Assembly (NCBI GenBank): GCA_902774125.1
Contig: CACYHD010000015.1
Span: 1-33,485 of the forward strand
Length of the DNA: 33,485 nucleotides
From: an uncultured Lachnospiraceae bacterium
GTDB lineage: Bacteria; Bacillota; Clostridia; Lachnospirales; Lachnospiraceae
Direction: 5' to 3'
Positions 1-33,485 of this stretch are shown one piece after another. Under the pieces are notes generated by a model. The model was not told where the DNA came from. It saw only the letters and a list, made by a program, of their open reading frames with translations, and searched no databases. Positions within the stretch are counted from its first letter, which is position 1; the number at the start of each line of letters is the position of its first letter. Made by a program: the position numbers and the translations under genes.

Positions 1-501
1 CAATCTTCCGAATCTAAGATTAACAGGGCCTTCCATTTCGTATGCTGCATGAACTGCTGCTCTAGCCTCTGCGTCATCACTTGGATTGATAATAGTCATT
101 CCCGGAATAGTTCTCATCAAAGCAATATCTTCATTACACTGGTGAGTTGCTCCATCTTCACCAACAGAAATACCTGCGTGAGTTGCACCAATCTTGACGT
201 TAAGATGTGGATAACCAACTGTATTACGAACCTGCTCAAAAGCACGTCCTGCTGCGAACATAGCAAATGAACTAGCAAAAGGAATTTTGCCACATGTTGA
301 CAATCCTGCTGCTATACCAATCATGTTGCCCTCTGCAATACCACAATCGATATGTCTGTCCGGAAATTCTTTTTTGAACTTATTAGTCTTAGTAGCCTCT
401 GCCAAGTCTGCATCAAGAACTACTAATCTATCATCTTTTTGACCTATTTCTACAAGAGCTGTACCATAACTATCTCTTGTTGCTATTTTTGTATTAGACA
501 T
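1..501 (-). CDS. Transketolase, C-terminal subunit (partial, 3' end outside window)
   Basis: This is the pyrimidine-binding half of a split transketolase, which with the N-terminal subunit transfers two-carbon units in the non-oxidative pentose phosphate pathway. The reading frame from the ATG at 501-499 stays open through all 167 codons to the window edge. It starts MSNTKIATRDSYG and contains the conserved HIDCGIAEGNMIGIAAGL segment, whose Glu (in GIAEGNM) is the residue that activates thiamine diphosphate in the family, and later GATHAGISVGEDGATHQ. The ATG overlaps the stop of the upstream subunit by one base (TAATG), and an AGGAGG ribosome binding site lies 9 bases upstream inside that gene. 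The two subunits are therefore translationally coupled. The missing part should be roughly 140 residues, judged from the family. Confidence 0.95.
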   Translation of the reverse strand, partial: MSNTKIATRDSYGTALVEIGQKDDRLVVLDADLAEATKTNKFKKEFPDRHIDCGIAEGNMIGIAAGLSTCGKIPFASSFAMFAAGRAFEQVRNTVGYPHLNVKIGATHAGISVGEDGATHQCNEDIALMRTIPGMTIINPSDDAEARAAVHAAYEMEGPVNLRFGRL

Positions 502-1319
502 TACTGCTCACCTCCTAATTCTTCTAGGGCCTGCTTAGCCTGATCCGCATTAGGTGCAGAGCCGTGCCAACTAACATTATTTTCCATAAATGATACACCC
601 TTACCCTTAACTGTATTAAGAATAATTGCTGTAGGCATATCTTGGCATTTTTTTGCCTCGTCCAAAGCTTTTTGGATTGCTTCAAAATCATGTCCGTCTA
701 TGCTCATAACCTGGAAGTTAAAAGCCTCGAACTTCTTATCTATAGGATATGGTGAGCATACCTCTTCTACTGTACCGTCAATCTGAAGATTGTTGTTGTC
801 CACAATAACTGTAAGGTTATCGAGTTTTCTGTGGCCGGCAAACATTGCAGCCTCCCAAACCTGACCTTCTTCAATCTCGCCGTCACCGAGAAGTGTATAT
901 ACTCTGTAATCTTCATTATTTAACTTAGCAGCCAAAGCCATTCCGACTGCTGTAGAAATACCCTGTCCCAAAGAGCCTGATGACATATCAACACCTGGAG
1001 TGTGCTTCATATCAGGGTGACCTTGCAAATAAGAATCAATTTTTCTTAGAGTAAGCAAATCCTCCTTAGGAATAAAACCTTTTTCTGCCAAAACAGCATA
1101 TAGCAAAGGAGCACAATGTCCCTTTGACAAAACAAAACGGTCTCTGTCTTCCTTCTTAGGATTTTTTGGATCAACATTCATCTCTTCAAAATAGAGATAT
1201 GTCAAAAAATCTGCAGCTGACAAAGATCCACCCGGATGACCTGATCCAGCGGCATTAGTTTCTTTAATAATACTTTTTCTTACTTCTGTAGCTATTTGTT
1301 CTAGCTTTGCAATATCCAT
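501..1319 (-). CDS. Transketolase, N-terminal (TPP-binding) subunit
   Basis: This 272-residue protein is the thiamine-diphosphate-binding half of a two-polypeptide transketolase. Visible family landmarks are the SGHPGGSLSAADFLTYLYF segment near residue 26, SKGHCAPLLYA, and the thiamine diphosphate/metal motif GDGEIEEGQVWEAA followed about 30 residues later by VDNNNLQIDG. It ends exactly where such N-terminal subunits end, so this is a natural split and not a truncation. A promoter at 1365-1393 and an AGAGG site a few bases before the ATG show that the pair has its own transcription start, independent of the dnaX-recR operon upstream. It acts in the cytoplasm in pentose and sugar-phosphate metabolism. 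Confidence 0.96.
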   Translation of the reverse strand: MDIAKLEQIATEVRKSIIKETNAAGSGHPGGSLSAADFLTYLYFEEMNVDPKNPKKEDRDRFVLSKGHCAPLLYAVLAEKGFIPKEDLLTLRKIDSYLQGHPDMKHTPGVDMSSGSLGQGISTAVGMALAAKLNNEDYRVYTLLGDGEIEEGQVWEAAMFAGHRKLDNLTVIVDNNNLQIDGTVEEVCSPYPIDKKFEAFNFQVMSIDGHDFEAIQKALDEAKKCQDMPTAIILNTVKGKGVSFMENNVSWHGSAPNADQAKQALEELGGEQ

Positions 1320-1364
1320 TATAATTCCTCTCTTTGCTTGGGGTTGTGATATATAACCTTAACT

Positions 1365-1393
1365 ATAATAGTAATAATCTACATTTTTTGCAA
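1365..1393 (-). promoter_or_regulatory. Promoter of the transketolase operon
   Basis: Read on the minus strand the hexamers are TTGCAA (1393-1388) and TATTAT (1370-1365), separated by 17 bases. The start codon is at 1319, giving a leader of about 40 nt. It lies in the only gap between the large TPR protein gene and the transketolase pair. Confidence 0.6.
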
Positions 1394-1412
1394 GGACAAA
1401 CTACATTATTTA

Positions 1413-4400
1413 CTAATTAAAGTCTGATTCTTCCAAAATCTTAAGCCCCTCAGCATCTTTTTTGACACCAAACAGTTTGAATTTGCTTCTCTTAGCAATA
1501 GCCTTCTCTACAATTTTTTCTACATCCGCCTGACTGATACCTTTGTTTTTGCCAAACGTATCATCAATTGCCTTGTAGAATGCCAACTCGGCCATATCAT
1601 CAATAACAAATCCTTTTTCTGTAGCCAAAGCCTTACCGAAGGCAACCCATTCCTTAATGTTGTATTGCTTGATAGGAATAATGTTGTCAAAAACAGTTTT
1701 CATCTCAGGGTTCTTTTCGAACATCTGCTTAACCTGCTTAGTCTCACCTTCGATAATGACAATCATATCGTCAGTATAATGCTTCATTCCCTCAAGCATT
1801 CCCTTGAGAGTAGCATCTGTCATAAGGTGAGCATCTTCGATAATCAAATCACATGACTTAAGTTTGCGAGCTACCTTTTCAAATGATTTGCTGTTAAATG
1901 AGATTGCGTCAATCTTGGCAATTCTTCTATCCATTCTGCCGCGTTTTCTGTTAATCAGTTTGATAAGTTCTATAGCCATTGTAGTCTTACCGCTTTTTTC
2001 GCCGCCTACAATAACAATATTACCTTGTGCAGAATTACCGTTTTCTTCGAAGTTTACAACAAGATTTTCAACAACCTTCTTGATTTTATTCTCTAGTCCT
2101 TCCACATTGAGATAACTATCGAAGCCTTCCATATCTTCAGCAGTTAGCTTGAATTCTATCTCTTGTGTGTTTCCTTTGCTTTCTTCAACCATTGTTTCTA
2201 ATTCTTCTCCGTCTTCATCATTATCATCGATTGGTGATGATTCTTCTGTCTCTGAAACTTCTTCAGGTTCTTCAACTTCTTCAACTTCGGCCTTTTCAAC
2301 CTCTTCCGGTTCTTCTGGTTCAGCTGGTTCTTCAGGTTCTTCTGAAGCAGCTGGTTCTTCAGGTTCTTCAGGTTCTTCTGGAGTAGTTGGTTCTTCAGGT
2401 TCTTCAGGTTCTTCTGGAGCAACTGGTTCTTCAGATTCTTCTAGAACAGTTGGTTCTTCTGTTTTTGTCTGTTCTTCTGAAACCATCTCAGAAGCCAAAG
2501 CTGTTAAATCTGGAACAACAACAGTAGCACTCTTCTCGTCTTCCATATCATCAGTCCATTCTTCGCTGATGTTAGTTTCTTCTTTTTGGGCCGCCTCTAC
2601 AACTGCATCAACATTTATAGTTGCACCAAGATTATCTGGAATCTCTACTGTTGATCCCGTGTTACTTGAAGGTATTTCTATTGTTGAACCTGACTCAATG
2701 TCACCTAGTTCGCTTTCAAGGTCCTCGACCTCGTCGTTTGTTGGTGTAACTATCATATCCATGATAGGAATATCGTCAACAACAAGAACATTGTTGTCAT
2801 CATTGTCCTCTGTTTCTTCCGGCTGAGTTTCAACCGGTTCTTCTGGCTGTTCTTCGACAGTTGGTTCAGCAACTGGTTCCTCAACTGGTTCTTCAGCCAC
2901 TTCTTCAACCGCTGGTTCTTCAACAACCGGCTCAGCAACTGATTCTTCAGCCACTTCTTCAACCGCTGGTTCTTCAACAACTACCTCTTCAACCGGCTCC
3001 TCGACAACCGGTTCTTCCCACTCAATCATTTCAATATGAGCACTGTTGCCTTCCTTTATTACAGGTTCTTGAACTACTATTTCTTCAATCTGTTCTTCAA
3101 CCTGTTCTTCAATCTCTTCTTCAATCTGTTCGTCAACCTGTTCTTCGGCAGGTTCTTCAGTTTCTGTAGATTGTTCAAGCTCTTTAGATTCTTCGAGCTC
3201 TTTAAATTCTTCGAGCTCTTCAGGTTCTTCAGACTGAGCATCTTCATCGAGTTCTGCCAACTCAATATCCTCTGCTACTAGTTCTTCAAGCTCTGCCTCT
3301 TCCATTTCCTCATCAGATATTTCTTCTGGATCTGCCGAAGTATTAGAGTCTTCCTGAGCAGCCTCTCTAATAGCGTCGATGTCGAGTTCTGCAGTATATA
3401 GTTCTTCCTCGACCTTATAATGTTCCTCTTGTTCTTCCGGCTCATCTGGTTCGATAATTCCAGATAGATAAGTTTCATCACTATCTATAATTCCTACAGC
3501 TTTTTCAACTGTATCTTCGCCCAATATTCCACGGTCTTTGAGACTCTGTAGAATGTCCTCAACAGCTTTGACATCGTCAATTACTGAAGGTTCTTTGTCC
3601 GGCAAAGTCTGCTTTTGAGTGAAAACATCTGAGCGCTCTTTTACTTTTATATCAGACGAATTTGATTCTTTTTTGAAACTTGTAGAATCAAACACGTCAA
3701 ACTTATTGCCGTCCGCTCCGCTAACACGTGCAGATAGCAAATTTTCTTTGTCTTTTTGTTCAGGTTCGGCCAACTTGATTTCTGTAATATCGAACTGAAC
3801 AGGCTTGTCGAATTTGATATCGCCGTCATCTTCAATTACATTTGTGGCATGAGCTACGTCACCTTGAGATGGTGTCATATTATGGTTAGCCATATCGTTG
3901 CCACCCCACTTAAAACTGCCAGGTTTAGGTAAGTCTCTTTTGAACTTGTATTCTTTCACTTCCTCACCTAAATCTACGTTAAAGTTATTTTCTATTTTAA
4001 TAGAGTCTGTATCTCTTGGCTTAGGCTGTTCCTCTACAGGCTCCTGTTCCTTCTCGTTATTTTTTTTGCCAAATCTCTTGAAAGTTTTTTTGGCGAATTC
4101 GTTAATAGGATTGTCTGCTGTCTCGTTAGCTTTTTGTGTAGCCTCCTCAATGTCAAACGCCTCAACATGTTCCTCTTCGTCCAAAAGATCATCAATAGCC
4201 TTAGGCTCATATCTTTCGCGTGGTCCCTGTCTATCCATAATAGCCTTCACTAAGCTGTCAGTTTGGTGTGGATGAGGCTCGTCATATGAATCAGCCTCGT
4301 GTACTTCTTCCGATTCCTTTTGGGATCCATCTTCTAACAACTGCTGCTGAGTTATATTGAGAGGAGAAATCTGTTTTTTGAGTTCCATTGCTCGTTTAAT

Positions 4401-4931
4401 ATACTTGCCTCCTGGGAACCATAATCCGATTTCGTCACACACCTCAACGCATCTGTCGGTATCTCCAACTTCTTTGTAAAGCTTAGCTAACTCGTAAGCC
4501 CATTTTTCTTCCATGTCAATGTTGACATATTCTTCTAATATTTTTATTAATTCAGTTTTTGGTTCGTTTTTGGCTGCCGCAATTTTATATTGCAAAACAT
4601 ATCTAGATGTATCCTTTGGTGCCATAAGAATGAAATCATTATAAAAATCTTCTGCATCGTCGTATGTCTTAGTTTTGATTGAGATAAGACATAGTCTAAA
4701 AGCCAAATGTCTACCGGCGTTTGTTCGTTCATATGCTAGAAGCAAAACATCCTTGGCCAATTCGTAATCGTGTGATAACTCGTATGCATCTGCAATCAAA
4801 CTAAGCAGATTGTTATCATCTACTTTTTTGACGTCGATAAGATCAGCCAACTTGCTGGCCTCATCGTAATGCTTTTCGCTCATTGCGTTTTTGAATTCTT
4901 TTATTATTAAAGTTTGTTCATTCTTATCCAT
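1413..4931 (-). CDS. Very large TPR / acidic-repeat / P-loop ATPase-like protein, function unknown
   Basis: I do not recognise a named family for the whole 1172-residue protein. Residues 1 to about 190 are helical and TPR-like. Residues about 200-950 are highly acidic, low-complexity and Pro/Glu-rich, with EEPEEPEEP and VEEPAVEEVAEE repeats, and are probably unstructured. The C-terminal ~220 residues form a P-loop NTPase resembling an AAA-type domain, with Walker A GGEKSGKT at 976-983 and a Walker B-like DLIIED at 1028-1033, followed by a helical C-terminal part. No signal peptide or membrane segment is visible, so it should be cytoplasmic. It is the fourth gene of dnaX-ybaB-recR, 21 bases after recR, with a GAGG site. 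Co-transcription with DNA replication/repair genes suggests a nucleoid- or division-related role, but that is inference only. Confidence 0.8.
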   Translation of the reverse strand: MDKNEQTLIIKEFKNAMSEKHYDEASKLADLIDVKKVDDNNLLSLIADAYELSHDYELAKDVLLLAYERTNAGRHLAFRLCLISIKTKTYDDAEDFYNDFILMAPKDTSRYVLQYKIAAAKNEPKTELIKILEEYVNIDMEEKWAYELAKLYKEVGDTDRCVEVCDEIGLWFPGGKYIKRAMELKKQISPLNITQQQLLEDGSQKESEEVHEADSYDEPHPHQTDSLVKAIMDRQGPRERYEPKAIDDLLDEEEHVEAFDIEEATQKANETADNPINEFAKKTFKRFGKKNNEKEQEPVEEQPKPRDTDSIKIENNFNVDLGEEVKEYKFKRDLPKPGSFKWGGNDMANHNMTPSQGDVAHATNVIEDDGDIKFDKPVQFDITEIKLAEPEQKDKENLLSARVSGADGNKFDVFDSTSFKKESNSSDIKVKERSDVFTQKQTLPDKEPSVIDDVKAVEDILQSLKDRGILGEDTVEKAVGIIDSDETYLSGIIEPDEPEEQEEHYKVEEELYTAELDIDAIREAAQEDSNTSADPEEISDEEMEEAELEELVAEDIELAELDEDAQSEEPEELEEFKELEESKELEQSTETEEPAEEQVDEQIEEEIEEQVEEQIEEIVVQEPVIKEGNSAHIEMIEWEEPVVEEPVEEVVVEEPAVEEVAEESVAEPVVEEPAVEEVAEEPVEEPVAEPTVEEQPEEPVETQPEETEDNDDNNVLVVDDIPIMDMIVTPTNDEVEDLESELGDIESGSTIEIPSSNTGSTVEIPDNLGATINVDAVVEAAQKEETNISEEWTDDMEDEKSATVVVPDLTALASEMVSEEQTKTEEPTVLEESEEPVAPEEPEEPEEPTTPEEPEEPEEPAASEEPEEPAEPEEPEEVEKAEVEEVEEPEEVSETEESSPIDDNDEDGEELETMVEESKGNTQEIEFKLTAEDMEGFDSYLNVEGLENKIKKVVENLVVNFEENGNSAQGNIVIVGGEKSGKTTMAIELIKLINRKRGRMDRRIAKIDAISFNSKSFEKVARKLKSCDLIIEDAHLMTDATLKGMLEGMKHYTDDMIVIIEGETKQVKQMFEKNPEMKTVFDNIIPIKQYNIKEWVAFGKALATEKGFVIDDMAELAFYKAIDDTFGKNKGISQADVEKIVEKAIAKRSKFKLFGVKKDAEGLKILEESDFN
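2250..2450 (-). repeat. Pro-Glu coding repeat inside the large TPR/ATPase gene
   Basis: Short reiterated units (GGTTCTTC, AGGTTCTTC, TTCTTCTGG on the plus strand) encode tandem EEPEEP and PEEPEE stretches in the acidic linker. The repeat bias opens long false reading frames on the other strand and in other frames. Such tracts commonly vary in length between strains. Confidence 0.85.
2889..2981 (-). repeat. 39-bp near-perfect direct repeat (54-bp period) in the acidic linker
   Basis: Two identical 39-base copies occupy 2889-2927 and 2943-2981 and encode the repeated VVEEPAVEEVAEE segment. They are part of a longer Glu/Val/Pro repeat zone from about 2812 to 3025. The identity at DNA level suggests recent duplication within the gene. 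Confidence 0.85.
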
Positions 4932-4952
4932 TATTGAACCTCAAAATTATGA

Positions 4953-5549
4953 CTAAATTGTTGTACGTCCTTGTAGTGCTCTTAGAAGAGTTACGTTATC
5001 AATACACTCAAGATCTCCACCCACAGGCACACCGCTGGCAATTCTTGTAACCTTGATGCCTAGTGGCTTGACAACCTTGCTTATGTACATCGCTGTAGCC
5101 TCGCCTTCAACACTTGAGTTAGTTGCAATTATGATTTCGTCAACATCATCTTTAAGACGTTCAAAAAGTTCCTTAAGTTTAATGTCGTTTTGGGTAATGC
5201 CTGCCATTGGATTGATAACGCCGTGAAGAACGTGATACACACCTTTGTACTCGCCTACACTTTCGTATGCTGACATATCCTTAGTGCTTTCCACAACCAT
5301 AATTGTTTTGTGGTCTCTGTCTTTGCTAGAACAGATTGGACAAACATCGCTGTCTGTCAATGTGTAGCAGTGTTTGCAATACTTAATGTTCTTTTTTGCG
5401 TCAACAATAGCATTAGCTAGGTCTTCCACATCCTCTTCGGACATTTCCAAAATATGAAATCCCAATCTGCCAGCTGTCTTAGGACCAACACCTGGCAACT
5501 TGGCCAACTCTTCTATTAACTTAGTTATATAACCACTGTAGTAATCCAC
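4953..5549 (-). CDS. recR: Recombination mediator RecR
   Basis: This 198-residue protein is full length for RecR, which forms a DNA-clamp ring and with RecF/RecO loads RecA during gap repair. Visible in order are the N-terminal helix-hairpin-helix (LIEELAKLPGVGPKTAGRL), a four-cysteine zinc site at C58, C61, C70 and C73, and a TOPRIM domain starting TIMVVESTKDMSAYE and including the family's GEATAMYI segment. The C-terminal region VPVGGDLECIDNVTLLRAL is also typical. It lies 9 bases downstream of ybaB in the conserved dnaX-ybaB-recR order. Confidence 0.98.
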   Translation of the reverse strand: MDYYSGYITKLIEELAKLPGVGPKTAGRLGFHILEMSEEDVEDLANAIVDAKKNIKYCKHCYTLTDSDVCPICSSKDRDHKTIMVVESTKDMSAYESVGEYKGVYHVLHGVINPMAGITQNDIKLKELFERLKDDVDEIIIATNSSVEGEATAMYISKVVKPLGIKVTRIASGVPVGGDLECIDNVTLLRALQGRTTI

Positions 5550-5558
5550 TTTTTCTCC

Positions 5559-5897
5559 TTAGAACAATCCACCAAGACCGCCTGTAATCTGGGCCATTTT
5601 TTCCTGTGAATTTTCTTCCATTTTTCTTAGTGCTTCGTTGACAGCTGCTGTAATTAAGTCCTCTAATGTTTCGATATCATCAGGATCTACAACCTCTTCT
5701 GCCAATTTGATTTTTGTTATTTCTTTGCTTCCTGAAACAGTAACAGATACAACTCCGCCACCTGCAGTAGCTGTGTACTCTGCTGATTCTAGCTCAGCCT
5801 GAGTTTCCTCCATCTGTTTTTGCATCTTCTGTGCCTGCTTCATTAAGTTATTCATATTACCAGGCATTCCTCCTGGAAATCCACCTCTTTTTGCCAT
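5559..5897 (-). CDS. YbaB/EbfC family nucleoid-associated protein
   Basis: This 112-residue protein of the YbaB/EbfC family forms small dimers that bind DNA without strong sequence preference. The family pattern is clear: a Gly/Met-rich N-terminus (PGGMPGNMNNLMKQAQKMQ), a long amphipathic helix, then GGGVVSVTVSGSKEITKIK and a C-terminal helix with LITAAVNEALRK. The start codon overlaps the dnaX stop by one base (TAATG), so it is translationally coupled to dnaX. Its place between dnaX and recR is conserved across Firmicutes and proteobacteria. Confidence 0.97.
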   Translation of the reverse strand: MAKRGGFPGGMPGNMNNLMKQAQKMQKQMEETQAELESAEYTATAGGGVVSVTVSGSKEITKIKLAEEVVDPDDIETLEDLITAAVNEALRKMEENSQEKMAQITGGLGGLF

Positions 5898-7483
5898 TAG
5901 AAATCTTCCTCCTCAATATCGTAATTAATCTTATCTATCAGTTTTTGGAAAAATGTTCCTGGAGCATTTCCCTCAACTTTTTCAATAGAAATTGTCATAT
6001 CTTTGCCAATTTCATTTTTGATAATGTCGTTAATGATCTGGTCAATATTTTTCTCCTTGGCCATATCATAATATATTTCATTGTTCTCATATAGAAGAAC
6101 AAGTTTGTCATCTTTTAGTGCCAATGAAGCCATAGAAATAATAGCTTGATGGAAACCTTCCATATTGTTTACAACTAACTTCCAATTATCAACTATGTAC
6201 TTAACATCCTCCGGAATAGCTTTAGGTAGTGGCTTGGCCGGTTCCTGTGGTGCAGGCTGAGCCGCCTCTTGATTAACCGGAGCGTTATTGCTTGCAGCCA
6301 TCTGCTGCTGTGGAGCAACTTGGATATTGCCGCTTTTGATCTTATTTTCCAAAGCAGCAATTCTGTTAACTAACGCCTCATTGTTGTTGTCCATTTCCGG
6401 CTGGTTGAGCTTAACCAAAGTTATTTCTAGTAGCACACGTTTTTGGTTAGAGTAACGCATGTCCACAGATAGCTTGGACAAAACACGAATATATCTCATC
6501 ACAGCTTCTGTATCCATCATCTGAGCTTCTTCCTTGAACTGATCTAGCTGCTCCTGGGATACGTCGATTATATCGCTGGCGTCGTCCACACTCTGAACAA
6601 TCATTATGTTGCGCAAATACCAAATGAAGTCATTTACGAACTGACCGAGTTCACGGCCTTGCATAATAACCTCATCCAAAACTTGCATAGAACTTACAAC
6701 ATCAGACTTAACTATACAATTGTAAAGCTTGCTGAATATTTCCTGATCAACTGCGCCCAAAACTTCTAGTACATTTTCGTATGTAAGTTTTTGGCCGATA
6801 TAAAAAGCAATACATTGATCTAGCATACTGATGGCATCTCTCATAGAGCCGTCTGCAGTTTTAGCAATAAATCTTAGAGCCTTTTCTTCTGCTTCTATCT
6901 GCTCTCTGTCCATAAGCTCTGCGAGTCGTGCAGCAATTGTATCGATTGTAATTCTCTTAAAGTCATATCTTTGGCATCTAGACAAAATTGTTATAGGAAT
7001 CTTATGTGGTTCTGTTGTTGCCAATATAAAAATAACGTGTGATGGTGGTTCCTCTAATGTTTTGAGCAAAGCATTAAACGCTTCCTTAGTGAGCATGTGA
7101 ACCTCGTCGATAATATAGACAGTGTATCGTCCGACTGATGGTGAATATTGCACCTCGTCAATGACCTGTCTGATATCGTCTACACCACGGTTAGATGCAG
7201 CATCCATCTCCACAATATTAACAGCGCTACCGCTTCCGATAGCTCGACATGTGGCACATTCGTTACAAGGACTTCCATCCTGTGAGTTCTCACAGTTAAC
7301 TGCTCTGGCAAAAATCTTAGCTACACTAGTTTTACCAGTTCCTCTTGTACCACAAAAAAGATAGGCATGACCTATCCTTTCTGCCTTAATCTGATTTTTT
7401 AATGTATTAACTATATGATCTTGACCCTTAACTTCTTCGAAAGTGTCTGGTCTAAATTTTCTATATAAAGCTGTATATGACAT
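5897..7483 (-). CDS. dnaX: DNA polymerase III subunits gamma/tau
   Basis: DnaX is the clamp-loader ATPase of the replicative polymerase. I choose the start at 7483 (MSYTALYRKFRPDTF, 528 residues), because GAGGTG lies five bases upstream of this ATG and family members begin there; the six-codon longer frame would begin before the ribosome binding site. Visible landmarks are Walker A GTRGTGKT at 45-52, a four-cysteine zinc site (C64, C73, C76, C79), Walker B YIIDEVHML, and the sensor segment ILSRCQRYDF. A Gln/Ala/Pro-rich linker separates this from the C-terminal tau-like domain. It has its own promoter at 7549-7577 and heads the dnaX-ybaB-recR-TPR protein operon, with the SRP RNA gene immediately upstream, as in Bacillus. 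Confidence 0.97.
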   Translation of the reverse strand: MSYTALYRKFRPDTFEEVKGQDHIVNTLKNQIKAERIGHAYLFCGTRGTGKTSVAKIFARAVNCENSQDGSPCNECATCRAIGSGSAVNIVEMDAASNRGVDDIRQVIDEVQYSPSVGRYTVYIIDEVHMLTKEAFNALLKTLEEPPSHVIFILATTEPHKIPITILSRCQRYDFKRITIDTIAARLAELMDREQIEAEEKALRFIAKTADGSMRDAISMLDQCIAFYIGQKLTYENVLEVLGAVDQEIFSKLYNCIVKSDVVSSMQVLDEVIMQGRELGQFVNDFIWYLRNIMIVQSVDDASDIIDVSQEQLDQFKEEAQMMDTEAVMRYIRVLSKLSVDMRYSNQKRVLLEITLVKLNQPEMDNNNEALVNRIAALENKIKSGNIQVAPQQQMAASNNAPVNQEAAQPAPQEPAKPLPKAIPEDVKYIVDNWKLVVNNMEGFHQAIISMASLALKDDKLVLLYENNEIYYDMAKEKNIDQIINDIIKNEIGKDMTISIEKVEGNAPGTFFQKLIDKINYDIEEEDF

Positions 7484-7548
7484 ATTCACCTCAAACCACA
7501 ATATATAGTGATATTTGTTGTGCTTTTACACAAAACACACTTGCTTTT

Positions 7549-7577
7549 ATTATATTATATCTCCCGTGTTTATTCAA
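7549..7577 (-). promoter_or_regulatory. Promoter of the dnaX operon
   Basis: On the minus strand TTGAAT (7577-7572) and a perfect TATAAT (7554-7549) are separated by 17 bases, giving a leader of about 60 nt before the dnaX ATG. It lies between the SRP RNA terminator and dnaX. Confidence 0.75.
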
Positions 7578-7623
7578 TGAATATAATGGAGTATTTGGTG
7601 TATAGGACAAAAAATACCAAGAC

Positions 7624-7653
7624 AAAAAAATGCACAGGAAATATTCCTGTGCA
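7624..7653 (-). terminator. Intrinsic terminator of the SRP RNA gene
   Basis: A 10-bp perfect stem (TGCACAGGAA / TTCCTGTGCA) with a 3-nt loop is followed on the minus strand by seven T residues. It lies directly after the 3' end of the SRP RNA. Confidence 0.9.
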
Positions 7654-7657
7654 TTTC

Positions 7658-7925
7658 TTTATCGCGCGACTTTTCTCGAGATTGTCTCATGAACGTTACC
7701 TCTACAGCCAACTCAATCCAGGCGCCCTTACGTCACTCACAGACATCTACTTAGTGCTGCTTCATTCCTGACCTGACACGGTTCATAGAGCTATGATGCG
7801 TAAGACCCAAACGTCAACGCCGCTTATAAAGGGCAGCTTCACAAAAGCAAACCCTCAAATCGTCATCACCCCTGCTAAAGCGGATTGCAGGTGCAGGACT
7901 CCGCTACTTCCCCGGCTGCGCGATG
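7658..7925 (-). ncRNA. ffs: Signal recognition particle RNA, large (Bacillus-like) type
   Basis: About 265 nt on the minus strand. The universally conserved SRP domain IV tip is readable (GTCAGGTCAGGAATGAAGCA, complement of about 7758-7777), which is the Ffh-binding site. Near the 5' end the Alu-domain-like CCTGCACCTGCAATCCGC and AGCAGGGGT segments are present, which marks the large Gram-positive type. The 5' end (ATCGCGC, 7924-7918) pairs perfectly with the 3' end (GCGCGAT, 7667-7661). A consensus promoter lies just upstream and a strong terminator just downstream. The RNA works in co-translational targeting of membrane and secreted proteins. The exact ends are inferred from the closing helix and the promoter. 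Confidence 0.95.
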
Positions 7926-7930
7926 TTACT

Positions 7931-7959
7931 AGTATACTTTAGTACAGTTTATTTTTCAA
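7931..7959 (-). promoter_or_regulatory. Promoter of the SRP RNA gene
   Basis: TTGAAA (7959-7954) and TATACT (7936-7931), 17 bases apart, place the start of transcription at about 7924-7926, exactly where the closing helix of the SRP RNA begins. Confidence 0.85.
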
Positions 7960-8062
7960 GAAATTTTATTCGATTCTGCTGAGCGGACACTCATAAAACT
8001 GCGTATACCAATGAGGGCAATTTCAATTAGTCCACCGAACCCATCTTCATCACATTGCATAA

Positions 8063-8091
8063 TTGACAAATATCACACTCACCTATATACT
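8063..8091 (+). promoter_or_regulatory. Consensus promoter of the InlB-repeat protein gene
   Basis: On the plus strand a perfect TTGACA (8063-8068) and TATACT (8086-8091) are separated by 17 bases. Transcription would start near 8098, leaving a leader of about 20 nt that contains the AAGGAG site. Confidence 0.8.
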
Positions 8092-8116
8092 AATAACAAT
8101 GTTTAAGGAGACGACT

Positions 8117-8923
8117 ATGAAAAAACAATACTTTTTTTTATTACTATTTTTTGTATGCATATCAATTTTTTTCAACTGTTCACCAGTGTCCGCAAAAAAA
8201 AGTGTAAAAATTACGTACAACAGAAACAACGGTGTGTTCAGTAAAAAAAGCAATTCATCAAAAAATAAGGTCATAATAACACATAAAAAAGGAGTCAAAA
8301 GAGGTTATGCTCCATCCATAAAGCGTTCAAACTATACTTTTGATGGTTGGTTTTCAAAGAAAAAAAAAGGAAAAAAATATACCTACAATACAAAAATAAA
8401 AAAAAATACAAAACTATATCCTCACTGGATAAAACGATATAAAATACAAAAAAAATATTATTCTATTTTGTCTACAACCTATTTATCATTGGAACAACTC
8501 ACAGACGATATAGGACTTTTTTATTACAAGAAACAGTGGAATAGTTTCGACCAAGCTACAGTTTCAACAAAAAATGATGATTTATTCCTGTTAAATTTGG
8601 GAATAAATTATTCAATTGAACCCAATACATATAAGTACCATGTGCAAAAAATAACTACACAAATTAAAAGAATTATTCAAACAAAAAAGAATTATTCAAA
8701 AAACATTTTTCTAAAAAAACTTGGGAAGAAAAAATACGATTGTAATTACAATAAACGAAAACATATTCTTACCGTAATAAAAGGGAATACTACCTACTCC
8801 GATCCGACAACAGGTGATGCAGGCAAGTATTATATCAGTTGGAAGATTTTTTTGACGAAAAAAAATAAAATATCTCCAAACTCTAAAGTAATTTTAACAT
8901 TGCACGAAAATAACGAAATATAA
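8117..8923 (+). CDS. Secreted Lys-rich protein with an InlB B-type repeat
   Basis: This is the only plus-strand gene in the window. I take the start at 8117 (MKKQYFFLLLFF) because AAGGAG ends six bases upstream and the longer frame lacks a signal. The 268-residue product opens with a Sec signal peptide ending SPVSA before KKSVK. Residues about 29-90 match the InlB B-repeat/Flg_new pattern: ITYNRNNG, then NYTFDGWFSKKKKGKKYT, then NTKLYPHW. The remainder (about 175 residues) is not recognised. The whole protein is extremely Lys/Asn/Tyr-rich and the gene more AT-rich than its neighbours, which suggests recent acquisition or relaxed selection. It is probably exported and may bind the anionic cell wall through charge; no sortase or anchor motif is visible. 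It ends in a shared terminator with tadA. Confidence 0.75.
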   Translation: MKKQYFFLLLFFVCISIFFNCSPVSAKKSVKITYNRNNGVFSKKSNSSKNKVIITHKKGVKRGYAPSIKRSNYTFDGWFSKKKKGKKYTYNTKIKKNTKLYPHWIKRYKIQKKYYSILSTTYLSLEQLTDDIGLFYYKKQWNSFDQATVSTKNDDLFLLNLGINYSIEPNTYKYHVQKITTQIKRIIQTKKNYSKNIFLKKLGKKKYDCNYNKRKHILTVIKGNTTYSDPTTGDAGKYYISWKIFLTKKNKISPNSKVILTLHENNEI

Positions 8924-8953
8924 AAAGTGTTCAGCGCTATGCTGAACACTTTT
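8923..8953. terminator. Bidirectional terminator between the InlB-repeat gene and tadA
   Basis: A 13-bp perfect stem (AAAAGTGTTCAGC / GCTGAACACTTTT) with a 5-nt loop gives a U-tract in both directions. It touches the stop codons of both converging genes. Confidence 0.9.
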
Positions 8954-9435
8954 CATTTACCTCTACTTCTTAATTCTCTAAAAAAGTCTTTTAGCATCGT
9001 GCTGCACTCTTCCTCAAGGACACCTGTTTCGATTTCCACCTGGTGGTTAAAAGCATCGACTTGGAGAAGATTGAGGATAGATCCTGCACAGCCTGATTTA
9101 GGACTCATACAGCCAATGTAAACTTTTTTAACTCTGGCTTGGACGATAGCACCAGCACACATTTGGCATGGTTCTAGAGTTACATACATTTCGCAGTCGT
9201 CTAGTCTCCAATCCTTTATCTTTTTGCTAGCCTTTTTGATAGCATTGGTCTCGGCGTGGGACAAGGTATTTTTGTCACGCATACGTCTATTGTAACCCCT
9301 ACCGATTATCTTGTCCTTGTAGACTATTACACATCCTATAGGAACTTCAACTATTTTTTTTGCTTTGTAGGCTTCTTTAAGAGCCTCTCTCATATAATAT
9401 TCATTAGTTGTTTTTTTGTCTTTATTTTCACTCAT
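8953..9435 (-). CDS. tadA: tRNA-specific adenosine deaminase TadA
   Basis: TadA converts the wobble adenosine of tRNA-Arg(ACG) to inosine. The 160-residue protein carries the complete zinc deaminase signature: H60-A-E62 with the catalytic glutamate, and PC90QMC93 with the two zinc cysteines. VPIGCVIVYKDKIIGRGYN is also typical. It starts 4 bases after the stop of the upstream GH18 lipoprotein gene and is probably co-transcribed with it. It ends in the bidirectional terminator. Confidence 0.96.
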   Translation of the reverse strand: MSENKDKKTTNEYYMREALKEAYKAKKIVEVPIGCVIVYKDKIIGRGYNRRMRDKNTLSHAETNAIKKASKKIKDWRLDDCEMYVTLEPCQMCAGAIVQARVKKVYIGCMSPKSGCAGSILNLLQVDAFNHQVEIETGVLEEECSTMLKDFFRELRSRGK

Positions 9436-9439
9436 AGTT

Positions 9440-11266
9440 TTACTTATTAATAATCTTCCATATTTGCGAATCTTCCATGCCTAGTGCCCAAAAAGCGCTT
9501 CCAGCCAGGTCATATTTGCTAGCCAATTTCATTCTTGATTCCATCGACTTGCTATCCTCAAGCCACATCTGGCGAGTTGTACTTCCAACTTCCCATGTGA
9601 CATAGTTTTGGCCTGTTGTCTTGTCCCAAACAGGATTAGCCTTGGCCTTAGTATAAGCTTTCTTTGCTGTAGCCATATCAAGCACTTGTGAGCTTAGATA
9701 ATAGTTTCCGTTAACTGAATCTTCAATAAATGTTCCTTTGTTACTTCCCTTGCCCTCTGGAACCATATCCCAAAGTCTTGTGTAAAAAGGATTGGCATTT
9801 ATTATGCGCTTGCTATCACCTACGATACGCACCATACTCTGGATTCCCTCCTCGGCAAAACCGAGACTGGAAACTGATCCAGGCTCCTTGCTGCCCGCAT
9901 TGTGCTCGTCGTAGTTCATTATAACGATGTAGTCAGCCAACTTGGCCTGCTGCTTCAAATCGTAGTATGTATCTTCACGACTTGTCTGATAATTATCGAT
10001 AGACAAAGTGATTTTTTTGACTCTACACAAAGCTGATAGTTCTCTCAAAAACTGTCTGAACGCTCTTCCTGTTTCAAGGTTAACGTTCTCGTAATCCACA
10101 TTGATACCATCAATGTTATGTTCCTCTACTTCGCTAATAATGCTGTTAACCATTTTTCTTCTAGTCGAAGTGTGGCTGAGAACATAATTGCTTGTCTTAG
10201 GACTTTCTATGTCACCTACAAGTGCCCAAACCTTCATTCCGTTTTTGTGGGCCTTGGCAATATAGTCGTGGTCAGCCAATGAATGCAACGCGCCACTTTT
10301 ATCCTTAATTCTGAACCATGTTGGACTAATCACGTTGACGCCCTTCACATCTCTTATGTTGCTAGCCAAGTTTCCATTAGCCGCTGCAGCATAAATCGGG
10401 CTCCAAACCATTGTCACCTTTTTATTCAAACTGATATGTTTATAAGTCTTATCGTCACTTTTGAACTTGGACTTTTTAACTTCTTTGTCATCAAGATACT
10501 TAGTAGGAACATATCCGATAACTCCATCTTCAGTTTTTATTTTGCTCCAGTTTTCGCCGTAAGCAATCATTGTCACCTTGCTGTCTTCCTTTGCAGTTTT
10601 GACAATAAGGTTCTGGTAGTTACCCTTTGTTCTAATCTCAATCTCGTCATCTAATGTGTACTGAACTTTTTTGTCAGTGCCATAGTCTAGGGAAATAACT
10701 GCAGGACCTTGTGATGTCTTACGTATTAACTTGGCAGAAACTTCAATAAACTTCTCCATTAGCTTAGTGTTAACAAGACATCTGTCCTTTTCGATAATAT
10801 ATGGCTTGTAGCTAATTACCTCACTTTTGTTCTCTTCCCCAACCGGACATGTCATTGTGTCGCTAAAATATCCGTTCTCATCAGAACAATAAATATAATT
10901 GTTTTTGTTGCTTATCTTGTATGTTTTTCGGGCATCAGTAAAAAGAATTACGTTATCGTTAGGATCGTAATATAATCTGTCGTCGATTTGGTCTTGAACT
11001 GATTTTACATCCACGTACATGTCCTTCTTATTCACGATTCCGTAGCTGCCATCATACGCGTCCTTAAACGCAACAGCTGCAACATCGCCATTAGAAGATG
11101 TATATGCAATGTCCTGTCCCTTTTCGTTTTCGTATGTGATGTTAGTGTACCAATTCAAGTCCACCTTACCCTTGTTAGTCTTGATGAAAGCGTCGCATCC
11201 ACTTAGGGCTCCTACCCCAAGAATTCCGATCAAAGCTATCAATATATTCTTACTAAATCTTTTCAT
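9440..11266 (-). CDS. Lipoprotein with SH3-like and glycoside hydrolase family 18 domains (YaaH/SleL-like)
   Basis: The 608-residue protein begins with a lipoprotein signal peptide whose lipobox LSGC puts the lipidated cysteine at residue 24, so it should be anchored on the outer face of the membrane. Residues about 60-130 look like a copper-amine-oxidase-N-type domain (YYDPNDNVILFTDARKTYKI), followed by an SH3-like module (WSKIKTEDGVIGYVPTKYL). The C-terminal ~310 residues are a GH18 barrel whose catalytic strand reads IDGINVDYENV, with the acid/base Glu at 393. The Asn at the second Asp position is the form seen in YaaH/SleL-type spore-cortex glucosaminidases. A peptidoglycan- or spore-cortex-active hydrolase is likely, but the substrate is inference. 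A GGAGG site four bases before the ATG supports the start. Confidence 0.85.
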   Translation of the reverse strand: MKRFSKNILIALIGILGVGALSGCDAFIKTNKGKVDLNWYTNITYENEKGQDIAYTSSNGDVAAVAFKDAYDGSYGIVNKKDMYVDVKSVQDQIDDRLYYDPNDNVILFTDARKTYKISNKNNYIYCSDENGYFSDTMTCPVGEENKSEVISYKPYIIEKDRCLVNTKLMEKFIEVSAKLIRKTSQGPAVISLDYGTDKKVQYTLDDEIEIRTKGNYQNLIVKTAKEDSKVTMIAYGENWSKIKTEDGVIGYVPTKYLDDKEVKKSKFKSDDKTYKHISLNKKVTMVWSPIYAAAANGNLASNIRDVKGVNVISPTWFRIKDKSGALHSLADHDYIAKAHKNGMKVWALVGDIESPKTSNYVLSHTSTRRKMVNSIISEVEEHNIDGINVDYENVNLETGRAFRQFLRELSALCRVKKITLSIDNYQTSREDTYYDLKQQAKLADYIVIMNYDEHNAGSKEPGSVSSLGFAEEGIQSMVRIVGDSKRIINANPFYTRLWDMVPEGKGSNKGTFIEDSVNGNYYLSSQVLDMATAKKAYTKAKANPVWDKTTGQNYVTWEVGSTTRQMWLEDSKSMESRMKLASKYDLAGSAFWALGMEDSQIWKIINK

Positions 11267-11287
11267 TTTTCCTCCAAAATAAATGAA

Positions 11288-11307
11288 ATGCCGACATAAG
11301 CCGGCAT
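11288..11307 (-). other. Small hairpin in the leader of the GH18 lipoprotein gene
   Basis: ATGCCG / CGGCAT with an 8-nt loop lies just upstream of the GGAGG site. On the minus strand it is followed by TTTCATTTATTTT, an interrupted T-run. It could be a weak terminator for the dnaE-methyltransferase transcript or an mRNA-stabilising leader hairpin. Confidence 0.4.
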
Positions 11308-11403
11308 CATTAACATTCTTGGGAAACTTTTTTTGAGGTCAAGTCGTAATGTATTAATCAACCTCGTATTATAGTTCCACACATAGTATTTCTGTTACTT
11401 TTA

Positions 11404-11431
11404 ATAATACCTGTTGCTATGTTTTTTTCAA
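11404..11431 (-). promoter_or_regulatory. Candidate promoter of the GH18 lipoprotein-tadA operon
   Basis: TTGAAA (11431-11426) and TATTAT (11409-11404) with 16 bases between them. The start codon is about 130 bases downstream, with a hairpin in the leader. The 240-base gap holds nothing else that I can support. Confidence 0.4.
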
Positions 11432-11506
11432 TAGAAGTATTGGCTTTGGCTCCTTATACGTTCCAAAAACAATACAATGTCACTACACACGTAACATAAC
11501 CGATAA

Positions 11507-12298
11507 TTATTTTTGATACATTAATATTGCTGCCGCAACTGCTGCGTTGAGCGATTCGATTTGGCCCTGCATAGGAATCTTAATTAGTTCATCAGCCATG
11601 TTAGAAACTTCATCGCTAAGTCCTTTTGACTCATTGCCAATCAAAAACACTCTCTTATCCGCCAACTTGTAATTAGTTATATCCTCACCCTTGAGATGAG
11701 CTGCATATGCAGTATACTCGTTGTCCTGCAATGTTTTTATAACATCAGTGATATTGGCACTGACAACAATAGGCATTCGCAAAATTCCACCCATTGTGGC
11801 TCTTGTCACCTTAGGATTGTACACATCCACACTGTCGGCGCTCGCTACGATCAAGTCAACGCCCGCCGCCTCAGCAGTACGAATAATTGTTCCCATATTG
11901 CCAGGGTCCTGCAATCTGTCTAGCACCAAAACAGTAGACTTGTCTCCTACATTTTTTAGCACCGACTCGACGCTAGTATCCTGCATTCTCACTAATGCGA
12001 TTATTCCCTGTGGAGTAACTGTATCAGACATCTTAGTCATAACCTTGTCAGACACCAGCTGATAAGACAATTGTCCTGTCGCAAGCTGACGGATGTTATC
12101 ATATTCTGAATCATCGCTCATATACTTATCCGCGAATGACTCAGACACAAAAACTTCCTCGACACTTCCTTTGTCTAACTCCACAAAAATATTAATTCCT
12201 TCCACAACGAACAGGCCAGCTTCTTTTCTAGCTTTGGCCTTATCCTTAAGCTTTATGACATTTTTGATTTTTTCATTTGTGGCCGAAGTTATTATCAT
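11507..12298 (-). CDS. TrmH/SpoU family RNA 2'-O-methyltransferase
   Basis: This 263-residue SPOUT-class enzyme is expected to methylate a ribose 2'-hydroxyl in rRNA or tRNA using S-adenosylmethionine. The N-terminal ~100 residues form the L30e-like RNA-binding domain (IKLKDKAKARKEAGLFVVEG). The three SpoU motifs are all present: VLDRLQDPGNMGTIIRTAEA with the catalytic Asn and Arg, VFLIGNESKGLSDE, and IPMQGQIESLNAAVAAAIL, which forms the trefoil knot. The overall layout resembles Bacillus YsgA or RlmB. The exact RNA target cannot be read from the sequence. It starts 15 bases after dnaE and belongs to the same transcript. Confidence 0.92.
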   Translation of the reverse strand: MIITSATNEKIKNVIKLKDKAKARKEAGLFVVEGINIFVELDKGSVEEVFVSESFADKYMSDDSEYDNIRQLATGQLSYQLVSDKVMTKMSDTVTPQGIIALVRMQDTSVESVLKNVGDKSTVLVLDRLQDPGNMGTIIRTAEAAGVDLIVASADSVDVYNPKVTRATMGGILRMPIVVSANITDVIKTLQDNEYTAYAAHLKGEDITNYKLADKRVFLIGNESKGLSDEVSNMADELIKIPMQGQIESLNAAVAAAILMYQK

Positions 12299-12313
12299 AA
12301 ATTCTCCTAGTTA

Positions 12314-15300
12314 CTAAGCAATAATTGCTACATTTTTTTCGCCGTACTTGTCAGATAACATTTCCATTACTGATGCAGTGGCATTGACACTGTACTTGGC
12401 TGGCAACTGTTTTTGCAGTCTGCCTTCCTTAATAAAAATCTTCACAATATCATTGCCGTGGTTGCGCATAAGCATATCGAACATTTGCTGTTCCTGAGCG
12501 AAGTACTCGTCCTTAGTTTCAAAAAGAATGCATACAGTCGATGGCATATTGTCAAACTCGATAAAGCTTTCGGCTAGAACTTTGCCACTGCCATCTGATT
12601 CAATTGAGGCTGATCCGCTGACAAAAAGTTTGCGACCTTCCTCAAGTAGTCGTCTGTATTTTTCGAATTCGCGTGGGAAAACAATCACCTCGATAGTTCC
12701 CACCAAATCTTCTATTGTTAGGAAAGCCATCTGCTGGCCTCGCTTCGTTAGCTGAGTTCTGAACTCAACAACCATTCCACCCACAGTCACTTTGGCCTTG
12801 TCCTGAAGAGCATCTTCGTCATCAGGATCTGAATCGCCGAAGTCTAAGGCGTTATTAGTTGTATGGTTCTTCCACTTTTCTTCCACCTCTTCAAGCGGAT
12901 GTCCTGAAGCATATATACCTATAACTTCCTTTTCAAAAGCGAGTTTTTGGTCTAGAGAATATTCTCCAACATCAGGCATCTTAACCTTGTAGTTTTGTTT
13001 TTCGCTATCATCCGCAAGATCCAAAAATGAAATCTGACCTTCTATAGATGTTTTCATATCGTTAGATACATTGTCACATATATCTACATAAACCATCATC
13101 ATTTGCTTTCTTGTGGCATCAAACGAATCGAACGCTCCCGCTTTAATGAAGTTTTCGATAGCTCGCTTGTTGACACCTAGATTAGCAGTTCTTGAAACGA
13201 ATTCTTCGAGGTCAACGAAAGGTCCATTTTTTTCACGCTCGCTGATTATAGCATCTATAACTCCTCTTCCCACACTCTTGATAGCTGTAAGTCCGTATCG
13301 AATAGAACGGCCCTGAGCTGAGAAGTTGCTTTCTCCCTTGTTAATATCCGGCGGCAATATGTCAATGCCCATAGAACGGCATGAGTACACATACTCAGAA
13401 ATTTTGGCGCTGCTTCCCATCACTGAAGAAAGCATAGCTGCCATAAATTCAGCCGGATAATAATATTTGAGATATGCTGTCTGGTAGGCTACTACCGCAT
13501 ATGCTGCCGCGTGTGATTTGTTGAAGGCATACTGAGCAAAACTAATCATATCATCATAAATCTTGTTAGCCACTTCCTCAGGTATACCGTTGGCCACACA
13601 GCCTGGAACGTTGTTGGCCGCATCACCGTGTACGAAGGCTTCACGCTCCTTCAACATCACCTCTTCTTTTTTCTTACTCATAGCACGGCGTAGCTCATCG
13701 CTTCGGCCCAGTGTAAATCCAGCCAGATTTCTAACAATCTGCATTACTTGCTCCTGGTATACAATACAGCCATAAGTAGGTTCAAGAATAGGCTTAAGTT
13801 CCGGACAATCGTATTGAACGTTGTCTATATTATTTTTGCCCTCAAGGTACTTAGGAATAAAGTCCATTGGACCCGGACGATAAAGTGAAATTCCCGCGAT
13901 AACGTCCTCTAAGCTGTTAGGCTTAAGGTCCTTCATAAAGCTTTTCATTCCGGCACTTTCTAGCTGGAAGACGCCCTCTGTATTACCTGTTCCTATGTAA
14001 GACAAAACATTTTTGTCGTCGTAATCAATCTTTTCCAAGTCCACATCTTTGCCTGAGTTCTGCTTGATCAAAGCAATGGATTTTTGGATTACAGTAAGGT
14101 TGCGAAGTCCCAAAAAGTCCATCTTGAGCAGACCTAGTTCCTCAAGAGTGGTCATAATAAACTGAGTTGTTGGTGAGCCGTCTGAGGCAAGTGAAATTGG
14201 AACGTAGTCGTCTACCGGGTTAGCACAAATAACTACACCGGCCGCGTGCATTGAGGCATGACGTGGAAGTCCCTCAAGTCGCATTGACATATCGATCAAG
14301 TACTTAACCTCCGGATCCCTATCGTAAAGAGTTTTGAGTTCCTTGCTCTCTTCTAGCGCTTTAGCCAGAGTCATCTTAAGTTCGTTAGGAATCATCTTGG
14401 AAATAGTATCGCACTGCTGATATGGCATGTCCAAAACACGACCTACATCTCGCACAACAGCCTTGGCCTTAAGTGTTCCGAATGTTACGATCTGTGCCAC
14501 ATGGTCCTTGCCATATTTTTGGGCAACATAATCGATAACCTCCTGGCGTCGCTCGATACAAAAGTCAATATCGATATCGGGCATGGATACACGCTCAGGG
14601 TTGAGGAAACGCTCAAAAAGTAAGTTGTAGCGCATAGGCTCTATATCTGTTATCTCAAGACAGTATGAAACAATTGATCCTGCCGCCGAACCTCTACCTG
14701 GTCCAACTGCAATGCCATGACTCTTGGCATAGTGAATGAAATCCCAAACAATAAGGAAGTACTCAACGTATCCCATCTTGTTAATTGTCTCAAGCTCATA
14801 TCTAAGTCTATCTTCTAGTTCTTCCTTAGTCGCGTCTAGACTCTCATCCTTCTCACCGCGTACTGCAGGATATCTCTTTTTCAAACCGTTGAAGCACAAC
14901 TCTTCCAAGTAAGAGTATGCACTGTAACCTTCCGGCACATCAAAATTAGGCAACTTAGTATTGCCAAACTCAAATGTCACATTACATCTATCTGCAATTT
15001 TTTGTGTATTAGCTAATGCCTGTGGAGCGAATCTAAACAACTCCGCCATTTCTTCAGGGCTCTTCAAGTAGTACTGACCGCCCTCGTAGCGCATTCGATC
15101 CTCGTCGCTTTTCTTCTTTCCTGTCTGAATGCAAAGCAAAATATCATGTGCTTCCACATCATCGGCAAAAGTATAATGCACATCGTTAGTGCATACCAGA
15201 TCAATTCCAAGCTCCTTGCTCAGTCTCATCAAACCTGTGTTAACTGTTCGCTGTTCTGGAATTCCGTGATCTTGCATTTCCAAAAAATAATTGTTTTTGC

Positions 15301-15799
15301 CAAAAATATTTTCGTATCGAAGAGCTGCCTCCTTGGCTTTGTCATACTCATCGACAGCCAAGTATCGCTGAACCTCGCCGGCAAGACAGGCGCTGAGACA
15401 AATAATTCCCTCGCTGTATTTTTCCAAAACCTCGTAGTCAACACGTGGCTTATAATAAAAGCCTTCTGTGAAGCCCTTAGAAACTATCTTGCACAAGTTG
15501 GCATAACCTTTATTGTTTTCCGCTAACAAAATCAAATGATAATATCTGTTTTCGTTTTCGTTTTGTTCTTTGATAAATCTGGAATTAGGCGCAACATAAA
15601 CCTCGCATCCGATAATAGGCTTGATGCCCTCTGCCAATGCTGCACGATAAAAATCAATCACGCCGTACATTACTCCGTGATCGGTAATCGCTAGAGAATT
15701 CATTCCAAGTTCCTTGGCTCTCTTAGTAATCTCTTTAATTTTACTCGAACCGTCCAGCAGACTGTACTCTGTATGGACGTGTAAATGTGCAAATTCCAT
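12314..15799 (-). CDS. dnaE: DNA polymerase III subunit alpha, DnaE type
   Basis: This is a full-length 1161-residue DnaE, a C-family polymerase. It opens with the PHP domain (HLHVHTEYSLLDGSSKI). The catalytic aspartates are in PDIDIDF at 407-413, following the GPGRGSAAGSIVSYCL motif. The Gly-rich segment SYIGTGNTEGVFQLES, the fingers segment YNKSHAAAYAVVAYQTAYLK (here FNKSHAA) and the tandem helix-hairpin-helix region (VGRGVIDAIISERE) follow. Near residue 990 an OB-fold begins (KVTVGGMVVEFR). In Gram-positive bacteria DnaE works with PolC, extending primers on the lagging strand. It is headed by a promoter at 15856-15884 and followed by the TrmH-type methyltransferase gene. Confidence 0.97.
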   Translation of the reverse strand: MEFAHLHVHTEYSLLDGSSKIKEITKRAKELGMNSLAITDHGVMYGVIDFYRAALAEGIKPIIGCEVYVAPNSRFIKEQNENENRYYHLILLAENNKGYANLCKIVSKGFTEGFYYKPRVDYEVLEKYSEGIICLSACLAGEVQRYLAVDEYDKAKEAALRYENIFGKNNYFLEMQDHGIPEQRTVNTGLMRLSKELGIDLVCTNDVHYTFADDVEAHDILLCIQTGKKKSDEDRMRYEGGQYYLKSPEEMAELFRFAPQALANTQKIADRCNVTFEFGNTKLPNFDVPEGYSAYSYLEELCFNGLKKRYPAVRGEKDESLDATKEELEDRLRYELETINKMGYVEYFLIVWDFIHYAKSHGIAVGPGRGSAAGSIVSYCLEITDIEPMRYNLLFERFLNPERVSMPDIDIDFCIERRQEVIDYVAQKYGKDHVAQIVTFGTLKAKAVVRDVGRVLDMPYQQCDTISKMIPNELKMTLAKALEESKELKTLYDRDPEVKYLIDMSMRLEGLPRHASMHAAGVVICANPVDDYVPISLASDGSPTTQFIMTTLEELGLLKMDFLGLRNLTVIQKSIALIKQNSGKDVDLEKIDYDDKNVLSYIGTGNTEGVFQLESAGMKSFMKDLKPNSLEDVIAGISLYRPGPMDFIPKYLEGKNNIDNVQYDCPELKPILEPTYGCIVYQEQVMQIVRNLAGFTLGRSDELRRAMSKKKEEVMLKEREAFVHGDAANNVPGCVANGIPEEVANKIYDDMISFAQYAFNKSHAAAYAVVAYQTAYLKYYYPAEFMAAMLSSVMGSSAKISEYVYSCRSMGIDILPPDINKGESNFSAQGRSIRYGLTAIKSVGRGVIDAIISEREKNGPFVDLEEFVSRTANLGVNKRAIENFIKAGAFDSFDATRKQMMMVYVDICDNVSNDMKTSIEGQISFLDLADDSEKQNYKVKMPDVGEYSLDQKLAFEKEVIGIYASGHPLEEVEEKWKNHTTNNALDFGDSDPDDEDALQDKAKVTVGGMVVEFRTQLTKRGQQMAFLTIEDLVGTIEVIVFPREFEKYRRLLEEGRKLFVSGSASIESDGSGKVLAESFIEFDNMPSTVCILFETKDEYFAQEQQMFDMLMRNHGNDIVKIFIKEGRLQKQLPAKYSVNATASVMEMLSDKYGEKNVAIIA

Positions 15800-15855
15800 C
15801 GTTGTCTTTCTCTCACTTTATTGGGCACATATTGTGCCTTACATATACTCTTTAT

Positions 15856-15884
15856 ATTTTAATATTATTCTTATATAAATGCAA
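15856..15884 (-). promoter_or_regulatory. Candidate promoter of the dnaE operon
   Basis: TTGCAT (15884-15879) and TAAAAT (15861-15856) are separated by 17 bases. Downstream in the leader an inverted repeat GGCACA-TAT-TGTGCC lies at 15824-15838, between the promoter and the start codon; it could be a small hairpin or an operator. The rest of the 230-base gap holds the terminator of the preceding operon. Confidence 0.5.
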
Positions 15885-15981
15885 AAATTATTTGCAATAA
15901 TTATGCTTTGTTTGTGCCCACTCCTAAGCAACATTTCTAGCTACTTTTTTTGTGGGCAGTTCATATAACTTTCCTATGAAA

Positions 15982-16021
15982 CAAAAAAGTCATCTGGTAG
16001 CATATGCCAACCGGATGACTT
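15982..16021 (-). terminator. Terminator after the HPr-like gene
   Basis: An 8-bp outer stem (AAGTCATC / GATGACTT), extended by further imperfect pairing inside, is followed on the minus strand by a T-run of six. It ends the long ftsH-to-HPr-like gene run. Confidence 0.85.
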
Positions 16022-16029
16022 ATCATTTA

Positions 16030-16284
16030 TTATGCCTGTGTCAAAAACGAAACAATGTCAGCCACAGCTTTTTGTTCGTCAGCACCTTCTGCTGAAACGA
16101 TTATCTCCTTGCCCTGCTCAACGCCCAAGGCCATCATTCCCATAATGCTCTTGGCATTAACTTTGCGATTATCGTGTTCCATATAAACTTTGCTTGCATA
16201 TTGTGTTGCCAACTGTACGCATTTGGCTATAGGGCTTGATACTACAGATGGTGATAAACTTATTGTGACTGATTTTGTTGTCAT
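16030..16284 (-). CDS. HPr-like protein lacking the active-site histidine (Crh-type)
   Basis: The 84-residue protein has the HPr fold pattern throughout, but the usual phosphocarrier motif GLHARPA around residue 15 reads SVVSSPI: residue 15 is Val and residue 17 is Ser instead of His and Arg. In contrast the regulatory site is perfectly kept, with Ser46 in NAKSIMGMMALG. In Bacillus the paralogue Crh also lacks His15, keeps Ser46, is phosphorylated only by HprK and acts with CcpA in catabolite repression, and crh lies directly downstream of rapZ-yvcK-whiA. Here the gene starts one base after the whiA stop and an HprK is encoded in the same run. I infer a regulatory, non-transporting HPr; a true HPr should be elsewhere in the genome. 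Confidence 0.85.
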   Translation of the reverse strand: MTTKSVTISLSPSVVSSPIAKCVQLATQYASKVYMEHDNRKVNAKSIMGMMALGVEQGKEIIVSAEGADEQKAVADIVSFLTQA

Positions 16285-16285
16285 A

Positions 16286-17239
16286 TTACACTTCCTCGTT
16301 TCTTAATTTTTCAGCAATCTCATTTATTTTTCTCAGCCTATGGTTGACTCCAGACTTGCCTAGCGGTGGGTTCATACTCTCGCCCAATTCCTGCAATGAC
16401 ATTTCCGGGTTGTCCAGTCTCATCTGAGCTATATGCTGTAGTTTGTCAGGAAGGTAATCAATTCCAACTTCGTCTATTATATATTGAATATTATCAATCT
16501 GACGTCTGGCCGTTGTGACTGTTTTTTTGATATTAGCTGCATCACAGTTAGTCTGTCTATTATAGTAATTACTCATGTCCTTGAGAATTCTTATATTCTC
16601 CAGTTCCATAACTGCAACTGATGCACCAATAACTTTAAGAAAGTCACCTATGCCTTCACCTTCCTTAATGTAAACCATAAAGTTGTCTTTTCTATTAAGA
16701 ATGTTGCTAGCAATACCGAAAGCGGCCATCAGATTTTTAATCTGCGTCGCCTTGTCCTCTGTCGGACAATTGATTTCTAGATGGTAATCCTTATTAGGAT
16801 CACTCACCGATCCGTTGGCGATAAATGCACCTCTAAGGTATGCTCTCTTGCAGCAATCTCGCTCTATAATCTCGTTATGGTTAACAGACAAATTTTCTCT
16901 CATTTCGTCGTTTTTGTCAACTATATTTATCCTTCTGAGCACCTTTCTCGTATCTTCATCATTGTCAATTGTCACAAAAAACGTGTGCTTCGTGCGGGAT
17001 AATTGATTGTCCTTTTGTGTGATTTGCGGCGTAATTTTAAACGTTTTGGCCACAAGGTCAACGAACCTTTGGGCAGTTATATTAGTATCCGTTTTGAATA
17101 CAAGCTGATACTCGTTGTCGATACTTATAATAATATCTGAGCACGAAGAAATAAGGGCAGCTATTTCGGCTACCCTGCAATGTGTATTATTTATTGTTTT
17201 TTTGCATAACTCTTCTCTTACGTCGCTTGTAAAACTCAT
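16286..17239 (-). CDS. whiA: DNA-binding protein WhiA
   Basis: The start is taken at 17239 (MSFTSDVREELCKK, 317 residues), which matches the family's usual beginning and length; a longer frame would run 37 codons into rapZ. WhiA is a LAGLIDADG-like fold joined to a C-terminal helix-turn-helix and is linked to cell division and chromosome segregation in Firmicutes. Visible segments are CCKRAYLRGAFIANGSVSDP in the middle and the C-terminal helix-turn-helix region YLPDKLQHIAQMRLDNPEMS followed by LGKSGVNHRLRK. It begins 4 bases after the rapZ stop, preceded by AGGTAG. Confidence 0.95.
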   Translation of the reverse strand: MSFTSDVREELCKKTINNTHCRVAEIAALISSCSDIIISIDNEYQLVFKTDTNITAQRFVDLVAKTFKITPQITQKDNQLSRTKHTFFVTIDNDEDTRKVLRRINIVDKNDEMRENLSVNHNEIIERDCCKRAYLRGAFIANGSVSDPNKDYHLEINCPTEDKATQIKNLMAAFGIASNILNRKDNFMVYIKEGEGIGDFLKVIGASVAVMELENIRILKDMSNYYNRQTNCDAANIKKTVTTARRQIDNIQYIIDEVGIDYLPDKLQHIAQMRLDNPEMSLQELGESMNPPLGKSGVNHRLRKINEIAEKLRNEEV

Positions 17240-17243
17240 AAAA

Positions 17244-18104
17244 CTACCTATTAATATCTCTATGGGCAATTCTAATTCCATAGTTGGCATCTTCTTTTTC
17301 AAGACGCTTATAAAGCTCACCGGCAATTGTAACTGATCGATGATGACCACCTGTACAGCCGATTCCGATTACCAACTGGTTTTTGCCCTCTTTAATATAG
17401 TTAGGAATAAGAAACTCTATCATTTCTCCTAGCTTGCCCAAAAACTCAGTTGTTATTTCCGAGTCTAGCACAAAGTCCTGCACATCCTTATCTAGTCCTG
17501 TTTTTTTCTTCAACTCAGTTACATAGTAAGGATTAGGCAAAAATCTGACGTCAAAAACAAGGTCGCAATCTGTAGGAATTCCATGCTTGAATCCAAACGA
17601 TAGAATTGTCACAAAAAGATTCTTGTAGTCTCTGTCATGTACGAATATTTTTTCTAACTCACCAGTCAAATCTCTTACTAGCAGATTACTTGTATCGATA
17701 ATATAATCTGCTTTGTCGCGAAGGAATGCTAGTTTTTGGCGCTCCTCCTCAATCTCAGATTTAACGCTTCTCTCATCACCCATTGGATGACTTCTTCTAG
17801 TTTCCTTGAATCGTCTAATAAGAGTAGGATTGTCGCAGTCTAAGAAAAGAATTTCGAAGTCTTGATCCTTTTCTTTCATCTTGGCGATTACGTCATTCAT
17901 CTTGTCTAAGTTTTCGCCACTTCGAATATCAACACCTACAGCCACCTTGTTTTTTTGTGATGACTGAGCAAAAATCAAATCTGCAAAGTCATTAATCAAC
18001 TCGATAGGCATATTGTCCACACAATAAAAACTATTGTCCTCAAAAATTTTGAGGGCAGTGATTTTTCCGGCACCTGATATTCCTGTAACAATAATAAACT
18101 GCAT
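17244..18104 (-). CDS. rapZ: RapZ/YvcJ family nucleotide-binding protein with altered Walker A
   Basis: This 286-residue protein is full length for the RapZ/YvcJ family, P-loop proteins that bind nucleotides and, in studied members, RNA or signalling nucleotides. Family landmarks are the N-terminal P-loop, FLDCDNPTLIRRFKETRRSHP, and the highly conserved C-terminal GIGCTGGHHRSV. The P-loop reads GISGAGKIT: the residue after the invariant lysine (position 15) is Ile, where Ser or Thr normally coordinates magnesium, although Thr follows at 16. The codon ATC is one base away from AGC or ACC. The usual partner yvcK between rapZ and whiA is absent; whiA follows after 4 bases. Confidence 0.93.
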   Translation of the reverse strand: MQFIIVTGISGAGKITALKIFEDNSFYCVDNMPIELINDFADLIFAQSSQKNKVAVGVDIRSGENLDKMNDVIAKMKEKDQDFEILFLDCDNPTLIRRFKETRRSHPMGDERSVKSEIEEERQKLAFLRDKADYIIDTSNLLVRDLTGELEKIFVHDRDYKNLFVTILSFGFKHGIPTDCDLVFDVRFLPNPYYVTELKKKTGLDKDVQDFVLDSEITTEFLGKLGEMIEFLIPNYIKEGKNQLVIGIGCTGGHHRSVTIAGELYKRLEKEDANYGIRIAHRDINR

Positions 18105-18152
18105 AAATACTCCTGTTTGATTCTGATATGTAAGAAACTTGCTGTTGTGATA

Positions 18153-19046
18153 TTATCCTATAATTTTTACTTCAGGCTCCATCATTACGCCAAACTCGTC
18201 AAAAACTTTTTGGCGAACATCCTCGATGACCTGCAATACTTCAGTAGCAGTTGCATCACCTGTGTTGATTACAAAACCGCTGTGCTTGTCTGAAACCATT
18301 GCATTGCCATACTTGTAGCCTTTCATTCCTGCATCTTGTATAAGCTTACCGGCAAAATACCCTTCAGGTCTCTTAAATGTACTTCCTGCACTAGGATATT
18401 CCAGAGGCTGGCTAGCCTTTCTTTTTTGCATTAGAACAGCCATAATATCGGCTATCTCACCCATGACGCCCAGTTCAAGCTTAAGACATGCTCTTAGAAC
18501 AATCATGTTCTTTTCCATGACAACGCTATGTCTGTAGCTTAGGTCTAGTTCCTCACAAGAAAGCTTAACAACGTCGCCATCTTCATTGAGAACCTCAACC
18601 CACTTGATTACGTCTTTCATCTCGCCGCCGTAGGCACCTGCGTTCATTACAACCGCTCCGCCTAGGTTGCCTGGAATACCGTGGGCAAACTCAAAGCCTG
18701 CCAAATCGTTTTCCATAGCAATTGTAGCTATACGAGATAGCTTAGCTCCTGCCTCAGCCACGATTTCGTCACCTATAACATCAATATCAGCTATCTTAGA
18801 ATCAACTTCTACAATAGCTCCGTCATAGCCGCTATCTTTAACCAAAATGTTACTTCCATTACCTATAACTAGAAATGGGAAATCATTGTTTTTCATAACC
18901 TTAAGCACTTCTACAAGCTGTTCCATGCTTTGAGGTTTTATGTAAACCTTTGCTTCTCCTCCACATCTGAAGGTGCAGTGGTTTTTCATGCTTTCATTTT
19001 CTAAGTAATTATCTTGTCCAACTATACTAATTATTGTTTCTCTCAT
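18153..19046 (-). CDS. murB: UDP-N-acetylenolpyruvoylglucosamine reductase MurB
   Basis: MurB uses NADPH and FAD to reduce UDP-GlcNAc-enolpyruvate to UDP-MurNAc in peptidoglycan precursor synthesis. The 297-residue protein shows the FAD-binding segments IGNGSNILVKDSGYDG and HGIPGNLGGAVVMNAGAYGG. The catalytic serine region is SAGSTFKRPEGYFAGKLIQ, and a C-terminal Glu in MMEPEVKIIG is the expected proton donor. The short form without an extra YxxxF loop is the type found in Firmicutes. It lies between glk and rapZ, 27 bases after glk. Confidence 0.96.
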   Translation of the reverse strand: MRETIISIVGQDNYLENESMKNHCTFRCGGEAKVYIKPQSMEQLVEVLKVMKNNDFPFLVIGNGSNILVKDSGYDGAIVEVDSKIADIDVIGDEIVAEAGAKLSRIATIAMENDLAGFEFAHGIPGNLGGAVVMNAGAYGGEMKDVIKWVEVLNEDGDVVKLSCEELDLSYRHSVVMEKNMIVLRACLKLELGVMGEIADIMAVLMQKRKASQPLEYPSAGSTFKRPEGYFAGKLIQDAGMKGYKYGNAMVSDKHSGFVINTGDATATEVLQVIEDVRQKVFDEFGVMMEPEVKIIG

Positions 19047-19073
19047 ACTTTACCTTCGTTGTATCAATTCTTA

Positions 19074-20027
19074 TTATTCACTACGTTTTACTACAAGAGC
19101 TGCTGCTCCAATCATACCTGCATCATTGCCTAGTGTAGCAAGGTGAAGAGCTGAATCTCCACATGCTGCAAAAGTAGATTCTCTGTAGTTTTCTTTAATA
19201 TGATCAATCAAGAACTGACCTGCTTTGCTCACGCCGCCACCGATAATAAACGCTTCAGGGTTAACAACTGTTGCGATAATACCGATTGCTCTTCCAAGAC
19301 ACTCACCCATCTGGTCGATAACCTTAAGTGCTGCCTCATCGCCATCTTTAGCAAGATTGAATACGTGATGACATTCTAGAGTGTCCTCGTAATCTCTCAT
19401 CTTAGAAGGCTCGTCTGAACTGTTAAGTAATCTGTGAGCAAGTCTTACAACACCTGTCGCAGAAGTGTACTGCTCTAGGCAGCCTTTTCTACCACAGCCA
19501 CACATTTCCTCTTCCTCGTCGTTAACGTGGATATGTCCAATCTCACCTGCTGCTCCCCTGTAACCTTCTACAATGTCGCCATCCATAATAATAGCTCCAC
19601 CTACACCAGTTCCAAGTGTAATCATAACAATATCGTTATAGTCCTTGCCGCCGCCTTTCCAAGCTTCGCCAAGACCTGCTACGTTAGCGTCATTTGCTGC
19701 ATAAACCGGAATGTTATAAAACATTTCTGATAGTTTTTCTGCAACGTTGAATGTTCCCCAACCTAGGTTAACACACTGCAACACAGTGCCATCCTTAAGT
19801 ACTGGTCCAGGAAGTCCGATACCGATACCTTTAATATCATCTGGTCCGATGCTTAGCTCTGCCATCTTAGCCATCATCGCATCGCATATATCATTGAGAA
19901 TATTTTTACCAAAATCCTCAGTGTTAGTTTTTATTTCCCACTTATCAACGAACTCTCCGTCCAATGTTAAAATACCAATCTTGACGGTTGTTCCGCCTAC
20001 GTCAACTCCAAAACAATATTTTGCCAT
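19074..20027 (-). CDS. glcK: ROK-family glucokinase
   Basis: The 317-residue protein should phosphorylate glucose with ATP to glucose 6-phosphate. The ATP-binding loop is at the N-terminus (FGVDVGGTTVKIGIL), and the sugar-binding/catalytic segment reads PVYAANDANVAGLGEAW with the essential Asp. The ROK zinc signature appears as GHIHVNDEEEEMCGCGRKGCLEQY, that is, His plus three cysteines. The second phosphate loop is ITLGTGVGGAII. Its place between hprK and murB ties glycolytic entry to catabolite signalling and wall synthesis. A ROK regulator is excluded, since no N-terminal helix-turn-helix is present. Confidence 0.95.
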   Translation of the reverse strand: MAKYCFGVDVGGTTVKIGILTLDGEFVDKWEIKTNTEDFGKNILNDICDAMMAKMAELSIGPDDIKGIGIGLPGPVLKDGTVLQCVNLGWGTFNVAEKLSEMFYNIPVYAANDANVAGLGEAWKGGGKDYNDIVMITLGTGVGGAIIMDGDIVEGYRGAAGEIGHIHVNDEEEEMCGCGRKGCLEQYTSATGVVRLAHRLLNSSDEPSKMRDYEDTLECHHVFNLAKDGDEAALKVIDQMGECLGRAIGIIATVVNPEAFIIGGGVSKAGQFLIDHIKENYRESTFAACGDSALHLATLGNDAGMIGAAALVVKRSE

Positions 20028-20083
20028 GTTAATCTCCTCTTAAATATATTTTTTATGCAAAACAAAACATTACTGATTTGTTT

Positions 20084-21022
20084 TTAGTCATTCTCTTCTA
20101 GAGATTGCTCAAAACGAGCATTAACTCTGTTATACAATTCCTTAGCCGCATTGTAGCCCATCATTTTTTGTCTGTGGTTGACTGATGCTGCCTCTACAAT
20201 TACCGCAAGGTTTCGTCCGGGTCTGATAGGTATGTCATACTTAACAACCTTGTTGCCCATAAACTCAACATACTTGTCCTCGAGGCCCAATCGGTCATAC
20301 TCCTTGTTGCGGTCCCACTCTTCAAGCATAATTACCATATCTATATTAGTAGAATCAAGAATTGACTCCACACCAAACAAAGCCTTCACGTCGATAACAC
20401 CGATACCTCTAAGCTCAATAAAGTGCTTAGTAATAGCTGGTGCACTTCCGACTAATGTCTCGTCACTAACCTTTTTGATTTCTACAACGTCATCACTTAC
20501 AAGACGATGTCCTCTCTTGATTAGTTCAAGCGCCGCCTCACTTTTACCGATGCCGCTCTCACCCATAATCAAAACACCTTCGCCGTAAACGTCAACCAAA
20601 ACGCCGTGAACAGTCTGCATCTGGGCCAGCTGTACGTTGAGCCATCTTGAAAGCTCAGCGTTAAATGGTGATGTAGGCATATCTGTTGTAGCCACAGCAA
20701 CACCGTTTTTGTTAGCCTCGCTAAGCATATCTTCGTCAGGCACAAGACCTCTACACAAAATCAAACATGGAATTCCGCTAGACATAAGTTTTTCATAAAC
20801 CCATATTCTGTTTTTGCGCTCCATGTTTTCCAAAAAAGCATTCTCAACATTACCGATAATCTGAACTCTTTCCTTGTCAAAATGCTCAAAAAATCCTGCC
20901 AACTGCAAGGCCGGTCTATTAACAGCCGGTGTGTTAATAATTATTTGTGAAGCATCAATGTCAGGAGTGTAATTAGTAAGTCCATAATTATCTATTATGT
21001 CACTAAATCTAATAGTTTCCAT
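20084..21022 (-). CDS. hprK: HPr kinase/phosphorylase
   Basis: HprK phosphorylates and dephosphorylates Ser46 of HPr and Crh in response to glycolytic intermediates, controlling carbon catabolite repression. The 312-residue length is normal. The Walker A motif GESGIGKS is at 154-161, followed by the two aspartates of LVSDDVVEI, and the family signature is ELRGIGVIDVKALFG. The C-terminal IRPGRNLAVIVEAASVNHRQK is also conserved. The N-terminal ~130 residues form the usual regulatory domain. It lies between uvrC and glcK, and its probable substrate, the Crh-type protein, is five genes downstream. Confidence 0.97.
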   Translation of the reverse strand: METIRFSDIIDNYGLTNYTPDIDASQIIINTPAVNRPALQLAGFFEHFDKERVQIIGNVENAFLENMERKNRIWVYEKLMSSGIPCLILCRGLVPDEDMLSEANKNGVAVATTDMPTSPFNAELSRWLNVQLAQMQTVHGVLVDVYGEGVLIMGESGIGKSEAALELIKRGHRLVSDDVVEIKKVSDETLVGSAPAITKHFIELRGIGVIDVKALFGVESILDSTNIDMVIMLEEWDRNKEYDRLGLEDKYVEFMGNKVVKYDIPIRPGRNLAVIVEAASVNHRQKMMGYNAAKELYNRVNARFEQSLEEND

Positions 21023-21070
21023 ATTATTCTCCTACTTTTTTTATAATTAAACAGTCCTTTTATAATTCTA

Positions 21071-23005
21071 TCATTTATGGAAAAACTCGTAAATGTTTTT
21101 TGCTATATTTTCTGTGATTCCATCTACATTTTCAAGCTCTGCAACCGAAGCATTTCTTATTGTGTCAACATCCCCCAGACTTCTCAGCAACGCTTTGCGT
21201 CTCGCTGGGCCTACGCCTTCAATATCATCTAATATAGACTTGACCTGTTTTTTGCTGCGCAAAGCTCTGTGATATTCGATGGCGAATCTGTGTGTCTCAT
21301 CCTGAATACGGGTTATTAGCTTGAAGCCCTCGCTGTGAGTGTCCATCGGAATTTCCCTGTTGTTAAAGTAAAGACCTCTCGTGTTGTGATGATCGTCCTT
21401 TACCATTCCGCACACAAGAATGTTAAGTCCTAGTTCCTCGAGCACCTCAAGAGCGATGTTAACTTGGCCCCTGCCGCCATCCATCAAAATCAAATCAGGC
21501 ATCTGCTTGAAGGAATCAAGTTCGTCGGTACTTTCTAGTCCGTGTCTGAATCGTCTAGTCAGTACCTCCCTCATGCTAGCGTAATCGTCCGGACCTGTAA
21601 CAGTCTTGATTCTAAACTTTCTGTAATGTTTTTTCTTAGGCTTACCGTCTTCAAAAACAACCATAGAACCAACAGACAAAACACCGCTTATATTAGAAAT
21701 ATCGTATGATTCTATTCTATGAAGCTGGTTGACACCTATGCTGTCTGCGATTTCTTTTACCGCGCCAACTGTCTGTTTTTGCTCACGTCTAAAACGCTCC
21801 TTGTTCTGCACAAGAAGGTTCTCGGCATTTTTTCTGGCAAGCTCTACCAACTTTTCTTTTTGACCCTTTTTAGGGTGCTCAATCTTAACAGTATAGTTGA
21901 GATTGCGGCTCAGCATTTCTGTCACAAGATCTATCTCATCGATTTCCTCTTGGACGAGAAGCTGATGTGGAATAAACGGAGTTCCCACATAATATTGCTT
22001 GATAAAGTTCGTCAGTATCTCTCTGCCTATTTCTGTTTTGTTTTTGTTTATAACAAGAGACTGCTCGTTTTCCTCGTTAGTCTTAGTTACGCTTCGTGTG
22101 TCTTCGTTAGGATCGTCTATCTTCATATAGAAATGATCTCTGCCGATCAGCTTGCCACCGCGGACAAAAAACACTTGGACAACCGCTTCACCCTCACTGT
22201 AGGCGTAGGCGATAACGTCTCTGTCTTCAAACTTGTGAGTCGTAATCTTCTGATTACCTGCCACGTGATAAATGCTGTTGATCAAATCTCTGTAATCCTT
22301 GGCCTCCTCAAAGTTTTGCTCACTTGAGGCAGCCATCATTTTTTCTTCTAGCTGGCCAATAACCTCTTGGTAATGTCCCTCCAAAAAATGTATGGCATCG
22401 TCAACGTGCTTTTTATACTCCTGGCTAGTTATCTTGTTGACGCATGGGCCATCACACTGGCCTATATGATAGTAGAGACAAGGTCTGCCGTTAATCTGCG
22501 GCGTTCCCGGTTCTGCCGTAGCGCTGTCTCTGATTTTTTTGTTGCAATTGCGAATCTTATATAGTTTTTGCAACAGCTCGATTGTATCGCGAACTGCCCC
22601 TCCACTTGTGAAAGGACCATAATATTTGTTTTTGTCCTTTTGCATCTTGCGGGCCAAAACAACCCTTGGGTAATCCTCTGATGTAGTAACGCAGATGTAC
22701 GGATAAGTCTTATCATCCATAAGCATCGTATTGTACTTAGGTCTGTTCTCTTTAATAAGATTGCATTCCAAAATAAGCGCCTCTAACTCTGAATCAGTCA
22801 TGATGTACTCGAATCTATTTACGTTAGAAACCATAGATTTGATTTTTTGACTGTGGTTAGCGCTAGCTCTGAAATATGAGCTAACTCGGCGCTTTAAATT
22901 GATGGCCTTGCCGATATATATTATATCGTCATGGCCATCATGCATTATGTATACGCCAGACGTATCTGGCAACTTTTTCAATTCTTTTTTAATGTCAAAT
23001 TCCAT
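21071..23005 (-). CDS. uvrC: Excinuclease ABC subunit C
   Basis: UvrC makes both incisions in nucleotide excision repair. The 644-residue protein contains, in order: the GIY-YIG nuclease (SGVYIMHDGHDDIIYIGKA) that cuts 3' of the lesion; a Cys-rich linker (CLYYHIGQCDGPC); the UVR segment (QNFEEAKDYRDLI) that contacts UvrB; the RNase H-like nuclease (ESYDISNISG, and LILMDGGRGQVN) for the 5' cut; and a C-terminal tandem helix-hairpin-helix (DDIEGVGPARRKALLRSLG and NVDGITENIAKNIYEF). It starts 12 bases after ftsH and is probably on the same transcript. Confidence 0.97.
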   Translation of the reverse strand: MEFDIKKELKKLPDTSGVYIMHDGHDDIIYIGKAINLKRRVSSYFRASANHSQKIKSMVSNVNRFEYIMTDSELEALILECNLIKENRPKYNTMLMDDKTYPYICVTTSEDYPRVVLARKMQKDKNKYYGPFTSGGAVRDTIELLQKLYKIRNCNKKIRDSATAEPGTPQINGRPCLYYHIGQCDGPCVNKITSQEYKKHVDDAIHFLEGHYQEVIGQLEEKMMAASSEQNFEEAKDYRDLINSIYHVAGNQKITTHKFEDRDVIAYAYSEGEAVVQVFFVRGGKLIGRDHFYMKIDDPNEDTRSVTKTNEENEQSLVINKNKTEIGREILTNFIKQYYVGTPFIPHQLLVQEEIDEIDLVTEMLSRNLNYTVKIEHPKKGQKEKLVELARKNAENLLVQNKERFRREQKQTVGAVKEIADSIGVNQLHRIESYDISNISGVLSVGSMVVFEDGKPKKKHYRKFRIKTVTGPDDYASMREVLTRRFRHGLESTDELDSFKQMPDLILMDGGRGQVNIALEVLEELGLNILVCGMVKDDHHNTRGLYFNNREIPMDTHSEGFKLITRIQDETHRFAIEYHRALRSKKQVKSILDDIEGVGPARRKALLRSLGDVDTIRNASVAELENVDGITENIAKNIYEFFHK

Positions 23006-23017
23006 TAGCAGATTTTC

Positions 23018-24985
23018 CTAATCGTCCACTACCTCAGAATCGTTTGCATTAGTAACGGCTGGTTCTGTGCTTTCAGCCTCTGGCTCTTCCTTTTCAGCTG
23101 GCTCTGTGCTCTCAGCCTCTGGCTCTTCCTTTTCAGCTGTTTCTGCGTTGTCGGCAGATTCTTCCTTACCGTTAAAAATGTCCATAAACTGCTTGCCTGT
23201 TATAGTCTCCTTATCATAGAGGTAATCGGCAATCTTGTCTAGTTTTTCTCTATTCTCGTTAAGAAGCTTCTTGGCATCCTCGTAACGTTCCTTTAATAGT
23301 AACTTAACTTCCTCTTCAATTTCTGTTGCTGTCTTATCTGAGCAGTTAAGTCGTGAATTACGTCCCAAATATGGATCTGTGATTTGCTCTAGTGACATAA
23401 GTCCGAACTTCTCAGACATACCGTACTGAGCAATCATAGAACGAGCCATATCTGTTGCTTTTTCCATATCGTTGCTTGCGCCAGTTGTAACTGAGTTAAA
23501 AACAATTTCTTCTGATGCACGGCCTGCAAGAAGAACAACAAGTTCTGCGTCTAACTCATTTTTTGACATAAGGAATTTTTCCTTTTCCGGTGCAGCCAAA
23601 ACATATCCAAGTGAACCCATAGTTCTAGGAATGATAGTAATTTTTTCAACCGGCTTGGCATCTTTTTGAAGAGCAGAAACAAGAGCGTGCCCAACCTCAT
23701 GGTATGCCACAATCTTTTTCTCTTCCTTGCTCATAATGCGGTCTTTCTTTTCCTTACCGGCGATTACTACTTCTACAGCCTCCATTAGGTCATCCTGTGA
23801 AATGGCCTTGCGACCGTTTTTCACCGCGTTGATAGCTGCCTCGTTAACCATGTTGGCCAAGTCTGATCCAACGGCACCACTTGTAATGTTGGCAATCGCT
23901 TCAAGATCAACTGTCTCGTCCAACTTAACATTTTGGGAATGAACCTTCAATGTTTCAATTCTTCCCTTTAGGTCAGGTGTGTTGACAATAATACGTCTGT
24001 CAAAACGTCCCGGACGAAGAAGGGCTGGATCTAGCACCTCAGGTCTGTTTGTAGCAGCAAGAATTAGTATTCCCTTAGAAGGGTCAAAACCATCCATCTC
24101 AGCCAAAAGAGCGTTAAGTGTCTGCTCTCTCTCGTCGTTGCCGCCACCATATCTGGAATCTCTACTCTTACCAATAGAGTCAATCTCGTCGATAAAAATA
24201 ATACATGGTGCATTCTGCTCTGCCTGCTTGAATAGGTCTCTTACTCTAGATGCACCTACACCAACGAACATTTCCACAAAGTCAGAACCTGACAATGAGA
24301 AAAACGGAACGTGCGCTTCGCCGGCAACTGCTCTTGCAAGCAATGTCTTACCAGTTCCCGGAGGTCCAACAAGCAATCCACCTTTAGGTAGCTTAGCACC
24401 GATTTCTGTATATTTCTTAGGATTGTGCAAGAAATCAACAAGCTCTGCGACAGATTCCTCTGCCTCGTCCTGTCCTGCCACATCCTTGAATGTTACACCT
24501 GTATCTTTTTGGACATACATCTTGGCCTTGCTCTTGCCCACGCCAAAAGCGTTGCCCTGGCGTCTTGTAATAAAGATCATTATTCCCCAAATAACAGCAA
24601 GCGGAAGAACCCACTCTAGCAAAAATGTAAATATGGAAGACATCGCGCTGGCCTGTGTGCCCTTGAACTCAACTGAAGTATATTTGGTCTTAAGCTCCTG
24701 GATCAACTCAGGGTCATTAAGCTCAGTAGTCCAGTATTTTTTTGCCAAAAGAGCATTCTCAGACTGTTTTGGAGTTATTTGGATTTTGTTACTGTCGAAC
24801 TCAACCGACTCAACGGCATCGTTTTCTAACAAGGCAATAAATTGATTGTATGATATTTCTTCGTTAGTAGCCATGTCCATAAGGAATGAGCCACCTGTTG
24901 TAATCAAAAATGCCAAAATAAAGCAAACAACTATACCTATTATTCTATTCTTATTAAAATCTGGTTTTTTTTCATTATTATCCAT
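23018..24985 (-). CDS. ftsH: ATP-dependent zinc metalloprotease FtsH
   Basis: The start at 24985 (MDNNEKKPDF, 655 residues) is preferred because AGAGGTG lies six bases upstream; the longer frame would use a GTG that is itself part of that site. FtsH is a membrane-anchored AAA protease that degrades misfolded and regulatory proteins. Two membrane segments are visible at about 15-36 and 117-139, flanking an extracytoplasmic domain. The AAA domain has Walker A GPPGTGKT at 207-214, Walker B CIIFIDEID and RPGRFDR; the zinc site is HEVGH at 429-433, with Val where Ala is common. The C-terminus is an acidic tail containing a 13-residue tandem repeat (AEKEEPEAESTEP). Confidence 0.97.
   Translation of the reverse strand: MDNNEKKPDFNKNRIIGIVVCFILAFLITTGGSFLMDMATNEEISYNQFIALLENDAVESVEFDSNKIQITPKQSENALLAKKYWTTELNDPELIQELKTKYTSVEFKGTQASAMSSIFTFLLEWVLPLAVIWGIMIFITRRQGNAFGVGKSKAKMYVQKDTGVTFKDVAGQDEAEESVAELVDFLHNPKKYTEIGAKLPKGGLLVGPPGTGKTLLARAVAGEAHVPFFSLSGSDFVEMFVGVGASRVRDLFKQAEQNAPCIIFIDEIDSIGKSRDSRYGGGNDEREQTLNALLAEMDGFDPSKGILILAATNRPEVLDPALLRPGRFDRRIIVNTPDLKGRIETLKVHSQNVKLDETVDLEAIANITSGAVGSDLANMVNEAAINAVKNGRKAISQDDLMEAVEVVIAGKEKKDRIMSKEEKKIVAYHEVGHALVSALQKDAKPVEKITIIPRTMGSLGYVLAAPEKEKFLMSKNELDAELVVLLAGRASEEIVFNSVTTGASNDMEKATDMARSMIAQYGMSEKFGLMSLEQITDPYLGRNSRLNCSDKTATEIEEEVKLLLKERYEDAKKLLNENREKLDKIADYLYDKETITGKQFMDIFNGKEESADNAETAEKEEPEAESTEPAEKEEPEAESTEPAVTNANDSEVVDD
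23058..23135 (-). repeat. Two tandem 39-bp copies encoding the ftsH acidic tail
   Basis: Copies at 23058-23096 and 23097-23135 differ at only a few bases and each encode the 13-residue unit. They lie in the variable C-terminal tail after the protease domain. Confidence 0.85.
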
Positions 24986-25023
24986 AAAAAACACCTCTTG
25001 CCTTTTTCTTTTTTTATTATTCT

Positions 25024-25068
25024 AATATATATTTGTGAACATTTTATTAACAACACGTAAAACTTCAA
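25024..25068 (-). promoter_or_regulatory. Candidate promoter region of ftsH
   Basis: Two overlapping candidates occur on the minus strand: TTGAAG (25068-25063) with TAAAAT (25046-25041) at 16 bases, and TTGTTA (25053-25048) with TATATT (25029-25024) at 18 bases. Either gives a short leader before the ATG at 24985. The region is very AT-rich, so this is only moderately supported. Confidence 0.4.
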
Positions 25069-25084
25069 TCTATTTAATGGGATA

Positions 25085-25204
25085 TTCAAAGTTGTTTAGG
25101 ATCTGGCTTTTCAAGCAAAACGAGATATCAAATCTATGCGACTCAATATCTCGTTCTATAACAATGGGAGTAAACCCTAAGGTTTGCCCCTAAACAACTT
25201 TGAA
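25085..25204. other. Structured 120-nt element: 16-bp inverted repeat enclosing three hairpins
   Basis: TTCAAAGTTGTTTAGG at 25085-25100 is the exact reverse complement of 25189-25204. Between the arms lie a small hairpin at 25106-25116 (GCTT/AAGC), a 10-bp hairpin at 25119-25128/25146-25155 (AACGAGATAT/ATATCTCGTT, 17-nt loop), and a hairpin at 25172-25185 (AAACC-CTAA-GGTTT). Together they would fold as a four-way junction on either strand. On the plus strand the outer stem is followed by GTTTTT; on the minus strand there is no T-run. I recognise no known RNA family, riboswitch or insertion-sequence end. It could be a small RNA, the 3' region of the hxs transcript, or a miniature inverted-repeat element; no clear target-site duplication is seen. 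Confidence 0.7.
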
Positions 25205-25249
25205 GTTTTTCAATTTGATGTTTTGTAGTAGTTGTGTAATCTGTTCCAT
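25190..25249 (-). CDS. Possible 19-codon small reading frame overlapping the structured element
   Basis: ATG at 25249-25247 is preceded by AAAGGA at a spacing of six bases and encodes MEQITQLLQNIKLKNFKVV before TAG at 25192-25190. The last codons and the stop lie inside the outer arm of the structured element, a layout reminiscent of leader peptides whose translation changes RNA folding. The 67 bases between the last hxs gene and this frame are AT-rich, without a clear terminator or promoter. Its being translated is inference from the ribosome binding site alone. Confidence 0.3.
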   Translation of the reverse strand: MEQITQLLQNIKLKNFKVV

Positions 25250-25316
25250 ATATTTTCCTTTGTATAATAATTATATTGTAATCAATTATACTATTTGCCG
25301 TTACCATATACCATTT

Positions 25317-25817
25317 TTATTCTATACCTTCATCATCCAAACTTGGCACGAATGTTTCCGGCACTGTAAGCTTAGTTTGAGGAATATTTTTAACAAATGT
25401 ATCACTCAACGGTTTTTTTGGTTTAGGTATACTTGATGCCTTAGGCAAAGAAGAATGTTTAAATATACTCGACTTACCAGCCTTTGATGCCGCATGTTTA
25501 GCCGCTCCGCTCGAAGAGTGTGATGTGTGTCCTGATCCGTGGGAGGAATGACCCGACGCATGAGAATTATGATTCCCGTGACTCGAAGATGAATGAGATG
25601 TATGGGATACATGCGACCTATGATAGGATGTAGATGAATGCGAACTATGCGAACTATGTGAGGAATGTGCTGCATAAGCATTTACTCCCATTATCATTCC
25701 CATAAGCATTATCGTTGAGCCGATAACTACTAGTTTGCTTCTAGGTATACTCCCCTCTTCATCCTCAATAAAATCTTCTATGCTTTTTTTTATTGTTGGA
25801 AATAATTTTTCATCCAT
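25317..25817 (-). CDS. hxsA: His-Xaa-Ser repeat precursor protein (HxsA-like)
   Basis: The 166-residue product has three parts. Residues 1-28 are an acidic leader (FPTIKKSIEDFIEDEEG). Residues 29-49 are a hydrophobic segment ending VNAYA, a plausible signal peptidase site. From residue 51 to about 105 there is a dense His-Xaa-Ser tract (HSS repeated four times at the start, then HRS, HVS, HTS, HNS, HAS and so on, roughly 14 units), then a basic Ser/Ala/Pro-rich tail. There are no cysteines. This matches the concept of HxsA, the repeat protein that accompanies the HxsB/HxsC radical SAM pair. It is the last gene of the operon, with GAGGTG five bases before the ATG and 10 bases between it and the MORN gene. 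The nature of the modification is unknown. Confidence 0.8.
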   Translation of the reverse strand: MDEKLFPTIKKSIEDFIEDEEGSIPRSKLVVIGSTIMLMGMIMGVNAYAAHSSHSSHSSHSSTSYHRSHVSHTSHSSSSHGNHNSHASGHSSHGSGHTSHSSSGAAKHAASKAGKSSIFKHSSLPKASSIPKPKKPLSDTFVKNIPQTKLTVPETFVPSLDDEGIE

Positions 25818-25827
25818 ATTTTCACCT

Positions 25828-26526
25828 CTATCTTGTCACTCTTTTACACTTTCCTTTTTTCCAATACGTTTTATACTTAACACCTTTTTTTGTTTTGTAA
25901 AGCATTTTACCTAATGGTTTATTCTTTTTGAACTTTCCTTTTAGCCACTTTCCTTTAGTCTTCTTGCCATAGTAATAGGTGCCTTTACCATTCATTTTAT
26001 CCTTTTTCCAGTGTCCAATATATTTTCCACCTTTTTTCCACTTATAGGTGCCTTTACCACTACGGCGACCCTTTTTCCATTTTCCTGAATACTTATCGCC
26101 ATTTTTATACTTCATTGTGCCTTTACCGTTCAGTTTATTATGTTTAAACTTACCTTTAAAGTATGCACCATTTTTATACTTTATTTTGACACTCTTATCA
26201 AATTTGCCTTCATCAATACTAAAAGTATATTTGTTACCTAACTTTTTAATAATCACTTTACCATATACCAGTTTGTTCCCTTCAAAATCTCCCGACAGAA
26301 CAACACCATTGTTTTTTATAGTTCCTTCCCAGTACATACTATCGCTTTTCAATTTTTGTTGCTTAATGGTCAACATTTGAGAGCTAACAGAAACGATTGT
26401 TTCTTCCTTACTATTCATTTGTCCAAAAACAACATCATCTATTTTTGTTGTCTCATTATAATTACCATAAAAACAAAAAAGTATGACCATTACCACTATT
26501 ATCAGTGCCGAACATTTCTTTTTCAT
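25828..26526 (-). CDS. MORN-repeat membrane-anchored or secreted protein
   Basis: The start at 26526 (MKKKCSALIIVVMVILFCF, 232 residues) overlaps the hxsB stop by four bases (ATGA), and GAGGAG lies nine bases upstream; three codons further up there would be no spacing. After a single N-terminal hydrophobic segment (signal peptide or anchor) and about 90 residues without recognised motifs, at least five MORN-type repeats follow, such as YFKGKFKHNKLNGKGTMKY and YSGKWKKGRRSGKGTYKW. They are unusually Lys-rich, giving a very basic protein. MORN repeats bind phospholipids or act as scaffolds in other proteins. Placement between the maturase and the HxS precursor suggests a partner at the cell surface, which is inference. 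Confidence 0.75.
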   Translation of the reverse strand: MKKKCSALIIVVMVILFCFYGNYNETTKIDDVVFGQMNSKEETIVSVSSQMLTIKQQKLKSDSMYWEGTIKNNGVVLSGDFEGNKLVYGKVIIKKLGNKYTFSIDEGKFDKSVKIKYKNGAYFKGKFKHNKLNGKGTMKYKNGDKYSGKWKKGRRSGKGTYKWKKGGKYIGHWKKDKMNGKGTYYYGKKTKGKWLKGKFKKNKPLGKMLYKTKKGVKYKTYWKKGKCKRVTR

Positions 26527-27908
26527 TGTATCCATCTCCTCATAATTTTAACGTTTTCGTCATTATCATTAATAAGATTGAAAATACTCGTTAGTATTCC
26601 CTCATTTATTTTGCATCGATAATTTCTATGTTTTTTTGAAACGACATCTTTTTCTAATGCGTAATTCACTACTGGACAAACACCACAATACGGTTGGAAA
26701 GCACAATCACTACAATTAGGGATTCCTTCCAAAATACTTTTTTTACAAACAACTTTACTTGCACTTGATTCAAGCAACTCGTTATAAGACTTGTTAACAT
26801 CCCCTATACAAAACGATTCATCTCCCATTTCATATAACATTCGTCCTTCATCACAAGTAAATATTTTTCCATCATAATAGTAAGCCATTTGTCCCAAAGT
26901 GCCACCACACGGTGATCTCAATTCCATATAATTCGTTCCCCAACCATTTAAGATTTTTGATAGAAAAATCGAAGCATGACCTTCTTTAATAAAGATATTC
27001 TTTTTATTCAATTCTATAATATAGCGCAAACTGTTTGAGTAAAACTCGACAAATTCTTCAGCTGAATAGCCAATACTGTCCCATTTGTCATATGCACATC
27101 CTAATGGGGTTAATGGTCTAATAAAAATCTGTTCAAGACCTTTATTCACATAATCATCAATTATTTCTTTGTAACCATTCAAACTATTTCGAGTAGTCGT
27201 TTGAATAGCTCCAACTTTTATTCCATTAGTTCTCAATTGTTCTATACTACGAGAAACAATTTCATAAGAACTATGTCCATTCATAATCGGACGATTATCA
27301 TCATGCAAATCACTATGTCCGTCCAAAGATGTAGAAATAGTAATATTCTTTGTTTTAAAATACTCTATCATTTTTTCATCAAGCAAACTAAGATTAGTAA
27401 CAATGCTATAACTAATCTCTTTATTTTTCTTTGTTTTGTCAGTATAGTCGATAATATATTTTATTATCTCAAAATTGCTTAGTGGTTCGCCACCTTGGAA
27501 TTCAAAATCAAGCACTTTCTGGGGTGATTGTAAGGCAATATCCACTGCTTTCTTAGCCATTTCTTTGGTTAACTTCTTGCAAACATTTCTGTTATTACTA
27601 TTTGCTTGACAATATACACATTTACCATTGCAATAATTTGTTACTACAAATATGTGTAGAGCCGTTGCTCCAAACAAATAATTTTTCATATCTCTAAGAT
27701 AATACTTATATTGTTCAACGAACTCCTCTTTTGAACAATTATACAAAAACATACACCTTTCTAGTTCATTATAAACATCACTGTTAGGCTCTAATTTGTC
27801 ATCAATATATTTCAAAAACTCTTTGTTACTAAGAAAATAATATTTGCCCAAATCATTTGTAATCAGTATTTTATTGTTAATCTTCTTAAATTTAAATGGT
27901 GCAATCAC
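26523..27908 (-). CDS. hxsB: Radical SAM/SPASM maturase, HxsB-like
   Basis: This 461-residue enzyme begins with a short domain FKFKKINNKILITNDLGKYY that is typical of HxsB. The radical SAM cluster motif is C93-x3-C97-x2-C100 (YCNGKCVYC), followed by the GGEP segment (EFQGGEPLSNFE). The C-terminal part has a SPASM-type set of cysteines (SPCGGTLGQM, FTCDEGRM, GIPNCSDCAFQPYCGVCPV and RNYRCK) for auxiliary iron-sulfur clusters. Such enzymes install carbon-centred modifications in ribosomal peptides. The start is GTG (27908-27906), overlapping the hxsC stop by four bases, with AAAGG seven bases upstream. The natural substrate is probably the HxS-repeat protein encoded two genes later. Confidence 0.88.
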   Translation of the reverse strand: MIAPFKFKKINNKILITNDLGKYYFLSNKEFLKYIDDKLEPNSDVYNELERCMFLYNCSKEEFVEQYKYYLRDMKNYLFGATALHIFVVTNYCNGKCVYCQANSNNRNVCKKLTKEMAKKAVDIALQSPQKVLDFEFQGGEPLSNFEIIKYIIDYTDKTKKNKEISYSIVTNLSLLDEKMIEYFKTKNITISTSLDGHSDLHDDNRPIMNGHSSYEIVSRSIEQLRTNGIKVGAIQTTTRNSLNGYKEIIDDYVNKGLEQIFIRPLTPLGCAYDKWDSIGYSAEEFVEFYSNSLRYIIELNKKNIFIKEGHASIFLSKILNGWGTNYMELRSPCGGTLGQMAYYYDGKIFTCDEGRMLYEMGDESFCIGDVNKSYNELLESSASKVVCKKSILEGIPNCSDCAFQPYCGVCPVVNYALEKDVVSKKHRNYRCKINEGILTSIFNLINDNDENVKIMRRWIQ

Positions 27909-29008
27909 AATATCGCCTTTACGACTCCTTCCATTAATCTAAATGTTCCACTAAACATTCCACCACATGCATCTTTTTTTGCACATTTTTCACACTCTTC
28001 TAAATACTTGACTTTGTATTCTGTAATACTCTTTTCGCAAATTGGCCAGAATGCTCTATCCACACAACACAATGGATAATTATAAACGCCAACGTCAATT
28101 CCCGAAACAACTAGTCGTCTTATGGTATTTCGAATTTTTTTAAAAGACTCTTTATAATCAATCCACACTTCAGTCATATTTTTTCTAGCATTACCCAGCA
28201 TTTCTAGTCCTATAATATTAACTACACTTACATTAGGAATCTGCTCAATGATCAAATCAGCAATATTATCAATATCCTCTATGTTCAATTTACTAACTAC
28301 TATTCTTATTTCTAGTTTCAAATCCAATTGAGTTAATTTTTGCAATCCAGCAATAGTTTGATTAAACGCGCCTGAACTTCTAACAATATTATCGTGTTTT
28401 TCTTTTGTCGAACCATGTATTGGTATAGCCACCGTCATTTTTCTCGGAAAAGTAGCTTTAAACTTCTCAAAAAAACTGTTATTAGAAAAAACTCTACCAT
28501 TTGTTAACAATAGATATTCAACCTCATTCAAGCTTCTCTTAAGATAGGATAGCATTGTAAAAATATCCTCACCAAGTAAAAAAGGTTCTCCTCCAGTAAT
28601 AGTCAGATGAACTGCATCAGACGGAATTTGTTTACAAATCTGCATAAGATTCTCTATTTTTTCCACACCACTATCTCGCCTAACTATGTCACTCGTCGGA
28701 CACATAATACAGTTTGAATTACATTTATTCGTAATAAAAAGAGCATTATCAATTGAACTAGCATCGTAATACACATATGCCGCTTGATTATTAAACTCCA
28801 AAACGCTGTATTCTTCTAGAATATTCCAAGCCTCTATTTCATCGTCACCTATTTCAATTTCTATTCCACTTGGAAAAAAAAGAAGTTTCTTCGAACTTAA
28901 ATAAACGATACTATGGTCATTGCTCATCATTTCTTCTAGCGTTTCTTTGCTTTTTGCAAATGATGCAATCAAATATCCGCTTTTATAATTAGAAACTTTT
29001 AAAAGCAT
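27905..29008 (-). CDS. hxsC: Radical SAM protein, HxsC-like
   Basis: The 367-residue protein has an N-terminal ~85-residue domain, then the cluster motif C96-x3-C100-x2-C103 (KCNSNCIMCP), the TITGGEPFLL segment, and a C-terminal Cys-rich end (YPLCCVDRAFWPICEKS, then EECEKCAKKDACGG) that may hold an additional cluster. The CNSNCIMC form and the pairing with the other radical SAM gene fit HxsC. GGGGAGAG lies four bases before the ATG, and the gene overlaps the peptidase gene by 10 bases. Two radical SAM enzymes in one operon suggest either two successive modifications or a heteromeric complex, which cannot be decided from sequence. Confidence 0.87.
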   Translation of the reverse strand: MLLKVSNYKSGYLIASFAKSKETLEEMMSNDHSIVYLSSKKLLFFPSGIEIEIGDDEIEAWNILEEYSVLEFNNQAAYVYYDASSIDNALFITNKCNSNCIMCPTSDIVRRDSGVEKIENLMQICKQIPSDAVHLTITGGEPFLLGEDIFTMLSYLKRSLNEVEYLLLTNGRVFSNNSFFEKFKATFPRKMTVAIPIHGSTKEKHDNIVRSSGAFNQTIAGLQKLTQLDLKLEIRIVVSKLNIEDIDNIADLIIEQIPNVSVVNIIGLEMLGNARKNMTEVWIDYKESFKKIRNTIRRLVVSGIDVGVYNYPLCCVDRAFWPICEKSITEYKVKYLEECEKCAKKDACGGMFSGTFRLMEGVVKAIL

Positions 29009-30030
29009 AATTCTCTCCCCAACACAACAAAAACTGTAGAAATTGAAATAAACAATGCAAACGGAACTTTTTTAACAATTACAATTTCACTTAATTCTTT
29101 TTTTCTTGATATTGTAGTTTTTATCTTCTCCACATCTTCTCTTTTTAATCTAGATTTCAACGATTCGTCGGATACTTTATCAAATCCATTGTATCGATCA
29201 CTTACCATTAATATAGAATAAGCTGTAGACAATATCATTCCTGATGATAATTCATCAACAGTAATGCTCTTGTAGTTATATGTATTTGCAAAACTTCTGA
29301 CAAAAAATACAATTAAAACTGTTCCCCAAAGCAAAAAATTTATTCTGTTATAAACCATATTAGGTCCACTAACAAAAATCATAATATTACTTACAACAAG
29401 AACACACGACAATACAATTTTATTGTTTAGAATCTTGCTAAAAATAATAACCAAAACAATAATAATATTTACTACCGACAGATAGAACGAATATTTTTGT
29501 GGCAATCCAAGTATGCTATATAATCCATTAGTTAAATAACTAATTAGAACAATTGTAAAATAATATGATGCATACTTAAAAAAACTATATATAGTTCTTT
29601 GAGTCATATTATGTGTTTTTTGTCCCTTTTTAAATTTACAATACAGCGATTCCACTACCACGTATATATAACTTATGAAAAAAGAAATAACAGGAATTAG
29701 AAACACAATACTAACTTTGTACACTCTCATCTCATATATTTCATATGGTATTGATAAACATATAACCATAAAAAATTTACAATCACCACCTGCCCAAACA
29801 TTAGTGAAATATAATATAAGCGCTACTGCACAACAACTCAAAACTGTTACAAAATAGCTAAATATATTCCTATTATGTGCAAGGTAACTATTAATACAAT
29901 TTATGCAAACAGCTGCAATTCCAAAGCGTAATAACAACCTATTAGATATATGATTAGTTTTAATATCATTAAAACTAACAAATATACACATACATATAAT
30001 TATCAATTCAACCAAATACCTAATTTCCAT
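28999..30030 (-). CDS. A24-family (prepilin peptidase-like) membrane aspartyl protease
   Basis: The 343-residue protein is strongly hydrophobic with about seven to nine predicted membrane segments. The two A24 aspartates are visible: D22 in NDIKTNHISNRLL and D83 in VWAGGDCKFF, in the usual positions relative to membrane segments 1 and 3. The second motif reads AGGD instead of the common GxGD, so the first Gly is Ala. The C-terminal ~90 residues (ITVDELSSGMILSTAYSILM, SLKSRLKREDVEKIK, KKVPFALFISI) form an extension known from some A24 members. No pilin, secretion ATPase or competence gene is in the window. Its place inside the hxs operon, overlapping the genes on both sides, suggests cleavage of the HxS precursor leader, which is inference. 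Confidence 0.78.
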   Translation of the reverse strand: MEIRYLVELIIICMCIFVSFNDIKTNHISNRLLLRFGIAAVCINCINSYLAHNRNIFSYFVTVLSCCAVALILYFTNVWAGGDCKFFMVICLSIPYEIYEMRVYKVSIVFLIPVISFFISYIYVVVESLYCKFKKGQKTHNMTQRTIYSFFKYASYYFTIVLISYLTNGLYSILGLPQKYSFYLSVVNIIIVLVIIFSKILNNKIVLSCVLVVSNIMIFVSGPNMVYNRINFLLWGTVLIVFFVRSFANTYNYKSITVDELSSGMILSTAYSILMVSDRYNGFDKVSDESLKSRLKREDVEKIKTTISRKKELSEIVIVKKVPFALFISISTVFVVLGRELCF

Positions 30031-30232
30031 TTTTCTTCAACAATCCTATTAAGTAATTCTCGAACTCTTTAAACGTAATTTCAAAGTCAAAACACGAACT
30101 AATTACGCTTACAATGTAATACTCTGTCTTTTCATCAAACTTGAACTGCGCAATAGAATTATAATCTCTAATCCCCTGCCTAATAATATTTTCATTGTAA
30201 ATGCTTTTATTTAAATACAATTCTTTATTCAT
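30020..30232 (-). CDS. Second, short HxsD-like protein
   Basis: The ATG at 30232 (MNKELYLNKSIYNENIIRQ, 70 residues) overlaps the end of the upstream hxsD-like gene by eight bases. A TTG three codons earlier is possible but has no better ribosome binding site. The N-terminal pattern, IY followed by a helix with an Ala/Gly and Tyr, then alternating hydrophobic residues (EYYIVSVISSCFDFEITF), is like that of the longer HxsD-type protein, suggesting a paralogue or a small peptide-recognition partner. The gene also overlaps the A24 peptidase gene by 11 bases. Coupled translation is expected, since no clear ribosome binding site is seen. Confidence 0.6.
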   Translation of the reverse strand: MNKELYLNKSIYNENIIRQGIRDYNSIAQFKFDEKTEYYIVSVISSCFDFEITFKEFENYLIGLLKKNGN

Positions 30233-30599
30233 TTTTTTCAAACCAATCTACCAGGATATCTTCAAGATTACTATTAGTTGAATTATCACAATTCAAATCA
30301 TCACTATAATCACTATCGTCAATTATCGTCGATGCCAGTGCTCGAGCATAAATCATTTCTCTTAATCGATAAGTCTTGTCTTCAACAATATTCCTTACTT
30401 CCTGAACAAGCATTTCGTTCAAAAAATCCTTTTCACTAACTTTTAGCGTACTAGTCTGTTTTGGTTCTAGCTCAACTATGTAATCCTTTTCTCCCTCATC
30501 TAAATGGACATAATAATCGTCAACATATGAATATGCTGCTTTTATCAACGAGTGTTTAGAATATATTCCTTTACTGAACTTAAATATCACTAATCCCAT
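30225..30599 (-). CDS. hxsD: HxsD-like maturation protein, first gene of the hxs operon
   Basis: The 124-residue protein begins IFKFSKGIYSKHSLIKAAYS, then alternating strand residues (YYVHLDEGEKDYIVELEP), followed by a helix around FLNEMLVQEVRNIVEDKTYRL and a polar acidic tail. This matches the small HxsD family that accompanies HxsB and HxsC and is thought to help in maturation, perhaps by presenting the substrate. AGGAG lies six bases before the ATG, and a promoter candidate at 30660-30688 sits just upstream. It heads a run of seven genes that overlap or are spaced by no more than 10 bases. Assignment rests on family pattern plus neighbours. Confidence 0.75.
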   Translation of the reverse strand: MGLVIFKFSKGIYSKHSLIKAAYSYVDDYYVHLDEGEKDYIVELEPKQTSTLKVSEKDFLNEMLVQEVRNIVEDKTYRLREMIYARALASTIIDDSDYSDDLNCDNSTNSNLEDILVDWFEKNE

Positions 30600-30659
30600 A
30601 TAAAGCTCCTAATTCACGGTTAATCACTTTTTTTACGCACTGTATATCCTATAAATATA

Positions 30660-30688
30660 ATAATATCATATAACACTACAAGATGTAA
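30660..30688 (-). promoter_or_regulatory. Candidate promoter of the hxs operon
   Basis: TTACAT (30688-30683) and TATTAT (30665-30660), 17 bases apart, lie between the ugd terminator and the first hxs gene. The leader would be about 55 nt. The region is AT-rich, so chance matches are possible. Confidence 0.45.
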
Positions 30689-30696
30689 CACACTAC

Positions 30697-30724
30697 AAAA
30701 GAGATGCTATATAGCATCTCTTTT
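30697..30724. terminator. Symmetrical terminator between ugd and the hxs operon
   Basis: A perfect palindrome GAGATGCTATATAGCATCTC at 30701-30720, flanked by AAAA and TTTT, forms a GC-containing stem followed by T residues on both strands. On the minus strand it ends the ugd transcript and separates it from the hxs operon. Confidence 0.85.
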
Positions 30725-30758
30725 TGATTAGTTTTTTTGTAGTAAGCCTTATTAACTA

Positions 30759-31931
30759 TCAATCTTTCTCAAACATATCTCGCGTGTAAATTTTATCCGA
30801 ATACTCATGCAATTTAGGTTCAAATCTGTTAGCCAAAACTATATCTGACTTTTTCATAAAGGCTTCAAAATCATTGATTACTTCACATCCGAGATATTCT
30901 CCCCCCTTAAATGTTGGTTCGTAAATTATTACGTTTGCATCGTTTTCCACAAACTTTCTTATAATATCTTGAATTGCACTCTCACGATAATTATCGGAAT
31001 CTTTTTTCATTGTTAGTCTATAGATACCAATGCAGTCAGGATTTTTAGATAGTATAGTGTATGCAATATAATTCTTACGAATTTTGTTAGCCTCAACTGT
31101 AGCCTCAATCATTTTTTGAGGGATCTTTTTCTCCTTATAGTTGGCTCTAAGCTGCTTGGTATCTTTAGGAAGACAGTAACCACCATAACCAAAGGATGGA
31201 TTGCAATAATCCATACCAATTCGAGGATCCAAACAAACTGCTTCAATTATTTTACGTGAATTAAGATCATGAATCTCAGCAAATGTATCAAGTTCGTTAA
31301 AATAAGAAACACGCATCGCAAGATAAGTATTGGCAAATAGTTTAACAGCCTCTGCCTCAGTGCTTTCCATAGCAACTACCTTAACATCATCTTTCAAGGC
31401 GCTTTCCTTGAGCAATTCTCCGAACTTAACTGCTCTGTCATCCTCGCTGCCAACAACTATTCGTGATGGATATAGGTTATCCTCTAGAGCTCTTCCCTCT
31501 CGTAAGAATTCTGGCGAGAAGAATATAAAAAGACTAGGATATTTTTTTCTTATCTGATTAGTGTAACCTACTGGAATAGTTGACTTAATTACAACTGCCG
31601 CATTAGACTTCAAATCTCTTGCCTGATCCAAGGCTGCCTCCACACTTGATGTATCAAACTTTCCAGTCTCCACATCATAATTAGTAGGAGTACAAACAAT
31701 AACATATTCAGCTCCATCTAATGCTACAGCATAGCTAGTTGTTGCTGTGATGTTAAGATCACCCTTAGCCAAGTATTCTTCAATTAGTTTATCAACTATA
31801 GGCGACTTGCCAGAGTTCACCATATCTACTCTGCTTTCATCTATATCAACTGCAACCACTTCGTTATCTTTACTTAATAATGTCGCTAGAGATAGTCCTA
31901 CATATCCCATTCCTATAACAGCTATTTTCAT
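30759..31931 (-). CDS. ugd: UDP-glucose 6-dehydrogenase
   Basis: The 390-residue enzyme oxidises UDP-glucose to UDP-glucuronate with two NAD+, feeding capsule or exopolysaccharide synthesis. The NAD-binding fold starts MKIAVIGMGYVGLSLATLL; the substrate segments are SPEFLREGRALEDNLYPSRI and EAEAVKLFANTYLAMRVSYFNELD. The catalytic cysteine is C253 in GYGGYCLPKDTKQL. Length and sequence resemble the short (about 388-residue) Escherichia coli Ugd type. It lies 27 bases downstream of the Wzz/kinase-like gene and is ended by the terminator at 30697-30724. Confidence 0.94.
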   Translation of the reverse strand: MKIAVIGMGYVGLSLATLLSKDNEVVAVDIDESRVDMVNSGKSPIVDKLIEEYLAKGDLNITATTSYAVALDGAEYVIVCTPTNYDVETGKFDTSSVEAALDQARDLKSNAAVVIKSTIPVGYTNQIRKKYPSLFIFFSPEFLREGRALEDNLYPSRIVVGSEDDRAVKFGELLKESALKDDVKVVAMESTEAEAVKLFANTYLAMRVSYFNELDTFAEIHDLNSRKIIEAVCLDPRIGMDYCNPSFGYGGYCLPKDTKQLRANYKEKKIPQKMIEATVEANKIRKNYIAYTILSKNPDCIGIYRLTMKKDSDNYRESAIQDIIRKFVENDANVIIYEPTFKGGEYLGCEVINDFEAFMKKSDIVLANRFEPKLHEYSDKIYTRDMFEKD

Positions 31932-31958
31932 TTGAGTCCTCCTTGGAAGCTATCAGTC

Positions 31959-33404
31959 CTACTTTTTGCGTCTTTTCTTTGGTTTTCTCTTTTTGCCAAG
32001 AACTTTTTTATCTATCTGTAAAGCTTTTCTATCTAGGAAATAACTTGTCTTACGTTCTTTAGGTTTAACGCCATTAACAACTATTCCTGTAACATCAACA
32101 CCTACTTTTTCTAGGTTAATTAATGCATTCTGAATTTGAGAAACAGAGCAATAATCGAAGCCAACAACGAATAGACATTTCTTAACAATATCTTTAATTC
32201 GTAAAACATCAACCACTGCGTCCATTGGGGACGTATCAAAGATAGTAATATCGTAGTCGGCAGAAACATTATTTATTGTATCAATAAGTTCATCTCTTAC
32301 TAGAACTTTTTCACTTGTAAGTAACCCTGGCAAAATATATAGATTATCACCTACATTTACTATTGCATCACGAATGTCCACACTTCCGTTAGCGACTGCA
32401 TTGATTGTATTGGTATTATTAATTCTATCCAAAACTAAGCCACCTATAGATGGACTCTTAGTGTTCATATCTATAATCAATACTTTTCTGCCAAGTTTGG
32501 ATAATTCCTTAGCGACGCAGGCAGCTGCACATGTTTTACCTTCTTGAGCAGATGTTGAAGTGACAAAAATCTTATTGTCGCCAGATTCTTTCAAAGAATT
32601 CTCCACAACACTTGCGATGGCTGCTGTATGTTCACGAAACTCATTCGATATTCCATTGGTTGTTAATAAATTGTGAGTTGTCTCGACTTCACCGTATTCC
32701 AAATCCAGTGGAATATCACCAGCAAATTCTTTAGCGAATAAGTATTTTACGTCTCTGACATCGATTAATGTTGGTCTAAATACCAAGTTTAAGAAAGCAT
32801 ATATAACACCCAAACCTAGGCCTAATAAAAATACCAACGGAACAAAGCGTGCAGAAACTACACTTTCAATCTTAGAAATATCAGGAGCACTTATTACTGA
32901 AACACTACCAACATTTAAACTCTCAACTATTTTTTCAGGTAATAGTTCTAAAATATTATTTAGTATTTCTTCACCCTGCTTAGGATTGCTCCAAATGATT
33001 TTCAGTGTAATTATCTGAGTTTCTTTATACTGCTCTAGGCTCAAAGCATTTTGAATGTGCTGTACTGAAATATTGGTGTTGCTCATTTTGCTTACAACCT
33101 TTTCCAGGAGAGCTTTGCTCTTGCAAATAAAAGATACAGCATCAACCATTTCTGCCTCTAAGTCAAAGTCATTCTTATCAGGACTCATGGCATCCCCTGG
33201 ATACTTGCCATTGACATTCTTAGCGTTAATGGCCAATGAGGAAGTAATAATATAATTACTAGTTCCCATACGTTTACCCATATAGGCACCCACAAAAATG
33301 AGCCCGCCAACTATACCACCTATAAGAGATAGAATAATTATTAGCTTTAAATACTTTCTTAGGATGTACAGAATGTTTTTAATTCCAATTATCGGATGAT
33401 TCAT
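31959..33404 (-). CDS. Fused Wzz chain-length / tyrosine-kinase-like polysaccharide protein
   Basis: The 481-residue protein combines two parts that are often separate in Firmicutes. Residues about 18-215 are a Wzz-type chain-length domain with membrane segments near 20-42 and 190-212. Residues about 245-445 are a P-loop domain of the bacterial tyrosine kinase/MinD-like type. Walker A reads TSAQEGKTCAA, Walker B is ITIFDTSPM, but the A' motif reads LIIDMNTKSP where the second Asp and the Arg of the usual IDxDxR are Asn and Lys. The C-terminus lacks a Tyr cluster and ends in a strongly basic tail (KKRKPKKRRKK). It probably regulates polymer length; kinase activity is doubtful. AAGGAG lies six bases before the ATG. 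Confidence 0.87.
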   Translation of the reverse strand: MNHPIIGIKNILYILRKYLKLIIILSLIGGIVGGLIFVGAYMGKRMGTSNYIITSSLAINAKNVNGKYPGDAMSPDKNDFDLEAEMVDAVSFICKSKALLEKVVSKMSNTNISVQHIQNALSLEQYKETQIITLKIIWSNPKQGEEILNNILELLPEKIVESLNVGSVSVISAPDISKIESVVSARFVPLVFLLGLGLGVIYAFLNLVFRPTLIDVRDVKYLFAKEFAGDIPLDLEYGEVETTHNLLTTNGISNEFREHTAAIASVVENSLKESGDNKIFVTSTSAQEGKTCAAACVAKELSKLGRKVLIIDMNTKSPSIGGLVLDRINNTNTINAVANGSVDIRDAIVNVGDNLYILPGLLTSEKVLVRDELIDTINNVSADYDITIFDTSPMDAVVDVLRIKDIVKKCLFVVGFDYCSVSQIQNALINLEKVGVDVTGIVVNGVKPKERKTSYFLDRKALQIDKKVLGKKRKPKKRRKK

Positions 33405-33406
33405 AA

Positions 33407-33485
33407 CTACTCCTTATCCTTTAATTCTTTAATATACTTCTTTCTTTTTTTGTTTTCTTCCCTATTCTTCTTTATTCGCTTGGAA
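33407..33485 (-). CDS. C-terminal end of a basic protein (partial, runs off the window)
   Basis: The last 25 codons of a reading frame enter from the right edge and end at TAG (33409-33407), two bases before the ATG of the Wzz/kinase-like gene. The tail reads SKRIKKNREENKKRKK then YIKELKDKE and is highly charged. The downstream gene's ribosome binding site lies inside it, so the two genes are co-transcribed. It is too short to identify; a capsule-cluster protein is likely from position. Confidence 0.55.
   Translation of the reverse strand, partial: SKRIKKNREENKKRKKYIKELKDKE

What the first reader, a model, noticed from the sequence alone, without database searches (positions are those of the whole stretch)
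25317..30599. Seven-gene His-Xaa-Ser radical SAM island with non-canonical partners
The sequence shows an HxsD-type protein, a second short HxsD-like protein, an A24 peptidase, two radical SAM enzymes with CxxxCxxC motifs, a MORN-repeat protein and an HxS-repeat precursor. All lie on one strand, overlapping or within about 10 bases of each other. The hxsA-B-C-D set is a known computationally defined system of unknown product. The peptidase, the MORN protein and the second HxsD-like protein are additions that I do not know as part of the defined set. The island is visibly more AT-rich than the flanks and sits between ftsH and capsule genes. I infer a surface-exposed, post-translationally modified His/Ser protein made and exported by this operon.
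Basis: partly seen in the sequence, partly recalled or inferred. Interest (0 to 1): 0.85.

Follow-up and report, generated by a model that had tools for sequence, protein, structure and literature searches.

The report
Prepilin-peptidase His-Xaa-Ser protein operon
This stretch is a seven-gene operon that probably makes a chemically modified histidine/serine-rich surface protein, and it appears to use its own pilus-type leader peptidase to mature it, a step that we found no description of for this family.

Summary
In detail: seven minus-strand genes, HxsD, HxsD-like, A24 peptidase, HxsC, HxsB, MORN protein, HxsA3. The hxs core is known and the HxsD-like protein is an existing NCBI family (NF038315), so only the A24 and MORN genes are unexplained additions. 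They are real partners: among 18 Bacillota-type loci, A24 is in 18 and MORN in 15, always directly upstream of hxsA3. The A24s form one subfamily. In sampled genomes it is in 4 of 392 of the order (the four with HxsC over cut-off) and 2 of 398 of the phylum; the one new genome holds the same seven-gene operon. It tracks HxsA precursors with a leader like F-L-x-x-E-E-[G/A] before a hydrophobic segment: 41 of 41 genomes or loci with it have the A24, 0 of 20 with another leader do. The leader resembles this genome's Tad prepilin. Best reading: HxsB/HxsC modify the HxS repeats and the dedicated A24 cuts HxsA after that Gly/Ala. Cleavage, chemistry and function are not shown. Verdict: new variant of a known system.

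The parts
30225..30599 (-). HxsD (124 aa)
   Evidence: TIGR03976 72.4 bits, cut-off 50. AlphaFold2 model mean pLDDT 84.1: beta-alpha-beta-beta-long helix; best Foldseek match in the PDB E 0.036, so no assigned fold, and not the topology of a winged-helix RRE (topology of RREs recalled)
30020..30241 (-). HxsD-like protein (73 aa)
   Evidence: NF038315 53.8 bits, cut-off 41; over the cut-off in 12 of 18 Bacillota-type loci, the window included
28999..30030 (-). A24 (prepilin-type) peptidase, 343 aa; D22, N30, G82-D83, K85 invariant in its subfamily; C-terminal domain of archaeal A24 type
   Evidence: PF01478 40.6 bits; alignment A6 of 24; Arc_PepC_II matched in 2 and Arc_PepC in 1 of the 24 members, not in the window protein; the one solved relative found is FlaK 3s0x, 17.2 bits, E 0.022
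27905..29008 (-). HxsC radical SAM maturase (367 aa)
   Evidence: TIGR03977 316.6 bits; C96, C100, C103 and C314, C339, C342, C348 invariant in 4 aligned
26523..27908 (-). HxsB radical SAM/SPASM maturase (461 aa)
   Evidence: TIGR03978 525.7 bits; C93, C97, C100 plus C334, C352, C388, C399, C402, C408, C411, C432 invariant in 4 aligned; best solved relative 5wgg, 115.6 bits
25828..26535 (-). MORN-repeat protein (235 aa) with an N-terminal hydrophobic helix
   Evidence: PF02493 43 bits; single-sequence model of mean pLDDT 47.9, helix 3-23 then beta strands (low confidence); directly upstream of hxsA3 in 15 of 15 loci that have it
25317..25817 (-). HxsA3 precursor (166 aa): leader ...SIEDFIEDEEG | SIPRSK, hydrophobic segment, A-Y-A|A, then HxS repeats
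   Evidence: NF038309 97.5 bits; leader analysis
25752..25754 (-). Codon of Gly22 of HxsA3, the predicted -1 residue of A24 cleavage
   Evidence: Inferred: G in 33 and A in 2 of 35 leaders, E two residues before it in 35 of 35; position computed from the ORF start at 25817 (codon reads GGG)
30697..30724 (.). Terminator-like hairpin between the UDP-sugar dehydrogenase gene and hxsD
   Evidence: Pattern scan, reported on the + strand; 2 found against 1.5 expected in shuffles: weak

Best explanation
A His-Xaa-Ser (hxs) operon of a distinct, prepilin-peptidase-dependent subtype. HxsA3 is made with a hydrophilic leader ending E-E-G, then a membrane segment, then HxS repeats. In the cytoplasm HxsB and HxsC, helped by HxsD and the HxsD-like protein, modify the His/Ser repeats (inferred from family). 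The protein is threaded through the membrane like a prepilin; the dedicated A24 peptidase cuts after the Gly/Ala of the E-E-G motif on the inner face (inferred from conservation, co-occurrence and what is known of A24 enzymes), and a signal-peptidase-I-like site just after the membrane segment may free or expose the repeat domain. The membrane-anchored MORN protein is the outer-side partner that holds or orders it at the cell wall (weakest step). The likeliest chemistry is a His(i)-to-Ser(i+2) side-chain cross-link in each HxS unit.
For: Core identity: five NCBIfam models over cut-off. A24 linkage: 18 of 18 Bacillota-type loci. 0 of 20 genomes with other HxsA leaders, best 31.5 bits. 4 of 392 genomes of the order, the same four with HxsC over cut-off. 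2 of 398 of the phylum, the one new hit being a seven-gene operon in window order. 6 of 6 A24-bearing genomes without HxsA in the stretch have one elsewhere, with E-E-G (5) or E-E-A (1). Site: 35 leaders, G 33 / A 2, hydrophobic stretch starting at +7 in 32; prepilin leaders invariably end in Gly or Ala (PMC10191384, section 12). Motif plus hydrophobic stretch: 36 in 1.53 Mb of six-frame sequence, 33 in HxS proteins, one the genome's own Tad pilin. Pairwise-identity correlation A24-HxsB 0.74, HxsC-HxsB 0.78, 17 loci. Chemistry precedent: radical SAM His(i)-residue(i+2) links by HaaB, ScaB, YhhB (PMC11002830 passages).
Against: No experiment. HxsA lacks the Glu/Asp at +5 usual in pilins (0 of 35) and matches no pilin family. 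The conserved [AV]x[AG] site could be enough for export by signal peptidase I alone. E-E-G may be a binding motif for HxsB/HxsD, not a cut site. The leader/A24 correlation has few independent origins: 4 changes on the HxsB tree, 2 on well-supported branches, too few for a sign test. Profile A6 was built from HXS-linked A24s, so in-locus matches of its members count for little. Of the 11 remote A24s two are partial matches (118 and 240 of 344 columns), and two stretches (L182, L186) show no radical SAM gene nearby. The A24s of L145, L146 and L188 fall under the Pfam cut-off (21.6, 18.1, no match), though the subfamily profile gives 273, 176 and 228 bits. MORN is absent in 3 of 18 loci and the HxsD-like gene in 6 of 18. 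Class borders are not perfectly sharp: L054's hydrophobic stretch is weak (1.1) and L056, counted as 'other', has G-E-K-K before a hydrophobic stretch. HxsD does not look like a known recognition element.
Confidence: 0.7

Rival explanations
1. The E-E-G motif is a recognition site for the maturases, HxsA3 is exported by Sec and cut only by signal peptidase I at A-Y-A|A; the A24 cuts another substrate or has another role.
For: Conserved [AV]x[AG] site after the hydrophobic segment in Bacillota HxsA3; plasmid HxsA/HxsA2 proteins with ordinary Sec-like signals manage without an A24 in the stretch.
Against: In 30 non-Bacillota stretches the motif before a hydrophobic segment occurs 10 times, only in HxsA; in the wider scan the only N-terminal non-HxS match is the Tad pilin. 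A24 presence follows this leader in 41 of 41 versus 0 of 20.
Confidence: 0.2
2. HxsA is a true pilin-like subunit that is assembled into a type IV-like filament after A24 processing, perhaps by the cell's Tad machinery.
For: Leader spacing matches the genome's own Tad pilin (Phe, Glu and Gly at the same places); the genome has a TadA-like ATPase and two further, smaller A24s, one of them in the Tad locus.
Against: No ATPase or platform gene seen in the seven-gene unit; no +5 Glu; a signal-peptidase-like site would cut the stalk off; whether other HXS genomes have Tad or type IV pilus genes was not tested.
Confidence: 0.1
3. An unrelated A24 and MORN gene happened to insert in an hxs operon.
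For: A24 and MORN are broad families; the island's A24 is in 1 of 24 genomes of its genus.
Against: 18 of 18 and 15 of 18 loci, conserved adjacency, congruent divergence, re-finding with the A24 profile in another family of the phylum.
Confidence: 0.01

Closest known systems
His-Xaa-Ser (HxsA-B-C-D) system, NCBIfam TIGR03976/03977/03978, HxsA2 and Klebsiella-type HxsA loci
   Same: Two radical SAM maturases, HxsD, HxsA with HxS repeats
   Different: In the three plasmid loci examined no A24 or MORN is annotated within 6 kb and none is found in six frames, and HxsA carries an ordinary Sec-like signal by eye
HxsA3 (NF038309) and HxsD-like (NF038315) NCBIfam families
   Same: The window's precursor and small protein belong to them
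   Different: No NCBIfam model matched the A24 or MORN partner (0 families for each up to E 1)
Tad/Flp prepilin and TadV; archaeal FlaK/PibD-type A24 peptidases
   Same: A24 catalytic Asp and GD motif; hydrophilic leader ending Gly/Ala before a hydrophobic stretch (PMC3244431 passages, PMC10191384 section 12)
   Different: Substrate is a HxS-repeat protein without +5 Glu, no filament machinery in the unit; some A24 members have an archaeal-type C-terminal domain
Triceptide / bicyclostreptin radical SAM RiPPs (HaaB, YhhB, HghB/HghC)
   Same: Radical SAM enzymes acting on His (and Ser) in short motifs; bicyclostreptin also uses two of them (PMC11002830 passages)
   Different: Only superfamily-level similarity to HxsB (YhhB model 61.2 bits against a cut-off of 445); product here unknown

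Membership tests
His-Xaa-Ser (hxs) system | HxsB, HxsC, HxsD over NCBIfam cut-offs, clustered | tested here: met
His-Xaa-Ser (hxs) system | HxS-repeat precursor beside them | tested here: met
   HxsA3 97.5 bits, cut-off 65
His-Xaa-Ser (hxs) system | Radical SAM modification of the repeats | not testable with these tools
   No product described in the papers found
A24 peptidase | Two catalytic Asp, GD motif | tested here: met
   D22 and G82-D83 invariant in 24 of 24; PF01478 over cut-off in the window protein
Type IV prepilin | Leader ending Gly/Ala before a hydrophobic stretch | tested here: met
   35 of 35 leaders; but these were chosen by a motif that allows only G or A
Type IV prepilin | Glu (or Asp) at +5 | tested here: not met
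   +5 is S 12, N 8, G 8, K 4, A 2, H 1 of 35; the review says 'often, but not always' Glu
Type IV prepilin | Match to a pilin family model | tested here: not met
   No pilin family up to E 1 for HxsA3
Type IV prepilin | Cleavage by the peptidase | not testable with these tools
   needs N-terminal analysis
RiPP with a stand-alone RRE | Winged-helix recognition element in HxsD | tested here: inconclusive
   Model topology beta-alpha-beta-beta-helix; no PDB match with E below 0.03. HxsB's own N-terminus was not modelled

The most novel reading that the evidence does not exclude
A phylum-spanning class of radical-SAM-modified surface proteins whose leader is a prepilin-type (class III) signal peptide removed by a dedicated, co-evolved A24 peptidase: a new kind of leader protease for RiPP-like maturation, with its own A24 subfamily, found in contigs labelled Bacillota, Elusimicrobiota, Omnitrophota, Bdellovibrionota, Parcubacteria and possibly an archaeon.
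Probability: 0.62. Interest if true: 0.82.

Novelty: new variant of a known kind. Interest (0 to 1): 0.7.

Why it matters
It gives the uncharacterised His-Xaa-Ser systems a concrete, testable maturation step and a predicted cut site, splits them into export classes (prepilin-type leader with A24; ordinary Sec-like signal; no membrane segment), and suggests that prepilin peptidases serve radical SAM peptide maturation outside pili. A review of leader proteases in RiPP biosynthesis has no hit for prepilin, A24, aspartyl, aspartic protease or signal peptidase; its one intramembrane protease hit is the M50 enzyme EpeP (PMC10885120, term search of the main text only). No paper in the library held 'prepilin peptidase', 'radical SAM' and 'RiPP' together.

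Tried and rejected
Defence system: PADLOC gives only viperin-model matches to HxsB/HxsC (41.9-54.2 bits), which I read as generic radical SAM similarity; rejected. HxsD as a winged-helix RRE: not supported by the model. Phage origin: HxsB hit a 'Bacteriophage sp.' record, but it is an unverified faecal scaffold with a FabZ-like ORF (recalled name) and the same seven genes, probably bacterial; L146 sits beside an integrase-like and a lysin-like gene (recalled), so it may be host DNA flanking a prophage. Co-transcription with the capsule genes: promoter-like sites are at chance level (34 found, 35.8 expected) and a terminator-like hairpin lies between; left open. Empty-site test: in four genus relatives ftsH is preceded by nad-like genes and, in three of the four, a divergent pyrG-like gene (names recalled), with no BLAST match to the hxs or capsule genes of the window in those stretches; the spot is variable but no clean empty site was shown. 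MORN structure: low confidence. PDB sequence search for HxsD gave nothing below E 0.08.

Rows dropped: of the 79 loci, 23 had neither an HxS ORF (at least 5 H-x-[ST] in a 38-residue window) nor an A24 in the stretch and were left out of the leader table; L045 repeats L038, and L104 repeats the contig of L080. The 41/20 leader classes were drawn by me before the whole-genome A24 searches, but after seeing which stretches held an A24. In one search the Tad stretch L125 was included because it held the Tad genes, so that match was not blind.

Full report
What is there. Seven minus-strand ORFs fill 25317-30599, overlapping or 10 nt apart. NCBIfam places five over their curated cut-offs: HxsD, HxsD-like, HxsC, HxsB, HxsA3. 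Pfam places the other two: Peptidase_A24 and MORN. No NCBIfam model matched those two up to E 1. GC is 31.0% against 38.0% for the window.

How common. HxsC passes its cut-off in 4 of 392 sampled genomes of the order. The island's A24 type is in 1 of 24 genomes of the genus. In four genus relatives the genes upstream of ftsH are different. So the operon is sporadic and probably horizontally moved (inference).

Neighbourhoods. I compared 18 Bacillota-type loci: the window; L036-L038; L039-L044 and L046-L050 from a genome-contig scan (mapped); L145 and L146; L188. L145 (a faecal scaffold) and L146 (an IMG/VR contig) have no reliable taxon; they join the clostridial clade on the HxsB tree. A24 is present in 18 of 18, MORN in 15 of 18 (absent in L036, L037, L040, also by a six-frame profile search). 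PF02493 was run on 11 of the 15 MORN proteins and passed its cut-off in each; the other four are assigned by clustering. The HxsD-like family NF038315 passes its cut-off in 12 of 18; in the other six no such gene was seen in the ORF tables. MORN lies directly upstream of hxsA3 in all 15, also where the order of the operon is changed. The exact window order is seen in 7 of 18 (window, L039, L041, L043, L049, L145, L188). L051, kept by the same scan, is a HxsB relative without the system in its stretch. Pairwise identities of A24 and HxsB correlate at 0.74 over 17 loci, near HxsC-HxsB at 0.78; MORN-HxsB is 0.64 over 14; 0 of 2000 shuffles reached any of the ten pairs. Shared descent of the loci alone would give such values, so this shows long co-inheritance, not contact.

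The A24 is a subfamily of its own. Twenty-four members from contigs labelled Bacillota, Elusimicrobia, Omnitrophota, Woesearchaeota and unnamed bacteria align with D22, N30, G82-D83, K85 and F117 invariant. PF01478 matches 22 of 24 at E up to 1; Arc_PepC_II matches 2 and Arc_PepC 1. The only solved relative found is FlaK, at 17.2 bits. Three A24s outside the alignment fall under the Pfam cut-off (L145 21.6, L146 18.1, L188 no match) but match a profile of the subfamily at 273, 176 and 228 bits.

The leader. In A24-bearing systems HxsA begins with a hydrophilic leader ending mostly F-L-x-[SED]-E-E-[G/A], then about six residues, then a hydrophobic stretch. Over 35 such leaders: E two residues before the Gly in 35, Gly 33 and Ala 2, Phe six residues before in 31, the hydrophobic stretch starting at +7 in 32. 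The 35 were picked by a motif that allows only G or A there, so the G/A count is partly by selection; the Phe position and the spacing are not in the motif. A scan of 1.53 Mb in six frames with a motif that does include Phe/Tyr gave 36 motif-plus-hydrophobic matches: 33 in HxS proteins, two internal to other ORFs, and one in this genome's own Tad pilin, FFAKEDG|MGVVE, with the same spacing (the Tad stretch had been included on purpose). Prepilin leaders invariably end in Gly or Ala before a 20-25 residue hydrophobic stretch, often but not always with Glu at 5 (PMC10191384, section 12 read); TadV cuts Flp precursors (PMC3244431, passages).

Leader against peptidase. Forty-one loci or genomes have the E-E-G/A leader (one, L112, reads E-E-K-G), and all have an A24 of the subfamily. 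In 24 it is in the fetched stretch. In 11 it was not, and a whole-genome search found one in 11 of 11 (80.7-331 bits; two partial matches). Twelve stretches around the hits were inspected (G402 gave two): a radical SAM gene touches the A24 in 8, lies within 2 kb in 2 more (L183, L185), and is not seen in L182 and L186, the latter a contig end. In the remaining 6 the A24 was in the stretch but HxsA was not; HxsA was found elsewhere in 6 of 6 with E-E-G (5) or E-E-A (1). Of 20 genomes whose HxsA has another leader, none has the subfamily; two gave 27.5 and 31.5 bit N-terminal matches. In the order sample the A24 is in 4 of 392 at E up to 1e-12, the same four as HxsC. In the phylum sample it is in 2 of 398; the new one, G585, turned out to hold the seven-gene operon in window order, with HxsD, HxsD-like and HxsA3 over their cut-offs. 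On a HxsB tree of 54 rows (quick method) the leader type changes 4 times, 2 on well-supported branches, and A24 changes with it each time; that is too few for a test. Three annotated plasmid loci (Nostoc, Acidiphilium, Klebsiella) have hxsA or hxsA2, B and C (and an annotated D in two of them); no A24 or MORN is found in six frames within 6 kb, and their HxsA proteins have ordinary Sec-like signals by eye.

Mechanism. Shown: gene content, linkage, leader-peptidase association. Inferred: the A24 cuts HxsA3 after Gly22 at the inner membrane face; HxsB and HxsC modify the repeats first, since radical SAM clusters work in the cytoplasm (established knowledge, recalled); a signal-peptidase-like [AV]x[AG] site follows the hydrophobic segment in the Bacillota proteins and may release the repeat domain. 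The MORN protein has an N-terminal hydrophobic helix (low-confidence model), and in L146 a PG_binding_1 domain of 56.3 bits, which favours an outer, wall-side role; Aeromonas HxsA itself ends in PG_binding_1 (40.1 bits). HxsB has cysteines spaced as in SPASM domains (pattern recalled) and its best solved relative is 5wgg at 115.6 bits. For chemistry, radical SAM enzymes HaaB, ScaB and YhhB join His(i) to the beta carbon of residue i+2 or of an Arg in short motifs (PMC11002830, passages), the geometry of H-x-S; I give this about 0.3. HxsD is predicted with good confidence (pLDDT 84.1) as beta-alpha-beta-beta-long helix and matches nothing clearly.

Confidence by step: hxs system 0.97; A24 and MORN genuine partners 0.97 and 0.9; HxsA3 is the A24 substrate 0.75; cut after Gly22 0.7; surface or wall location 0.7; His-Ser cross-link 0.3; filament 0.1.

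Literature. Three papers in the library hold 'His-Xaa-Ser'. PMC9062424 (passages) cites Haft and Basu for the motif and HxsB/HxsC as putative maturases; PMC8446631 (passage) lists the genes among those near a resistance gene; the third, PMC6537148, I saw only in the listing. The passages seen do not describe the product. Searches for HxsA-D names, HxsA3, and prepilin peptidase with radical SAM and RiPP found no paper describing the A24 link. The library lacks most subscription journals.

Noticed in passing
L092:6642-7232 and L096:7221-7607 (clusters in 6 and 9 Elusimicrobia-type loci): Upstream of Elusimicrobia-type hxs loci lie a secreted-looking ribonuclease (PF00545, 50.7 bits) and a barstar-like inhibitor (PF01337, 75.3 bits), a barnase/barstar-like pair; one member of each cluster was tested.
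   Followed up: partly
L038, L049, L188 (and the first of them in L043), downstream of hxsA3: Extra genes follow hxsA3: a membrane-anchored DUF5050-type protein, and in L038 and L049 a ClpA-like AAA ATPase and a kinase-like protein, in L038 a PP2C-like one, suggesting a larger regulated cassette (names other than DUF5050 recalled from sequence).
   Followed up: partly
L175, L176, L177: Elusimicrobia A24 genes sit in runs of many radical SAM genes, so their systems may use far more than two maturases.
   Followed up: no
L112:6850-7422: HxsA of a contig labelled Woesearchaeota carries a Peptidase_S74 endosialidase-chaperone domain (46.8 bits), pointing to a fibre-like surface protein.
   Followed up: no
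L037 and L040 HxsA3 C-termini: HxsA3 with a similar extra C-terminal repeat-like region in two of the three loci that lack MORN.
   Followed up: no
plasmid collection: HxsB relatives occur in 412 plasmid records, 317 of them Klebsiella; 325 of the 412 are predicted conjugative.
   Followed up: no
window 8063-8923: A plus-strand ORF with repeat-like residues recalling InlB-type surface repeats, in a window where nearly all other long ORFs of gene size are on the minus strand, in a local AT-rich dip (28% GC) (repeat name recalled).
   Followed up: no
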